From Acidiferrobacterales bacterium (GTDB taxonomy: Bacteria > Pseudomonadota > Gammaproteobacteria > Arenicellales > Poriferihabitantaceae): a DNA stretch of 64,000 nucleotides. The stretch is taken from the NCBI GenBank assembly GCA_019633985.1, contig JAHQWE010000001.1, forward strand, positions 1 through 64,000, read 5' to 3'. This document shows, one piece after another, positions 1 through 64,000 of this stretch (the stretch's first letter is position 1; the number at the start of each line of letters is the position of its first letter). The position numbers and the translations under genes are program-made. Below the pieces are notes generated by a model. It saw nothing but the letters and a program-made list of their open reading frames with translations. It did no database searches and was not told where the DNA came from.

Positions 1-993
1 AGTGATGGCACGCCGGACTTCCAGGATACGGATGCGGACAACGACGGTATTCCGGATAGCACTGAAGGTGATAGTACGGGTGGTCCGGATACGGACAGTG
101 ACGGCACGCCGGACTTCCGTGAGACCGATAGCGACAATGACGGCATTCCAGACAGTACCGAAGGAGATTCCTCTGGTGGTCCAGATAGTGATAGTGATGG
201 TACGCCGGACTTTCAGGATACGGATGCAGACAATGACGGTATTCCAGACTCCACTGAAGGCGATAGCACCGGTGGTCCGGATAGCGATAGTGATGGCACC
301 CCCGACTTCCAGGATACGGATGCCGATAATGACGGTATTCCAGACTCCACTGAAAGTGATTCAACGGGAGGCCCTGATACCGATAGCGATGGCACACCTG
401 ATTATCAGGACACCGACACCGATAATGATGGAATACCAGATTCCGTAGAGGGAGATAGCACGGGTGGACCTGATACGGACAGTGATGGCACACCAGATTT
501 CCGTGAGACAGATAGTGACAACGACGGTATCCCGGACAGCACGGAGGGCGATAGCACAGGTGGCCCTGATACCGACAGTGATGGAACCCCTGACTTCCAA
601 GATACGGATGCGGATAACGATGGTATTCCAGACAGTCAAGAAGGTGACAGCACTGGAGGTCCAGATACCGATAGTGATGGCACACCAGATTTCCAAGATA
701 CAGACACGGATAACGACGGCATTCCAGATTCCACTGAAGGTGATAGCACCGGTGGCCCGGATACAGACAGTGATGGGACACCTGATTATCAGGACACTGA
801 CACAGATAATGATGGCATTCCGGATAGCACAGAGGGAGACAGCTCTGGAGGTCCGGATACCGATAGTGACGGCACGCCAGATTTCCGTGATACCGATACA
901 GATAATGATGGTTTGCCAGATTCTGACGAAGGTGATTCAACAGGTGGTCCAGATACAGACAGTGATGGCACACCAGATTTCAGAGATACTGTA
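1..993 (+). repeat. Tandem 96-bp repeats encoding TSP3-like calcium loops
   Basis: Copies begin with AG(T/C)GA(T/C)GG at 1, 97, 193, 289, 385, 481, 577, 673, 769 and 865, so the period is exactly 96 bp (32 codons). An eleventh partial copy starts at 961 and decays after about 35 bp. Most differences between copies are synonymous or fall at a few variable residues: Q/R after PDF or PDY, then A/S/T in DTD-x-DNDG, and T/V/Q/D before EG. Confidence 0.95.
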
Positions 994-2508
994 GAAGATC
1001 GACTTGACTTCGATTCCGATGGCATCGTAGATCAACTTGATATAGACGATGACAATGACGGTATTCTGGATGTGATCGAAGGTAGTGGTGATACTGACGG
1101 CGATGGTCTTATTGATTCAATGGACATCGATGCAGATGGTGATGGTGTTGTCGACAATGTTGAAGCACAAAGCACCTTGGGTTACGACCCAACGACGGGA
1201 ACCACTGGGCCAAACGGGGCAGGATTTGTCGATGCAGACAGTGATGGCTTGGACGACGCTTATGACGCTGATCCAATGTCTTCAGACCCAATAGCTTCAG
1301 CAGGACTGACTCCTGTGGATACGGATAGTGATGGTCAACCTGATTACGTTGATACCGACGCTGATGCAGACGGAATACCTGACAGTGTTGAGAGCGGAGC
1401 CTTAGAGCCAGGGGCGGGGTTTGGTGACAGCGACAGTGATGGTCTTGCGGATCTTTACGATACTCAGGACAACGTGACGTCACAGATATTTGATCCATCT
1501 AACGGCATTACTGACCCACTTACCGCGCTAATCGATACTGATAATGATGCGATGAACCCTGGTGGTGATCTGGATTTCCGTGAAACCGATTCTGACAACG
1601 ACGGCATACCTGACAGTATTGAAGGGGACAGCACAGGTGGTCCTGATACGGATAGCGATGGTACTCCGGACTATAGAGACACTGATACTGACAACGACGG
1701 ATTGCCTGACAGTGATGAAGGAGACAGCACGGGAGGCCCAGATAGCGATAGTGATGGTACTCCAGACTTCCGTGATACGGTTGAAGATGTTCCATCAGAG
1801 CCGGAAGATCCACCAGTTGTGCCACAACCGACGCCTTCTTCCGCGCCACCAGCGCCGGCCCCACAGCCAGAGCCCGCGGCACTGAACTTCGCTGATATCG
1901 CATTTTTGGTATCGCTTGGACAAGATCCGGAAACGGAATTTGTCCCATATGATCCTGAGTTTGGTATGAGCTATCTTGATCGATATATTCGTTTCAATGA
2001 TTGTGAAGACGACATCCCACCTAACGAATTGGATGTGACAGAATTTATTCATCTCACGGTAAATGATCAATGGCATGTTATTGACTATGGGTATGGAAAC
2101 TCTCCGGAATCGCTGATCATAAAATACCTCGCGACACTCGATCCCATCTGGGATGCCGCGACTGACAGAAATATCTTTGCATGCACAATTGATCAGCTAA
2201 CACCGATGGTTTACAGCGGTCCGTATTCCATCTTCCTAGACGAATTCAACGTGTTTAAAAACACCGCCTGGAGTTTCGACGATGATTCCGGTTTTGGTGT
2301 GCAAGACGTTACCGAAGAACAGGTAGATGGATTGGTTTCTGAGGTAACAGTCGTAACGGGAGATTCGTTGTGGCACATTGCATCTCATGCCGAAGTCTAT
2401 AATGATGCAACTAAATGGCCTCTAATCTATGAAGCCAATAAAAACATAATAGACAATGCTGACCTTATATATCCAGGGCAGGTATTAAAGATTCCACGTG
2501 GTGAGTGA
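1..2508 (+). CDS. Giant calcium-binding repeat protein with C-terminal LysM (5' end outside window)
   Basis: Frame 1 is open from the first base to the TGA at 2506-2508, so only the last 835 residues are visible and the start lies upstream. The first 320 residues are ten in-register 32-residue repeats rich in DxDxDG loops (for example DTDADNDGIPD), which is the thrombospondin type 3 (calcium-binding) pattern. More degenerate copies follow, then two clean copies near residues 530-595. A Pro/Glu linker (about residues 600-625) leads to an unrecognised globular region. The last 50 residues form a LysM motif (VVTGDSLWHIA ... YPGQVLKIP), known in other proteins to bind peptidoglycan. The protein is probably an exported, calcium-stiffened surface protein or adhesin, with LysM holding its C-terminus at the wall. 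The TolC/HlyD genes directly downstream fit export. Function as an adhesin is inferred. Confidence 0.85.
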   Translation, partial: SDGTPDFQDTDADNDGIPDSTEGDSTGGPDTDSDGTPDFRETDSDNDGIPDSTEGDSSGGPDSDSDGTPDFQDTDADNDGIPDSTEGDSTGGPDSDSDGTPDFQDTDADNDGIPDSTESDSTGGPDTDSDGTPDYQDTDTDNDGIPDSVEGDSTGGPDTDSDGTPDFRETDSDNDGIPDSTEGDSTGGPDTDSDGTPDFQDTDADNDGIPDSQEGDSTGGPDTDSDGTPDFQDTDTDNDGIPDSTEGDSTGGPDTDSDGTPDYQDTDTDNDGIPDSTEGDSSGGPDTDSDGTPDFRDTDTDNDGLPDSDEGDSTGGPDTDSDGTPDFRDTVEDRLDFDSDGIVDQLDIDDDNDGILDVIEGSGDTDGDGLIDSMDIDADGDGVVDNVEAQSTLGYDPTTGTTGPNGAGFVDADSDGLDDAYDADPMSSDPIASAGLTPVDTDSDGQPDYVDTDADADGIPDSVESGALEPGAGFGDSDSDGLADLYDTQDNVTSQIFDPSNGITDPLTALIDTDNDAMNPGGDLDFRETDSDNDGIPDSIEGDSTGGPDTDSDGTPDYRDTDTDNDGLPDSDEGDSTGGPDSDSDGTPDFRDTVEDVPSEPEDPPVVPQPTPSSAPPAPAPQPEPAALNFADIAFLVSLGQDPETEFVPYDPEFGMSYLDRYIRFNDCEDDIPPNELDVTEFIHLTVNDQWHVIDYGYGNSPESLIIKYLATLDPIWDAATDRNIFACTIDQLTPMVYSGPYSIFLDEFNVFKNTAWSFDDDSGFGVQDVTEEQVDGLVSEVTVVTGDSLWHIASHAEVYNDATKWPLIYEANKNIIDNADLIYPGQVLKIPRGE
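1576..1788 (+). repeat. Second block of the 96-bp repeat
   Basis: Two further copies start at 1654 and 1750, again 96 bp apart and in the same frame, preceded by a matching half-copy. The final segment, ending in the residues DFRDTVED, repeats the end of the first block almost exactly, with 789 bp between equivalent positions (961 and 1750). Confidence 0.9.
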
Positions 2509-2578
2509 CACACGAACAACTTATAATTTAACTATGGCTACAATGCATTTAAAAACTACCCATATGAGGCGTATCAAA

Positions 2579-4084
2579 ATGGCAGAGCAACAAAATGCTA
2601 TCGGTAAAGGAAGGCAGTTACTAGTTAGTCTTGGACTAGCTTCTTCCATATTTGTTACCGGTTGCGCAATTAACCCCAAAGTTGTTACAGACGATGATGT
2701 TTTGGGTCGTATTGCGGAAGACAAAAGCAACTTGTTCGCTGGGCAAGAGCCGATATCTGGACCGATAGGCATGGGAGAGGCGCTTGTTCGCGCTATTCAA
2801 TATAACTTGGACAGTCGGGTAAAGAGAATGGAATTGGCTGTTGCCTCTCGAGACTTGGATTTCAGTGAGTTTGGTATGCTGCCCGATTTGGTAGCTAGTG
2901 CTGGTTATAACAAGCGATCGAATGATCCTGGTGCCCGTAGCATCAATACTGAGACCGGTGAGGAAAGTCTGCCACCTTCGCGTTCTCAGGAGAGAGTCAG
3001 GGAAACTCGTGATCTTGAGTTTATGTGGAATATTCTTGATTTCGGAATTAGTTATCACACTGCTCACCAGAAAGCACATGAAGTTTCAATCGCCAAACAA
3101 AGACAAAGAAAGACGATCCAGAATATTGCGCAAGACGTAGTTGATGCATTTTGGAAGGCCTGGGTAGCGCAAGAGATGGAAGCTGACATGGAGCAGCTTC
3201 TGACGACTACCGAAGACGCCATTGCGCAATCGGCAACATTGGTGTCTCAACAGTCACAAAGTAAGAAAGAAGCACTGCGGTATCAAACTAGTCTTTTGAG
3301 TATCCGAAACTCTTTGTATGAAATGCAAGAGCGAATGGGGTTGGCCAAGATTCGACTGGCGGCGTTGATTAATATTGCTCCTGATTCACAATACACACTG
3401 AAAAACCCCAGTGCAAATTTAGAACCTGGTCAGATAACCCGTGATTTCGCTTCGTTAGCTGACAACGCTTTAACCATGCGACCTGAATTACGTGAGGAAG
3501 ATTATCGAAAGCGAATTTCTCAGCGTGAAATCAAAAAGTCGATATTGCGATTGTTTCCTTCTATTCGTATTGGAACAGGCTATCACGCAGATGAAAACGA
3601 ATTTCTTATCAATGACGACTGGACCGATGTATCGTACGATATTTCATGGAACATTCTCGGCCTGTTTGGCATAAACGCCGAGCGCAAGTTTCGTGAAGCC
3701 CAAGTCGATCTTGCGGATGCACGACGGCTGGCTCTATCGATGGCGGTAATGACACAGGTTAAACTGTCGATGGAGCGTTACAAGCTCGCGCTGTTGCGCT
3801 ACCAATCTTCTCAGCAACTGACAGAGGCGACAACCGATTATGCAGCAGTAATAGATGGAGCTGGTAACGAAAGTGAACTTGACAAAATCAAGGCACGAAG
3901 TGATGCGCTTGTGTCTCAGCTGCGAACCAATTTCTCGTATGCTGAGGCACAATCCTCATTTGCACGTGTTGTCAACTCTATTGGAATTGACCTTGTGCCT
4001 GATTCTTTTCAGGCGGCAGATGCAGCGGGTCGAGGAATTGAAATGGAAAAACATTGGTCAGGCATAAAAGACAGTATGATGTGA
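2579..4084 (+). CDS. TolC-family outer membrane efflux lipoprotein
   Basis: A protein of 501 residues with a lipoprotein signal peptide (lipobox VTGC, Cys29 from the chosen start), followed by the long helical segments and duplicated architecture of outer membrane factors. TolC-like proteins form trimeric channels across the outer membrane and periplasm. An upstream in-frame GTG at 2498 would overlap the adhesin gene, but the ATG at 2579 has a GAGG at good spacing and puts the lipobox close to the N-terminus. It sits between the giant repeat protein and two HlyD-type adaptors, so it is probably the outer membrane exit channel for that protein. It could instead serve an efflux pump. Family assignment is firm; substrate is inferred. 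Confidence 0.85.
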   Translation: MAEQQNAIGKGRQLLVSLGLASSIFVTGCAINPKVVTDDDVLGRIAEDKSNLFAGQEPISGPIGMGEALVRAIQYNLDSRVKRMELAVASRDLDFSEFGMLPDLVASAGYNKRSNDPGARSINTETGEESLPPSRSQERVRETRDLEFMWNILDFGISYHTAHQKAHEVSIAKQRQRKTIQNIAQDVVDAFWKAWVAQEMEADMEQLLTTTEDAIAQSATLVSQQSQSKKEALRYQTSLLSIRNSLYEMQERMGLAKIRLAALINIAPDSQYTLKNPSANLEPGQITRDFASLADNALTMRPELREEDYRKRISQREIKKSILRLFPSIRIGTGYHADENEFLINDDWTDVSYDISWNILGLFGINAERKFREAQVDLADARRLALSMAVMTQVKLSMERYKLALLRYQSSQQLTEATTDYAAVIDGAGNESELDKIKARSDALVSQLRTNFSYAEAQSSFARVVNSIGIDLVPDSFQAADAAGRGIEMEKHWSGIKDSMM

Positions 4085-4103
4085 TCATCTGAGTTGACTG
4101 AGA

Positions 4104-4134
4104 AACCCGGCCGATGCCGGGTTTTTTGTTTTTG
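4104..4134 (+). terminator. Rho-independent terminator after the TolC-like gene
   Basis: The stem AACCCGGC / GCCGGGTT with loop CGAT is followed by TTTTTTGTTTTT. It separates the adhesin/TolC genes from the adaptor pair, so the adaptors probably have their own promoter in 4135-4290 or depend on read-through. Confidence 0.85.
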
Positions 4135-4294
4135 GAAGTCGGATTTCATCGTAGGTTCAATGTTTTGGCAATAGAATGTCCTATAATCCGAACTAGTCGA
4201 AATACTGACCCTTAAATCTCGAACCTGTTCTCATTGAACCCAAAGATGAGGCGGACTATTCTTTATCGGAGATGATGGGTAACGGGAGCAATTG

Positions 4295-5155
4295 ATGCAC
4301 AAAACTACATTTATCAAGCGCTGGATATTCTCTGGTGTTGTGGTGTTGTCTTTTCAAGGGATCGCATACGCGCAATCGACATTGGACAAACAGATCGAAG
4401 AACTGGGTTTGAATATCCAGCAGCCCGAAATTTCGGTAGAGGGTGGAGCTACAAAGTTGTCTACTGAAAGTAGTGGATCTGCGGCTGTGAATTCCGTCAG
4501 CAACGAAATAAGAGTACTGTTGAAACCACAAAGGACGACGTTGTTATCCGCTGAGGCGACAGGCCAAATAAAGTCATTCCCTAACGATATTGGCGATCGA
4601 TTCAAGAAGGGCGCTGCCCTTGTCAAAATAGGCTGCAGTGATACTTACTCAGAAATAGCCATTGCGAAGTCTCGGGTAGCGCAAAGTCGACTTGAATATG
4701 AATCGAATAAAAGCTTGCTGGCACAAGGTGGTGTGAGTAAATTTGATCTAGATATTTCTGGCGCGGGTGTTGAAGAAAGAGAAGCTATATTAAAAAAGTA
4801 CCAAGGATTGGCATCGGGTTGTGTTTTAACTGCTCCCTACAGCGGAAAAGTGGTAGCGACACTGGCGAGCCGATATGAATACGTCAACAAAGGAACGCCT
4901 GTAGTCGAAATAATCGAGGATTCCGTTCTTGATATGCAGCTGTACGTGCCTTCTACCTGGGTCACCAAACTAAGCACTAAAACCGAGTTCACGGTATATA
5001 TCGATGAGGTGAAAAAATCTTATCCAGCGAGAGTAATACGCGTCAATCCAAGGGTTGACGCTGGAAGTAAAACTGTCGAAATTATCGCCCAACTCACCGA
5101 ACAGCATAAAGAGTTGCGTGCCGGAATGAGTGGGAGCGCGAAGTTTAACTTCTAA
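4295..5155 (+). CDS. HlyD/RND-type periplasmic adaptor protein
   Basis: A 286-residue exported protein. The signal peptide is cleavable (hydrophobic core GVVVLSF, site after AYA at residue 26). A lipoyl-like half motif near residues 80-110 (TGQIKSFPNDIGDRFKKGAALVKI) and its partner (TAPYSGKVVATLASRYEYV) flank a short coiled coil rich in Ala, Glu and Lys, and beta-barrel sequence follows. Such adaptors bridge an inner membrane transporter and a TolC channel. The ATG at 4295 is preceded by GGGAG at proper spacing; a TTG codon lies directly before it. The next gene starts 6 nt after its stop, so the two adaptors are almost certainly co-transcribed. Confidence 0.85.
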   Translation: MHKTTFIKRWIFSGVVVLSFQGIAYAQSTLDKQIEELGLNIQQPEISVEGGATKLSTESSGSAAVNSVSNEIRVLLKPQRTTLLSAEATGQIKSFPNDIGDRFKKGAALVKIGCSDTYSEIAIAKSRVAQSRLEYESNKSLLAQGGVSKFDLDISGAGVEEREAILKKYQGLASGCVLTAPYSGKVVATLASRYEYVNKGTPVVEIIEDSVLDMQLYVPSTWVTKLSTKTEFTVYIDEVKKSYPARVIRVNPRVDAGSKTVEIIAQLTEQHKELRAGMSGSAKFNF

Positions 5156-5161
5156 AATAAA

Positions 5162-6574
5162 ATGGAAGGGGCTGCAACAAAAACGCCAAAGCTGGTTGAG
5201 CAAGTCCAACCGCAACCGAAGGAGGATAAATCGGTTGCCGGACTGCTATCCAAGATCATTATTCTTGAAGGTGACATCCGAAAAGTCACGACGATTAATG
5301 AGTTTGCGGTACTTGCGGTCAATGAGACTCATAAAGTAGTGCCGTACTTCCAATGCTTTATGTGGCGAAGGAGTAAGTTTGGCCGACTTTCTATTCAGGC
5401 AGTATCTGGTGCCTCTCAAGTAGATAGTGACTCTCCCTCCGTTCGATCAATTGTAAAGATCGTCAAATTTTTGGCTGAAAAGTTCAAGGATAAAAGTCTC
5501 ACTCCATTTGATGCATCTGTTGACAATGTGCCATTCTATGACGAATGGGTCGAAATGTTGCCGCCAAATACATTGTGGTGTGAATTCACAGATGCGAAAA
5601 CTGTAAGAAAGCTCTCAGCAGGGCTGTTGTTTTTTCGTGAAGAACCATTTACCAATAGTGACCTTGCTGCTGTCACGCCTCTCTTAGATGCGTATCGGTA
5701 TACCTGGTATCGTCTCGAAAAAGTCAGAAAAGAAAACAGAAGCTTGCTCGGAGGGTTCACGAGGAGCCGATTTTTTAAGTATCTGATTTTGGGAAGTCTA
5801 ATAGCAGTGATGTTTTTGCCTGTCCGTGAATCAGTATTGGCGCCTGCGACTGTTGTTCCGAGAAAGCCGGTCATTGTGGGTTCACCTATCGGAGGCGTTG
5901 TAGATAGGTTTCATGTTGAACCCAATCAACTGGTGAAAGAGGGCGATTTACTCATCTCAATTGACGATCGGGAAATTCGAAACGAAGTAGCGATCGCGGC
6001 ACAGGAATTGGAGACGGCCAAAGCGGAGTATTTACGCGCGGCTCAAAAGTCGTTTTCAGACGCAGACAGCAAGTCTGAGATCGAGTTGCAAAAAACGAGG
6101 GTAGCGCAACGAGCCTTACAAAAAGATTTTGCAGAAGCCCGTTTAAGTCAAACCAGAGTTTACGCGGGTCGAGATGGTGTCGCTGTGTTTACCGATGAAA
6201 ACGACTGGTTGGGTCGACCTGTGTCTGTTGGAGAAAGGATGATGACACTAGCGGACCCAGAAGAGAAGCAACTAGATATTTTTATGCCAATAGATGACGC
6301 CCTCTATCTGGATCCTGGGGCAGAGGTACGGTTGTTTTTGAACGCGGACCCAACTCGTCCTCTAAAAGGTAGATTGACCCAAACAAGCTATGAACCAACT
6401 GACAATGGAGGGTCTTTGTCATACAACCTCAAAGCGCAAATTGAGGATGAATCTGACTTTAGTCGATTGGGATGGCAGGGTACAGTGAAAGTTTATAGTA
6501 ATGATCGAGTCTCTTTGTTTTACTATTTATTTCGAAAACCAATCTCATCTACGAGACAGCTGTTTGGATTCTAA
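5162..6574 (+). CDS. HlyD-family adaptor with large cytoplasmic N-terminal domain
   Basis: A protein of 470 residues with unusual order. Residues 1-200 are soluble and look like a GAF-type sensory fold (weak call). One membrane span lies near 206-221 (KYLILGSLIAVMFLPV), followed by a HlyD-type periplasmic part. The lipoyl half motifs are PIGGVVDRFHVEPNQLVKEG (about 241-260) and RVYAGRDGVAVF, separated by a coiled coil of Ala/Glu/Lys/Gln heptads. The C-terminus is basic and aromatic. The protein probably links a cytoplasmic or membrane component to the periplasmic adaptor and TolC. No ABC ATPase or RND pump gene is near it in this window, so the energising partner is unknown. No clear ribosome binding site is visible, consistent with coupling to the gene 6 nt upstream. 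Confidence 0.75.
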   Translation: MEGAATKTPKLVEQVQPQPKEDKSVAGLLSKIIILEGDIRKVTTINEFAVLAVNETHKVVPYFQCFMWRRSKFGRLSIQAVSGASQVDSDSPSVRSIVKIVKFLAEKFKDKSLTPFDASVDNVPFYDEWVEMLPPNTLWCEFTDAKTVRKLSAGLLFFREEPFTNSDLAAVTPLLDAYRYTWYRLEKVRKENRSLLGGFTRSRFFKYLILGSLIAVMFLPVRESVLAPATVVPRKPVIVGSPIGGVVDRFHVEPNQLVKEGDLLISIDDREIRNEVAIAAQELETAKAEYLRAAQKSFSDADSKSEIELQKTRVAQRALQKDFAEARLSQTRVYAGRDGVAVFTDENDWLGRPVSVGERMMTLADPEEKQLDIFMPIDDALYLDPGAEVRLFLNADPTRPLKGRLTQTSYEPTDNGGSLSYNLKAQIEDESDFSRLGWQGTVKVYSNDRVSLFYYLFRKPISSTRQLFGF

Positions 6575-6649
6575 TGGATGGCCGCCGTTGTGAAAAACCG
6601 GCTGTGGTTGGTTCAATTATGTATCGTATGAATTCAGTATTTCATTGTG

Positions 6650-7261
6650 TTACCGGAAGGGTGGACCTGATACCCAGACGACAATAGATCGCCGCATTCC
6701 CTGTGAAACTGGTTTTACACGATGTAAGAGGTAACTGGGAAAGACATACGCTGCACCGGCTATCTTTTCCGCTGTTTGCGGTAACCTGCGGGACATGAAC
6801 TGCAATTCTCCGCCCTGATAATCCGTAGGAGGTGAGATTTGTATGGTGATCGAAAGCTTGCGCAGGGAGGTTCGTCCAGCACCTACATCAGTATGCCAAT
6901 CATAGTGACCTTCTTCCTCAGCATGGTATTCAGTCAATTGAATAGGTTCCGCCATTCCAAACAGGTCGAAATTCCATAACGTACTATTTGCCTCATTAAC
7001 CAGTTCTCCCATTCTTTGGTACAACCAACGATACGCGTCCTGTTTGGGAATCCAGCCAACGCGACTGGTACGGTAACTATTGTTAGCCACATTTTTCTTC
7101 CCTTGCTCGCTTCTTGTGGCGCCGGCCTCCATTTCCAGTTTGTCGAAATAGCTTTCAATTGTCGTCAGCTCTTCTGGTGTCAGAAAATTCTGTTTTTCAT
7201 AAAAGTCTTTTAGTCCCGGCTTGCCCGGGTAGTTGATAAAATCGCTGAAAACTTTGTTCAT
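6650..7261 (-). CDS. 2-oxoglutarate/Fe(II)-dependent oxygenase (prolyl 4-hydroxylase-like)
   Basis: A 203-residue single-domain protein. The iron-binding facial triad is visible as HxD at His123 and Asp125 (YDWHTDVG) with the distal His180 (LLHRVKPV), and Arg190/191 is placed to bind 2-oxoglutarate. The motif GGELQF is typical of the double-stranded beta-helix core. Such enzymes hydroxylate peptides or small molecules; nothing here tells which. It is divergent from the S41 protease with only 17 nt between the chosen starts. Family assignment is secure, substrate unknown. Confidence 0.85.
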   Translation of the reverse strand: MNKVFSDFINYPGKPGLKDFYEKQNFLTPEELTTIESYFDKLEMEAGATRSEQGKKNVANNSYRTSRVGWIPKQDAYRWLYQRMGELVNEANSTLWNFDLFGMAEPIQLTEYHAEEEGHYDWHTDVGAGRTSLRKLSITIQISPPTDYQGGELQFMSRRLPQTAEKIAGAAYVFPSYLLHRVKPVSQGMRRSIVVWVSGPPFR

Positions 7262-7278
7262 GAATTAAGACTGAATAG

Positions 7279-8550
7279 TTGCAAGGCCAGATAAATAGTA
7301 TATCTGAAACTCTAACCGATAGACGACGACCAACGCGGAAATGCCACTTGAAAGAAAACTCCCAAAATATTTTTCTTGAATTACAAAACGCCATAGAAAT
7401 ACTGAGAGAAAATTACCTTTCGACAAATTCCGTGAATATCTCGGAAGAAGAAATGGTGCGCCAAGGGTTGGCCGCGATGATGTCTACGTTAGGGGATGCT
7501 TTTACAAACTATATTCCTCCGGATCAACTTACCAACTATCAGTCGAAGAAAGTCCAGACCGTAGTCGGTATCGGTTTGATCGTAGATTTTGACCGCGAAG
7601 GAAAGGCCAGAGTGATTGGTGCGCTGCGAGGGTCTCCTTCTGACATTGCTGATATTTCAGTTGGCTCAGAAGTTTATCGCGTGAATGGCAGAGGTATGCG
7701 TAAGGCGAATATGCGATTGTTAAATAATTGCCTCAATGGGCCAGAGGGGAGTGTGGCGGAACTGGAACTGATTGCGGATACGGGTAGTGTTCGTAAAATT
7801 CGGGTAGAACGAAAGCCAGTCACTATTGAGCATATCCGATTTCACACAATAGCAGATGATTTGTTGTTTATTCGGATCGCCTGGTTTAGTGGCACTTGCT
7901 ACCGGGAATTTATTGATCAGTTAACATCGCATGTCAATGACGGCATTAAAGGAATCGTCCTGGATCTTAGGGCAAACTCGGGCGGGTCAATCATTTCGAC
8001 ACGCAACATATTTAGCGCTCTCTGCGACCAGGAGGTGATGTACTACTGTCGTAAAGTGTCTGACGAAAATATTAAAGATCGGGTGCTAGGCGAACATAGG
8101 TTTGACCTGCCAATCGTCATCATTATTAATAGCGCGACTTTCTCTGCCGGTGAGGTGCTCGCTGGGGCATTGCAAGACTATGGTCGAGCGAAGGTTGTCG
8201 GAGTGCGCTCGGGTGGAAAGGGAAGTATGCAACAGGTGTTTCCGATTGAAGGCAAAATTGGTGGTGCAATGCGGATTACTACAGCCACAAACTGCACGCC
8301 AGATGGCCGCATTATTCAGGGAAATGGAGTCGAACCAGATTATCTTGTTGAATTAGATATGCCAGAACTGTTTGTAGATGACGGTGCTCAAAACTATCCC
8401 TCAGAAGGACGCGAATATCTTAAGAAACTGCGTGCAGAAAAACTGGCTTCGGTTCACGGGAGGGAAAAGGTCGATCAGGTTGTGGTGCTGGGAGACAAAC
8501 AGAAGCAAAAAGCTGTTGAGATTCTTAGGAGTATGATCTCGGAGAAATAG
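7279..8550 (+). CDS. S41-family C-terminal processing peptidase
   Basis: About 423 residues. A helical N-terminal segment leads into a PDZ domain (about residues 92-180) and the S41 catalytic core. The catalytic dyad is visible: Ser289 in TFSAGE and Lys314 in SGGKGS, 25 residues apart as in CtpA/Tsp proteases. The GIVLDLRANSGG motif marks the core. No signal peptide or membrane span is visible, although family members usually act in the periplasm. The start is uncertain: the frame opens with TTG at 7279, another TTG is at 7348, and the first ATG is well inside the helical domain. Either the protein is cytoplasmic or the true N-terminus differs. Confidence 0.8.
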   Translation: MQGQINSISETLTDRRRPTRKCHLKENSQNIFLELQNAIEILRENYLSTNSVNISEEEMVRQGLAAMMSTLGDAFTNYIPPDQLTNYQSKKVQTVVGIGLIVDFDREGKARVIGALRGSPSDIADISVGSEVYRVNGRGMRKANMRLLNNCLNGPEGSVAELELIADTGSVRKIRVERKPVTIEHIRFHTIADDLLFIRIAWFSGTCYREFIDQLTSHVNDGIKGIVLDLRANSGGSIISTRNIFSALCDQEVMYYCRKVSDENIKDRVLGEHRFDLPIVIIINSATFSAGEVLAGALQDYGRAKVVGVRSGGKGSMQQVFPIEGKIGGAMRITTATNCTPDGRIIQGNGVEPDYLVELDMPELFVDDGAQNYPSEGREYLKKLRAEKLASVHGREKVDQVVVLGDKQKQKAVEILRSMISEK

Positions 8551-8561
8551 ATGTTATAACC

Positions 8562-8589
8562 AAAAAGGGCTGGTGAGTTCACCAGCCCT
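8562..8589. terminator. Bidirectional terminator between convergent genes
   Basis: The perfect 11-bp inverted repeat AGGGCTGGTGA / TCACCAGCCCT (8566-8576 and 8579-8589) has AAAAA on its left. Read on the minus strand this gives a hairpin followed by UUUUU, a good terminator for the hydroxyacyl-CoA dehydrogenase gene. On the plus strand it lies just after the protease stop. Confidence 0.8.
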
Positions 8590-8614
8590 GTCTGCTATCG
8601 GTTTGGATTGTCGC

Positions 8615-9925
8615 TTATGCGACTGGATGCCACTCTCCATCAGTACCAAAATACTCTTTGCCCTCATCCCGGTAAAAACTAGTGCTATCGCTTTGTTTCA
8701 GTAGGTTGAGCATTCTGGGTATTGGTAAACCTTTTGATGCAATAGTTTCCATGACCCGATCAGCGCCGATTTGATCAATTAGCTCAAAAGGGCCTTTTTT
8801 CCACCCAAAACCCCAGCGCATTGCACGGTCTACGTTCACTATATCATCGGCAATTTCTGGAACCAGTTCCGCACTGTAACTGAGAGTCATGGTCATGATG
8901 TCTGTCACGAATCGAGCATTCGCACTCTCACCTCCATAGAGGCTTTCCAGTGATGAATCCTTTTCGGAGAGCATTGGTTTTTCAGCTGCTCTCCACTGAT
9001 CATTTTGTAAATCAAACACCTCCATTGTTTTACTTCCGTCATCATGTCTAGTGAGTTTATAAAAACCACCGCCAGTTTTGCGTCCGAGCTGGCCGCGATC
9101 AAAAATAGTTTGTACGCTCTTTGTAAAGTTTGTGTAAGCGCGCCCAGCATCATTATCAGGAAGATTGGTCTCCAGATTTTTACCAACATTGAACATGACA
9201 TCCAGACCGATTAAGTCGACGAGTCCATACAGCCCGGTTGCAGGTAGTCCCACCGGCTCCGACATCAGCGCATCAATGGACTCTATTGTCAGATCATCTT
9301 TCGCCATTGACTCCTCTGCAATATGCAGCCCAGAAAGCATCCACATACAGCCAATTCGATTGCCAATAAAATTGACAGTGTCCTTGGCATACACCACGCC
9401 CTTGTTCAGCGTTTGACCCAGAAAATCCGCCAAGGTGGATATGACCTCTGGGCGCGTTTTCTCACCCGGCACTAGTTCCACCAGTTTCATAATGTGAACC
9501 GGATTAAAAAAGTGGGTGACCGCAATGTCCTGTTGGAGCCGTTCAGGCATACCCTGATAGATGTCACGCAAAGGAATTCCAGATGTATTCGTGGAGATGA
9601 TAGAGCCTTCGCCGCGGACAGCTTCAACTTTCTTGAAGAGTTCTCTTTTGATTTCGACGTTTTCGACAACGACTTCACAAATCCAGTCACAGTCTTTTAT
9701 TTTCTGAAGATCGGCGTCAAACGAGCCAGTGGAAATACGTTCTAAAACGGTCTCGTCGCTGATCACGGGGGAGCGGCCGGCGACAAGTTTTTCTTTGGCT
9801 TTCTCGCTAGCTGATTTTTCCAGATCCAGCAGCAATACTTGGCAACCCGCGTTTGCACATACGCCGGCGATACCAAACCCCATTGTGCCGGCTCCCAGCA
9901 CGGCTACTTTTTTGATTTCAGTCAT
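8615..9925 (-). CDS. 3-hydroxyacyl-CoA dehydrogenase
   Basis: A protein of 436 residues. The Rossmann motif GAGTMGFGIAG at residues 11-21 binds NAD. The family segment STNTSGIP ... HFFNPVHIMKLVELV contains the catalytic His. Two C-terminal dehydrogenase domains follow. It would oxidise a 3-hydroxyacyl-CoA to the 3-ketoacyl-CoA. There is no enoyl-CoA hydratase domain, so it is a stand-alone enzyme of the Hbd/PaaH type rather than FadB. The next gene upstream on the same strand is an acyl-CoA ligase, 235 nt away, so the two may share a degradation pathway. Whether that is fatty acid, aromatic or DMSP-derived acyl-CoA degradation cannot be told. Confidence 0.88.
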   Translation of the reverse strand: MTEIKKVAVLGAGTMGFGIAGVCANAGCQVLLLDLEKSASEKAKEKLVAGRSPVISDETVLERISTGSFDADLQKIKDCDWICEVVVENVEIKRELFKKVEAVRGEGSIISTNTSGIPLRDIYQGMPERLQQDIAVTHFFNPVHIMKLVELVPGEKTRPEVISTLADFLGQTLNKGVVYAKDTVNFIGNRIGCMWMLSGLHIAEESMAKDDLTIESIDALMSEPVGLPATGLYGLVDLIGLDVMFNVGKNLETNLPDNDAGRAYTNFTKSVQTIFDRGQLGRKTGGGFYKLTRHDDGSKTMEVFDLQNDQWRAAEKPMLSEKDSSLESLYGGESANARFVTDIMTMTLSYSAELVPEIADDIVNVDRAMRWGFGWKKGPFELIDQIGADRVMETIASKGLPIPRMLNLLKQSDSTSFYRDEGKEYFGTDGEWHPVA

Positions 9926-10160
9926 TTTTGATAGTTAGTGAATATGATTTAAATGGTAACTGGAGGTGAAATCAGATTATGTATTCATGCAAACATACTT
10001 AGAGAACACCGACAAACTTTAAACAACCTGAGTACAGAGAAGATCAGGAGTAATGTACACAGGTCTTGATATTGAATTTCAGGAACATCGTTTCCAAATA
10101 CGAATCAGTCTATCTGTTTTTAGGTAACACGAGCTAATTCGATTTAGCCTATATTGATCG

Positions 10161-11789
10161 CTAAATTACAAGTTTTCTAAGCTCGAATTTTTGGATCTTG
10201 CCCGTAGAAGTTTTGGGTAACTCCATAAAAACGACTTTGCTCGGTCGTTTATACCCAGCCATATTTTCTTTACAAAAACCGATTATCTCGTCTTCCGTGG
10301 CAGATTCTCCCGGCTTGAGTTCGACAAAAGCGCAAGGCGTTTCGCCCCATTTTTCATCCGGCTTGGCTACGACCGCTGCGGCCGCGACGCCGGGGAACTT
10401 GTAAATGACCGACTCCACCTCAATCGAGGAGATGTTTTCTCCCCCCGAAATAATGATGTCCTTCAGTCTGTCCTTTATTTGTATATAACCATCGGGGTGC
10501 ACTACACCAAGGTCACCGCTATGAAACCATCCATTTTGAAAAGCCTCTGTTGTTGCCTCGGGGTTTTTATAATATCCCTTCATAATGATGTTGCCGCGAA
10601 TGACAACCTCACCCATTGTTTTACCATCGGCCGCCACCTCTTTTCCAGAGCTGACGTTCACGACCCTGGCGGATTCTGTCATCGGGAAACGAATACCTTG
10701 TCTGGATTTAATCTCGGCCTGTTGATCCAAGGGCAAGGCATCCCAGTCCGGATTCCAGTCACAGTAAATCACATGCCCATAAGTTTCTGTCAAACCATAA
10801 ACGTGTATGACATTGAGGCCCAAGGCTGCGGTTTGTTCAAGTACTTTGCTAGGTGGAGGGGCGCCGGCGGTCATCACTTCGACAGTATAGTCCGGACGGT
10901 ACTTTTGATCTTCCGGGGCCGTTGTTAACATGGAGAGGATGATAGGCGCAGCACCAAAATGGGTAACGCCATTTTCTCGAATCGCCTGAAAAATCACTTC
11001 AGCACTGATTACTCGATTACAAACGAACGTACCACCCATTAGCCCCATAGTCCAAATGTGCCCCCATCCATTGCAATGAAATAGCGGCACGGTATACAGA
11101 TATACCGGGTGTTTGGGGATTTGCCAGGCGGCGATGGTGCCCATTGACATTAAATAGGAACCTCTATGATGGTAGACAACGCCCTTAGGCCGACCGCTGG
11201 TGCCAGAGGTATAGTTCAATGTTAAGGCGTCCCATTCTGAAAGGGGATAGCCCCAGTCTTCGTTAACTTCGCCCGAATCTATGAGTTCCTCATAGGTAAT
11301 TTCCCCGAGTCTCTTTCCGGCTTTATCTGGTGCTTGGATTTGCTTGTCTTCAATGTCCACAACAACCGGAGGGTTCTCAAGTTGAGAAAGTGCCTCGGAC
11401 ACCACCGGAGAGAAAAATGTGTCACAGACAAGCACCTTACAGTCACTATGTTGCAGAATGTAAGCAACCGTATCCGCATCGAGCCGTGTATTAATTGCGT
11501 TGAGGACGCCCCCTGACATGGGAACACCATAGTGGGCCTCCATCAGCTCTGGTGTGTTTGCAGCCATAAAAGAAACTGTCGTTCCTCTCTCTACTCCCAG
11601 CTGTTTGAGGCCTGTTGCCAATCGTTTGGCGCGATTGGCGAACTGCGACCAGGTGTATTTACGCTCGCCATAAACCACCGCGAGGTGTTCCGGGTATGCC
11701 TCGCTGGTGCGCGCAAGGATAGAAATCGGAGTTAATTCGACATGGTTTAGACCACTTTGAGGCGCGAGAGATTCGTAGTGTTTTTTCAT
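10161..11789 (-). CDS. AMP-forming acyl-CoA synthetase
   Basis: A protein of 542 residues of the ANL superfamily. The P-loop-like motif YTSGTSGRPKG is at residues 193-203, the adenylation motif YGLTETYG follows, GWFHSGDLG marks the hinge region, and the catalytic lysine motif KTSTGKIQK is near the C-terminus. It activates a carboxylic acid to acyl-AMP and then acyl-CoA. It is divergent from dmdA, 191 nt away. DMSP demethylation yields 3-methylmercaptopropionate, which needs exactly this type of activation (the DmdB step). The N-terminus does not look like the roseobacter DmdB I remember, so the substrate stays open (short or medium-chain acids are equally possible). Confidence 0.85.
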   Translation of the reverse strand: MKKHYESLAPQSGLNHVELTPISILARTSEAYPEHLAVVYGERKYTWSQFANRAKRLATGLKQLGVERGTTVSFMAANTPELMEAHYGVPMSGGVLNAINTRLDADTVAYILQHSDCKVLVCDTFFSPVVSEALSQLENPPVVVDIEDKQIQAPDKAGKRLGEITYEELIDSGEVNEDWGYPLSEWDALTLNYTSGTSGRPKGVVYHHRGSYLMSMGTIAAWQIPKHPVYLYTVPLFHCNGWGHIWTMGLMGGTFVCNRVISAEVIFQAIRENGVTHFGAAPIILSMLTTAPEDQKYRPDYTVEVMTAGAPPPSKVLEQTAALGLNVIHVYGLTETYGHVIYCDWNPDWDALPLDQQAEIKSRQGIRFPMTESARVVNVSSGKEVAADGKTMGEVVIRGNIIMKGYYKNPEATTEAFQNGWFHSGDLGVVHPDGYIQIKDRLKDIIISGGENISSIEVESVIYKFPGVAAAAVVAKPDEKWGETPCAFVELKPGESATEDEIIGFCKENMAGYKRPSKVVFMELPKTSTGKIQKFELRKLVI

Positions 11790-11980
11790 TGAAGCCTTTG
11801 CGAGATTCTGGCGTAATTTCTATGTTTGAGGGAGGGTACCACATTCTCAGCAGCGGCAATAATCCCGGCGAAATGTCGCATTTTCGTCTGGTTTTCCAAG
11901 CATGTTTCGCTATGATCGCGCGTTCAAATTGATAGCCAGAATGGCACAAATTTCTCAGACTGAACAACTTGTATACGACT

Positions 11981-13096
11981 ATGACTGCCTCCCAGATAGT
12001 TTTCTCCCGCCGCTTGCGTCAAACCCCATTTGAAGAACGCGCGATCGCACAAGGAGCTAAAGCGTTCACGATATACAATCACATGCCATTGTCGTCGGTT
12101 TACGAATCTCCAGAGGCTGACTATCGTCATTTATGCGAGCACGTTCAGCTCTGGGATGTCTCGGTAGAAAGACAGGTTGAGGTGATTGGCCCAGATGCTC
12201 TGACTTTGGTCGAACTGGTGACTCCTAGAGATATGAGCAAATGTAAGGTGGGTCAATGCATGTACGCTCCATTAGTCGATGAATTCGGAGGCGTTGTGAA
12301 TGACCCAATTATACTTCGACTAGCTGATGATCGGTTCTGGGTGTCTATTGCCGACTCTGATGTACTGCTATGGATGAAAGGCATTGCATTCGGAAGGGGC
12401 ATGGATGTCACCGTGTTCGAGCCCGATGTCAGTCCTCTTGCGGTGCAGGGACCAAAATCAGATGCACTGATGGCAACGGTGGTGGGGCCTGAAGTTAAAG
12501 ACATTGGCTTTTTTAAATTTATCACTACGACGATTGCGGATACTGAAGTTGTACTCGCCCGATCAGGATGGAGCGGCCAGGGTGGGTTTGAAATTTACCT
12601 TCAGGATTCATCGAAAGGACTCGCACTTTGGGACACCATTTGGGAGGCGGGACAACCTTTCCATATCCGTGCTGGTTGTCCAAATCTGATCGAACGTCTG
12701 GAAACGGGGTTGCTTTCCTATGGCAGTGACATGACCCTCGAAAATAATCCGTTTGAATGTGGCCTTGATCGTTTTTTTGTCCTGGGTAAGTCGGCGGAAT
12801 ATATGTCCCGTGATGCTCTGGATGCAATTGCTACGAATGGCGTGAGTCAGAAAATAGTGAATTTAAAAATCTCGGGGCAACCTGTTCGAGCACCGAGATC
12901 GACCTACCAAGTAGAAAATGAAAGTGGACAGACCGTGGGCTATGTCACCAGTTTGGCCTGGTCGCCCAAATACGAATCGAATCTATCCTTCGCAAGCGTG
13001 GCGGTATCTGACTCTATTCCAGGGACAACGTTATACGTGAGAGTAGGGGACAAGCGTCTGAGTTGTGTAGTTTGCAAACAAGGGTGGGAATGCTGA
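11981..13096 (+). CDS. dmdA: Dimethylsulfoniopropionate demethylase (GcvT family)
   Basis: A protein of 371 residues, close to the length of the characterised SAR11 DmdA. It belongs to the aminomethyltransferase (GcvT) fold. Segments I recall as typical of DmdA rather than of glycine-cleavage T protein are present: SRRLRQTPF near the start, YNHMPL, SPLAVQGPKS in the middle, and RAGCPN followed by GLLSYGSDM and NPFECGLDR. DmdA transfers one methyl group of DMSP to tetrahydrofolate, giving 3-methylmercaptopropionate. The ATG at 11981 is preferred over an in-frame TTG at 11969. An acyl-CoA ligase is divergent, and a trans-sulfuration enzyme able in principle to use methanethiol lies nearby. The alternative is a related aminomethyltransferase of another substrate. 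Confidence 0.8.
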   Translation: MTASQIVFSRRLRQTPFEERAIAQGAKAFTIYNHMPLSSVYESPEADYRHLCEHVQLWDVSVERQVEVIGPDALTLVELVTPRDMSKCKVGQCMYAPLVDEFGGVVNDPIILRLADDRFWVSIADSDVLLWMKGIAFGRGMDVTVFEPDVSPLAVQGPKSDALMATVVGPEVKDIGFFKFITTTIADTEVVLARSGWSGQGGFEIYLQDSSKGLALWDTIWEAGQPFHIRAGCPNLIERLETGLLSYGSDMTLENNPFECGLDRFFVLGKSAEYMSRDALDAIATNGVSQKIVNLKISGQPVRAPRSTYQVENESGQTVGYVTSLAWSPKYESNLSFASVAVSDSIPGTTLYVRVGDKRLSCVVCKQGWEC

Positions 13097-13107
13097 TTGA
13101 GCGATTA

Positions 13108-13563
13108 TTAATTTGTGGTTTCCTCGAACATCAAATAATGCGTTTGATGCATGCCAAGAGAAGCGTAAGTCGACTGGGCTGCGCCATTCTCTTTCTCCAC
13201 ATAGAGTCGGTATCCACAAACACCCCCGGCGTTCTCTGACAGGCGCTTAACTTCCTGATACATCTGGCGATACAGCCCTTGACGACGCCAATCCGGTACT
13301 ACGTACACGCTCTGAATCCACCAAAACATCGCATTACGCCAATCACTCCACTCCATCGTAATCATGAGAGAGGCTACGATTTCCTTTTCGGCTTCAACCA
13401 CGAGATAAAAACCTCTCTCTGGGTGTTCGATCATCCCAAGTACACCAGCGGCAATCTTTTTCTTTTCCAATTGCAAGCCTTCTGTTTCCATGGCCATATT
13501 AATATTGAATTGTGCGATGGCAGATGCATCGCTACTAGTTGCCTGTCGAACCTGTATTTGCAT
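13108..13563 (-). CDS. GNAT-family N-acetyltransferase
   Basis: A protein of 151 residues from the ATG at 13563; an in-frame GTG at 13581 is possible but would only add six residues. The N-terminus (IQVRQATSSDASAI) and the acetyl-CoA binding segment (SVYVVPDWRRQGLYRQM) are typical of GNAT enzymes, and the tail (GAAQSTYASLGM) is the usual last strand. It transfers an acetyl group from acetyl-CoA to an amine that cannot be predicted. It is convergent with dmdA, 11 nt from its stop. Confidence 0.8.
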   Translation of the reverse strand: MQIQVRQATSSDASAIAQFNINMAMETEGLQLEKKKIAAGVLGMIEHPERGFYLVVEAEKEIVASLMITMEWSDWRNAMFWWIQSVYVVPDWRRQGLYRQMYQEVKRLSENAGGVCGYRLYVEKENGAAQSTYASLGMHQTHYLMFEETTN

Positions 13564-13640
13564 TGGGTGATTTCTCAGCACAGCGGTTAGAATTGGCTGA
13601 TTCCAGCACGTTATAGGGGTATTTTCCAGTCGCAGTATGC

Positions 13641-13670
13641 TTGGTTTGTGAATTCGAGAGTTGGTACACT
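13641..13670 (+). promoter_or_regulatory. Possible sigma-70 promoter of the metB-like/betA operon
   Basis: TTGGTT (13641-13646) and TACACT (13665-13670) are 18 bp apart, 33 bp before the start codon. The matches to consensus are partial (3/6 and 4/6), so this is a weak call. Confidence 0.25.
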
Positions 13671-13702
13671 CTGGGCCTGTTTACAATCCTGAATCGCGAC
13701 CA

Positions 13703-14869
13703 ATGAGTCAAGCCAAACGCAATAGTTTTGCCACCCGTGTCATTCATGCCGGACAAGAACCTGAGCCAACCACCGGCGCAATTATGACCCCAATTTTTGC
13801 AACGTCAACCTACGTGCAGTCTTCCCCTGGCGTACATAAAGGCTATGACTATAGCCGTTCAGGAAATCCAACCAGAACCGCCTTTGAAGCCTGTGTTGCT
13901 GACCTTGAAAATGGCAAGGCAGGTTTTGCATTCGCTTCAGGGCTTGCCGCGAGCAGCACAATCTTGGAGTTACTAGACAGCGGTTCACACATTGTCGCAA
14001 TGGACGATCTGTATGGCGGCAGTAATCGATTGTTCAATCGAGTGCGTCAGCGCTCTGCAGGAATGGAGTTCAGCTTCGAAGATCTGTCTGACGCAAGCAA
14101 ATTAGAAGCTGCCATACAATCGAATACGAAGATGGTTTGGGTGGAGTCACCTACGAATCCACTGCTGAAGTTGGTCGATTTCAAGGCGATCATAGAAATT
14201 GCCAAAGCGAACAACTTGATTGCGGTATGTGACAATACGTTCGCTTCTCCGTTCGTACAAAATCCGCTGGATTTTGGTTTCGATATAGTGATGCATTCGG
14301 TAACTAAGTATCTGAACGGGCACTCGGATATGGTAGGTGGTGTTGCGGTGGTGGGCGACAATGACGAATTGATTGAACAGATGGGTTTCTTGCAGAACTC
14401 GATTGGTAGTGTTCCGAGCCCATTTGATTGCTTTCTGGCGCTAAGAGGACTCAAGACTCTGGCAATACGAATGCGGCAGCATTGTGCGGGCGCACTCCAA
14501 GTCGCGCAATTTTTGGAAGCGCATGACAAAGTTGAAAGGGTGTACTACCCTGGATTGGAGTCGCACCCTCAGTTTGCGCTCGCCTCCGAACAAATGCGGG
14601 CTGGAGGTGGGATGGTGACCGCCGTGCTGAAAGGTGGTTTAAAAGAGTCAACGACATTCCTAGAAAACTGTCATCTATTTGCTCTCGCAGAAAGTTTGGG
14701 TGGGGTAGAGAGTCTGATTGAGCATCCTGCCATAATGACCCACGCTTCTCTGGCGCCGGAAGTTCGCGAGCAATTGGGTATAGGTGACTCTTTGGTTCGC
14801 TTGTCGGTTGGCGTTGAGGAAACCGATGATCTGATTGCGGAGTTGGATCATGCGCTCTCATTGATTTAA
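13703..14869 (+). CDS. Cys/Met-metabolism PLP enzyme (cystathionine gamma-synthase/lyase type)
   Basis: A protein of 388 residues of the trans-sulfuration PLP family. The pyridoxal lysine lies in HSVTKYLNGHSD, and the motifs YDYSRSGNPTR, WVESPTNPLLK and AESLGGVESLIEHP are all present. Members make or split cystathionine, or fix sulfide or methanethiol into homocysteine or methionine. The sequence alone does not separate synthase, gamma-lyase and sulfhydrylase. It is the first gene of a likely operon with betA (30 nt gap) and the kinase-aminotransferase fusion. Near dmdA, a role in capturing methanethiol released from DMSP is plausible but inferred. The ATG at 13703 gives the usual N-terminus; an upstream ATG would add 14 residues. 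Confidence 0.85.
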   Translation: MSQAKRNSFATRVIHAGQEPEPTTGAIMTPIFATSTYVQSSPGVHKGYDYSRSGNPTRTAFEACVADLENGKAGFAFASGLAASSTILELLDSGSHIVAMDDLYGGSNRLFNRVRQRSAGMEFSFEDLSDASKLEAAIQSNTKMVWVESPTNPLLKLVDFKAIIEIAKANNLIAVCDNTFASPFVQNPLDFGFDIVMHSVTKYLNGHSDMVGGVAVVGDNDELIEQMGFLQNSIGSVPSPFDCFLALRGLKTLAIRMRQHCAGALQVAQFLEAHDKVERVYYPGLESHPQFALASEQMRAGGGMVTAVLKGGLKESTTFLENCHLFALAESLGGVESLIEHPAIMTHASLAPEVREQLGIGDSLVRLSVGVEETDDLIAELDHALSLI

Positions 14870-14899
14870 GCGTTGCTTGCGTAAATCCAGGAGCACTGA

Positions 14900-16564
14900 A
14901 TGTCAGAACAATTTGATTACATTATTGTTGGTGCTGGTTCTGCGGGATGTGTTCTAGCAAACAGACTCACGGAGGACGCAACTGTTTCAGTTCTGCTTCT
15001 AGAGTATGGCGGTTCTGATCAAAGCCTGTTTATACAGATGCCTACGGCGCTTTCGATTCCGATGAATACCGAGAAGTTTGCCTGGCAGTTTCACTCGGAG
15101 AAAGAACCTTTTCTCGATCAACGGCAAATGCATTGCCCAAGAGGAAAGGTGTTGGGCGGCTCCTCTTCGATTAATGGCATGGTCTATGTACGTGGACATG
15201 CGATGGATTTTGAAGAGTGGGAGCAGTCTGGGGCTACTGATTGGGGATATCGTCACTGTTTGCCGTACTTCCGCAAAGCAGATAACTGGAAGTTTGGCAG
15301 CGATGCATATCGGTCACAAGATGGCCCACTGAGTGTCAACAATGGCAATGAAATGCGAAACCCGCTTTATAAGGCGTTTATTCAGTCAGGGGAGCAAGCG
15401 GGTTACGATGTCACGCCGGATTACAATGGCGCCAGGCAGGAAGGTTTCGGACCGATGCATATGACGGTGAAGGACGGTGTGCGTTGGTCAGCTGCGAATG
15501 CGTATTTGAAACCGGCTAAATCGCGGCCAAACCTGAAAGTGGTTACTCGGGCGTTGACACACAAAGTGATTTTAGAAAACAGGATTGCCACGGGGGTTGA
15601 GTACTCCTGCAACGGGGTCATTAAGAGAGCATCGGTGCAGCGGGAGGTCATCCTAAGTGCTGGATCCATTGGCTCTCCTCACTTACTTCAGCTATCTGGC
15701 ATAGGACCGGGCAATGTGTTGCAGGAGGCTGGGATTGGCGTCTTGCATGATCTTCCCGGTGTGGGAGAGAACCTGCAGGACCATCTGGAATACTACTTTC
15801 AATATCGATGTAAGAAACCGATTACCCTAAATGGTAAGCTTGACCTATGGAACAAGTTTTTAATTGGCGCGCGATGGCAGTTTTTTAAGAGTGGCTTAGG
15901 CGCAACCAATCATTTTGAATCCTGCGGATTTATTCGCTCGAAAAAGGGAATTGCTGCTCCTGATATCCAGTACCACTTTCTTCCCGCCGCAGTACGCTAC
16001 GATGGGCGCTCTGCGTTTAAGGGGCATGGTTTTCAATTACACGTAGGTCACAATAAACCGAAAAGTCGTGGTCGTGTTCGTGCGTTATCCTCCAACCCCT
16101 TAGATAAACCCTCCATATTGTTCAACTACCTGGCATCACCGGATGATGTGGCAGGCTTCCGCAAGACCGTTCACCTGTCGCGAGAAATAATCGCACAACC
16201 TGCTATGGACGAATACAGAGGCGAGGAGATACAACCTGGTATCGATGTGAGGAGTGATGAAGAAATCGACGCCTGGATCAGACAAGGAGTCGAGAGCGCA
16301 TACCACCCCTCCTGTAGTTGTCGCATGGGAACCGATGACATGGCGGTGGTCGATCCGCAGACTCGAGTTCACGGCATAGAAAAATTGCGCGTGGTAGATT
16401 CTTCTATTTTCCCGGTCATCACCAATGGGAATCTCAATTCTCCCACTATCATGACCGCGGAGCGTGCTGCTGATTTAATTAAGGGTAAAGGAATGCTTGC
16501 ACCCTCTGAAGCAGAAGTGCTGCTCGCTGATCAGTGGCAGCATTCTCAACGACCACCACGCTAA
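14900..16564 (+). CDS. betA: Choline dehydrogenase (GMC oxidoreductase)
   Basis: A protein of 554 residues, matching E. coli BetA (556) in length and remembered sequence almost throughout. The FAD-binding GAGSAG is at residues 11-16. Other landmarks are [58 protein letters not shown] and the C-terminal [15 protein letters not shown]. BetA oxidises choline to betaine aldehyde, and usually on to glycine betaine, at the membrane. No betB, betI or choline transporter gene is adjacent, unlike the classical bet operon. It instead sits between a trans-sulfuration enzyme and a kinase-aminotransferase fusion. A related amino-alcohol substrate cannot be excluded. Confidence 0.88.
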
Positions 16565-16574
16565 TCTGACACAG

Positions 16575-19500
16575 GTGTCCCGAAATAAGTCAGATCGCGC
16601 ACCCTCGGGTTACTCTGATCTTCTTGAGACGCCGCAATGTGTGCTCCCTGAGTTCGAATTGCAGGAAGTACATGAAATTCTTCGACAAAAATATGACATT
16701 AACGCTTCTCTAATGCGGCTAAACGGAGAGCGAGATTTAAATTTTCTGGTTGACAATGTTTCGGGAGATACGAATCGTTATGTTTTAAAAATCAGCAATC
16801 AAGAAGAAAGTAGCGCATTGCTGGAGTTCCAAGGCAAAGTGATGGAGCGGCTTGCCGCGAGCGATGGAATTGAGAGTATTCGACCACATCTCTCCAACCG
16901 AGGGCGATCTTTAGAGTGCATTACCTCCAAAAATGATTCGCTACACTTCTGCAGAATGACCACGTATCTGGAGGGGGATCTGTTTTCTTCGATCTCTCCC
17001 AGGTCAACAGAATTGCTGGGGAGTCTTGGTTCTACCGTCGCTAAATTTGGCTTATGTGTTGCCGATCTGGATGCAACGCCACTAGAACGCCCGCTACTTT
17101 GGCGAATGGAACAGGCGTTGTTGGTGACCGACGGGATGGGGTCTCTCATCGCAACGAAGAACCACAAAGACCTCGTTTCAAGAACCCGAGCCCTGTTTGT
17201 CCAAGATGTTCTTCCACTTGTTGATCACTTACCTCGTGGAATCATTCACAACGATGCCAACGATAACAATATCGTCGTAAAAGATGCTGCGCCCTGGTTG
17301 CAGACAGTCAAAGGACTGATTGATTTTGGCGATATGGTCTACGGTTGGAAGGTGACCGATCTCGCTGTCGCCTGCGCGTATGCAATGTTGAAAGAGTCAC
17401 AACCGCTTGATGTCGCTGTTCAAATCATCAAGGGCTACCATGAAGTATCTCCTTTGCATGAGGAGGAGTTGGCTGCACTTTTCCCGCTCATATTAATGCG
17501 TCTTGCGATGAGCGTCTGCAATAGCGCAAGGCAAAAACGAGTTGAGCCAGATAACCAGTATCTTTCCATTAGTGAACGACCTGCGTGGGAAATGCTTGAA
17601 CGGTTGAGCTTGTTATCACCAAGATATGCACACTACCTGTTTCGGGGTGGGTGCGGCTTGTCGCCCGTTCCACATTCGAATCATGTTGCGTCATGGCTTA
17701 AGGGGCAATCGCACTATAGTCCTGTCTGCAGTCTGCCTGACTCAGTGGATGAAATGCTGTTACTGGATACCAGTGTCTCCAGCCCGTATTTGGAGAACTA
17801 CCGTGAAGGAGAGTACGATGTTTTGAAGATGCAGCGGAGTCTTGAACGAGCGTTAGAAGACACTGGGGCCTTGGTCGGTATAGGAAGATATAACGAATAT
17901 CGATTGATCTATCAATCGGAAGATTTTAATGACGCTACTGGCCATCGGCGGACGCTGCATCTTGGAATAGATATTTTCCAACCTGCGGGTTCTCCTGTGT
18001 ATTGCCCGCTAGGGGCGGAGGTGTTCTCTATCGCAGATCATGGTGCGGCCTTTGATTATGGCGGTACGGTTATCCTCAAGCATTCGTTCTACACCGGCGA
18101 TCATCAAGAGTTCGAGTTTTATACGTTGTATGGGCATTTGTCCTTTCAATCTACACGCCACCTTAAGATTGGACAGAAGGTCTATGCTGGCGAGATTCTC
18201 GGGCAGATGGGTACGCCAGAAGAAAACGGTAACTGGCCACCACATGTTCACTTTCAGATCGTGACAGATATGTTGGATGAAGCAAACACGTTCGTTGGGG
18301 TAGGCAGTCACGCGCACCGAGATCTTTGGCGAGCACTCTGTCTCAACCCGAACCTCATTCTTCGTCTTCCAGACAGGTTCTTAAATCAGCCGTTATCTGA
18401 TCAAGCGACGGAACCCAAAGCGCTTCATGAAAATAGGATACGTTGTATTCCTGACACATTGAGCCTGTCTTACCGGCAACCTATTTCTGTGTCCAGAGGA
18501 GTAGGGCAATATCTTTACGATTTTGCCGGTACGCAATTTTTGGATGCAGTGAACAATGTACCCCATGTAGGACATTGCCACCCCTATGTCGTGAAAGCAG
18601 AGAAGGCCGCTGCCGGCGTATTGAACACCAATACGCGTTATTTGTATCGTGGACTTGGGGATTACGCGGAACGGCTTCTCAAAAATAGCCCAAAGAATAT
18701 GGGAAAAGTGTTTTTGGTGAATAGTGGCAGTGAAGCGAACGACCTGGCTTTGAGAATGGCACGGTGCCATACCCGCCGCTCAGACATGGTAGTTCTTGAG
18801 CATGGATATCACGGAAACCTGAGCTCATTGATTGATGTCAGCAGTTATAAGCACGATGGACCGGGTGGTAATGGTCCACCCGATTGGGTTCATACTTTGG
18901 AAGCGCCCGGGGTCTATGGGGCAAGCTCAAATGCACACACCGTGCATTCGTTATTTGAGGAAGATCCATTGCTGGGTAGGCTTGCTGGGTTTATTTGCGA
19001 GGCAATACCTGGGTGTGGAGGGCAGCTTGTGTTGCCAGATGGCTATCTGGAATTAGTGTATTCTTATGTTCGGGCCTCTGGTGGTATCTGTATTGCCGAC
19101 GAGGTACAAACCGGCTTTGGTCGTGTCGGCAGCCATTTTTGGGCTTTCGAACTCCAAGGAGTAGAGCCAGATATCATCACTTTTGGTAAACCTGCTGGAA
19201 ATGGCCACCCCCTCGGCGGTGTGATTACCACTAACGCCATCGCAGAGAGTTTTACCAATGGCATGGAGTACTTTAATACGTTCGGAGGCAATCCGGTTTC
19301 ATGCGCTATCGGAAACGCCGTACTGGATGTGTTGGAGTTGGAAAATCTTCAACAGCATGCCCTGTGCACTGGAAATCATCTCATGTCGAACTTAGAGAGT
19401 CTGGCGAAAACTTATTCGTTAGTCGGCGAAGTTCGTGGGAGCGGCTTATTTGTCGGAGTTGAGCTGGTTCAGAATTTGCATACCTCTGAACCAGCTGCCA

Positions 19501-19679
19501 GGCAGGCAAGCTACATAGCAGAAAGAATGAAGCAGGAAAGGGTGTTAATCAGCACCGACGGGCCACACAATAATGTGCTCAAAATCAAGCCTCCTATGGT
19601 TTTTACTGGTCAAGACGCTGATATCCTCACGGACAAACTCGAAATGATTTTGTCGGAAAAATGGGCGCAGCCTAACTGA
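16575..19679 (+). CDS. APH kinase - M23 domain - class III aminotransferase fusion
   Basis: About 1034 residues from a GTG 10 nt after betA; the exact start is uncertain (a TTG at 16497 would overlap betA). Part one is an aminoglycoside-phosphotransferase-type kinase with HNDANDNN (His225 and following) and GLIDFGDM. Part two is a peptidase M23 (LytM) fold with zinc ligands intact in HLGID (17958) and HVHF (18243). Part three is a class III aminotransferase with [18 protein letters not shown] and the PLP lysine in TFGKPAGNG (about Lys872). In animals, APH-type hydroxylysine kinase works with a class III-fold phospho-lyase, and ethanolamine phosphate has a similar lyase. I infer the same pairing here: phosphorylate an amino alcohol, then eliminate phosphate. 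No signal peptide is seen, so the M23 part is probably cytoplasmic and its role is unclear. Confidence 0.85.
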
Positions 19680-19720
19680 TTGGTGTAGCGGTATAGACGG
19701 TGCCAATTAACGGGACCATT

Positions 19721-19748
19721 AAAAAACCCGCCAGCAGGCGGGTTCTTT
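19721..19748. terminator. Bidirectional terminator
   Basis: The stem AACCCGCC / GGCGGGTT with loop AGCA is flanked by A6 on the left and TTCTTT on the right. It lies between the convergent aminotransferase fusion and the 207-residue hypothetical gene and could serve both. Confidence 0.85.
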
Positions 19749-19773
19749 AGAAACTAGCTATTGTGACTATCAC

Positions 19774-20397
19774 CTAGAGTTCAAACTGCTCTGAGTAAAG
19801 GTTATTACTGATCTTCGTGTTCAGTTGTGCAAGGCTATGAATCACATCCCGGTGTTGCCGGTTAATTGTCGCCATGACTTTCTTGCGCTGCATAGCGAGG
19901 TTTTGTTGATATTCGCCAGTGGCGTCCATCGCGCGGTTTGCTGCTCCAGGGACCATTGCTTGTTGTACCGCATTGTTCATCATGCCAGCGTTTTGTTTCA
20001 TCTCCACCAAGTGGCGGCTGTTTTCATTGAGCACAGGCAGAGTGGTGGTAATAAACTTGTAACTGTTCTTGCGAATATCATTACAAATCATTTCTAGTCG
20101 ATTTGCTAAAATGTCATCCTGAACAGAAGACAAACAACGCGACAGTTGGATTTTTACATCGAGGTAAAGCTCGGTATCTTCCAGGGATAGATGTTCCAGA
20201 TCTTCTTCGCTCACATAGCCAAGAGATGATCCGAGGAAAACGTGACGTAAAAACTGACTCCATTTCTCAATCGACGCATTAAGCGTTTCGAGATCTTTCG
20301 ATTTCACCGGGTACCCGGCTGTGTGATGTGAATTCACACCATATACGGCTTTGTTTGTAACTTCGGACCAAGTAAAAGCTCTGTCTTTCACGCCCAT
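19774..20397 (-). CDS. Hypothetical protein, largely helical
   Basis: A protein of 207 residues that I do not recognise. No signal peptide or membrane segment is visible. The sequence is mostly predicted helix, with a Met/Gln/Asn-rich middle (MKQNAGMMNNAVQQAMV) and a basic helix near the C-terminus (LAMQRKKVMATINRQHR). It is a solo gene with a terminator at its 3' side and a long AT-rich region upstream. Confidence 0.6.
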   Translation of the reverse strand: MGVKDRAFTWSEVTNKAVYGVNSHHTAGYPVKSKDLETLNASIEKWSQFLRHVFLGSSLGYVSEEDLEHLSLEDTELYLDVKIQLSRCLSSVQDDILANRLEMICNDIRKNSYKFITTTLPVLNENSRHLVEMKQNAGMMNNAVQQAMVPGAANRAMDATGEYQQNLAMQRKKVMATINRQHRDVIHSLAQLNTKISNNLYSEQFEL

Positions 20398-20838
20398 TTT
20401 GATGACCTCTTTACCCTATCAAAAAACGATATTCGTATTAATAATTACCTGCTAAGCGATCCCAAAACAGATTTCCCGTAGTAAATATTTTTTCCATATA
20501 CGGAACCACTTATGTCCCATCAATATTATCCAAACGAGGGTGTTTCAACAAGCAAATAAAGCGTGAAAATTCACATTTTTTACACGGGCTTACACTTTTT
20601 TTTCTTTTAGAAACAGCATATTACCGCTTATCTGCAAATGAACACCGTCTATCAAATTGTGTCAAAATAGGAGGTAAAGCACCCTTGTGGAATTGCTCAT
20701 TTGGATTCCGCTGATCATTGCAACTTTTGGCCGTAAACGCTGTCGATTCTTGCATATCAGATTGACTGAAAACGCATTTTAATCAGGCAGTTTGGCGACC
20801 ACAAATACCTTTATACCCATGCAACAAAGAGACTCAAT
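20398..20838. other. AT-rich intergenic region without a recognised gene
   Basis: These 441 bases lie between the divergent hypothetical gene and the DUF302 gene. They are AT-rich with several T and A tracts, for example near 20595-20611. I see no tRNA, no convincing ORF and no clean promoter pair. TTGACT at 20762 is a possible -35 box but lacks a well-spaced -10. Confidence 0.5.
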
Positions 20839-21315
20839 ATGAATAACAAAAACACCCTCGTTTCCATTCTTATTTCTTCATTTCTAGCGGTTTTTTCTGC
20901 AAGTTCTGCCGCCGAGCAATCACCTGACGGTATCACCGCTCAAGAGAGCAATGCGGATGTTGCGACGACGGTGGAGAGATTAACCACAGCACTAGAAGCA
21001 AAAGGAATGAAAGTATTTGCCGTTGTTGACCACGCTGCTGGAGCACAATCGGTTGATGCTGAACTGCGACCAACCACTGTTGTAATATTTGGTAATCCCA
21101 AAGTAGGTACCGGAATGATGAAATGCGCACAATCGGTAGGTATCGATTTACCAATGAAAGCGCTCATCTGGGAGGCCGAAGATGGCAAAGTATGGCTAGG
21201 CTACAACGCACCTGACTATCTGGCAAAACGCCATGGCATGAAAGGTTGTGATGGGTTGCTCGAAAAAGTGTCTGGGGCTCTTGCTAATTTTGCAAAGGCC
21301 GCCACTACTGGCTAG
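20839..21315 (+). CDS. DUF302 domain periplasmic protein
   Basis: A protein of 158 residues with a cleavable signal peptide (core ILISSFLAVFSASSAA) and a DUF302 domain. The domain signature is clear in LRPTTVVIFGNPKVG, LPMKALIWE and VWLGYN. The biochemical role of this family is not established. It is a single gene, convergent with the PhnD-like gene. Confidence 0.85.
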   Translation: MNNKNTLVSILISSFLAVFSASSAAEQSPDGITAQESNADVATTVERLTTALEAKGMKVFAVVDHAAGAQSVDAELRPTTVVIFGNPKVGTGMMKCAQSVGIDLPMKALIWEAEDGKVWLGYNAPDYLAKRHGMKGCDGLLEKVSGALANFAKAATTG

Positions 21316-21374
21316 GGCTTGGCCGTTGCAGACTGACTGAGCTTTTTTTGGATCGGCAGGAATCCTGAGGAGAA

Positions 21375-22220
21375 CTATCTCAACTCAGGATACCCAGCCG
21401 TGACAGCCTTATTCTCCAGTTCAAGCATTGGCAGGTAAGCTTGCTCATCTACGATCTTGAACCCTGTCAGTTTGAATGCAGCGCCATGCTGGTCGGAAAA
21501 CGATTTCGCGGCATGGTTCAAAAACTGAGTCACTTCCGCGGGATCTATAGTTGAGTTTCTGTGCTGAACAAATGGCAGCCCCACTGTCACTGCAGACTGA
21601 TCGAAAATTTCAATGTGATCTAGTAGCTTTGGTGATTTCACACTCGCAAAATAGAAACTCACGGCATCAATCGCCGCGATATCGGCTCTGCCCTCTGCAA
21701 CATCGCAGATACTCTGGAAATGGGAACCAGTAACCGTAACTTCCCTAAAAAATTTCGAGTTCCCCGCCAATTGGCTGATCGCATACCGCAGTACATTCAT
21801 TCCACTATTTGATTCCCATCCGTTGATGGCCACCCGGCTTTGGTAGAAATGTTCCAAGTGCCGATTGGGAGACCGTTTGTGCCGAATGAACCAGCTTCGA
21901 TAGCTGATGTCGTCGCAGCCGTCTATATCAAACAACGGTATACATACAGGAAGATGACTATCTCTCCATTTTTTCAAGTAGGGATATCCGCAGGTATGAC
22001 TGAGCAGGGCTTTCTCTGAAAAGTAGAGCGCGTTCGATGGTGAAAAATTCAGTTCGATTTCACAAAAAGTGTTGTCTACCGAATGCTGTGAAACTCGATG
22101 ACACTGTCCGGCGTGCTGAAAGAATTTTGTCCACGCTTTCCGCAAGAAAGGTGTAAAGGCATACATACCGCAGCCGATTATCGAATCAGACTTTGGACCT
22201 TGGTTAATGGATTTGCTCAT
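21375..22220 (-). CDS. PhnD-like solute-binding protein without signal peptide
   Basis: A protein of 281 residues resembling substrate-binding proteins of the phosphate/phosphonate (PhnD) group. The segment GSHFQSICDVAEGRADIAAIDAVSF corresponds to the typical 'A-V-x-x-G-x-A-D-x-x-A-I-D' part that lines the ligand pocket. The N-terminus has no signal peptide or lipobox, and no ABC permease or ATPase gene is adjacent, so it may bind a ligand in the cytoplasm or near the membrane. It overlaps the desaturase gene by 4 nt (ATGA), so the two are translationally coupled. Confidence 0.7.
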   Translation of the reverse strand: MSKSINQGPKSDSIIGCGMYAFTPFLRKAWTKFFQHAGQCHRVSQHSVDNTFCEIELNFSPSNALYFSEKALLSHTCGYPYLKKWRDSHLPVCIPLFDIDGCDDISYRSWFIRHKRSPNRHLEHFYQSRVAINGWESNSGMNVLRYAISQLAGNSKFFREVTVTGSHFQSICDVAEGRADIAAIDAVSFYFASVKSPKLLDHIEIFDQSAVTVGLPFVQHRNSTIDPAEVTQFLNHAAKSFSDQHGAAFKLTGFKIVDEQAYLPMLELENKAVTAGYPELR

Positions 22221-23131
22221 GAACTACCGCGGTCGGGCGCACCCGGATGAACAGGAGAGTGTATCGGTCTGAAAAGATACGTTAGCCAGCTAAAATATCC
22301 TGAGAAATAAAAGTGATCGTTTTTTCTGAGGATATCTAGCTGATTCACTTCAAATGCTTTCGGGATCTGATACCAGGGGAGCCGGGGACACTGGTGGTGA
22401 AGCGCATGATAGTTATTACCCAGATACATGAGTCGAAAAAACCAGTTGCTTTTTACCACCACAATTCGATGTTCAGGGTGCCGGGCAGGACGATGTTCGA
22501 AAAACGCTCTGAAGGCGATGATGAGGTGAGCAACCCAGGTACAAAGCAAATACCACTCCAGCGGCATTTTGTCCAACACAACGATTGCAGAGCACAGGAG
22601 GCTTAGCAGCGAAAAGTGCAGTAACCATAAACTACGTTGGGTTTGGTTGCCTTTTACCAGATCTCTCGCAAAAAAGCGGGATACCTGCACCAGTGTGTTG
22701 GGTAATGAAAGCAACATCCGACCCGTCAACGTCATATTTATCCAGGCATAAGCTCTGGCAACACGGCATTTCCCCTGCCATTTTTGCGGACAGCAAAAGA
22801 AGCTTTCAGGATCGACGCCGGGAATGGTCAGGTTTTCATCGTTATGATGTTTAAGATGCGTTTCCTTGAACAGGTGAATCGGATAGAACATCGTGAGCGG
22901 AATCAGGCCTAACGCCATATTAATACGATCAGAGCGGGTTGGGTGACCGTGAATTAACTCGTGGGTGATCGAACTATGAAGAGCCAGAGTCAAAGACATG
23001 CCGATAACGGATAACACAGGAAATGCTGTGAATCCCATAAGGCAAACAAGCCACATTGCGTAGCTGACAATTAGCAGACCAATCGTTGGCCATTCAATTT
23101 GGAATTCATCTATCTTTTTACGTATCTTCAC
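22217..23131 (-). CDS. Membrane fatty acid desaturase-like di-iron protein
   Basis: A protein of 304 residues with several hydrophobic spans and the three histidine boxes of the membrane desaturase/hydroxylase superfamily: HELIHG, HLKHH and HALHH. These His residues bind two irons and use oxygen to desaturate or hydroxylate a lipid or lipid-like substrate. It is coupled to a PhnD-like binding protein and divergent from an mttB-like operon across a region with a perfect palindrome. This context suggests a role in handling a small methylated or phosphonated compound or a head group rather than general fatty acid desaturation, but that is inference. Confidence 0.8.
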   Translation of the reverse strand: MKIRKKIDEFQIEWPTIGLLIVSYAMWLVCLMGFTAFPVLSVIGMSLTLALHSSITHELIHGHPTRSDRINMALGLIPLTMFYPIHLFKETHLKHHNDENLTIPGVDPESFFCCPQKWQGKCRVARAYAWINMTLTGRMLLSLPNTLVQVSRFFARDLVKGNQTQRSLWLLHFSLLSLLCSAIVVLDKMPLEWYLLCTWVAHLIIAFRAFFEHRPARHPEHRIVVVKSNWFFRLMYLGNNYHALHHQCPRLPWYQIPKAFEVNQLDILRKNDHFYFSGYFSWLTYLFRPIHSPVHPGAPDRGSS

Positions 23132-23239
23132 CAGACGCTCTTATTACTGAACCTTAACAAAGAGTCTGCAATCAGCGACAGTAAATCGGCAAGGCGGGAT
23201 TTATCACACTGGTTCGAGAATTGTGAACAAAATGCAATT

Positions 23240-23261
23240 ATTGTTTATATATATAAACAAT
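23240..23261. promoter_or_regulatory. Perfect 22-bp palindrome, candidate operator
   Basis: The half-site ATTGTTTATAT is followed directly by its exact reverse complement. The site lies between the divergent desaturase gene (start 23131) and mttB-like gene (start 23318). A dimeric HTH regulator could bind it, and the XRE regulator in the same operon is the obvious candidate. The binding is inferred. Confidence 0.6.
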
Positions 23262-23317
23262 TGTGTTTTTGAAAATCAAAATGTATTAAGTTCTTCATTT
23301 TAAGCACAGAGATAACA

Positions 23318-24838
23318 ATGGGTAGAAGAAATCGGCGTATGAAGGAGCCAGCTTCCAGTGCATTGGAGCAACTACCTGTCAGACAACTTAAGAATCCATT
23401 CCCCCCGATTGAGGTAATGACCCCGGAAGCGTTGGAGGCAGTGCACGATGGTTCCATGCGTTTGTTGGAGCAAACCGGTCTGCAGATCGTCAATGATCGT
23501 GCAAGAGAGTTAATGGTGGCAAAGGGAGCCACGATAGATAAGAGTTCTGGCTACGTCTGTATGGAAAGAGGTATGGTCATGGAGCTGATTTCCAAGGTTC
23601 CTTCGGAGTTCACACTTCACGCACGTAATGCTGTTTATAACAGCGTTTACGGCGGCAATCACATCAACTTCGCGACCGTTGCCAGCCCACCGAATGCATC
23701 TGATTTGGATTACGGACGACGGAGTGGAAATTTCGAAGATTATTGCCGCTTTTTAAAGCTGGGTCAGACGTTCAACGTCATCAGTCTTTTTTCGGGATAT
23801 CCGGTAGAACCGACAGACCTTCCGGCCCATACCAGGCACCTGGATGCCTACCTGGCGTTTGCCACACTCACAGAAAAACCCTGGCATTGCTATAGCCTCG
23901 GAAATGGCAAGGTCGAGGACGCTCTGGAGATGATTAAAATCGCGCGGCAAATCGATGATGAACAATTAAAGTCAGAGCCGAGTATCACCACTGTCGTCAA
24001 CACGAACTCTCCGCTGAAAGTGGACCAACCCATGCTCGATGGGCTGATGCTGATGGCAGAGTATCGTCAGCCAGTAGTGGTCACACCTTTCACCCTTGCT
24101 GGTGCGATGTGTCCGGTGACATTGGGTGGCGCATTGGCGCAACAAAATGCAGAAGCCCTCGGGGTGATTGCGATTACACAAATGGTGAACCCCGGTTCGC
24201 CCGCGATGTATGGTGGTTTTACTTCCAACGTTGATATGAAAACCGGGGCACCGGCATTTGGCACACCGGAATATGCCCGAGCAGTATTGGCAGGTGGACA
24301 ATTAGCGCGAAAGTACGGCATTCCGTATCGCACATCTAACGTCAACGCATCCAATGCACCCGACGCTCAGTCTGCTTGGGAGTCGGAGATGTCTCTGTGG
24401 AGTGCTGTGATGGCGCATGGCAATCTGGTGAAACACAGCGGTGGCTGGTTAGAGGGTGGTCTGTGCGCTTCGTTTGAGAAATTCATTTTGGATATGGAGA
24501 TGGTGCAGATGATGACAGAGACTTTGAAACCGATTGAGGTCACTGAAGAAGATCTGGCACTGGATGCGATCAAAGAGGTGGGCGCGGGTGGTCACCACTT
24601 TGGTACCAGTCATACGATGTCGCGATATAAGGATGCGTTTTATAAACCCATTGTTTCTGATTGGAGTAACTTTGAAACCTGGCAGGAAACAGGAGAGAAA
24701 ACTGCCGCACAACGTGCGAATACCCTGTTTAAGTCTGTTCTTGATCAATATGAAAAACCCAACATTGATCCAGCAGTGGAGGAAGCACTTCATGCCTATG
24801 TGGATCGACGTCGACCTGAGATAAAGGTGGGCTGGTGA
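23318..24838 (+). CDS. Trimethylamine methyltransferase family protein (non-pyrrolysine MttB-like)
   Basis: A protein of 506 residues of the MttB superfamily, with segments such as MRLLEQTGL, DAYLAFATLTEKPWH, VVTPFTLAGAMCPV, GSPAMYGGF and AGGHHFGTSHTM. The frame contains no internal TAG, so the pyrrolysine of the archaeal enzyme is absent. Such non-pyrrolysine relatives are known to demethylate quaternary amines such as glycine betaine using a corrinoid protein. No corrinoid protein gene is nearby, so the methyl acceptor is unknown. Its stop overlaps the start of the XRE regulator (GTGA, 4 nt). A second copy of the family is at 62066. Confidence 0.85.
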   Translation: MGRRNRRMKEPASSALEQLPVRQLKNPFPPIEVMTPEALEAVHDGSMRLLEQTGLQIVNDRARELMVAKGATIDKSSGYVCMERGMVMELISKVPSEFTLHARNAVYNSVYGGNHINFATVASPPNASDLDYGRRSGNFEDYCRFLKLGQTFNVISLFSGYPVEPTDLPAHTRHLDAYLAFATLTEKPWHCYSLGNGKVEDALEMIKIARQIDDEQLKSEPSITTVVNTNSPLKVDQPMLDGLMLMAEYRQPVVVTPFTLAGAMCPVTLGGALAQQNAEALGVIAITQMVNPGSPAMYGGFTSNVDMKTGAPAFGTPEYARAVLAGGQLARKYGIPYRTSNVNASNAPDAQSAWESEMSLWSAVMAHGNLVKHSGGWLEGGLCASFEKFILDMEMVQMMTETLKPIEVTEEDLALDAIKEVGAGGHHFGTSHTMSRYKDAFYKPIVSDWSNFETWQETGEKTAAQRANTLFKSVLDQYEKPNIDPAVEEALHAYVDRRRPEIKVGW

Positions 24839-25680
24839 GATACCGGGAGCGTGTTGAAGTTTTTCGAGAGCGAATTGGCGAAGTGATCGCCGGGAGTGGG
24901 CTTAACCATTCAAAGTTTGCCGCCTCGATTGGTGTCGATCGGTCTACATTGTCTCAGCTGCTTTCGGATAGCAATCTCCGACTCCCGCGAGCCGATACCA
25001 TCGCATCAATTGCCGAAAAGTATCAGGTTAGTGTGGACTGGCTATTGGGTTTAACAGCACATGGAATACTTGCAGCCGATGTATTGACAGAACCACTTGA
25101 ATTTGAAGATTTCTCTGAATCTTCTGCGAACCAAAAGTTGTTGCAATGGCATCAAGAAGCAAGCAACTACAAAATTAGATATATCCCGGCTACGCTCCCC
25201 GATCTTTGTAAAACGGAAAGTGTCTCTACCTATGAGTTCAAACGCTATGGTCTCGGCAAGACCGATCAAAGTATTCGTGATACCCATGTTTTGTTGATAC
25301 AGCAGCGACGCGAAGAATCTGAAATGGAGGTTTGTCAGTCGATACAGGACATCGAAGGTTTCGCCCTAGGTGAAGGTATTTGGTCTGATCTTTCTCGTGA
25401 ATCACGTCTCGAACAGTTAGAGCATATGCGACATCTTGTCGAAGAGTTGTATCCCCGATTTCGATGGTTCCTGTTTGATAGTCGGAAAATTTACAGCGCA
25501 GCCTTCACGTTGTTTGGTCCGATGCGCGCTGTGATTTTTGTTGGACAGTCCTATCTGGTGTTGAATGGGACCGAGCATATACGATTCTTTTCAAGACGAT
25601 TTGATGAACTCATTCGTAATGCGGTGATACAACCGAATGAAATCGCCAATTATCTAAATAATCTGAAAAAGAAAATCTAA
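24835..25680 (+). CDS. XRE-family transcriptional regulator
   Basis: A protein of 281 residues with an N-terminal helix-turn-helix (LNHSKFAASIGVDRSTLSQL, then SVDWLLGLT) and a large C-terminal domain of about 190 residues that I do not recognise and that may sense a ligand. It begins with GTG overlapping the stop of the mttB-like gene, so translation is coupled. It probably controls this operon through the 22-bp palindrome upstream of the mttB-like gene. Family is certain; target and ligand are inferred. Confidence 0.85.
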   Translation: MRYRERVEVFRERIGEVIAGSGLNHSKFAASIGVDRSTLSQLLSDSNLRLPRADTIASIAEKYQVSVDWLLGLTAHGILAADVLTEPLEFEDFSESSANQKLLQWHQEASNYKIRYIPATLPDLCKTESVSTYEFKRYGLGKTDQSIRDTHVLLIQQRREESEMEVCQSIQDIEGFALGEGIWSDLSRESRLEQLEHMRHLVEELYPRFRWFLFDSRKIYSAAFTLFGPMRAVIFVGQSYLVLNGTEHIRFFSRRFDELIRNAVIQPNEIANYLNNLKKKI

Positions 25681-25723
25681 TTACGAATTTGAGTAAACAT
25701 CCAATTTAACAATACATAAAAAT

Positions 25724-28141
25724 ATGAAATCGCATACTCGTGTCGCAATTATTGGCGGTGGCGTTGTTGGTTGCAGCGTTCTATATCATCTGACTCGACT
25801 GGGATGGACTGATATCACGTTGATTGAACGCTCGGAATTGACCTCTGGGTCGACCTGGCATGCTGCGGGCGGTTTCCACACCTTGAACGCAGATACCAAT
25901 ATGGCGGCGCTTCAGGGATACACCATCGAGTTGTATAAGGAACTGGAGAAACAATCAGGCCAAAGCTGTGGCTTGCACCATGTTGGTGGTATTACGCTGG
26001 CTACCACGCAAGATCGTATGGATTTCCTGGTCGCGGAGCGAGCGAAACATCGATATATGGGATTGGACACACACATTGTCGGGCCGAACGAAATTCGCGA
26101 ACTTTCTCCAATTACTAACACGGAGGGCGTTATTGGAGGCCTTTACGATCCTTTGGATGGACACCTTGATCCGTCCGGTACTACCCATGCATACGCGCGA
26201 GCTGCAAAGAATAACGGGGCTGAGATTATTCTGCGTAATCGAGTACTCGCGTTAAATGCACAGTCAGATGGTACTTGGGAGATCGAGACTGAGCAGGGAA
26301 GTATGGTGGCGGAACACGTGGTGAATGCAGCGGGACTGTGGGCGCGAGAAGTCGGTGAGATGGCGGGTGTTTACTTGCCACTTCATCCGATGGAACATCA
26401 ATATCTCGCGACCGATACCATCGAAGAGGTGGTAAATCATGGAAAGGAGCTACCCCATGTGATGGACCCGGAAGGGGAAAGCTATTTACGCCAGGAGCGT
26501 GATGGTCTTGTGATTGGTTTTTACGAGCAGAATTGCGATCCCTGGGCCGTCGATGGAACAAGCTGGGAATTTGGCCATGAGTTGTTACCCGATAATCTGG
26601 AACGCATCGGAGATTCGCTGGCGCAAGCTTATCGGCGCTACCCTGTTCTGGAAAAAGCGGGCATCAAAACGATCATTAACGGCCCATTTACTTTTGCGCC
26701 TGACGGCAATCCGTTGGTGGGCCCGGTGCAGGGATTGAGAAACTACTGGTCGGCTTGCGGCGTCATGGCAGGTTTTAGCCAGGGAGGCGGGGTTGGATTA
26801 ATCCTCGCAGAGTGGATGGTCGAAGGAGAGCCGAGTCGTGATGTATTTGCGATGGACGTTTCTCGTTTTGGTGACTTTCCAACTCGTGCGTTTACGCGCA
26901 TAAAGGTGCGGGAGAACTATCAACGACGGTTTTCTGTTTCTTATCCGAATGAAGAACTTCCCGCAGCACGACCCTACAATACCACGCCAATGTACGGGGT
27001 TTGGCAGCAGCAAAATGCTGTGTTTGGTGTGGGTTACGGTATGGAGCATGTGAATTACTTTGCGCCAGAAGGGGAAGAGCCCTGGGAAATTCCCTCCTTT
27101 AGACGATCGAATGCTTTCCGGACTGTCGCCGAGGAATGTCGCGCGGTGAGAACCGCGGTCGGTATCAACGAAGTACATAATTTCAGTAAATTCGAAGTCA
27201 CTGGCAATCAGGCTGAAGAGTGGCTGGATATGGTAATGGCGGGTCGGATTCCCGAACCTGGAAGATTAACGCTTTGCCCGATGCTCAGTCACAAAGGGAG
27301 ATTGATCGGGGATTTTACGGTTACCAAACTATCCGATAGACGTTTTCAGCTCAATGCTTCCTACGGATCCCAGAACTACCATCTGAGGTGGTTTGAGCAA
27401 AACCTTCCAGAATCAGGAGTCTCGATTCGAAATATCTCTGACGAACGTGTAGGTTTTCAGATTGCGGGCCCCCGGGCCCGCGATGTGTTGGATGAAGTTG
27501 CGCGCGGGGATGTATCCAGCTCGGCGTTTCCATTTCTGTCTGTGAAGGAAATGCAAATTGGACAGTGTGAGGCGTTGGTTCAACGAGTGTCATACACCGG
27601 AGATTTGGGTTATGAGATTTATGTTCCGCTAAAGCACCAGGTTGCTCTATACCAGGTACTCAGCGCTGCGGGTGAAAAATACGGGATGAGGCCGTTTGGG
27701 ATGAGGGCGATGATGAGTCTGCGGTTGGAAAAGTCGTTTGGTTCCTGGTTATCAGAATACAAACCGGATTACACCCCAATGGAGACGGGTTTGGATCGGT
27801 TCATTGCTTACAAAAAGCACGCAGACTTCATCGGTAAAAAAGCGGCTATTGCTGAAAAAGAGAAGGGCGTGAAGCGAAAACTCTGCACTTTTGTAGTAGA
27901 GGCAAATACTGCTGATGTTGTCGCCGACGAACCAATTTGGGTAGGCAAAGAAGTGGTGGGATTTGTGACCTCAGGAGGTTATGCGCACTACTCACAGAAG
28001 AGTGTCGCCATTGGTTTTTTGCCTGTAGAGTTGATTACGCAAGACAGGGAGGTAGAAATAGAAATCCTCGGGGAACGGCGCAAAGCAGTGATGATTTCGC
28101 AAGCACTATTCGATCCAAAATCAGAGCGGATGAGAGGCTAA
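25724..28141 (+). CDS. Dimethylglycine/sarcosine dehydrogenase-like FAD-GcvT protein
   Basis: A protein of 805 residues. The N-terminal DAO domain has the FAD-binding GGGVVGCSVLYHL at about residues 10-22 and the motif TSGSTWHAAGG, whose His carries covalent FAD in dimethylglycine and sarcosine dehydrogenases. A central domain (about 400-450) is followed by a C-terminal GcvT-type folate domain (YTGDLGYEIYVP, FGMRAMMSLRLEKSFGSW). The expected reaction is oxidative N-demethylation of a methylamine, with the one-carbon unit passed to tetrahydrofolate. It is the third gene of the mttB-like/XRE operon (43 nt after the regulator), which fits stepwise demethylation of a betaine-type compound. The exact substrate is not set by sequence. 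Confidence 0.85.
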   Translation: MKSHTRVAIIGGGVVGCSVLYHLTRLGWTDITLIERSELTSGSTWHAAGGFHTLNADTNMAALQGYTIELYKELEKQSGQSCGLHHVGGITLATTQDRMDFLVAERAKHRYMGLDTHIVGPNEIRELSPITNTEGVIGGLYDPLDGHLDPSGTTHAYARAAKNNGAEIILRNRVLALNAQSDGTWEIETEQGSMVAEHVVNAAGLWAREVGEMAGVYLPLHPMEHQYLATDTIEEVVNHGKELPHVMDPEGESYLRQERDGLVIGFYEQNCDPWAVDGTSWEFGHELLPDNLERIGDSLAQAYRRYPVLEKAGIKTIINGPFTFAPDGNPLVGPVQGLRNYWSACGVMAGFSQGGGVGLILAEWMVEGEPSRDVFAMDVSRFGDFPTRAFTRIKVRENYQRRFSVSYPNEELPAARPYNTTPMYGVWQQQNAVFGVGYGMEHVNYFAPEGEEPWEIPSFRRSNAFRTVAEECRAVRTAVGINEVHNFSKFEVTGNQAEEWLDMVMAGRIPEPGRLTLCPMLSHKGRLIGDFTVTKLSDRRFQLNASYGSQNYHLRWFEQNLPESGVSIRNISDERVGFQIAGPRARDVLDEVARGDVSSSAFPFLSVKEMQIGQCEALVQRVSYTGDLGYEIYVPLKHQVALYQVLSAAGEKYGMRPFGMRAMMSLRLEKSFGSWLSEYKPDYTPMETGLDRFIAYKKHADFIGKKAAIAEKEKGVKRKLCTFVVEANTADVVADEPIWVGKEVVGFVTSGGYAHYSQKSVAIGFLPVELITQDREVEIEILGERRKAVMISQALFDPKSERMRG

Positions 28142-28189
28142 CACTATTGCGTTTTGCAAGTGTTTGACATCGCCGAAGCGCCGCGGAGA

Positions 28190-28573
28190 TTATTGTTGGG
28201 AGGTAAGAGTACCTTCCGGGTGTTTGTGATAATTCTTCAGCTGAATGTCCCTCACCTCCACGGTGATTTGCAAGTTCGACTCATTGATCTGTTTTCGAAA
28301 GAATAGCTTCAGATGTTCCATGCAATTGGCGCCGATTTGTGTCTTTATGGAATCCGACCTGCCAGTGACGAAGCGAATCGAGAGATGCGCAAATGCATGA
28401 GAGGGATCGCCATCAGCAATAAAATAGTCCTTTTGGCAGCTCGCCCGGCTTTTACAATTGCTTAGTTTGATTCCACCGACTTTAGAGAGTGTGGAATGAA
28501 TCTGTTGAAACAAATCGGCAAACGATCCATCCGGCCGACAGTTTTCCGAATACTCCAGATGGATGTGAGGCAT
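28190..28573 (-). CDS. 5-carboxymethyl-2-hydroxymuconate isomerase-like protein
   Basis: A protein of 127 residues starting at MPHIHLEYSEN; the N-terminal proline after Met is the catalytic base in the CHMI/tautomerase superfamily. The segments SNCKSRASCQKDYFIADG and HLSIRFVTGRS match CHMI proteins. CHMI acts in homoprotocatechuate degradation, but no other gene of that pathway is here, so this may be a stand-alone tautomerase. An upstream in-frame start would bury the N-terminal proline, so I chose 28573. Confidence 0.8.
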   Translation of the reverse strand: MPHIHLEYSENCRPDGSFADLFQQIHSTLSKVGGIKLSNCKSRASCQKDYFIADGDPSHAFAHLSIRFVTGRSDSIKTQIGANCMEHLKLFFRKQINESNLQITVEVRDIQLKNYHKHPEGTLTSQQ

Positions 28574-28586
28574 GGAAACGAGACGG

Positions 28587-29261
28587 TTAGAAACTGGGTA
28601 ATCCGAACAAGCCGGGATCAAAAGACTCCAGTGAATCAAGAATCATAACGGCGCTATCGTAACGCGCCTTATCCATATTTGGATCTGGAACTGCAACTAC
28701 ATGCATTCCAGCAGCCTCTCCAGCCGCCAGGCCAGATGGGGCGTCCTCAAAGATAAGTGTGTTTTCTGGAACTGCGTCGATTTTCATTCCTGCAGTAAGA
28801 AATATGTCAGGTGCGGGTTTGGCCTGTTTAACCTGTGGATCGTCCCCAGTCACGGTGTGCTCGAATAAATCAAACCAGCTAGTATGGCCGGACTTCTTGA
28901 TATTGAAGAGCTCCCTGGTTGAGCTAGTGGCTACTGCGATAGGCACAGACCGAGAATCCAGGTGTCTGATTAATGCTTCCGCACCAGGCATTGCCCTGCA
29001 GGTAGCGAAGCCTGCCTTCAGCATATCGTTCCTACGTTCCAGATACTCCTCAGCGGAAATCGGCAACTCGAGGGCTTCCACGAGGTAGCGCGAGGATTCC
29101 ATCTCAGCTCGACCAATCATATTGGCTTTGATAGACCAATCAAATGTTTTGCCAAACTCGCTGACGATGGATTGCGTTACCTCGGTATAGATACTTTCAG
29201 TATCCAGAAGCAAACCGTCTACATCAAACAATACGCTCGTGATGTGGGGGTACTGTGTCAT
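28587..29261 (-). CDS. HAD-superfamily sugar- or nucleotide-phosphate phosphatase
   Basis: A protein of 224 residues. HAD motif I is DVDGLLLDTE (nucleophile Asp), motif II is VATSS, motif III lies in KPAPDIF, and motif IV is FEDAPSGLAAG. The four-helix cap after motif I places it with beta-phosphoglucomutase-like and pseudouridine-5'-phosphatase-like enzymes. Substrate cannot be assigned. Its start overlaps the stop of the spermidine-synthase-like gene by 4 nt, so they are coupled. Confidence 0.85.
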   Translation of the reverse strand: MTQYPHITSVLFDVDGLLLDTESIYTEVTQSIVSEFGKTFDWSIKANMIGRAEMESSRYLVEALELPISAEEYLERRNDMLKAGFATCRAMPGAEALIRHLDSRSVPIAVATSSTRELFNIKKSGHTSWFDLFEHTVTGDDPQVKQAKPAPDIFLTAGMKIDAVPENTLIFEDAPSGLAAGEAAGMHVVAVPDPNMDKARYDSAVMILDSLESFDPGLFGLPSF

Positions 29262-31684
29262 ACCCCTTTTTCTGCAGACATCTTGTCCAGGGTATAGCCA
29301 CGGAACAAGTTACGGTAAGCAAAAAACGCAACAATATAGATCAAGATTGCGACCCCCATCGTCAGCTGAAAACCGAAGTAGACAGAGAAGATGGCGCAAA
29401 AAATGCCACCAATCACGGTGAATAGGCCATTAAATGCCCACGCCCAGGCGACGGTGCCTTCTGGTTTTCTCTGCACGGCAAGAATTCCCAAAGGAAAGGG
29501 CATGCCGAGAAAAAAAGCGAGAGGAAAGATCATCAATATAGAAATAATAATCCTGCCTATGGTTGGATATTGAAGAAACTGGTCAAATAATATTTGCTGG
29601 TAAAACACTAGCAATAGCGTGGAGATAACAATGCCAATAAAAGGAACACCCCAACGTTTCAGCTCGAGTAGCTGCATCTTTTCAGACATCAAACTGCCCA
29701 CGCCAGCCGCAAATAAGAAAGTGAATACGACGGTGGTATAGGCGTAAAGCGGGTAGCCAATTAATTTCATAAATATTTGTATGAATATTAACTGTAGAAT
29801 AATGTATCCCGAACCCAGGCAGGAGAAGTAAAGCAAGACGCTACCTTTACCCTGCCATTTGCTTCTTCCCGCACTGGAAAACAGAAGCGGAACGCAAGTG
29901 AAAATTAAGGCAAACACCAGCGCCGCGCCTGCGGTAACAACAAGATGCACGATGTCTATTGGAAAGCCGCTGGACCGTTGAGAATTCAGCAAGCCTGACA
30001 CCGATTCATTTACGAATCTGCTGGCGTCATGATCAGGAAGCGGACCCAATTGTTTTCGAAGGGTGTTAAAGAATGGCTGATTATCAGTAGGTGGCGTCAC
30101 TCGATACGGAATGGTAGCAGCCAGCTCAGAGGGGAAATCTGGTTCAAAAAACGGTTGCGTCAAGAATGACTTTTCTGGCTCAAACGGGTTGACTACAAGA
30201 TCGAATTTGGCAAGAAATTCAGACGCTTTGGTCACTTCTTCCTGAGTCCAGGGATTCATTTTTATTAGCATGGTAGGAAGGTTGTCCCACTTGCCCGATG
30301 CCTCAAACACCACAACATGATCCCGGAAGTTGGTCCGACCTAAATCCGCCCAGGCCTGCGCGGCTGTGGCCACCATCTTAGGGAAAATATGATGATTAAT
30401 ATGCAGGATGCCGTCCGTTCCTAGATGGCTAAAAAAGTCTTTGTACGCTCCGACGGTTTGTAGATAGTTGGACTGCATAGCACCACTGCCCGCAGCAATG
30501 CTCGAGCTGGTGTGGTTACTATTGATTTGAATAATGTCGTATTGCTTGTTTTGGGACCGCAGGAAACTTCGTCCCTCTCCTGCCTGAATAGTGGCTCTGG
30601 GATCATTCATTACCCCGCCAATATATTCGTTGTAGGTGGTTTTCCCGAGTTCAACCACCTTGCTGACCAGCTCAATGCCGTCAACATGCCCCGCGTTGTA
30701 GGTGAGTGCCGCCTTGGTTTCCTGACCGCCGGCACTGCCGATCACCAGGACCTGAGAGTCACTGTCTGCTTTCAGATAATGTGAAATCGCCAGATAACTA
30801 TCCCAGAAATGACGTCGTGCGTCTTCTGGCATGGTGGATCGAATTTTTTCGTAGTCACCATCGAATCGATAAAAGTAACTGGTTTGCGTACCACCGTCAT
30901 ATGCAATCCACTTAAAGGTGTAGTCACGGTTTATTTGCTGTCCTACGAGCTCATAGTCGATGATGTCGATTTTAGAAATTGGATCCCAGTAGGTACCCTC
31001 CAGTGCGCCACTAAGCGTAGCAAACTGGCGCTTGTCCATATGCGGTACGAAAGTTTTGATTTCAGACCAGTTGAAGGGAACAATCGTGACCGCCGCAGCA
31101 ACGACCAAAGTAATTCCTTTCCAGATTTTCGAATTTGAAAATAGCGCTGAAGATACAAGCGCGCCACCCGCGACTACCCACAGAATGCCGACTGTGCCGA
31201 GCTTGGGTAGCAACGGGATGAGGAGGACGCTACCTAGTGCAGCGCCAATCAGATCGTAAAAATAAAGTTTACGGATTTGAGCCGCATAATGAGAAAACAC
31301 CAACGAGAGGGTAAATCCAGCGAGAAAGAATGGCGCGCAGATAGCGACGTAGATAAGGAAAAAATTCCTCGCCGTTTTTACGGTTTCATTACTCGCCAGT
31401 TGCTGATAGTCGAATGGTAGGCGATTAACAGTTGGTAACAAGAGCAAGGCAGCCACCGCCATTAGAAATGTTGCTCCAGACAACCATACCCAGGTTCGAT
31501 CAGTCAGTTTGATCGGCCATAATGAGAGGAATACGCCGGCTAGACCGAACGAGAAGACTGCCAGGGTAATGATCATGTAGGCCATGTTGGGGTACCACAG
31601 CACATCGAAAACCCGGATTAACACCAGCTCGAGCAGCAACGAAGCTAGAGCGATACTAAAGACGCCAAACGCTTTTGAATTCAT
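29258..31684 (-). CDS. Spermidine synthase-like multi-span membrane protein
   Basis: A protein of 808 residues. About six membrane spans (residues 5-205) are followed by a soluble SAM-binding Rossmann domain of the spermidine synthase type (QVLVIGSAGGQETKAAL at about 311-327; GIELV) and a second set of membrane spans (about 575-800). Such fused membrane-aminopropyltransferase-like proteins are common in bacteria, but their reaction is mostly unproven. It leads a two- or three-gene minus-strand operon with the HAD phosphatase. Confidence 0.75.
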   Translation of the reverse strand: MNSKAFGVFSIALASLLLELVLIRVFDVLWYPNMAYMIITLAVFSFGLAGVFLSLWPIKLTDRTWVWLSGATFLMAVAALLLLPTVNRLPFDYQQLASNETVKTARNFFLIYVAICAPFFLAGFTLSLVFSHYAAQIRKLYFYDLIGAALGSVLLIPLLPKLGTVGILWVVAGGALVSSALFSNSKIWKGITLVVAAAVTIVPFNWSEIKTFVPHMDKRQFATLSGALEGTYWDPISKIDIIDYELVGQQINRDYTFKWIAYDGGTQTSYFYRFDGDYEKIRSTMPEDARRHFWDSYLAISHYLKADSDSQVLVIGSAGGQETKAALTYNAGHVDGIELVSKVVELGKTTYNEYIGGVMNDPRATIQAGEGRSFLRSQNKQYDIIQINSNHTSSSIAAGSGAMQSNYLQTVGAYKDFFSHLGTDGILHINHHIFPKMVATAAQAWADLGRTNFRDHVVVFEASGKWDNLPTMLIKMNPWTQEEVTKASEFLAKFDLVVNPFEPEKSFLTQPFFEPDFPSELAATIPYRVTPPTDNQPFFNTLRKQLGPLPDHDASRFVNESVSGLLNSQRSSGFPIDIVHLVVTAGAALVFALIFTCVPLLFSSAGRSKWQGKGSVLLYFSCLGSGYIILQLIFIQIFMKLIGYPLYAYTTVVFTFLFAAGVGSLMSEKMQLLELKRWGVPFIGIVISTLLLVFYQQILFDQFLQYPTIGRIIISILMIFPLAFFLGMPFPLGILAVQRKPEGTVAWAWAFNGLFTVIGGIFCAIFSVYFGFQLTMGVAILIYIVAFFAYRNLFRGYTLDKMSAEKGV

Positions 31685-31970
31685 AAATTTTGGGGAAATA
31701 GACGGCAGCGCGATTGCGTCATTGCCGGTTAAAACGAAGCGGCGTAGTTTAGCCGATTTGCCCCCTAATTAATCAGGGGTATCTCAGATTTTTTATGATG
31801 ATGGATTCGCGATGACCTCGTCGGGTCACTCGAAGGGAAGTCGGCGTCGCGTCTGAGGGGTATGTAGATACCCTGCTTGAGGATCGCCGCGAATTTTCGG
31901 GGTGAAATCGCCGTATTTGCCCCCAAATGTGGTTTAGAATACCACCTAAATGATCGTGAAAATCAAAGAT

Positions 31971-32297
31971 ATGTCCATAACATTGACTGAATCTGCTGCA
32001 AATCGGGTCTTGTCACATCTCGAAACGAAAGACGACTGTACCGGGTTGAAACTGGGTGTAAAAACATCAGGTTGCTCCGGTTTGGCTTACATTATCGACT
32101 ACGCAAAGGGCACTGAAGAGGGCGAGCATATCTTCGAAAGCAAAGGGGTGAAAGTCATGGTGAGCGAAGAACATTTGGAATTTCTCAAAGGAACGCAAAT
32201 CGACTATGTTGAAGATGGTCTTTCTGCTGCTTTCCACTTCAGCAATCCGAACGTCACCGAGCAATGCGGCTGCGGTGAGAGCTTTACTGTGAATTGA
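31971..32297 (+). CDS. iscA: Iron-sulfur cluster assembly protein IscA
   Basis: A protein of 108 residues with the three conserved cysteines of A-type carriers at 35 (TSGCSGLAY), 99 and 101 (EQCGCGESF). IscA delivers iron or Fe-S clusters to target proteins. The sequence matches proteobacterial IscA from its first residues (MSITL), so I chose 31971; an ATG at 31950 in the same frame would add seven residues. In many gammaproteobacteria iscA sits inside an iscRSUA-hscBA-fdx operon a few genes before ndk-rlmN; here it is alone. Confidence 0.88.
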   Translation: MSITLTESAANRVLSHLETKDDCTGLKLGVKTSGCSGLAYIIDYAKGTEEGEHIFESKGVKVMVSEEHLEFLKGTQIDYVEDGLSAAFHFSNPNVTEQCGCGESFTVN

Positions 32298-32465
32298 TTC
32301 AGGCTTTCCTGCGTTATCGGCGGTTTAGGAACGATCGCGCCTAATCGCGTTGTTAGATTTCTCGCTCATTTTTAGTTTGCCGGCAATAATTCTCGTTGTT
32401 GGGCAATACCCGCTTTCACCAAACGTCTAGTGCTAACTGCGCCCGAATAAAGCACCAAAGTAAGT

Positions 32466-33848
32466 ATGTCCTCAATCCGCGTTTCTGTCACACCCCATCG
32501 CCCCGAAACAGCGCTTAAACCAGTACCCTCTGGGCGTAAAAAACTGGTGATGGATACGATGGGTTGTAAGGTCAACAGCTTTGAATCCGAGTTAATCAGT
32601 GAAAAACTGGGTTCCGATTTCGAGCGGGTCCAGGAAATAGCGGATGCTGATATCTTTATCATTAATACCTGCACGGTCACCGTTGAAGCAGATCGTCAGG
32701 CCAGGCAGCTTGTCCGAAGAGCGATCAGAGCCAATCCCGAGGCATGGGTCGTCGTCACGGGGTGTTACGCGCAAATGGACCCTGATGCATGCGCCGGTAT
32801 TCCTGGCGTTGACCTGGTAGTAGGTAATAGTCAGAAACTCGATATTCCCAATTTACTGGCGCCGATGATGAAGGGGGCGCTGCCACCGGTTATGTTGCGG
32901 GATATCGACCAGGAAATCAGTTTACCTGACCAACTGGTCACCAATTTCGATGGCCGAACGCGTGCCTTTGTGCAGATTCAACAAGGATGTGATCAAGGCT
33001 GCACATTTTGTATTATTCACACCGCCAGAGGCCCCAACCGTTCGTTTGATGGGGCATTAATCAAAAGGCAGATTCAGCGCCTGATTATGAACGGCTACAA
33101 AGAAATCGTCATTTGTGGTGTCGATATCGGTTCTTACGGTAGCGACAAGGGCGAGGAGTGCGGATTGGTTCAGCTGCTGCACGATCTGATCCAGATTGAA
33201 GGGGATTTTCGGTTGCGATTGAGTTCTATTGACCCGATTCATATTACTCCGGAACTTGCTTCGCTGATGGGGCGCTCCCGGAAGATCTGCCCACAGCTCC
33301 ATTTATCGATGCAAAGTGCGGATACGCTCATACTCAAGCGTATGAAGCGGAGGGCCACCAGAGAGCTTCTCTATGAGCGCATTCAAAACCTTCGAGAGGA
33401 AGTGCCTGATCTGGTGCTAAGCGCGGATATACTCGTTGGATTCCCTACCGAAAGCGAAGCGCATTTTGAAGCAACGCTCGCGGCGGTGGAGGACTTGGAG
33501 ATCCCGTTTCCACATGTCTTTCCGTATTCTGCACGACCGGGAACGCCTGCTGCCCGGATTCCAAAACAGGTGCCAATGGCGGTGAGAAAGGAAAGAGCAA
33601 AACTAGTTCGGCAAGCAGGAGCCAGGGTTTGGCGTTCCACTGCTGAAAAACTGGTGGGCAGCAGTCAAACGGTGTTAACTGAGCGTCCGCAAATGGCCAA
33701 ACCGGGTGGGTTTGCGATCGGCAGAGCGGCGAACTATTTTCAGGTCCGTCTCGATTCAGAGCATGTATTAGAAAATAGCTGGCAAGAGGTTGAAATTATT
33801 GACGTTGGCCGGGATTGCCTGATTGCTCGAACGCGCACTGGAGGGTAG
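32466..33848 (+). CDS. mtaB: MtaB-like tRNA methylthiotransferase (radical SAM)
   Basis: A protein of 460 residues. The N-terminal UPF0004 domain (MGCKVNSFESE; three Cys for the auxiliary cluster) is followed by a radical SAM domain with CxxxCxxC in QGCDQGCTFC, and a C-terminal TRAM-like domain. MiaB-family enzymes add methylthio groups to tRNA position 37. The GCKVN motif and HTARGPNRS point to the MtaB (t6A) branch rather than MiaB. It needs Fe-S clusters, and iscA is the gene just upstream (168 nt). Confidence 0.8.
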   Translation: MSSIRVSVTPHRPETALKPVPSGRKKLVMDTMGCKVNSFESELISEKLGSDFERVQEIADADIFIINTCTVTVEADRQARQLVRRAIRANPEAWVVVTGCYAQMDPDACAGIPGVDLVVGNSQKLDIPNLLAPMMKGALPPVMLRDIDQEISLPDQLVTNFDGRTRAFVQIQQGCDQGCTFCIIHTARGPNRSFDGALIKRQIQRLIMNGYKEIVICGVDIGSYGSDKGEECGLVQLLHDLIQIEGDFRLRLSSIDPIHITPELASLMGRSRKICPQLHLSMQSADTLILKRMKRRATRELLYERIQNLREEVPDLVLSADILVGFPTESEAHFEATLAAVEDLEIPFPHVFPYSARPGTPAARIPKQVPMAVRKERAKLVRQAGARVWRSTAEKLVGSSQTVLTERPQMAKPGGFAIGRAANYFQVRLDSEHVLENSWQEVEIIDVGRDCLIARTRTGG

Positions 33849-34059
33849 AATCCAGCCCGTTTTAGCGGCTAGCGCGCTGAAATCTCAAACGTAATTGTTT
33901 GATTCAGGAATTTCTTCTATATTATTGTTTTTAAGCAAGAAATTCTGTGGGGGTTTTACAGCCCATACGCTGCCGTAATATCTAATCAAGAATGGTCATT
34001 AGTTTTTCGATTATTCTGACTGATTTTTCATTTTTCTATATATATTTCCGGAGTACCGA

Positions 34060-34491
34060 ATGGCCATCGAGCGCACATTTTCTATTATCAAGCCAGACGC
34101 AGTGGGTAAAAATCTGATCGGCAAGATTACGCAACGTTTTGAGGAAGCAGGGCTGCGAATCGTCGCTTCAAGAATGGTGCACCTGAGCGAAGAGCAGGCA
34201 GGAGCGTTTTATGCGGTGCACAAAGAGCGGCCTTTTTACAATGATTTGGTCAGCTTCATGATTTCTGGACCTGTTGTGGTACAGGTACTGGAAGGTGAGA
34301 ACGCCATCGCCCGGAATCGCGAGATTATGGGCGCCACTAATCCTGCGGAGGCAGCGCCTGGCACGATTCGTGCAGATTTCGCTGAAACAGTTGACGAAAA
34401 CGCGGTTCACGGCTCTGATGCGCCAGAAACTGCAGCAGAAGAAATAGCGTTCTTTTTTAGCGATGATCAGCTTTGTAAGCGGACCCGATAG
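34060..34491 (+). CDS. ndk: Nucleoside diphosphate kinase
   Basis: A protein of 143 residues, the usual length. The phosphohistidine is His117 in NAVHGSD, and the N-terminal [12 protein letters not shown] and [11 protein letters not shown] are family signatures. It balances NTP pools by phosphoryl transfer. GGAG six bases before ATG is a good ribosome binding site. The AT-rich stretch at 34021-34047 probably holds its promoter. It begins the ndk-rlmN-pilW-rodZ-hisS-bamB-der run. Confidence 0.96.
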
Positions 34492-34529
34492 CTCCAAAGA
34501 ACTTCTATTTTTTTGACGAAATTTTAGCT

Positions 34530-35663
34530 GTGAACACTACAACCAACTTGCTGTCGATGGACCGCGCTGCTATGAATCAGTATTTCGCTGGTTTAGGCGA
34601 AAAGCCGTTCCGCAGCCAGCAACTGTTGCAGTGGATTTACCAGCGAAAAGTGATGGATTACGAAGAGATGACAGATCTGAGCAAAGCGCTCAGATTGCGT
34701 CTGAAGGAATCCACGTGTCTGACGTTGCCCCGTATTGTCAATCAACAGGTTTCCAGTGATGGCACCTGCAAATGGCTCATGCAATTGCAGGACGGAAATT
34801 CGATCGAAGCTGTTTTCATCCCTGAAGATGATCGGGGTACCTTGTGTGTTTCCTCCCAGGTCGGCTGTAGTCTCAACTGTACCTTCTGTGCAACCGCTCG
34901 CCAGGGATTTAGCAGGCACCTGACAGTGGACGAAATTATCGGCCAGCTTTGGGTGGCGAATCACGCTTTGGAGGAGATGGGGGTGCGAACTGCTCGCCCG
35001 GACGTCCCATCAGACCATCGAAGGCCTGTCACTAATGTCGTTATGATGGGGATGGGTGAACCCCTGGCAAACTTTGACAATGTCGTTGCGGCGATGAATT
35101 TGATGATGGACGACTTCACCTTTGGACTTTCTCGACGCCGTGTCACGCTCAGTACTGCAGGAATGGTTCCTGCTATTGATCGCTTGGCGGAAGCTTGTCC
35201 TGTCAGTCTTGCGGTGTCGCTACATGCACCTAATGATGCGTTACGTGACCAGCTAGTGCCATTGAATAAGAAGTATCCGATTGAGAGTTTGCTGGGTGCC
35301 TGTCAACGATTTATCGGCGAGAGTCAACGACAGCGGATTACATTTGAGTACGTAATGTTGCAGGAAGTCAACGACACACCCTCCCTGGCAAGAGAATTAG
35401 CGGCATTGCTTGCGGATATGCCTGCTAAAGTTAATTTGATTCCATTTAACCCGTTTGAAGGGATTCAATATCAAAGGAGTTCAAAGTCCAGAATTGATCG
35501 ATTCAGAGATATATTGCTTTCCAAAAATATTTTCACTGTGACACGGAAAACACGGGGTGATGACATCGACGCTGCTTGCGGTCAGTTAGCAGGTGACTTT
35601 ACAGATCGCACCCGGCGCTCCGAGCGGATGCGGCGAGACTCAGTCAAGGTAGCAGTTGTATGA
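34530..35663 (+). CDS. rlmN: Dual-specificity rRNA/tRNA adenine C2-methyltransferase RlmN
   Basis: A protein of 377 residues. The radical SAM CxxxCxxC is in [17 protein letters not shown], and [26 protein letters not shown] and the late Cys in DIDAACGQL (catalytic second Cys) are present. It methylates A2503 of 23S rRNA and A37 of some tRNAs. Its stop overlaps the pilW start by 4 nt. Confidence 0.95.
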
Positions 35664-36463
35664 TATCCAAATCTTGTTTTGCTAGCTTATTGGGCAGTGT
35701 AGCTGTTGGACGTTACTGTATCTTGATGGTCTGCATGGCTGTCTTAGCGGGGTGCGCAACGAGTGGTGCTGAGAAGGTTGAAAAGTGGGTGCCCACGAAG
35801 AGAGCGGATGCCCATGTCAGTTTAGGGCTCGATTACCTTAAACGAGGTTCTTACGAAGTTGCATTAGAAGAATTTGATCTCGCAATTTCGATTAACCCTA
35901 ATTCTGACCGAGCCCATCATGCGAAAGGGTTGCTTTCCGCACAACGCGGGTTTGTTGAAGATGCAAAAAGAAGTTTTGCCAAGGCAGTGCGGCTAAATTC
36001 TTCCAATTTTATCGCGGTGAATGACTATGGCATTTACCAGTGTCAAAACGGAAGCTTTCGCGAAGGTATTGACCTACTTAGCTCTATCGAAAACCGTCAG
36101 GATAATCCTCTAAGAACGAACACCTTATTGGGGTTGGGAATTTGCCACTACCGGCAAAATAAATTTGAAGAAGCCAAGCCGTATTTACGAACTGTTTTAA
36201 ATGTGTCTCCCAGGTTGCCTCAGGCGCTTTTACCCCTGGCTGACATGTCTTATCGGGAGAGCAAGTTTTTGAATGCGCGTGCATTCATCGAACGTTATAT
36301 TGCTGTCGGAGCCATCTCTGAGCAGGCATTAGTCATTGGTGCAAATACGGAGTTACAACTTGGCGACGGTCAAAAAGCCAAGCAATACGCGACAGAGCTC
36401 AGACGCCTCTATCCAACATCTCAAGAACTGACGGCATTTCGCGACTTGCTGACGAACGGATGA
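35660..36463 (+). CDS. pilW: Type IV pilus biogenesis lipoprotein PilW/PilF (TPR)
   Basis: A protein of 267 residues. A lipobox LAGC near residue 31 is followed by tandem tetratricopeptide repeats ([22 protein letters not shown] and so on). PilW/PilF is an outer membrane pilotin needed for PilQ secretin assembly. Position between rlmN and rodZ is the classical place for this gene. Its end overlaps the rodZ start by 4 nt. Confidence 0.9.
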
Positions 36464-37629
36464 ATAGCCCGGCATTTTCAATCCCTGAGGTTGGGAAAAC
36501 GCCTTCACCCGGGGAACTACTGAGAGCGAAGCGAGAGGAATACGGTTGGGGTGCGGCAGATGTGGCCCGTGCGCTGCGTCTTTCTGAGGTGCAGGTGCAC
36601 GCCATTGAAAGGGATGATTACGCCAGTTTGCCTGGTAAAACCTATGTCATGGGTTACTGGCGAAGCTACTCGCAGTTACTCAAAATTTCGATCGACGAAT
36701 CGATACAAATTCATCGAGCAGAACTGGGAGCGCTCTCAAAGGATTTTTCATTCGATGGGCCACAGGGGGAAGCGAACAATAACGACGAGTCCTCGCGAAA
36801 ACGTACAGCATTACTGTTTGCGGTGTTATTGGTTGTTGTATTGGGGGCTATCTGGTATTGGCAGAATCCGAACATTTCGTTTGCCAATTGGGTCGAACAA
36901 AAAATGGAAACCTTCCGCACTGCAACCACTCCTTCGCCTGAACCATTGGGAGAAATTGCTAAACCTGAACCGATTCCTGACGCAGAATTCTCTGAATCAG
37001 TAGAAAATCAGAATGATATCGCTGGGGTCGATGCTGATAGTGGGGCAGGTGCTGGTACAGCGGGTGAGTTAGTACTTCCAGCACCATCGGGTGTCGATTC
37101 AGTGCTGGCTTTACCGGTTCCCAACTTCTCAGGCGATCAGAATTCAGTAGAGATCAATACCCTGGGATATACCGTTTTGATTGCAGAACTGCCTCTGTCT
37201 CGTCGAGATCTGGTCTATCAGCCTGCCGAGGAAGACGTCGAATCTGAGGTGAAGTTAGCGGCGGAGGCGAAAAAGCTTGCGCAATCCCAGGCGAAAAAAT
37301 CACCTCCCAAGCCCGTATCAAATTCCAATACCGCGAAGAAACCAGCGACACAGCCAAAGGTTGCCGCAGCTAGTAGTGGCTCCGCGGGTGAGAAACGAAT
37401 CGTTTTCAATGTTGCTAAAGAATCCTGGATCGATGTTCGCGATAGTACGGGCGAGAGATTGATTTATCGCACTGTCAATCGTGGTGAAGCAATCAGTCTA
37501 AAGGGAACCCCCCCTTATTCAGTCTTTATTGGAAGTGCTGAGGGTGTATCAGTGCAGTATCAGGGCGCGCCAGTTCCTTTTAAAGCGCATGAAAGCGGTC
37601 TATTTGCTCGCTTTGAAGTAGGGCAGTAA
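36460..37629 (+). CDS. rodZ: Cytoskeleton protein RodZ
   Basis: A protein of 389 residues. The N-terminal HTH domain (GELLRAKREEYGWGAADVARAL ... AIERDDYASLPGKTYVMGY) is followed by one membrane span (ALLFAVLLVVVLGAIWYW, about residue 115), a Pro/Glu/Ala-rich periplasmic linker and the C-terminal DUF4115 beta domain. RodZ links MreB to the elongation machinery and maintains rod shape. In many relatives ispG follows; here hisS follows directly. Confidence 0.92.
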   Translation: MNSPAFSIPEVGKTPSPGELLRAKREEYGWGAADVARALRLSEVQVHAIERDDYASLPGKTYVMGYWRSYSQLLKISIDESIQIHRAELGALSKDFSFDGPQGEANNNDESSRKRTALLFAVLLVVVLGAIWYWQNPNISFANWVEQKMETFRTATTPSPEPLGEIAKPEPIPDAEFSESVENQNDIAGVDADSGAGAGTAGELVLPAPSGVDSVLALPVPNFSGDQNSVEINTLGYTVLIAELPLSRRDLVYQPAEEDVESEVKLAAEAKKLAQSQAKKSPPKPVSNSNTAKKPATQPKVAAASSGSAGEKRIVFNVAKESWIDVRDSTGERLIYRTVNRGEAISLKGTPPYSVFIGSAEGVSVQYQGAPVPFKAHESGLFARFEVGQ

Positions 37630-37651
37630 TTTCTCCCCTTTTAGGTAAAGA

Positions 37652-38911
37652 ATGAGTAATAAAATTCAAGCAGTGAAGGGGATGAATGATCTATTGCCCG
37701 GCAAAGTAGAGCTATGGCATCAGGTTGAGCAGGTACTTCGCGAGGCGGCATGGTCCTATGGCTATCAGGAGATTCGTACGCCAATATTGGAAAAAACAGA
37801 GCTTTTTAAACAATCTATCGGTGATCAGACTGATATTGTCGAAAAAGAAATGTATGTATTCGAAGATGCCTCTGACACCAGTCTTGCGCTTCGGCCGGAA
37901 GCAACCGCGGCAACCGTGCGGGCGGGAAATCAGCATGGTTTGTTTCACAATCAGCAGCAGAGGTTGTGGTACATGGGGCCAATGTTCCGCCGAGAGCGCC
38001 CGCAAAAGGGACGTTATCGGCAGTTCCATCAATTTGGTATCGAGGCTTTCGGATGGACCGGCCCAGATATCGATGCCGAGGTGATACGAGTGGGGGCGCG
38101 GATCTGGAAAAATCTGGGGGTCGAGAACATTCGTTTAAAACTTAACACGTTGGGTTCTCCAGAGGCGCGAGAGCGATATCGTCACGCATTGCATCAATAC
38201 TTCAGCAACTGCAGAGATCAACTGGATTCGGATAGCTTGCGACGACTGGAACGTAATCCGTTACGTATCCTGGACAGCAAGGTGGAGAGCACCGTGGCAC
38301 TAGTGGAAGCTGCACCTTCCATACTGGAATACCTAGATGAAGACTCAAAACGCAGCTTCGAATCTTTATGTGAATCTCTGACTCAATCTGGAATCAGCAT
38401 TGACGTAGATAATCGTCTTGTTCGTGGTTTAGATTACTATACGAGCACCGTATTCGAATGGGTAACAGATCAGCTAGGTGCGCAAAGTGCGGTATGTGCT
38501 GGTGGTCGCTACGACCAACTGGTTGAGCATCGCGGTGGTCGAGCAACACCGGCGGTTGGGTTTGCAATGGGCGTAGAGAGGCTGGTAGAACTGATTGCTG
38601 TTGAGCAGAAGAGTTCAACTGACGAGTTTTTGGACGCCTATGTTATTTCTCTTTGTGGCCAGCAGCATGCGGTTGATATTACGGAGCGGTTACGAGACGC
38701 AGGAATCCGAGCTTGTGAGCATTGTGGCGGCGGTAAGCTAAAAAGCCAAATGAAAAAAGCAGATCAGAGTGGCGCTTCCTTCGCTGTTATTGTTGGAGAG
38801 GACGAGGTCGCAACCCAGTCGGTGCAACTCAAAATCCTAAGAGGAGAGGGTGGGCAAGAGCAAATAAAACGAGAACAGCTTGTGGAAGTGCTGGTATCCC
38901 GTCTTCCTTGA
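37652..38911 (+). CDS. hisS: Histidine-tRNA ligase
   Basis: A protein of 419 residues, a class II synthetase. Landmarks are VKGMNDLLPG at the start, LRPEATAATVRA (motif 2 region with FRRERPQKGRYRQFHQFG), the histidine-A loop LVRGLDYYTSTVFE, and AVGFAMGVERL (motif 3). The C-terminal anticodon domain follows. It charges tRNA-His. It lies 22 nt after rodZ. Confidence 0.97.
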   Translation: MSNKIQAVKGMNDLLPGKVELWHQVEQVLREAAWSYGYQEIRTPILEKTELFKQSIGDQTDIVEKEMYVFEDASDTSLALRPEATAATVRAGNQHGLFHNQQQRLWYMGPMFRRERPQKGRYRQFHQFGIEAFGWTGPDIDAEVIRVGARIWKNLGVENIRLKLNTLGSPEARERYRHALHQYFSNCRDQLDSDSLRRLERNPLRILDSKVESTVALVEAAPSILEYLDEDSKRSFESLCESLTQSGISIDVDNRLVRGLDYYTSTVFEWVTDQLGAQSAVCAGGRYDQLVEHRGGRATPAVGFAMGVERLVELIAVEQKSSTDEFLDAYVISLCGQQHAVDITERLRDAGIRACEHCGGGKLKSQMKKADQSGASFAVIVGEDEVATQSVQLKILRGEGGQEQIKREQLVEVLVSRLP

Positions 38912-38939
38912 AAATTAATTATCTATCAGAAACGTAAGC

Positions 38940-39584
38940 ATGGCAGAAGAACCAAAACCACAATTCGCCGAAGATGAAGATCTTGAACGCGCAAAAGCGT
39001 TCTGGAATGAGAATGGTCGATCAATTATCGCTGGTATCGTGCTGGGTGTTGGCGCAATTGGTGGGTATAACGGCTGGCAATATTGGCAAAAAGATCAAGG
39101 TGAAAACGCGTCCACCTTATTTGAAAATATGCAAGATGAAAGTGTCAGTTTTGAAGCAGCGAAAGGTCTCGCCGATGATCTCGTTAGTGACTACGGTAAG
39201 ACACCGTATGCCATACACGCTGCTTTGCTGATGGCTAAACGTGCGGTTGAAGCAGACGATCTTGATGAAGCAGCAGGCCGATTAAAATGGGCCACTAGTA
39301 ATGCAGCAGATCCGGGATTGAAGCATATCGCGAGGATACGCTTGGCAATGGTTCATCTTGCAAAAGGGGACGCTGATGCGGTGTTGGATTTGGCATCGGA
39401 AACTAGGACAAAAGAAGTTGGCGGATTGCAGTTTGGATCAAGATATGCAGAGCTACGGGGTGACGCCTATGTGATGAAAGGAGATCTGCAGGCAGCGCGA
39501 CAGGCCTACGAGCAAAGCATAGAGGCTCTGGCACCAGGCGCATCTAACCGAACCCTGTTGCAATTGAAAATTGACAACCTCTAA
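38940..39584 (+). CDS. yfgM: YfgM-like ancillary SecYEG/BamB-associated TPR protein
   Basis: A protein of 214 residues. A short acidic cytoplasmic N-terminus and one span (IIAGIVLGVGAIGGYNGWQYW) precede a periplasmic TPR domain. YfgM sits with PpiD at the Sec translocon in E. coli. It occupies its conserved place between hisS and bamB. Confidence 0.9.
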   Translation: MAEEPKPQFAEDEDLERAKAFWNENGRSIIAGIVLGVGAIGGYNGWQYWQKDQGENASTLFENMQDESVSFEAAKGLADDLVSDYGKTPYAIHAALLMAKRAVEADDLDEAAGRLKWATSNAADPGLKHIARIRLAMVHLAKGDADAVLDLASETRTKEVGGLQFGSRYAELRGDAYVMKGDLQAARQAYEQSIEALAPGASNRTLLQLKIDNL

Positions 39585-39649
39585 CAGTAGCTCGAATAGA
39601 TACTTGTTTAAATTGTGGACTTTGATCCGGCAAACCATTGACTAATCCA

Positions 39650-40810
39650 ATGAATCTGAAAATAGTTTTCTTAAGCTTGCTAGTAGCGCTGGTGCTGACT
39701 GGATGCAATAAAAACAAAGAGACTAAGTGGGGAACCTTCAATGAGCCGGTCCCCAGCCAACCCATGCCCGAGGCTTCCGGCGAAGTGGAGTTCTCAACGT
39801 TGTGGAAGCAGAAAATAGGAGATGCTGGAGAAGATGGTTATGCCATTCTTAGGCCAGGGATTTCTAACGAAGGCGTGTTGGTGGTTAATCGCAAAGGACT
39901 CGTTCGTTTGTTGGATTCTGAGAGCGGCAAAGTCCAGTGGAGCAAGGCACTAGGTAAACCGACCTATTCCGGTGTTGGGGCGGGCGCTGGACTGGCAGTA
40001 GTTGCTTTTGACAATGGAACGGTGGTTGCTTTGGATGCAACAGACGGTACCGAACGATGGAGAAATGCCGTAAATCGCCAGATTTCGGCAATACCTGCGG
40101 TGGGTGCTGGACGGGTGATAATTCGAACCGCTGATGGTCTGCTAATAGGGCTCAATGCAAGCAATGGTGAAAACGTGTGGGAACTGACACGTTCGGTGCC
40201 GGGACTTAGTTTGCACGGTGACTCTCAACCTCTCATTTCTGGGGATACCGTAATCACTGGTCTTTCAAATGGAAGAATTCTGGTGAGCTCTGTTCTCAGC
40301 GGTCGAGAATTCTGGGAGAAAGATCTTTCTATTGGGGTAGGGGCGAACGAACTGGAGCAAATTACTGATGTCGATGCCACCCCAACGATCGACGGGCTCA
40401 GCTTATACACTGGAACTTACCAGGGGGAGATTGTTTCTCTGAACCTTCAAGATTCTTCAATACAATGGCAATTCGATGCGTCTTCTCGTCTTCCACTGTC
40501 AGTATCTGGAAATCAGTTGGTGCTAACCGATGACTCTGGTGCGGTCATTCACCTAGACGCGCAGGAAGGTTTTCTTAACTGGGAGCAGGATGGCTTTCGG
40601 GGACGTGGAGTGAGCAATCCACTTCTCATAGGCGACTATGTTGTGATCGGTGATGCAGAGGGCAGCATTCATGCTTTAAACGGATTGCAAGGTGATCTAT
40701 TGCAGTCCAAAAAAGTCAGCCGCTCAGCAATCATTGCAATACAACAGTTGTCAGGTGGAGTGCTTGCACTATCTGCCGATGGAACAATCACTTTACTCTC
40801 TTTCAACTGA
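39650..40810 (+). CDS. bamB: Outer membrane protein assembly factor BamB
   Basis: A protein of 386 residues: a lipobox LTGC (Cys near 18) and eight-bladed PQQ/beta-propeller repeats (for example VALDATDGTERW, IGLNASNGENVWE, GSIHALNGLQGD). BamB is the outer membrane lipoprotein that helps BamA insert beta-barrels. The ATG at 39650 gives a proper lipoprotein signal; a TTG 12 nt upstream is less likely. Confidence 0.94.
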   Translation: MNLKIVFLSLLVALVLTGCNKNKETKWGTFNEPVPSQPMPEASGEVEFSTLWKQKIGDAGEDGYAILRPGISNEGVLVVNRKGLVRLLDSESGKVQWSKALGKPTYSGVGAGAGLAVVAFDNGTVVALDATDGTERWRNAVNRQISAIPAVGAGRVIIRTADGLLIGLNASNGENVWELTRSVPGLSLHGDSQPLISGDTVITGLSNGRILVSSVLSGREFWEKDLSIGVGANELEQITDVDATPTIDGLSLYTGTYQGEIVSLNLQDSSIQWQFDASSRLPLSVSGNQLVLTDDSGAVIHLDAQEGFLNWEQDGFRGRGVSNPLLIGDYVVIGDAEGSIHALNGLQGDLLQSKKVSRSAIIAIQQLSGGVLALSADGTITLLSFN

Positions 40811-40830
40811 GAGCAACGACTCAAATTTTA

Positions 40831-42273
40831 ATGACCGGTCGCGAGCATACAGACTCGGAAAAAACTGCCGGTGATCTTGCAGGCAACGAGGTTGCAGATT
40901 CCTTATTAACGCCGGTTGTCGCGCTGGTAGGCAGGCCCAACGTCGGGAAATCGACGCTGTTTAACAAGCTCACAAAAAGTCGTGACGCGATAGTAGATGA
41001 CCAGCCAGGTGTAACCCGAGACCGGTTGTATGGGAAAGGTCAGCTGGGAGAAAAGCCTTTTTTGGTTGTTGATACAGGTGGCCTCGAGTCAGAAGAGGAT
41101 TATTTTGCAAAGCTGATTCGGATGCAGGTGGAGCAGGTGCTTGAAGAAGCGCAGGTCGTGATTTTTGTTGTTGACGGCGAAGATGGTCTAGTCACGCAAG
41201 ATAGAGATATCGCAGAGCAATTGCGTCAGAGTGGGCGTCAAATTTTGATTGCGGTCAATAAAACAGAGGGAGAGGATCCGGCACTAGCGGCGTCGGAATT
41301 CCAGGAGCTTGGGCTAGGAGATCCCACAGCGATTTCAGCTAGGCGTGGTGATGGAGTTGTCGACCTGCTTGAAGATGCCCTTACAAACTATAATCCTCCC
41401 CCAGAAGAAGAGGCGGATGCGACGCCGAGAATCGCGCTGGTTGGCAGGCCAAACGTTGGGAAATCGACACTGACTAATAAACTCGTTGGTGACTATCGAG
41501 TGATTGTGAGTGACATTCCTGGCACTACCCGGGACAGTGTAAGAGTACCACTAGAATACGACGGCACAGACTATCTCCTGGTCGATACAGCCGGAGTGAG
41601 ACGAAAATCACGTGTAGATGAGGTGCTGGAGAAGTTTTCAGTGATCAAAACTTTACAGGCAATACAAGATGCCCATGTGGTATTGCTAGTGCTAGATGCA
41701 AGTGGAGAAATCGGTGCGCAGGATGCAACGATTGCCGGAATGGTTCAGGACTTGGGTCGATCCCTGGTAGTTGTAGTAAACAAATGGGACAGTTTAGCGG
41801 GTCATCAGCGCAAGAAAATTAAAAACGAGCTGGAAATCAAGCTACCATTTTTACCTGATCCTGAGATTTTGTTTATTTCGGCTCTACATGGGTCAAACCT
41901 GGCTGAGGTTTTACCCGCGGCGAAGCGTGCTTATCATTCATCGATGGCAGAGTTGAATACTGCTAGTTTGAATCGGGCGCTAGAAGCTGCGGTAAGCCAA
42001 ACAGCACCACCAATGCAGAATGAGCGTCCCGTAAGATTGAAATTTGCACACCAGGCTGGAAAAAATCCACCTGTAGTGATCGTGCATGGCAACCAGGCAG
42101 AGAAACTGCCCGAAACTTATTTGCGGTATCTTTCCAAGTTTTTTGCGACTCGCTATAAGTTGAAAGGAACCAGGGTGAGGGTGATTCCGCGCAATGGATC
42201 CAATCCATTCAAGCAGCTCAAACCGAAGAAAACAGCCTTTAAAAAGCGATCAGGGAGAAGAAGGAAATTGTAA
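40831..42273 (+). CDS. der: Ribosome biogenesis GTPase Der (EngA)
   Basis: A protein of 480 residues with two GTPase domains, each with GRPNVGKST (near residues 34 and 209) and DxxG motifs (VVDTGG and LVDTAG), then NKTE and NKWD, and a C-terminal KH-like domain with a basic tail. Der works in 50S subunit maturation. The N-terminus has about 27 residues before the usual start, which is either a natural extension or a sign of a later start. Its last 24 bases overlap the 3' end of the convergent M23-like gene. Confidence 0.95.
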   Translation: MTGREHTDSEKTAGDLAGNEVADSLLTPVVALVGRPNVGKSTLFNKLTKSRDAIVDDQPGVTRDRLYGKGQLGEKPFLVVDTGGLESEEDYFAKLIRMQVEQVLEEAQVVIFVVDGEDGLVTQDRDIAEQLRQSGRQILIAVNKTEGEDPALAASEFQELGLGDPTAISARRGDGVVDLLEDALTNYNPPPEEEADATPRIALVGRPNVGKSTLTNKLVGDYRVIVSDIPGTTRDSVRVPLEYDGTDYLLVDTAGVRRKSRVDEVLEKFSVIKTLQAIQDAHVVLLVLDASGEIGAQDATIAGMVQDLGRSLVVVVNKWDSLAGHQRKKIKNELEIKLPFLPDPEILFISALHGSNLAEVLPAAKRAYHSSMAELNTASLNRALEAAVSQTAPPMQNERPVRLKFAHQAGKNPPVVIVHGNQAEKLPETYLRYLSKFFATRYKLKGTRVRVIPRNGSNPFKQLKPKKTAFKKRSGRRRKL

Positions 42274-43272
42274 GGGGTCGACGAGAAATCCGTTTAGGCT
42301 TATTCCCAGGTCGACCCGACTTCGATTCAGCGAGCCATCAACATCAGCTTTGCCAACTTGTTCTCCGCGGTCAAGGCGTTGTCCTTCCTGTACCAGGATT
42401 TTTTCCAGATTCCCCAGTACCGACACTATTCCCCCTCCATGGTGGATATAGAGTTCGGTGCTCTCTCCCGCATTTTCTATCACCCTTACGACGATACCCG
42501 GAGCCGGGGCGTAGACTTGTGCACCTGATGCGGCAATGTAGCTAACGTAATTGTGAGAAATAATTTTCTTTTGTTGCAGAATTTTGCCGAACGGAATCAT
42601 CTGTTCAGATTCCACCACTGGGGTAAATACAAACGAACCGGTGAGCCCTCGATCATCTTCAAGCAGTTCATCGGGAACACGCATGACCCTATTGATATCG
42701 CTGGAAGCGAGAGCGGCCTCGAGTTGAATGGGGATGGCGCCTCTGTGGATGATTTGTCGACTTTGATTGTCTGATGTGCGTTCTTCAGCGTCAGCTGTAG
42801 GAGGTGGTAAAGAGATCACCTGCATATCCACTTTTCCGGTCTCTTCCTCATGATCCAGCGTTCCTAAGATGTAATTACCCGGCAGGATATCGATAGGTAA
42901 CCCCACTACAGCATGCCATTGGTTCTGGTAGGGAACGACGAACACTTCTCGACTGCCGAACCTCACAGTCGGCCTTTGGGGATGTTGGATATTTAGTGGA
43001 ACAACGGCAATTCCGCCGGGAACCGGTAAGTTTTCTGGCAACTTAAGGCTGGAATTGATGAAAGGCGGATTGTGTGATTGCTCAGCGTGTTCCACTGCAT
43101 TGATTTCTGCTGGTTTCACGGTTTCCGCGTGGGTGGCCGAGACCATTTGGAACGTAAAAAGCCAGAATACTAGCCATTGCGCGCCGTCTTTAAAAAACGC
43201 GCGGAAATAGAGGAAGGGTCGTGTTGCAGCTTGAGAAAGCGTGTATCTGGAATCGAAAGATAGCTGGTTCAA
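42250..43272 (-). CDS. Exported LytM/M23-like protein with degenerate active site
   Basis: A protein of 340 residues with a signal peptide (core WLVFWLFTFQMV, cleavage near SATHA) and a C-terminal M23 fold visible in GAQVYAPAPGIVVRV and ILVQEGQRLDRGEQVGKADV. The zinc and catalytic residues are mostly lost: HxxxD reads HNYVS, the LYAHL position reads VLGNL, and HxHFE reads RVDLGIS. It therefore cannot be an active endopeptidase. Degenerate LytM proteins such as EnvC and NlpD activate amidases, and that is the likely type of role. It overlaps xseA by 4 nt (ATGA). Confidence 0.8.
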   Translation of the reverse strand: MNQLSFDSRYTLSQAATRPFLYFRAFFKDGAQWLVFWLFTFQMVSATHAETVKPAEINAVEHAEQSHNPPFINSSLKLPENLPVPGGIAVVPLNIQHPQRPTVRFGSREVFVVPYQNQWHAVVGLPIDILPGNYILGTLDHEEETGKVDMQVISLPPPTADAEERTSDNQSRQIIHRGAIPIQLEAALASSDINRVMRVPDELLEDDRGLTGSFVFTPVVESEQMIPFGKILQQKKIISHNYVSYIAASGAQVYAPAPGIVVRVIENAGESTELYIHHGGGIVSVLGNLEKILVQEGQRLDRGEQVGKADVDGSLNRSRVDLGISLNGFLVDPLQFPSSP

Positions 43273-44642
43273 TGATCTTGATTTTTATCAAAAGATGGTT
43301 CAACGAAGGAAATGGCCCCTAGATCCATTTCTACTTTGCCATCTTGGAGCGTTGCAGTGATTCGCTTTTGCTTTGGAATCTGCTGTGCATGTGACAGCAC
43401 ATGTCCGTTTTTATCCTGCAAAATCACATACCCTCGTTCCAAGGTTTGCATAGGACTGACCAAAATCAGCTGACTTCGGCGTCGTGCCAACTCCATACCA
43501 CAGCTTTTAACTGCGAACCCCATTTGTCGCATAATCGATTTCCGATTCATTAAGATTTTGTGCCGGTGTTGCTTAAGTAATTGCAATGGGTTTCGCGCAG
43601 AAACGCTCAAAGTCCTGGCCTGGATTTGACTGGAAAGTTGCAGGAGCAGAAGTCTCATCGACGCGACTAGATTCTTTTTTAGGTTTATTTGATCCGACCG
43701 GTAGCGAGCCAGCCTCTGCGTAGGATGAACCAGTCGAGCGTTCGCATAGTCAATTGTCTGACGGCGCTGATCTAACAGCCTTAGTATAAGATCGACTAGT
43801 CTCCTCTGCTGATGGATACAGTCTCGGAGAATTTTAGTGCCGTCAGGAGTGACTCTTTCAGCAGCTGCAGTAGGGGTTGCTGCGCGATCGTCCGAGACCA
43901 TATCGGCAATCGTAAAATCTGTTTCATGCCCGACCCCGCATACTACTGGAAGTGCAGATTGAAAAATGGCTCTGGCGACTTTTTCGTCGTTGAAAGCATG
44001 AAGATCTTCCAAAGAGCCTCCCCCTCGCGCGATGATCAACACCTCTGTTTCATTTCGTAGATTAGCGATCTTGATTGCGTGACAAATTGAGCTGACCGCT
44101 TGATCTCCCTGAACGAGGGTGGGGTAAACGATGACATTGGCGACAGGGAAACGTCGTTTGAGCGTGACGCGGATATCTTGCAGAGCGGCACCACTTGTAG
44201 ACGTTACAATTCCAATACTTGAGGGAATCTCCGGAATTGGCTGTTTGTGGACCAAGTCAAACAAGCCCTCTACATGAAGTTTTTTCTTTAGAAGTTCGAA
44301 AGCGCGTTGCAGTGCGCCTTGACCGGCTGGTTCCAGCCGGGTAACGATAAGTTGGAGATCTCCGCGACTTTCGTAAACCGAAATTTGACCTCGAATCAAA
44401 GCCTGCATTCCTTCTTCAGGATCACTGGAACCCATTCTTCGATTACGAAAAAATGCGCAACGAATCAACGCATTGCCTTCCTTAAGAGAAAAATACAGAT
44501 GACCGGACGCTGGCCGGGCTAAACCGGATATCTCGCCTTCCACAACAATGTGACGATAATTCGACTCCAATAAATTCTTCAGTTCTCCTACGAGCGATTT
44601 AACCGTAAATATATTGTTGGCTGCTGAAGGTGGAGGGCACAT
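43269..44642 (-). CDS. xseA: Exodeoxyribonuclease VII large subunit
   Basis: A protein of 457 residues from MCPPPSAANNIFTV, matching E. coli XseA (456). The OB-fold N-terminus (VEGEISGLARPASGHLYFSLK) and the catalytic domain (IGIVTSTSGAALQDI, VLIIARGGGSLEDL, VGHETDFTIADMVSD, RAATPTAAAE) are clear, followed by a coiled-coil. With XseB it degrades single-stranded DNA. An in-frame ATG at 44699 and a more distant start at 44783 exist, but they would overlap the upstream lipoprotein gene and lack homologous sequence. xseB is not in this window. Confidence 0.93.
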   Translation of the reverse strand: MCPPPSAANNIFTVKSLVGELKNLLESNYRHIVVEGEISGLARPASGHLYFSLKEGNALIRCAFFRNRRMGSSDPEEGMQALIRGQISVYESRGDLQLIVTRLEPAGQGALQRAFELLKKKLHVEGLFDLVHKQPIPEIPSSIGIVTSTSGAALQDIRVTLKRRFPVANVIVYPTLVQGDQAVSSICHAIKIANLRNETEVLIIARGGGSLEDLHAFNDEKVARAIFQSALPVVCGVGHETDFTIADMVSDDRAATPTAAAERVTPDGTKILRDCIHQQRRLVDLILRLLDQRRQTIDYANARLVHPTQRLARYRSDQINLKKNLVASMRLLLLQLSSQIQARTLSVSARNPLQLLKQHRHKILMNRKSIMRQMGFAVKSCGMELARRRSQLILVSPMQTLERGYVILQDKNGHVLSHAQQIPKQKRITATLQDGKVEMDLGAISFVEPSFDKNQDH

Positions 44643-44673
44643 TGAGTCAGATTCAATCCGGAAGTCGAAAAGG

Positions 44674-45036
44674 CTATTGCGGGTAATAGGGGGAGACATT
44701 TTGCTGTCCGGTCGCCTGAGCGATTCCAAGACGAGCAAATTGAGTGACTTTTTGAGCCAATTCGGTCGCAAGATCCGCTTCACCAGTTTCGTGTGCCTGT
44801 TTAGCGAGCTCGAGGATGGTGCTCAGATTCTGCGTTTGTGCATCTCCAGGATTGAGCCTGACTCGCCATTCTGCGTTCAGCGTCTTGGCTTGCGCCAGAT
44901 CTATTTCCGCTTGCAAAATCGCGGGGTTTTCTGGGATAGGTTCCGGTTCAGCTATTTCCTCTTTAGGTGCAGAAACGCAACCAGTTAGTAGCAGGATCAG
45001 CAAGCTCAACAACGAAATTTTAAGGTGGAATGACAT
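44674..45036 (-). CDS. Small hypothetical lipoprotein
   Basis: A protein of 120 residues with a clear lipoprotein signal (SLLSLLILLLTGC) followed by a Pro/Glu-rich stretch and two amphipathic helices that look like one TPR-like pair (ILQAEIDLAQAKTLNAEW and LSTILELAKQAHETGEADLA). I do not recognise the family. It is the first gene of the minus-strand operon with xseA (31 nt gap). Confidence 0.7.
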   Translation of the reverse strand: MSFHLKISLLSLLILLLTGCVSAPKEEIAEPEPIPENPAILQAEIDLAQAKTLNAEWRVRLNPGDAQTQNLSTILELAKQAHETGEADLATELAQKVTQFARLGIAQATGQQNVSPYYPQ

Positions 45037-45202
45037 CCCGGACCCTCACTTTGATTAGGCTGGTGAATTCTAAAGGCAAATACGCGGTTTAGGGGTGGCA
45101 AAACCCTGTCAAATCAGCATTTTGGCGGTTTTTATCGCGACATTTACGTGGTAGACTCCGCGCCCTTGAAATCAGGCAACAAAGCTCTTCGGAGATAATT
45201 AT

Positions 45203-45451
45203 ATGGTAACAATTCGTTTGGCACGTGGCGGCTCCAAGAAGCGCCCTTTTTATGCCATCGTCGTAGCAGATCAGAGACGCTCCAGTCGAGGGCGGTTTAT
45301 CGAGCGTGTTGGTTATTTTAATCCGGTCGCGTCAGGTCAAGATCAAAATTTAAACCTGGACACTGCGCGTTATGATCATTGGGTCGGATTGGGAGCCCAG
45401 CCGAGCGAACGAGCGGCACAACTGTACAAGCAGGCTAAGGCAGCAGCTTAA
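45203..45451 (+). CDS. rpsP: 30S ribosomal protein S16
   Basis: A protein of 82 residues with the N-terminus [20 protein letters not shown] and [11 protein letters not shown], both diagnostic for S16. A GGAG lies upstream at good spacing. It starts the rpsP-rimM-trmD-rplS operon. The ffh gene that often precedes it is absent. Confidence 0.97.
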
Positions 45452-45512
45452 TCTGTAATTTGAGCGTGACTTCCTATCTGATCTAAACAGATTTTGATAG
45501 AAAACTAACTCA

Positions 45513-46127
45513 TTGACTGCCCAATTAACCAGCGAAGAACGATTCCGAACCCAGGAATACGTCGTCGTCGGAAAAGTGCAGGGCCATTTTGGAGTCAAGG
45601 GATGGCTGAAGGTATTATCATTTACCCGGCCTCCGCTTGAGATTCTCGAGTACAAAGAGTGGTCTTTTCTTTTAAACCGTGAGTCTGTGAGAGACAGGAA
45701 GCAACCCGACCGACGGGCGCTTTCTGATCAGGTTGAAAACTGTGACGAATCTCTCGAGTTGCTCGAGGGCAAGTGGCAAGGTAAAGGTTTAATTGTCCGG
45801 CTTGCGTCCGTCACTAGTCGTGAGCAAGCTGAACGACTGATCGGTGCGAGCGTTTTGATAGATCGCGAGCACTTTGCCCAGTTAGATGAGGGCGAGTATT
45901 ACTGGACAGACCTAATTGGTCTTCAAGTCGAGAATACCGAGGGCAAATCCCTCGGAAAGGTAGATCATCTAGTGGAAACCGGTGCGAACGATGTAATGGT
46001 CGTTCACAAAGACTCGGAGGCTGCTGGCGGTAAGCCGAATGAAACCCTGGTACCGTGGGCGGATGTCTACGTGCGTTCGGTAAACCTGGAAGCTGGGTTG
46101 ATATTGGTGGATTGGGATGCGGATTGA
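45513..46127 (+). CDS. rimM: Ribosome maturation factor RimM
   Basis: A protein of 204 residues. The N-terminal domain ([18 protein letters not shown]) and the PRC-barrel ([22 protein letters not shown] ... GANDVMVV) identify RimM, which helps 30S maturation near S19. It begins with TTG, as no in-frame ATG or GTG lies before the conserved part. Its 3' end overlaps trmD by 11 nt. Confidence 0.94.
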
Positions 46128-46794
46128 CATTGTTACTCTGTTCCCGGAAATGTTCGATGCGATTATCGAAAACGGCATGAGCAGGGTCGCCCTGGAAAAG
46201 GGGGCCATGACGCTGCAATGTTACAATCCACGCGACGAAACCGATGATAGTTATCGGCGCGTGGATGACCGGCCGTATGGTGGTGGTCCAGGTATGGTGA
46301 TGATGCCCGGTCCACTAACGAGGTGCATCGATCGGGTGAAACAAAGTAATGCGGGGGAGGTTGTTTATCTTTCTCCCCAGGGCGAAAAGTTGAGTCACAG
46401 CCTGGTGAGCGAATTCGCCGGAAAAGCCGACTTGATTTTGTTGTGTGGTCGATATGAGGGTATCGACCAACGTGTGATAGAAACGCGGGTTGACCGAGAA
46501 GTTTCTATTGGTGATTTTGTGGTTGCGGGCGGTGAACTTCCCGCAATGTTGTTGATTGACGCAGTGAGTCGATTGTTACCCGAAGTTTTGGGAAATGCCT
46601 CATCTGCGATTGAAGATTCGTTTAGTAACGGAATTCTGGATTTTCCGCATTATACGAGACCTGAAGTGTTTGAAGGTCTAGAGGTCCCGACAGTATTGCT
46701 GTCTGGAAATCATCGGAAAATTGAGGAATGGCGGCACGAACAGGCGTTATCGGTAACGAAACGCAAACGGCCGGATTTGCTGAGCGATGAGTAG
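46117..46794 (+). CDS. trmD: tRNA (guanine-N1)-methyltransferase TrmD
   Basis: A protein of 225 residues, a trefoil-knot SPOUT enzyme. Landmarks are [45 protein letters not shown] and [15 protein letters not shown]. It makes m1G37 in tRNA. The start overlaps rimM, which indicates coupling. The protein is slightly shorter at the C-terminus than in E. coli (255). Confidence 0.96.
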
Positions 46795-46961
46795 GGCGAA
46801 ATGAGGGTGTAACCTTTCTGGTTTGAACCAGATTGAATGTTGACCTGAGTCGTCTTAGAGATTGATATAAACGCGGCGAGAGTGAGCTGATAAAATAAGA
46901 GCACGCTTGCTAAAGATTGAAAAGTAACGAATAAACGTAAAGATTTTGCCGGAGTAAAGTA

Positions 46962-47312
46962 ATGAGTAACATTATCCAACAACTTGAAGCAGAGCAGTTG
47001 AAATCCGATATCCCGGATTTCGGCCCTGGTGACACCGTTAAGGTACAGGTTCGTGTAAAGGAAGGTGAGCGTGAGAGACTGCAAACCTATGAAGGCGTCG
47101 TTATTGCGCGAAAAAACCGAGGGTTGAACTCCTCTTTCACAGTTCGAAAGACGTCGGGTGGTGAAGGGGTTGAGCGGGTATTTCAGACACATAGCCCGTT
47201 GATTGCTAGTATCGAGGTTGTCCGCCGTGGCGACGTTCGCCGCGCAAAGCTCTACTACTTGCGAGATCTCACAGGTAGAGCTGCACGAATCAAGGAAAAG
47301 ATTCGTCGCTAG
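46962..47312 (+). CDS. rplS: 50S ribosomal protein L19
   Basis: A protein of 116 residues with [32 protein letters not shown] and the basic C-terminal [17 protein letters not shown], all diagnostic for L19. A GGAG lies upstream. It is the last gene of the rpsP operon, 167 nt after trmD. Confidence 0.97.
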
Positions 47313-47324
47313 ACTAATCTGCGA

Positions 47325-49193
47325 TTGTCTCTCCAGTATTTATCAGTGACAGACATCCGCGTTACGAAGAAGAAAACGGGCCCCAGGTGGGTCCGTTTTT
47401 TTATGGCAAGCTGCATGCTTGGCAGCTTGTGTTTTACTTCCCGATCGATAGCTGCTAACGATCATCTGATTCTGGATACACCTGCCACTCCAGCATTGCA
47501 GCGGGTTAGAACATTGATCAGGGCGAATGTGCTGGGATTGGCCGAGAGAATACTTGAGCAAGAGGGCCCAGCGTTGTTGCCCAATGGTGAATGGCTCAAT
47601 TGGGAGCGTCAGCTTTGGGCATTATATCGAGCCTCGGGCAATTGGCAGGCGTTATACGACCGTATTCAATCGATTCCACCAGCGTTTCCTGCGTCTGTGA
47701 GGGCAGAAGCTGAAGCGGAATCAATTGCTGCGCTGATTGCTCTAGGCAATGGACAGACAGCGAGACGAATACTTCGAAGTCAGTTGCTATCAACGACGCT
47801 GTCAGAGAGACAAAAGCGTTCACTGCGGAGGCAGGTGATTGAGAGTTATCTAGCAGATAACAAATTGCAGGAGGCCAATCGCAGTGCGGTCGCTTTCCAG
47901 CAAGATTTTCGACCACAAGACAAGGACTGGCTAATGCTGGGTAGTCGAATAGCGCTTCAGTCTGGATCACCCGATGCAGCAGTTAATTTGTTAGCGCCGC
48001 TGACTGAACCTGATGCGCGGTTGTTACGGCTGTGGGCAAGAGCGAAAAATCAATCGATGTCTGCTGAGCAAATACTTTCAACGGGCGCGCGTCTATTAGA
48101 GCTGAAAGAGTTCAAATCGTTGAATACGCCGTTACTGGCGTTGATGTCGGATGCCGCAGCGAGAGCAGGTAATCGAATTCTTCAGGTTGACTTAATTGAA
48201 CAGTATCTGCTGGAATCTGCTAGCGGGTCTCAATTTGATCAGCACAAACAGTTTGAAAACGTGTTGCCCCAGCTTTCTGCGACGAGTTTATTTGATGTCT
48301 ATCAATGGATAGCAAGAGAGCAGGCCAACAAAGCGGGTTTACTGGTAGGGGAAGAAAACAATTGGGGGCCATTCGCAGTCGCACTTCCTAATGAACAGGA
48401 AACAATTCGCAGGTCAGTTTGGGCATATATTGCTAGCAAGACAGACGGTGGAACGCGTCAAGCTGCGGCGGATAATCTGGTTAACGCCATCGTCGATTCT
48501 GAGCGAATGGATCTGGTGCCTTTTCTCTTTGGTGATGACAAGCCACTGGGACAGCTTACACTTTCTCCAGCAACGGCTTTGCGCTTGTCTAATCTGGCTA
48601 TTGAAGCGGGTAAGGTGGAACTGGCTGCGGAGGCAAATGCGAATGTCTCCAATCCGCCCCCTGGCATGGACTATGCCGATTGGTTGATCTATACCGGCCG
48701 AATTTCTATTATTGCTGGAAGACACCAGCAGGGAGCTTCTCAGCTCGATAAATGGATTGAGAGCACTGACTCGCTCACTCCTGATCAAACTGACAAAGTG
48801 TTGCAACCGATCTTTGATTTGCAAACGGTAGAACAACATCAGCTTGCGATACCGCTGCTGGAAAAGGTGAACGAGAAATCTCCGGGCGGGAAATACACGA
48901 GAGAAATAGCGTTTTGGATTGCAGAATCATATGGTGCTACGCGACAACACATCAAAGCAGCCGATCACTTTCTGTATTCTGCAATGCAAAAAGACAATGG
49001 ATTTGATCAGTGGGGAGAATCTGCACGATTTCGTGCTGCAGAGGCATTGCTTGAAGGCAACTTTTTTGATGATGCATTGAAGTTATTTGAAGGCTTGTTA
49101 GAGCGTGCTGAGGATGAGCCGCAAAAGCAGGCGCTGCAGCAAAAGATTCAACAAATCTGGTTACGCAGATCAAACTTCGGTCATGCAGGTTAA
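47325..49193 (+). CDS. Exported TPR-like helical repeat protein
   Basis: A protein of 622 residues from TTG. The N-terminus has a basic part (RVTKKKTGPRWVR) and a hydrophobic core (FFMASCMLGSLCF) ending at SIAA, a typical Sec signal. The rest is a solenoid of Ala/Leu/Arg-rich helix pairs of the TPR/Sel1 kind, with acidic and Asn-rich loops. Its role is unknown, probably a periplasmic scaffold. An ATG at 47403 would drop the basic N-region and the SD position would fall in a T tract, so the earlier start is better. A terminator-like hairpin lies inside its first codons. Confidence 0.75.
   Translation: MSLQYLSVTDIRVTKKKTGPRWVRFFMASCMLGSLCFTSRSIAANDHLILDTPATPALQRVRTLIRANVLGLAERILEQEGPALLPNGEWLNWERQLWALYRASGNWQALYDRIQSIPPAFPASVRAEAEAESIAALIALGNGQTARRILRSQLLSTTLSERQKRSLRRQVIESYLADNKLQEANRSAVAFQQDFRPQDKDWLMLGSRIALQSGSPDAAVNLLAPLTEPDARLLRLWARAKNQSMSAEQILSTGARLLELKEFKSLNTPLLALMSDAAARAGNRILQVDLIEQYLLESASGSQFDQHKQFENVLPQLSATSLFDVYQWIAREQANKAGLLVGEENNWGPFAVALPNEQETIRRSVWAYIASKTDGGTRQAAADNLVNAIVDSERMDLVPFLFGDDKPLGQLTLSPATALRLSNLAIEAGKVELAAEANANVSNPPPGMDYADWLIYTGRISIIAGRHQQGASQLDKWIESTDSLTPDQTDKVLQPIFDLQTVEQHQLAIPLLEKVNEKSPGGKYTREIAFWIAESYGATRQHIKAADHFLYSAMQKDNGFDQWGESARFRAAEALLEGNFFDDALKLFEGLLERAEDEPQKQALQQKIQQIWLRRSNFGHAG
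47375..47402 (+). terminator. Terminator-like hairpin after rplS, inside the next gene's signal sequence
   Basis: The stem AACGGGCCC / GGGTCCGTT (one G-T pair) with loop CAGGT is followed by seven T residues, all within 60-90 nt of the rplS stop. It overlaps the codons for KTGPRWVRFF of the TPR-like gene if the TTG start is right, so it could act as an attenuator between rplS and that gene. Confidence 0.75.
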
Positions 49194-49208
49194 TCGATTC
49201 GGAAAAAA

Positions 49209-50120
49209 GTGAATCCGCCATTGGAAATAGCTCGGGAAGACCAAGAAAAACTGGATGAATTTCTCGACGCCATCTGGCTGCAGGCAGGGCTCAGCGACAA
49301 CACGCTGGCATCTTATCGGCAGGATCTGAAGCATTTCTCTCAATATCTCCATCTTCAAGAGCTCAATCTTATGTCGATTCAGAGGGCAGACCTGAGGGAT
49401 TATCTAGAATTCAGAGGGCAGGACGGAAGCCGCAGAACGGTGTCTCGTAGTCTCTCCACACTAAAGCGTTTTTATCGATTTTGGGTTGCCGAAGGCGCGC
49501 TTGAACTCGATCCCTCAGCAGATATGACCGCTCCTCAAGTTGCCAAGTCGTTACCCAAAACACTGTCTGAGCAAGAGGTTGAACGGCTGATTTCAGCTCC
49601 CGATATTTCTGAAGATCTCGGATTGCGAGATCGTGCCATGCTGGAAACCTTATACGCCACTGGATTAAGGGTGAGTGAATTGGTTGGGCTAACAATGAGT
49701 GAAATTGATCTGGTCGCTGGCTATTGCCGTGTGTTTGGTAAAGGCAGTAAAGAGAGACTGGTACCCTTGGGTGAACAGGCGATAGACTGGGTGGATCGTT
49801 ACCTGGACGAAGCCAGAGCCTCGCTCCTCGCCAATCGTCACAGTGATGCCCTGTTTTTGACGAGACGTGCAAGTGCAATGAGTCGACAGGGGTTTTGGCA
49901 AAATATAAAACGATACGCGCTCATGGCTGGAATTTCCCAGTCTCTCTCCCCGCATACCCTACGTCACGCATTTGCTACCCATCTTCTCAATCACGGTGCA
50001 GATTTACGAAGTGTTCAAATGTTGTTGGGTCATTCGAGTTTGTCTACGACCCAAATCTATACACATGTGGCCAATGCACGTCTACAAACACTACATCAAA
50101 AACATCACCCAAGAGGTTGA
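49209..50120 (+). CDS. xerD: Tyrosine recombinase XerD
   Basis: A protein of 303 residues starting with GTG. The N-terminal SAM-like domain (LDAIWLQAGLSDNTLASYRQDL) precedes the catalytic domain, whose R-K-H-R-H-Y residues are visible: Arg in ATGLRVSELVGL, Lys in GKGSKERLVPL, HTLRHAFATHLL, LGHSSLSTTQIYTHV. With XerC it resolves chromosome dimers at dif. Location after rplS and one extra gene matches Pseudomonas-type order. Confidence 0.95.
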   Translation: MNPPLEIAREDQEKLDEFLDAIWLQAGLSDNTLASYRQDLKHFSQYLHLQELNLMSIQRADLRDYLEFRGQDGSRRTVSRSLSTLKRFYRFWVAEGALELDPSADMTAPQVAKSLPKTLSEQEVERLISAPDISEDLGLRDRAMLETLYATGLRVSELVGLTMSEIDLVAGYCRVFGKGSKERLVPLGEQAIDWVDRYLDEARASLLANRHSDALFLTRRASAMSRQGFWQNIKRYALMAGISQSLSPHTLRHAFATHLLNHGADLRSVQMLLGHSSLSTTQIYTHVANARLQTLHQKHHPRG

Positions 50121-50151
50121 TTTAATGGGAATCTTCTAAACTAATAAGAGC

Positions 50152-50562
50152 ATGATTAAGACCATAAACCTGCCACCAAGAGGCAGAGGTTTGATTGAAA
50201 TTACCAGAGAAATCGAGGTGCTTGTCAGACAATATTGCTCGGGCACTGGACTTTGTACGCTTGCTATTCAGCACACATCTGCGAGTTTATTAATACAGGA
50301 AAATGCGGATCCGAGTGCAAGAAAGGATTTGGAAAATTGGCTTGACCGCTTGGTGCCTGAGAATGATCCTCTCTACACCCATACTTTGGAAGGTCCTGAT
50401 GATATGCCGGCACATATAAAGTCGATGCTAACCCAAACGACGTTATCGATCCCCGTACTGGATGGAAAGCTAGGTTTGGGCACCTGGCAAGGAATCTTTC
50501 TTTGGGAGCACAGAGACCAGCCACAACATCGACACATCACACTGCACCTTCTCAACGATTAG
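50152..50562 (+). CDS. yjbQ: YjbQ/UPF0047 family protein
   Basis: A protein of 136 residues. The family signature is present: LCTLAIQHTSASLLIQENADP, then GPDDMPAHIKS, GTWQGIFLWEHRD and RHITLHLL. Some members show weak thiamine phosphate synthase activity, but the physiological role is uncertain. It is 31 nt after xerD. Confidence 0.9.
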   Translation: MIKTINLPPRGRGLIEITREIEVLVRQYCSGTGLCTLAIQHTSASLLIQENADPSARKDLENWLDRLVPENDPLYTHTLEGPDDMPAHIKSMLTQTTLSIPVLDGKLGLGTWQGIFLWEHRDQPQHRHITLHLLND

Positions 50563-50576
50563 TGTCGTCCATAGAT

Positions 50577-50972
50577 TTACGTGTCTTTGTCAATTCGATA
50601 GGGTAAAAAGTAATCGCCGGACGCGCGTTTGAACCGTATTTGGTCGCCGCCGTATTCTATCTGTAAACATTCATCTGGCCGTGGCTGGTTGCCAATTCTA
50701 ATACTGCGGCAGAACATCCCCTCGATCCAATCCCATTCTCCTTCAACCTTACCGCCGGGAAACGCCCCGATTATTGTCCCATCAGAATTAAACCGAACGT
50801 TGTATCCACCTGGCCAACTCAGAGGCTTATCAACTACTTTGTCCAAAAATAATTCTCTGCTTATGATCGGTTGGTAGCTTATTGACTGGCACGCCTGTAG
50901 CGACAAAAGAAGCACCAATGCGAGTAGACGATCTAGGCGGATCAGGAGAATGCTAAGTCGACAAGTATTCAT
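50577..50972 (-). CDS. Hypothetical lipoprotein in the PqqD/HprK operon
   Basis: A protein of 131 residues with a lipobox (LSLQAC, Cys near 28), followed by a small domain probably of beta strands with a WDWIEGMFCRSIRIG core and two later Cys (FCRS and DECLQ). I do not recognise a named family. It overlaps the nucleotidyltransferase gene by 4 nt (ATGA), so it belongs to that operon. Export to the periplasm may make it the partner or target of the cytoplasmic genes, which is speculation. Confidence 0.7.
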   Translation of the reverse strand: MNTCRLSILLIRLDRLLALVLLLSLQACQSISYQPIISRELFLDKVVDKPLSWPGGYNVRFNSDGTIIGAFPGGKVEGEWDWIEGMFCRSIRIGNQPRPDECLQIEYGGDQIRFKRASGDYFLPYRIDKDT

Positions 50973-52099
50973 TTGGGTGGCCAGTATCGGACAATTACTC
51001 TACGTAGTAACCAAATAAAAACCTGTAACGGGTGTCTAAAGTATCGAGTAAATAATAGTGTCTTTCCTGGCGGCACCATATAAAAGCAGTGCAGCCACCA
51101 GTCGGGTGCATCGATAAGTGACCGTAGCCTCAAGAATATTCTATGTTCGTTTGAGAGTTTCCTCTCTGATAATGGCACTAATCCCTTTCCCACCGCGGAT
51201 GGTTGCTTCGCGACTGGTGGTTTTATCCAGCTTGTAATGATTTCTGGTAGTGGCGATAGATAGTGGAAATGGGCGATGGTATTGGTGACAAAAGGGTACT
51301 TCTTGTGAGTGATTTCAGCATCAATTTTGTCAATGTGTTGCACAACATATCCATAAATATCGGCAACAGCGATGAGCTTGATATCGATCACTGGCTCCAG
51401 AGTGTGGTGACATAAATGTCGCAACGTGTCGATATGACCTAGACGATAGGCAAGCTGGTTCTCGATGTAAAATGCAATAGGGGAGCTGGTCAGATTATTG
51501 AACTGGATAGAACCAGGAGCATCCCGTGATAAGGCATCTGTATGAATTTCAACATGGATTGAGACGCCATTCACCGTGTTTGACGCCATTGGAAGGTGGT
51601 GGTGATCACCCAGGTATGGATTTTTATTCTCGTGAATTTTATATCCTAGTTCTCTCAAACATTGTTGTGCCAATTCAGCCTTGGCAGGGGGAACTAGTAT
51701 GTCTAAATCGCTCATTGGCCTTAGCGAAATGTTCGCATACAGCGCATGCATCAATGCTGCCCCCTTCAACAAGATGGCATCTATTTGACGGGCCGAGAAA
51801 AATGACAATATTTCTTTTAGCGCCAGAGTACGCGCCGCATTAGACGTTTGATGGCGGAGTTTTAAAGCAATGAATTGATGTCTGATAGGTTGTGATAAGG
51901 GCAGCTCTAGTTCAAGTAAATGCTGGTATACCAAAGGAGCCATACCATGTTGTTCCGCTAATGCGATCAACTTTTCCTGATCCACCATCTGAAGCCAAAG
52001 CGCTTCAATCTCCGTTTTGACTTGGCTGAGTTCGCTGACCAAGAATCTGGGTCGGCATAAGCGGCGGAGAAGCTGCGTTTCTCTGGTTACCATTCGCAA
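50969..52099 (-). CDS. Nucleotidyltransferase-like protein (PF14907 type)
   Basis: A protein of 376 residues. The core LLKGAALMHALY ... LRPMSDLDILVPP is the nucleotidyltransferase fold with its DxD metal motif (DLDIL), and the region before it is a helical domain. A C-terminal part with aromatic and basic residues may be membrane-associated. Homologues occur next to HprK-like kinases in peptide-modification clusters, such as some lasso peptide clusters. Substrate is unknown. Its start overlaps the HprK-like gene by 13 nt. Confidence 0.75.
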   Translation of the reverse strand: MRMVTRETQLLRRLCRPRFLVSELSQVKTEIEALWLQMVDQEKLIALAEQHGMAPLVYQHLLELELPLSQPIRHQFIALKLRHQTSNAARTLALKEILSFFSARQIDAILLKGAALMHALYANISLRPMSDLDILVPPAKAELAQQCLRELGYKIHENKNPYLGDHHHLPMASNTVNGVSIHVEIHTDALSRDAPGSIQFNNLTSSPIAFYIENQLAYRLGHIDTLRHLCHHTLEPVIDIKLIAVADIYGYVVQHIDKIDAEITHKKYPFVTNTIAHFHYLSPLPEIITSWIKPPVAKQPSAVGKGLVPLSERKLSNEHRIFLRLRSLIDAPDWWLHCFYMVPPGKTLLFTRYFRHPLQVFIWLLRRVIVRYWPPK

Positions 52100-52980
52100 A
52101 AAATTTCCGAAAAAAGCGGCGCTAGATCTTTAAAGTGACTATATCTCAGAGAATATGCAGGTGTTTTCTTGACCAAGTTGGCAACGTCGCGAAATCCATG
52201 ACCAGGTAGGTTTCTCGCTATGACGTTTGAGCGCATCAACTCCAACCCCGCTGCCGCCGCTGATAGCCGTGATAGATGCGGAGGTTCAGCTGTCGAATAT
52301 TTAGGAAATATGATCGTTCCAATAGGCGGAATAGATTGCTGTTCTTCCACCGGTTTATTGCGGGAGAATATGGAGGGAAGAATCATGGAGATTCCCGCTG
52401 CCTGCCGTGCGACCCTTCTGGAATCAGCGCTGACGATCTGGTTGTCCACAAGTTCTTGTATTGCGATCAGTCCCTTAGCTTTAACATTTAAAGGACGGGA
52501 AAAGGCGTGATGGTCACCGTGCTGGAGATCGATAAGCACGAGTTCATCCGTGTGGTAACACCATCCCATTGAAGTTAGCCACGCGGTAACTGACGTTTTT
52601 CCGCTGCCACTCTCAGCGGGAATCAGCAGACTTTTGCCCCTCCGGGAGACTAATCCCGCATGAATTGCCAGATGGCCTTCGTTTTGTTCGATCAAACGAA
52701 ATAAAACATCGCCAGATAAAAAGCTACCTAGTGTGTTGATGTGATCAAAAGTCTGTTTAGACATTCCCTCTCCGAAGAGGCACCAACTGTTTTCTTCTGA
52801 TCGTATGCGATAGCGTGCACAAAGTTGATTGTCTCCTACATCTGGAACAACCATTTTGGAAAAAAGAAAGGTCAGTAGACTCTCCAACTCAGCTCCCTCG
52901 TAGTCAAATTGGCAAACCTGACCACCAAAGGCGACGAAGAGCTGATCTATCATCAACGGCGATTCACTAGATAAAGACAC
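52087..52980 (-). CDS. HprK-like P-loop kinase
   Basis: A protein of 297 residues with a Walker A motif PAESGSGKTS at residues 121-130 preceded by HAGLVSRRG, the arrangement of HPr serine kinase/phosphorylase C-terminal domains. No HPr-type protein is nearby, and the N-terminal half is not like HprK of phosphotransferase systems. In related systems such kinases phosphorylate a peptide or protein. It lies 3 nt after the PqqD-like gene. Confidence 0.8.
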   Translation of the reverse strand: MSLSSESPLMIDQLFVAFGGQVCQFDYEGAELESLLTFLFSKMVVPDVGDNQLCARYRIRSEENSWCLFGEGMSKQTFDHINTLGSFLSGDVLFRLIEQNEGHLAIHAGLVSRRGKSLLIPAESGSGKTSVTAWLTSMGWCYHTDELVLIDLQHGDHHAFSRPLNVKAKGLIAIQELVDNQIVSADSRRVARQAAGISMILPSIFSRNKPVEEQQSIPPIGTIIFPKYSTAEPPHLSRLSAAAAGLELMRSNVIARNLPGHGFRDVANLVKKTPAYSLRYSHFKDLAPLFSEIFCEW

Positions 52981-52983
52981 ATG

Positions 52984-53253
52984 CTACGCATTGATGGAAA
53001 TCGCACCATCAGAAGACAGCTGGTTCAGACAGTTTGCAACATCTTGGTGCATATTCTCAATATCGGGAAAGGCTTCAGAGAGAATTTCAATGATATCTGT
53101 CATCGTCCTGTCACCATCGCATAGCTGCCAGATGATGGCGGCACTTTGATTCAAGTAGATTGTTCGAGTGTTTGCGGTTGAATAGAGCAATATTTCGCCG
53201 TCCATTTCTTCCAATGAAAATTCCGCGTTTGGAATAGGAGTCGGGTTAGTCAT
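52984..53253 (-). CDS. PqqD-like peptide chaperone
   Basis: A protein of 89 residues with the PqqD winged-helix pattern: DGEILLYSTANTRTIYLNQS, AAIIWQLCDGDRTMTDII, and a C-terminal helix (DVANCLNQLSSDGAI). PqqD domains bind the leader of a ribosomal peptide and hand it to a modifying enzyme. It is the first gene of a four-gene minus-strand operon with an HprK-like kinase, a nucleotidyltransferase and a lipoprotein. No precursor peptide gene is obvious in the 132 nt before it. Confidence 0.8.
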   Translation of the reverse strand: MTNPTPIPNAEFSLEEMDGEILLYSTANTRTIYLNQSAAIIWQLCDGDRTMTDIIEILSEAFPDIENMHQDVANCLNQLSSDGAISINA

Positions 53254-53385
53254 TTTGGTCTTGTTTGTATTAAACAGGGTGGTGAGTTATCACTGAATCC
53301 TTAAATCAATTTCACTGTGCAACATGACACAAAGGATTAAAATATATCCTGACTCGCAGCAATAATCACCCGTCTATCACGATCA

Positions 53386-55485
53386 ATGGAAAGGAATTTT
53401 CAAAACCCAGAGCTTCACGAATGTGCTTCCAAAATTATGCGCTGCGTTGAGGGGGATCAAAGTATTTTGGCTCAGGTTTCGCAAATGGTGGAGATTTTGC
53501 AAACGTTAGGAATGGACGCAACCGGCTGTGTTGCCGGGATGTTGGTTAGCGCCTTTTCTGAGTGCCAGGAAAAGCACCTTGATATCAGGGAAGAATTTGG
53601 CGAGGAGGTTTTTGATCTTTACAGTGGTGTGGGTAGTCTGAACCGGCTTTCGTCTTTTTCGCGAAATGCTGGAATCGTCCATGATGTGGAAGCGAATGAA
53701 GATAATCTAAGAAAAATGTTAATCACGATGGTCGATGACGTACGTGTGGTTTTGATTAAACTTGCCGATCAACTCAGACAATTAAAGAATGCGCGTACTC
53801 AGGACAGAGAAACACAAAAACGTTTAAGTCAGCTTACCCTAGATGTCTACGCACCATTGGCGAACCGGCTTGGTGTGTGGCAGGTTAAGTGGGAGCTGGA
53901 GGATTTGGCTTTGCGTTTTAAAAACCCGGAAGTGTATAAGGATCTGGCCAGAAAATTAGACGGGAAAAGACTGCATAGGGAGCAATATATTAAATCCTTG
54001 CTCAAAACCATTCAGTTGGCGATGGAACAGGCGGATATTGAGGCGGAGGTCTACGGCCGACCCAAGCACCTCTATAGTATATGGAAGAAGATGGAGCTAA
54101 AGGGGCTCTCTTTTGAAAACTTGTGGGACATCCGTGCGGTGCGTATCGTGGTTGATACGATTGCAGAATGTTATTCTGCCCTCGGTGTTGTTCACACTAA
54201 CTGGAGGCATCTGCCCGGGGAATTTGACGACTACGTCGCAACGCCAAAACCCAACGGATATCGATCTATCCATACGGTGGTTATCGGTCCCGAAGACAAA
54301 AGTGTCGAGGTACAGATACGCACTCGGGAGATGCATGAGGAGAATGAGCTAGGGGTTGCGGCGCACTGGCGATACAAAGAGCGCCGACGCAGTGAGGATA
54401 GCATCGACGGTAAGATTCTGTGGTTGCGACAGCTGTTAGAGTGGAAGGACGATTTAAAAGACAGCCAAAGTATCGCCGATGCGTTTAGGCAAAATGTCGA
54501 TAATCGGAGAGTCTACGTATTTACCCCGAAGGGGACCGTGATGGATTTGCCAGAGGGGGCGACCCCGATTGATTTTGCCTACGCTGTGCATTCTGAAGTG
54601 GGTCATCGAACCAGGGGCGCACGAGTAAACGGCAAAATGGTGCCGCTGGGTTATCAACTCAAGACTGGTGAGCAAGTTCATATACAGACAATGAAAAATG
54701 GCTCTCCCAGTCGAGACTGGTTACGTCCAGAGCTGGAATACGTTAAAACTCACAGGGCACGTGCGCGTATTCAACAATGGTTCAAGCATCAGGATTACCA
54801 TCACAATATGACAGAAGGACGATCAATGCTCGAAAAGGAGCTGGGACGTCTTGGTCTTGATGATCTGAGTTATGAACGCATTGCGGAGAAAACACCTTTC
54901 GGTAAGACGGACGATATGCTTGCCGCGTTGGGAGCTGGTGACTATAAGCTGTCGCGTGCTTTATTACCTTTTCGGCGAGAGCTGGAACATCACCGGCCAC
55001 TTCAGGAAACCAAGAGGGAAAAACCGAAAAAAGCGACCAGTAGCTTCAAGGTAAATGGCGTTGGCAATTTGATGACCACCATGGCGAAATGTTGTCAGCC
55101 CATGCCGGGGGATTTAATCGTTGGCTATATTACAACCGGGCGAGGTGTGACGATTCATAATCAGGACTGCAGAAATATTCTGGATTTGGATAGCGATCTG
55201 CAGAATCGATTAATCGACGTCGAATGGGGAAGTGAGGGCGTCTCTTCTTACCCAGTAGAAGTTCGGGTAGTCGCCTACAATCGTAGCGGCATATTGCACG
55301 ATATCACGCAGGTACTGAAGGATGCCAAGGTTGATGTATTAAAAGTGAATATGTCATCTGATGAGGAGAATAATGTTTGGGTACAGCTGCGTTTGGAAGT
55401 GAGCGGGCTCAAGAAATTGAGTAAGACTTTGATGCAGCTGTCGAGAATACAAAATGTGCAGGATGTGAAGAGAATTACAAACTGA
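53386..55485 (+). CDS. relA: (p)ppGpp synthetase RelA
   Basis: A protein of 699 residues. The N-terminal HD region lacks the His-Asp pair (it reads CVAGMLVSAF where SpoT-type enzymes have HDVVED), so hydrolysis is not expected. The synthetase domain is complete (RPKHLYSIWKKM, DIRAVRIVV, KPNGYRSIHTVV, MHEENELGVAAHWRYKE), followed by TGS (VYVFTPKGTVMDLPEGATP), a zinc-finger-like region (KCCQPMPGD) and ACT. This is the ribosome-associated, monofunctional RelA of gamma- and betaproteobacteria. Divergent from the PqqD operon. Confidence 0.95.
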   Translation: MERNFQNPELHECASKIMRCVEGDQSILAQVSQMVEILQTLGMDATGCVAGMLVSAFSECQEKHLDIREEFGEEVFDLYSGVGSLNRLSSFSRNAGIVHDVEANEDNLRKMLITMVDDVRVVLIKLADQLRQLKNARTQDRETQKRLSQLTLDVYAPLANRLGVWQVKWELEDLALRFKNPEVYKDLARKLDGKRLHREQYIKSLLKTIQLAMEQADIEAEVYGRPKHLYSIWKKMELKGLSFENLWDIRAVRIVVDTIAECYSALGVVHTNWRHLPGEFDDYVATPKPNGYRSIHTVVIGPEDKSVEVQIRTREMHEENELGVAAHWRYKERRRSEDSIDGKILWLRQLLEWKDDLKDSQSIADAFRQNVDNRRVYVFTPKGTVMDLPEGATPIDFAYAVHSEVGHRTRGARVNGKMVPLGYQLKTGEQVHIQTMKNGSPSRDWLRPELEYVKTHRARARIQQWFKHQDYHHNMTEGRSMLEKELGRLGLDDLSYERIAEKTPFGKTDDMLAALGAGDYKLSRALLPFRRELEHHRPLQETKREKPKKATSSFKVNGVGNLMTTMAKCCQPMPGDLIVGYITTGRGVTIHNQDCRNILDLDSDLQNRLIDVEWGSEGVSSYPVEVRVVAYNRSGILHDITQVLKDAKVDVLKVNMSSDEENNVWVQLRLEVSGLKKLSKTLMQLSRIQNVQDVKRITN

Positions 55486-55536
55486 TCGCGATTACAATCT
55501 GGAATACCGACTCTCGGATAATTAGTAGCCAGTAAG

Positions 55537-56739
55537 ATGATTAAATTAGCAAGCCGACTCTCCAAAGTACGTGTTTCACCCACCGTAGATATATCTAACC
55601 GAGCTCGAGCGCTGCGCGCGGAAGGGCATGATGTGATTTCACTGGCTGCGGGAGAACCGAACTTTGATACCCCGGTGAACATCCAGCAAGCAGCGACAAA
55701 AGCAATGCAGGCTGGCGAAACCCATTACACGATGGTGGAGGGTATCCTGCCGCTTCGGCAAGCGATTTGCGAAAAGCTCGAGAAGGATAATCTTCTGAAG
55801 TACAACCCCTCAGAAATTATCGTGGGCGCGGGTGGAAAACAAATCATCTACAACGCGATGATGGCAACTCTCGAACCGGGAGACGAAGTGATTATTCCAG
55901 CGCCCTATTGGGTAAGTTATCCTGATATTGCGCTTTTGTTTGGTGGCGAACCGGTTATCGTTCATACCACCCAAGAAGCGAGCTTTAAACTTTCACCAGA
56001 TCAGCTTTCCAGAGCAATCACAGATAAAACCCGCTGGCTATTTCTGAATTCGCCATCTAATCCCACCGGCGCTGTTTATTCTGCAGAAGAATTTGCAGCG
56101 CTGGGAGAAGTGTTGCTGGATTATCCTCAGATCATGGTGATGACCGACGATATTTATGAGAAGGTGATTTATTCACCAACCGAGTTCGTCAACTTCTGTC
56201 AAGTCAATCCCGCTCTTAAATCGAGAACGCTGATCGTAAACGGGTTGTCAAAATCCCATGCTATGACTGGGTGGCGCTTAGGGTACGGTGCTGCGCCCGA
56301 AGAGCTGATTGCGGGAATGAAAAAGTTACAGGGACAATCTTCGTTAGCGCCCAGTTCGATTTCTCAATGGGCCGGGGTGGAAGCCTTGTCTGGACCACAA
56401 AATGCGGTGGTGGAAATGGCAGCGGAGTTTTCCAAAAGGAAGGCCATGATGTTCGCGGCGATAAACCAAATTCAGGGCCTAGACTGTTTTGACCCCGCTG
56501 GTGCGTTCTATCTGTTCGTTTCAGTCAAACAGTTTCTCGGTAAGCAGACTAAAAAAGGAAGAGCGATTCATACAGATACCGATTGGGTGCTCGGCTTAAT
56601 GGAAGAGCAGGGTGTCTCCGTAGTGCCAGGTTCAGCATTTGGTAGTGATGGGTATTTTCGGCTTTCCTTTGCTGCCGCTGAAGATGATCTTGTTTCTTCC
56701 TGTGAGCGTATTTCGCTTTTTTGTGCTGATATTGCGTAG
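55537..56739 (+). CDS. aspC: Class I PLP aminotransferase (aspartate aminotransferase type)
   Basis: A protein of 400 residues of the Igamma aspartate aminotransferase group. Motifs are ISLAAGEPNFDTP, NSPSNPTGAVY, the PLP lysine in NGLSKSHAMTGWRLGY, and GSAFGSDGYFRLSFA. It likely converts aspartate and 2-oxoglutarate to oxaloacetate and glutamate; prephenate or other substrates are possible in this group. It is a single gene downstream of relA. Confidence 0.85.
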   Translation: MIKLASRLSKVRVSPTVDISNRARALRAEGHDVISLAAGEPNFDTPVNIQQAATKAMQAGETHYTMVEGILPLRQAICEKLEKDNLLKYNPSEIIVGAGGKQIIYNAMMATLEPGDEVIIPAPYWVSYPDIALLFGGEPVIVHTTQEASFKLSPDQLSRAITDKTRWLFLNSPSNPTGAVYSAEEFAALGEVLLDYPQIMVMTDDIYEKVIYSPTEFVNFCQVNPALKSRTLIVNGLSKSHAMTGWRLGYGAAPEELIAGMKKLQGQSSLAPSSISQWAGVEALSGPQNAVVEMAAEFSKRKAMMFAAINQIQGLDCFDPAGAFYLFVSVKQFLGKQTKKGRAIHTDTDWVLGLMEEQGVSVVPGSAFGSDGYFRLSFAAAEDDLVSSCERISLFCADIA

Positions 56740-56811
56740 CTCTTGAACCAGGATGTATTGAAAGTCATGTTATCCATCCCAGGAATGCCTGGAATCACCA
56801 GGACAAAAGTC

Positions 56812-56850
56812 GCGCGCCTGTTTTGACCTGCTGTTCAGGCGCGCTTATTT
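56812..56850 (+). terminator. Probable terminator after aspC
   Basis: The GC-rich inverted repeat GCGCGCCTG / CAGGCGCGC, with a 15-nt loop, is followed by TTATTT. The T tract is imperfect, so termination is probable rather than certain. Confidence 0.55.
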
Positions 56851-56862
56851 ACATTTTGTTGA

Positions 56863-58200
56863 TCAGGTTCTACTAGCTTGAACCTTGCGGTAGCGTGACA
56901 TCAGGATTGCTACGCTGTTTCTCATTCGGTCAAAGATCTTTGCTAGATCTTCGATTTCATCATTGGAATCAATTGCCACTGTTTTGCTGGTGTCTCCTTT
57001 CGCAACACGCTCGGCAGCGTCCTGTAGCTGCTGTAGCGGGGCGATAATTCTGCTTGAAAGCATATGCGCCAGTACTACCGCGACAAGTGAAATGATCACA
57101 ATTGCGATTGCCGAATAAACCAGCATATTTTTACGCGAAGTATCAAGGTCGGTTTGCACCTTCGTTAAATCACGAATTGGTTCGAGGGCCGATGCCGTAG
57201 GCTCGCTTACAATAGCAATCCAATTAAATCCCTGGAATCCCTGAACAGCGTCCCCGTAGAAGTCTTCACCGGCAGAGCGAGCAAAACCGGTTACGTCAGT
57301 TTCGCCAATATCGTATCCACCTTGTTCATCTTGCGATGCGAGTGCTTTACGGATAGCGGAGTCGCCGCTTGCCGAGAGACTGTTATCGGGGTTCATAATG
57401 CGATCGACGCTATGATTAGTCGAAGTCTCAGCGAGCAATAAGCCGGATGAGTTGGCGATGGTTACACTGCCATTTCGAACTTCTGCCGCGCGATCATCTG
57501 CGACCGCTTGAATCAGACTAACGCCTAGTACAGATTTCATGACTCCCAGGCGCTTGCCGGTTTTGTCATCATCGATTCGAACCGAAATATCGACCGACCA
57601 GATGCCCGCGGAATCATCATATTCCACGTCACCAACGGAAATGCCGTTATCCATGGCTGTGATCCACCACTCTTCATCGCTTTGTACAAAGTCGGAAGTC
57701 GGGTTGGTTAGCGCGACGTTGTAACCATACTCATCTGTGATAAACACCTCGGCAAAATGCGGAGATCGTTCGACCTGCTTGGTGAGATATGCGTCGGTTG
57801 CTGGATAAAGATTCAAACTCTTTTTATCGGTAAATGCTTTTTCGATTTGATCCGTGCTGAGGGCAGGAAGCTCACGAGTCCGATGAAACTCCGCTGCGCC
57901 ACGCGCAGCGACTACTACGTTGGGCGCAGACGCCCAAGTGACAACGTCGGAAATACGCTCAAGTAGAAAGTTATCCAGTTGTTCGACAACCTGCGATGCG
58001 GTTGCGTTGTGACTGGCACCAACTACTTTATCCAGTAATTCAGTTCGACTTTTTTCAAGTCCTGATTCCGCTTCCGATATGAGTGAAGAAAGGCCGTAGT
58101 AAGCAAGGCCTCCAATTAATACAACCGGCAAAATGCCAATAAAGAGCGCACGATTTGTGATTCGTCCGCGAAGACTATTAAAGTAAGACCGTTTGGCCAT
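56863..58200 (-). CDS. dCache-HAMP membrane protein without output domain
   Basis: A protein of 445 residues. One span near residues 17-37 is followed by a large periplasmic sensing region of the dCache type (FITDEYGYNVALTNPTSD, WWITAMDNGISVGDV), a second span near 363-385 and a HAMP domain (SSRIIAPLQQLQDAAERVAKGD). The protein ends about 30 residues after HAMP, with no methyl-accepting, kinase or GGDEF part and no partner gene on either side. It could sense a ligand and act through another protein, or be a truncated chemoreceptor. Confidence 0.8.
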   Translation of the reverse strand: MAKRSYFNSLRGRITNRALFIGILPVVLIGGLAYYGLSSLISEAESGLEKSRTELLDKVVGASHNATASQVVEQLDNFLLERISDVVTWASAPNVVVAARGAAEFHRTRELPALSTDQIEKAFTDKKSLNLYPATDAYLTKQVERSPHFAEVFITDEYGYNVALTNPTSDFVQSDEEWWITAMDNGISVGDVEYDDSAGIWSVDISVRIDDDKTGKRLGVMKSVLGVSLIQAVADDRAAEVRNGSVTIANSSGLLLAETSTNHSVDRIMNPDNSLSASGDSAIRKALASQDEQGGYDIGETDVTGFARSAGEDFYGDAVQGFQGFNWIAIVSEPTASALEPIRDLTKVQTDLDTSRKNMLVYSAIAIVIISLVAVVLAHMLSSRIIAPLQQLQDAAERVAKGDTSKTVAIDSNDEIEDLAKIFDRMRNSVAILMSRYRKVQASRT

Positions 58201-58783
58201 GATTTGAAACCCCCTTCAAAATACGTTTCGATAGTTAATTCAACGAGATTGTTAATCCAAAAGAACTAAAATTATTCTCGCTAGTTGATTGCACAATGAG
58301 GTAATGGAACCGAGTATCCTTTACAAACAACATACCTATGTCCTTCAGCTGTAAAAAACACAGAATTGAGTAAGTACAGAACCCTCTCAGTATTACCTCC
58401 TAGAATTCCAACACGGTTAGCGATAAACATCAGATATCATAAAAATATTCTGAACAGTGTTTCTTCGCTGATTTTTAGGTTGTGACGCGTGGATTTCAAC
58501 GAAGGTACTCACCACACGGCTGCATAATGAAACTTGTTAAAATTATGCCGAATGTTTGACGTCCTTCGCCAAGGGATTCTAGGTTCCCTCCCCCAAGAAC
58601 GCATAATAACTGCTAAATGGGATAAATTTCAATATAAACGTCGATAATCAACCGATCAGCGGGTAAATTTGGGTTGCAATATGTCGAATTTGGCATATTT
58701 TCAGCGAGCATCGCTTGAACCAATTGACTTGAATTCGGCAGAGCTTCATCAGATATATCGATTTCAACCACATCCAGAGAATC
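58201..58783. other. 583-bp intergenic region without a recognised gene
   Basis: The region lies between the divergent dCache-HAMP and CitE-like genes. It is AT-rich, and no ORF here has homology I recognise. No tRNA or clear sRNA was seen. TTGACG near 58556 could be a -35 box, but a matching -10 is not clear. Confidence 0.5.
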
Positions 58784-59725
58784 ATGCACGATACAGTGAA
58801 CCCGCCGCTGATCCCATTTCGGGCGCAAAGATGCCTCCTATCCGTACCGGCAATAAAACCCATTTTGTTTGATAAAGCGTTAGCGAGCGAGTCCGACTGT
58901 ATTATGTTGGACTGTGAGGATTCTGTAGCTGATGCAGATAAATCACGAGCGCGCAGGAACGTAATCAATGCACTTTCAGCGATTGACTGGGACGATCGAG
59001 GCAAGAGTGTCGTCGTTCGTGTTAATGCGATTGATACGCATCATATGTATCGAGATGTCGTAAGTATTGTTGAGCAAGCTGGCAAAGCAATTCATAGCAT
59101 CATGCTGCCGAAGGCCAATACAAGTGCCGATATTTACATGCTTGAAAAGCTTTTACAGCAGATTGAGTCTCAATGCGGTCTGATTCGTCCGATTGGTATA
59201 GAAGCAATTATTGAAAGCGCAGAGTCGGTTCAAAACCTTGCTTCTATTGCTTCGGCGAGCCAACGGCTTCAGGCCCTGCATTTCGGTGCAGGAGATTTCG
59301 CTGCTAGCTGTGGTGCCCGGACAGTGAATATTGGCGGATTAAATGAGGATTTCCCCGGTGACCCTTGGCATCCGGTAATGCAAGCAATTGTGCTAGCTTG
59401 CCGCGCGAACGGATTGAGGCCCATCGATAGTGCCTACGGCGACTTCAAAGACAAGAAAGGATTTTTGTTAGCAGCGAAAAGGGCAGCAGCACTGGGATTT
59501 AGCGGGAAATGGGCAATTCACCCGGATCAAATTCCCCTAGTGAATCAGGTAATGACGCCAACCAGAGAGGAAGTTGATGCTGCCAAAGCGGTGATAGAGG
59601 CGATGAATCGTGCTGAAAGTAACGGCATGGGTGCTACCAGAATTGGCGGGAAGATGGTCGATATTGCGTCAATTAAAATGGCAAAAAATATTGTTGAGCT
59701 AGATCAGTTTATTCGATCTCATTGA
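58784..59725 (+). CDS. CitE-like HpcH/HpaI-family CoA ester lyase
   Basis: A protein of 313 residues with the TIM-barrel motifs of citrate lyase beta/malyl-CoA lyase proteins: MLDCEDSVADADK (Mg-binding acidic residues), VVVRVNAI, SIMLPKAN, IEAIIESAE, and ALHFGAGDFAAS. Likely reactions are cleavage of malyl-CoA, methylmalyl-CoA or citramalyl-CoA, or a thioesterase step. The citrate lyase alpha and gamma subunits are absent, so it is stand-alone. Start uses the ATG after which homology begins. Confidence 0.82.
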   Translation: MHDTVNPPLIPFRAQRCLLSVPAIKPILFDKALASESDCIMLDCEDSVADADKSRARRNVINALSAIDWDDRGKSVVVRVNAIDTHHMYRDVVSIVEQAGKAIHSIMLPKANTSADIYMLEKLLQQIESQCGLIRPIGIEAIIESAESVQNLASIASASQRLQALHFGAGDFAASCGARTVNIGGLNEDFPGDPWHPVMQAIVLACRANGLRPIDSAYGDFKDKKGFLLAAKRAAALGFSGKWAIHPDQIPLVNQVMTPTREEVDAAKAVIEAMNRAESNGMGATRIGGKMVDIASIKMAKNIVELDQFIRSH

Positions 59726-59770
59726 GATATAGGGTAACGGGAAATGAACTTTATTGGCATCTCGCACCAC

Positions 59771-59790
59771 ATTTCTACGATCGTAGAAAT
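59771..59790. repeat. Perfect 20-bp palindrome between convergent genes
   Basis: ATTTCTACGA is followed directly by its reverse complement. It lies 9 bp from the 3' end of the minus-strand dehydrogenase gene. It could form an 8-bp RNA stem, but there is no T tract on either side. Confidence 0.6.
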
Positions 59791-59798
59791 ATGAAGAT

Positions 59799-60710
59799 CT
59801 ATTTCCCACAGTCATCTTTATCAATGTCATACAGGTTGAATATAGCGGAGAAATCCATAGATCCATGCCCGTGTTCGCTGAACTGTTGATAAAGCGCGCT
59901 CGCTCTATGCGCCAGGTCAAGGGGAACTGAATTGGCCTTAGCCGCTGCGATTGCGAGCTTCATATCCTTGAGCATTAGGTCATTAGAAAAACCGGGTTGA
60001 AAATCCCTGGAGGCGGGAGTATCTGGCAACAAACCGGCGATTGGATTGAAGGCGGTCAAAGCTGCGCAGTTACCTGAAGAGTTGAGTGCCACATCGTAGA
60101 GCGTTTGTTCCGATAGTCCGACAGCTTGCGCTAGTCGAAAACCTTCCGCGACCGACACCATTTGAATGCCCAGCATCAGGTTGTTACACATTTTTGCCGC
60201 TTGACCCATACCACTCTTGCCGCAGTGAACGATTTTTCCTGCCATCGCCTGCAAGACCTGTGTAACTGATTGGAGTGATTCAGATTCACCTCCAACCATA
60301 AAGGTCAAGTTCCCAGATTGAGCCCCCGCTGTACCACCAGATACGGGCGCATCAAGCATACGGTAACCATTTTCTATTGCCAAAGTGTGTATTTCAACGG
60401 CTGTTTTTAGGTCGATGGTAGAGCTGTCAATAAGCACTGCATCGCGGCTGGCTGATGCAATAACATGGTTCTGATAGACATCAGATACCTCCGTTCCTGT
60501 CGGGAGCATAGTCAGCACCAGCTCAGCTGATTCCAAGGCATCCTGATGACTGCAACATGCGATGACGCCGTATTCGATCAAGGGGGTGAGCTTTTCTAGC
60601 ACAATATCGAATGCACGCACCTGGAATCCCGCCTTGGCCAGATTGATCGCCATAGGCATTCCCATATTTCCGGTACCGATGATAGCGACAGTTTCAATGG
60701 TTTTCTTCAT
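59799..60710 (-). CDS. mmsB: 3-hydroxyisobutyrate dehydrogenase-like oxidoreductase
   Basis: A protein of 303 residues of the 6-phosphogluconate-like beta-hydroxyacid dehydrogenases. The NAD(P)-binding GTGNMGMPMAINL is near the start, LDAPVSGGTAGAQSGNLTFMVGG is the substrate site signature, and GKSGMGQAAKMCNNL carries the catalytic Lys. It oxidises 3-hydroxyisobutyrate or reduces tartronate semialdehyde; the sequence does not decide firmly. It is divergent from the GlxA-type regulator, which might control it. Confidence 0.8.
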   Translation of the reverse strand: MKKTIETVAIIGTGNMGMPMAINLAKAGFQVRAFDIVLEKLTPLIEYGVIACCSHQDALESAELVLTMLPTGTEVSDVYQNHVIASASRDAVLIDSSTIDLKTAVEIHTLAIENGYRMLDAPVSGGTAGAQSGNLTFMVGGESESLQSVTQVLQAMAGKIVHCGKSGMGQAAKMCNNLMLGIQMVSVAEGFRLAQAVGLSEQTLYDVALNSSGNCAALTAFNPIAGLLPDTPASRDFQPGFSNDLMLKDMKLAIAAAKANSVPLDLAHRASALYQQFSEHGHGSMDFSAIFNLYDIDKDDCGK

Positions 60711-60857
60711 ATCTATGTGGACAGCGGTTAGTAGGATCTCTATCGGTTCTGATCGCAGGTGAACGAATAGGCGAAATATTATGTGACAGCTAGATGACTC
60801 GACACGACTTCCATAATATCATCCGCACACTATTACTCACGAGCAATCCGGCAGAAC

Positions 60858-61835
60858 ATGATCGAATTGGATTACGGCTGCGTCAAAAATGGTGCTGAGA
60901 GAAGCATCGGCTTTGTGCTGTTTGATTCGTTTAATATGCTGCCATTTATTTCGGCGCTGGAACCATTACGAATTGCGAACCGTCTCGCTAAAAAACCACT
61001 TTATCAGTGGCGTCTAATTAGTGAGCAAGGTGAAAATATCGTGGCGTCGAACGGGATGACTCAGTCTATTGATTGTTCCATCGAAGATAGTGAAGCTTTT
61101 TCAATGTTGGTGGTATCCGGTCCGTTCCATCCCGAAAACTTCGACTCCCCTTCGATGTTGTCCTGGTTGCAAGAGCAGGCTGAGCAGAAAATCTTAATCG
61201 CCGGGCTTGAGACAGGCTGTCACATATTGGCGGCTGCGGGACTGCTTGAAGGTTTGCAATGCACTACCCATTGGGAAAACATGGGGCAGTTCAAAGATGA
61301 ATGGCCTAGCTACAAAGTTTCATCGGATGTCTATGAAATTGACCAAAATCGCCTTACTTGTTCCGGCGGTGCAGCATCGATGGATATGATGCTCTATGTG
61401 ATCGAGCAGCATCATGGACATGAACTTGCTGCCTCGGTAGCGGATAGTATGATTCATCCCAATATTCGCTCTACTGGGGAACCACAGAGAATGGATATTC
61501 AGTCTCGGACGGGGGTGACGCATCCGGATCTTCTGGAATGTATTGAGTTGATTGAAGCCAATGTCGAGCAGCCGCTGACGCCGGCGGAGCTGGCAAATTT
61601 GGTAGGGATCTCAAAAAGGCAGCTCGAACGACTATTTCGCCGCTACTTAAACACCACCCCTGCGCGCTACTATTTGACTTTAAGACTCGAGACAGCGAAG
61701 GGTTTGCTGGAAAAAAGCTCGATGAAAATTATCGACGTCGCCATTGCTTGTGGTTTTAAATCTGCGGGGCATTTTAGTAGCCGCTACTTTTCCAGCTTTG
61801 GCGAAACACCGAGAGAGACACGTAACCAGCATTGA
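60858..61835 (+). CDS. GlxA-family AraC-type regulator (GbdR-like)
   Basis: A protein of 325 residues. The N-terminal DJ-1/PfpI-like domain (residues 15-200; GLETGCHILAAAGLLEG with the Cys near the usual nucleophile position) is followed by a C-terminal AraC HTH (LTPAELANLVGISKRQLERLFRRYL ... KIIDVAIACGFKSAGHFSSRYFSSFGETP). In Pseudomonas, GbdR and related members activate glycine betaine and dimethylglycine catabolism. The second mttB-like/DMGDH-like module directly downstream supports a similar job here. The specific ligand is inferred. Confidence 0.88.
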   Translation: MIELDYGCVKNGAERSIGFVLFDSFNMLPFISALEPLRIANRLAKKPLYQWRLISEQGENIVASNGMTQSIDCSIEDSEAFSMLVVSGPFHPENFDSPSMLSWLQEQAEQKILIAGLETGCHILAAAGLLEGLQCTTHWENMGQFKDEWPSYKVSSDVYEIDQNRLTCSGGAASMDMMLYVIEQHHGHELAASVADSMIHPNIRSTGEPQRMDIQSRTGVTHPDLLECIELIEANVEQPLTPAELANLVGISKRQLERLFRRYLNTTPARYYLTLRLETAKGLLEKSSMKIIDVAIACGFKSAGHFSSRYFSSFGETPRETRNQH

Positions 61836-62065
61836 TCCATGGAGGATGGCTCGATTTGGATCTTTCGACCAAAATACGCAGCGATGTGCCTGGTTGCGAC
61901 AAAACGGGCGCGTTAAGGGAAGTTGCAGTCGTAAATCCGCAGGGTGGGAGGTTCCGTAGGTTCACGCAGGTGTAATAATCTACTCGCTCCGTGCGTGCGG
62001 TCAAAGCGGCCACTCTGAGGCCAATCAATTCACGCAAACATTATTATTAGACAGAGAAAATACCC

Positions 62066-63637
62066 ATGGCAAGTCGTCGAGCAGGAGGTCGGGAGGCGCG
62101 AAAAGCACTACGTGCCGCTCCCCTGGCCGAAGAGAACAAACCGGTTAGACCGGGAATGGAGGGGGGCCGATTTAAACCCCTCTCAAATGCTGATATGGAC
62201 AAGGTCCATGCAACCGTTCTGGATCTTCTGGAGAAGGTTGGGTTTACACGTTCAACAGAGAGTTGCATCGAATATGTGACTGGAGTCGGCGGCAAGTTTG
62301 AAAACGGCCGGCTGAAATTCCCCAGGGCTCTAGTCGAGGATACGTTGGCAAATGCGCTGCGAGATTTCACTTTATATGGCCAGGATTCCGCCCATGATAT
62401 GCATCTCTCAGGGAACAAGGTGCATTTCGGTACTGCAGGGGCTGCGGTGCATGTAGTGGATGAATGGAAGAGCCATTTGGCCTACCCCGATAAAGGCTTG
62501 TACAGAGAGTCTACTGTCCAGGACTTGTACGACGCAGCGCGACTCGTGGATAAGTTAGATCATCTGCATTTCTTTCAGCGCTGTATGGTTGCCAGGGATA
62601 TCGAGAGTCCGAGGGCGATGGACTTAAACACGACCTACGCTTCTATCAGTGGAACCACCAAACACTGTGGGCTCAGCTATGTGGAACCTGACCATGCTGC
62701 GGAGGGGTTAAAGCTGCTGCATGAGATCGCTGGTGGCGAAGACAAATGGCGAGCGCGTCCTTTTGCCAGCTTGTCCTGTTGCTTTGTTGTGCCTCCCATG
62801 CGCTTTGCCGAAGACGCTTGTCGGGTGATGGAGGTTTGCGTGAAGGGCGGTATGCCTGTGCTGCTGCTAGCCGCTGGTCAGGCTGGCGCCACCAGTCCTG
62901 CCTCGTTAGCCGGTGCAGTAGTCCAGGAGTGGGCGGAAGTACTCGGTGCACTGGTTTACGTCAATGCAATCGTTCCCCAACACCCCTGTATCGCCGGTCC
63001 ATGGCCTTTTGTTTCTGATCTGCGCACCGGTGCAATGAGTGGGGGCAGTGGAGAACAAGCGGTATTGATGGCCGCTTGCGGTCAAATGGGGCGCTATTAC
63101 GATTTGCCGACCGGTATTGCCGCTGGCATGGCAGATTCAAAAATACCAGATGCTCAATCGGGCTATGAAAAATCATATACCCTGTCACTGGCCGGTCACA
63201 GTGGCGCAAATATGATCTATGAATCTGCGGGTATGCAGGCGAGCTTGCTAGGTTTCAGTTTCGAAGGCTGCACGATTGATAATGACATGTTGGGTGCCAT
63301 TAACCGTAGCGTTCGCGGTGTGGATATTGATACCGAAAATCTGGCGTATGAAACCATAGAAGACGTCTGCTTGAATGGCCCGGAACATTTTCTCGGTCAC
63401 AACGCCACCCTTTCTCGCATGGAGACCGATTACGTCTATCCAGACCTGGGCGATCGTTTAACCCCCGCAGAGTGGATGGAGTTGGGGGCAACTTCAATCG
63501 ATCAGCGAGCAAGACAAAAAACACAGGATATATTGGCGAGTCACTTTCCGAGCCATATCCCGGATGAGGTGGATGCAAATATCAGAGAGAAATTTGATAT
63601 TCGTATTCCACGTGAGCAAATGAAAGCAAAACATTGA
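62066..63637 (+). CDS. Trimethylamine methyltransferase family protein (second MttB-like)
   Basis: A protein of 523 residues, non-pyrrolysine (no in-frame TAG). The N-terminus is very basic (RRAGGREARKALRAAP). Family segments include VLDLLEKVGFT, GTAGAAVHVVD, GLSYVEPDHAAEG, VPPMRFAED, VNAIVPQHPC and SGGSGEQAVLMAACGQMGRYYDLP. It shares only general similarity with the first copy at 23318, so the two probably use different substrates. It lies 230 nt after the GlxA-type regulator and 16 nt before the DMGDH-like gene. Confidence 0.85.
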   Translation: MASRRAGGREARKALRAAPLAEENKPVRPGMEGGRFKPLSNADMDKVHATVLDLLEKVGFTRSTESCIEYVTGVGGKFENGRLKFPRALVEDTLANALRDFTLYGQDSAHDMHLSGNKVHFGTAGAAVHVVDEWKSHLAYPDKGLYRESTVQDLYDAARLVDKLDHLHFFQRCMVARDIESPRAMDLNTTYASISGTTKHCGLSYVEPDHAAEGLKLLHEIAGGEDKWRARPFASLSCCFVVPPMRFAEDACRVMEVCVKGGMPVLLLAAGQAGATSPASLAGAVVQEWAEVLGALVYVNAIVPQHPCIAGPWPFVSDLRTGAMSGGSGEQAVLMAACGQMGRYYDLPTGIAAGMADSKIPDAQSGYEKSYTLSLAGHSGANMIYESAGMQASLLGFSFEGCTIDNDMLGAINRSVRGVDIDTENLAYETIEDVCLNGPEHFLGHNATLSRMETDYVYPDLGDRLTPAEWMELGATSIDQRARQKTQDILASHFPSHIPDEVDANIREKFDIRIPREQMKAKH

Positions 63638-63653
63638 TATTAAAGAGTTTTAA

Positions 63654-64000
63654 ATGAGTACATCTTCGTTACCTGGTCAAGCCCGTGTTGTAATTGTTGG
63701 CGGTGGCAATATGGGTGCCGCGCTGCTTTATCACCTTGCCGAGCAAGGGTGGACAGACTGTTTACTAATTGAGAAAGGTGAGCTGACCTCAGGCTCGACC
63801 TGGCACGCTGCGGGTCAGTGCCCCAATTTTGTCCCCGATTACAACCTTGCCAAAATACATGATTACGGTATTAATCTTTATCAAAAGCTGGAGGAAATGA
63901 CCGGTCAATACGTCAGCTGGCATGGATGCGGGGGGATTCGTTTTGCGCAAAATCCAGCAGAAGTAGAGTGGTTTCAGCGGGTGGCGAGTGTGGGCAAATT
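63654..64000 (+). CDS. Dimethylglycine dehydrogenase-like FAD protein (3' end outside window)
   Basis: Only the first 115 residues are visible. They contain the FAD-binding VVIVGGGNMGAALLYHL and the TSGSTWHAAG motif, where the His carries covalent FAD in dimethylglycine and sarcosine dehydrogenases. It is clearly a paralogue of the protein at 25724. The gap to the second mttB-like gene is 16 nt, so they form an operon. Confidence 0.85.
   Translation, partial: MSTSSLPGQARVVIVGGGNMGAALLYHLAEQGWTDCLLIEKGELTSGSTWHAAGQCPNFVPDYNLAKIHDYGINLYQKLEEMTGQYVSWHGCGGIRFAQNPAEVEWFQRVASVGK

Follow-up and report, generated by a model that had tools for sequence, protein, structure and literature searches.

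A three-enzyme cassette with a PqqD-like protein, an HprK-like kinase and a nucleotidyltransferase, and a family of Tat-type leader proteins as its candidate substrates

The operon and its conserved core

The window, as we call the whole stretch of 64,000 nucleotides analysed here (Acidiferrobacterales bacterium, assembly GCA_019633985.1), carries between positions 50577 and 53253 of its minus strand four ORFs that were all confirmed at this place. They are as tightly packed as the earlier note, made from the letters alone, had described: a 3-nt gap separates the PqqD-like gene from the kinase gene, which overlaps the nucleotidyltransferase gene by 13 nt, and the latter shares 4 nt with a gene for a small lipoprotein. 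The first ORF (52984..53253, minus strand) encodes an 89-aa PqqD-like protein that scores 48.5 bits against PF05402 (PqqD; cut-off 23.4) and aligns with solved RREs, 9x8z and 5v1u among others. Its most likely role, judged from sequence, is that of a stand-alone RRE reading and presenting a leader, as had been proposed. Asn35 (codon at 53149..53151, minus strand) and Asp71 (53041..53043, minus strand) are invariant in an alignment of 25 relatives. The alignments equate them with Asn33 and Asp70 of LppB, which contact the leader Pro and Tyr, respectively, Asn33 holding the kink at the proline and Asp70 forming a hydrogen bond with the aromatic residue in YxxP (PMC13381572).

The second ORF (52087..52980, minus strand) codes for a 297-aa kinase, conserved in 30 relatives, which is related to HprK but gives only 90.5 bits with TIGR04352, below the cut-off of 200. 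Its AlphaFold2 model (pLDDT 92) has the HprK/PEP-carboxykinase fold, PEP carboxykinase being the nearest solved fold. The P-loop PAESGSGKT (52594..52620, minus strand) is intact, and its residues P121, S124, G125, G127 and K128 are invariant in a 20-sequence alignment. The third ORF (50969..52099, minus strand) encodes a 376-aa protein of the NTP_transf_5 family (PF14907, 131.4 bits, cut-off 31.2); in lasso and LPP clusters the kinase is paired with a protein of the same type at the Pfam level. Its AlphaFold model (pLDDT 93) is closest to the solved folds of ANT(2'') and MenT3, members of the nucleotidyltransferase superfamily. The conserved catalytic segment KG..L...LRPMSDLDIL (51695..51766, minus strand) displays K112, G113, L116, R127, D131, D133 and L135, all invariant in 31 relatives. 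Both enzymes have kept intact, conserved catalytic signatures. The fourth ORF (50577..50972, minus strand), which overlaps the last enzyme gene of the operon, encodes the 131-aa lipoprotein, a protein with no match in Pfam or NCBIfam.

About 30 relatives, and members of other phyla, also have the PqqD-like, kinase and NTP_transf_5 genes together, and this recurrence shows that their grouping is not due to chance. In two congeners (G002 and G003, loci L032 and L033) the three genes occupy the corresponding site, flanked by yjbQ and relA, and no lipoprotein gene accompanies them. Elsewhere in Arenicellales the cassette occupies other sites and its gene order is altered. No homologue of the lipoprotein is present in any relative locus examined. 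The conserved cassette is composed of the three enzyme genes, without the lipoprotein, which is found only in the operon of the window and is probably incidental to it. The operon has neither the cyclase nor the protease of lasso clusters, in agreement with the first reading of this DNA.

A leader family linked to the cassette

When related loci were sought, a single kinase sequence retrieved none and an alignment of kinases succeeded. In several cassette loci of relatives the neighbouring genes encode proteins with the Tat-like amino terminus RRxLLK...P..WxKPVVxSVxLPAHAQT[S/T]. A loose regular expression for this leader gave many chance matches and was replaced by profiles, A1 built from four cassette-neighbour sequences and A2 from 43 sequences. 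Profile A1 identifies three leader proteins in the window's own genome, encoded on contigs C69, C71 and C108, and none within the window. The earlier note had seen no precursor here and had allowed for a target elsewhere; both points are borne out by this distribution. Profile searches detect up to 20 leader proteins per genome in relatives. Repeated small ORFs following the kinase gene at locus L054 (73, 55 and 55 aa) were also considered as precursors and were rejected, having no leader features.

The conserved positions emerge from a comparison of 143 distinct leader proteins in which the His of AHA is the reference point. Trp is found at -13 in 142 of them, and Pro at -10 and -2, together with the His-Ala pair, in all 143, keeping in mind that the P.HA element is the anchor, that its columns are thus biased and that one sequence having HG was excluded. 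Ser or Thr is present at +4, three residues after AHA, in 142/143 proteins, with Thr in about a third. In distant taxa core position 3 is Ser or Thr in 32/33 sequences while position 2 varies (Thr, Ala, Leu, Val). The profile prefers Thr at position 2 and this position nevertheless varies, which speaks for a hydroxyl at position 3 that is constrained and not an artefact of the search. Pfam and NCBIfam have no model covering the leader apart from generic TAT signals, whose two models give weak matches to 17/43 and 9/43 leaders, and a literature search gave no paper on the PAHAQ motif. The leader RR...WxKP...LPAHA-x-x-[S/T] is an N-terminal signal not listed before. Across 97 leader proteins the two columns of the twin Arg hardly vary (90% or more), and TatC is encoded in the window's genome, suggesting that the leader is a Tat-type signal.

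The sequence that follows AHA is diverse, with a median of 130 residues. A few proteins have fasciclin, glycine-rich, endosialidase-chaperone or cadherin/Ig-like domains and most have no domain match. About 15 of the 143 display, downstream of the first AHA, a second element resembling LLDxLVPxAHA, sometimes twice (for instance L085:967-1683, L047:7209-8345, L059:2022-3569 and L110:5116-5790), which is perhaps a second processing site. Tandem leader genes coding for short proteins with Thr-rich, mucin-like tails lie beside the cassette at L132:3488-4323, L193:1282-2646 and L181:4873-5691.

Outside Arenicellales, cassettes are found in Desulfobulbaceae, Anaerolineae, Lentisphaerae/Verrucomicrobia, Acidobacteria and Bradyrhizobium. 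A leader gene lies within 306 bp of 24 of these 40 distant cassettes, most often within 150 bp. The other 16 have none in the fetched flank, which is short in some cases; the genome of L150 carries leaders elsewhere. Whole-genome searches of 16 distant hosts gave 1-5 leader proteins each, so this adjacency cannot be attributed to chance. In Arenicellales, where leaders are dispersed, 5/31 loci have a leader within 5 kb against 0.29 expected when about five leaders per genome are assumed (p 1e-5).

Among 109 Arenicellales genomes, 39 have a leader according to profile A2 and 35 have an orthologous kinase (profile A3, E <= 1e-30). Leader and cassette are both present in 34 genomes, the cassette alone in 2, the leader alone in 5 and neither in 68 (Fisher 2e-20). 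G049 was counted as having both, its nucleotidyltransferase, PqqD and kinase start lying at a contig end where the cassette runs off. Because relatives are not independent, the comparison was repeated within genera, giving 24 joint occurrences against 20.2 expected (p 0.002). The co-occurrence is therefore partly phylogenetic, the within-genus test being much weaker than the raw one, and linkage is the stronger evidence for the tie between leader and cassette. Genus g1 is an illustration: G000, G002 and G003 have both while G001 and G004 have neither. The five genomes with leader proteins and no cassette are G010, where PqqD-containing proteins adjoin the leader gene, G058, G077 and G080, in which none was detected, and G094. 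The cassette is found without a detected leader in G074 and in the incomplete G096; the incompleteness of MAGs bears on both sides of this table.

The leader and its association with the cassette strongly support, at the level of sequence, the dispersed leader proteins as substrates of the three enzymes. The earlier note had taken the discovery of a lasso or other RiPP precursor linked in relatives as an argument against its own proposal. Precursors are indeed linked to cassettes in relatives, but they are protein-sized and bear the Tat-type leader rather than being lasso precursors.

A proposed route of modification and its alternatives

We privilege the hypothesis, with a probability of about 0.7, that the cassette modifies exported proteins under the guidance of their leader. 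The conserved three-enzyme cassette and its leader proteins give substance to the compact peptide or protein modification system first suggested for this operon. Its best reading is a Tat-coupled, RRE-guided phosphorylation and/or glycosylation of many dispersed substrates, the chemistry being deduced. The following route is consistent with what was computed here, namely which enzymes are grouped, the existence of a leader family, the way in which it is linked to the cassette and co-occurs with it, and the invariant residues. Scattered substrate genes would produce proteins whose Tat-type signal peptide has the motif W-x-K-P-x-[VIL] and ends in LPAHA. The PqqD-like RRE would bind the WxKP motif in the cytoplasm, and the HprK-like kinase would phosphorylate the Ser or Thr found three residues after AHA, past the cleavage site. 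A nucleotidyl or sugar group could then be put on that phosphate, either by the nucleotidyltransferase or by a glycosyltransferase that is fused or associated. Tat would export the modified protein, and a cut by signal peptidase I after AHA would leave a modified amino terminus. The comparison with LPP and pseudomycoidin and the enzyme fusions fit this sequence of events, in which leader binding, the identity of the phosphorylated residue, the second reaction, Tat export and cleavage are inferred from sequence relations.

Several of these fusions join cassette proteins to further enzymes. The kinase is fused to GT2 at L130, L132 and L179, and at L168 its frame is joined to a fucose pyrophosphorylase/GHMP kinase. 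A PqqD-polysaccharide pyruvyltransferase fusion of G049 (L263:543-2813, minus strand) abuts a leader gene at 1-538 (minus strand), and PqqD domains are fused to GT2 and LicD domains at L262:3848-5668 and L268:2637-3779, respectively. Other enzymes may thus read the same leader. At L052:10353-10850 (plus strand) of the congener G001, a single chain has a PqqD domain, a leader-like segment and a Cys-rich tail; it adjoins the gene of a divergent HprK-like kinase and is possibly reader and substrate in one.

In a wider reading, which we put forward only tentatively, the cassette serves general N-terminal tagging and sorting: the RRE would read WxKP in the Tat signals of many unrelated exported proteins, and the kinase together with the transferase would place close to the mature amino terminus a phospho-sugar tag that fixes the proteins to surface glycans. 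If true, such a system would be the counterpart, at the opposite end of the protein, of PEP-CTERM/exosortase. RRE-guided modification is known so far for small secreted peptides from dedicated clusters, whereas in the present case this set of enzymes seems to act, in several phyla, on many unrelated and mostly protein-sized exported substrates that have only the signal peptide in common. The analysis proposes a function and a substrate list for cassettes annotated piecemeal as PqqD family, HprK-related and uncharacterised nucleotidyltransferase proteins, and it describes a leader motif for which Pfam and NCBIfam have no entry, together with a predicted modified residue.

As an alternative, the cassette could serve to attach leader proteins to polysaccharide of the cell surface, the phosphate or sugar at the amino terminus being a linkage or anchor that achieves sorting and not tailoring. 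The fusions of the kinase to GT2 and to the fucose pyrophosphorylase/GHMP kinase, those of PqqD to pyruvyltransferase, GT2 and LicD, the fasciclin, cadherin/Ig-like or glycine-rich domains of some substrates and the position of LPP clusters in capsule loci (PMC13381572) are in its favour. However, the cassette of the window lies away from polysaccharide genes, no ligase or anchor gene is tied to it and the substrates have no common surface-attachment domain, which make this coupling doubtful.

Contig C9 of the window's own genome, G000 (locus L064), has a separate lasso-type cluster (2655-4493, minus; 4604-5071, minus; 8751-9683, plus) with genes for an asparagine synthase-like protein, a B2 protease, a divergent HprK-like kinase of its own and sulfotransferase- and oxygenase-like proteins. 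No precursor and no PqqD/B1 were seen on this 10-kb contig. The cassette could serve this cluster by supplying the missing PqqD/B1 and tailoring in trans, an idea that gains from the presence of asparagine synthase-like, B2 and oxygenase/sulfotransferase-like genes without PqqD, and from B2 genes tracking the cassette by lineage (29/36 cassette genomes, against 9/73 of those without cassette). The missing B1 means little, since the locus runs into the end of contig C9. Furthermore, the cluster has a kinase of its own and distant cassettes adjoin leader genes. Leaders are present in 7/7 cassette genomes devoid of B2 and in 3/9 B2 genomes devoid of cassette, so that leaders go with the cassette and not with B2. 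We consequently judged the C9 cluster unlikely to be the client.

It is very improbable that the kinase acts on HPr or regulates metabolism and is found by accident in the company of PqqD and the nucleotidyltransferase. Its predicted fold is HprK-like and relatives give weak HprK matches, but the kinase of the window is far under the cut-offs of HprK-related models and has no match at E <= 1 to TIGR00679, the HprK family model; the three-gene linkage maintained across phyla and the linkage to leader genes would stay unexplained. The other target envisaged by the earlier note, the small lipoprotein, has in its favour its position in the operon and the 4-nt overlap with the nucleotidyltransferase gene, but it is hardly credible as a substrate because it is not conserved with the cassette, having no homologue in any relative locus and being missing from the syntenic site of G002 and G003; it also has no WxKP leader.

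Comparison with known systems

The leader-guided machine proposed here shares components with several characterized or annotated systems. The PqqD of PQQ biosynthesis has the fold of the window protein, which gives 47.1 bits, below cut-offs, with NF002535; however, a PqqE-type enzyme is not part of the cassette, and the same genome has a separate PqqD on contig C23 within an apparent PQQ operon. HPr-rel-A (TIGR04352/TIGR04353), for which we found no paper with a description, likewise associates an HprK-related kinase with a PqqD relative, but neither window protein reaches the cut-offs (kinase 90.5 against 200 bits, PqqD 14.7 against 35 bits). A true HPr-rel-A PqqD, above the TIGR04353 cut-off, is found in G129 (L061:8651-10439) beside a protein with an RR-type leader of a different kind, SRRRLAKAG...RPV...C. 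This is a hint that proteins with RR leaders are targets of HPr-rel-A as well.

The paeninodin and pseudomycoidin systems (PadeK, PsmK, PsmN) have the kinase-nucleotidyltransferase pair and a PqqD-type B1, and Bacillota lasso leaders display a WxxP motif like the leader described here. In pseudomycoidin, PsmK phosphorylates a Ser and PsmN leads to a hexose on the phosphoserine (PMC9266682). The modified Ser of these peptides is carboxyl-terminal, whereas the conserved hydroxyl found here is near the mature amino terminus, and lasso clusters have a B2 protease and a macrolactam cyclase, which the window cassette does not.

LPP clusters, reported as Bacillota-restricted, encode in the genes LppA/B/K/N/S/D an RRE, an HprK-like kinase, an NTP transferase, an SpI-like peptidase and an exporter (Popov et al. 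2026, PMC13381572). They resemble the cassette in the clustering of a stand-alone RRE, an HprK-like kinase and an NTP transferase without macrolactam cyclase, and N33/D70 of LppB correspond to the invariant N35/D71. The RRE motif [Y/W]xxPx[LVI..], present in the LPP leader YxxPxVLxHQxIxFETxxS (PMC13381572), is matched by the present leader, the two having [Y/W]xxPx[V/L] in common, and the signal-peptidase-like cleavage of LPP has a predicted counterpart in the leader proteins. LppK phosphorylates core Ser3, with cleavage immediately upstream of the core (PMC13381572). The distance from the motif aromatic residue is 18 residues to this Ser in LPP and 17 to the conserved Ser/Thr here, which would also be core position 3 if cleavage follows AHA.

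There are also differences. LPP leaders have Y instead of W, and their HQxIxFET part is not present in the WxKPVVxSVxLPAHAQT[S/T] leader, which unlike them doubles as a putative Tat-type signal with an ordinary-looking AxA signal peptidase site. LPP clusters have a dedicated archaeal-type SpI peptidase and an MsbA-like exporter; inspection of the ORFs that adjoin the cassette of the window showed neither. LPP clusters have 1-3 precursors each, while the substrates proposed here are scattered and mostly protein-sized. The S3T variant of LPP is not phosphorylated (PMC13381572), whereas about a third of the leader proteins have Thr at the equivalent position. The best reading of these sequence comparisons is that LPP/paeninodin is the nearest known kind and that the present system would be a variant of it outside Bacillota.
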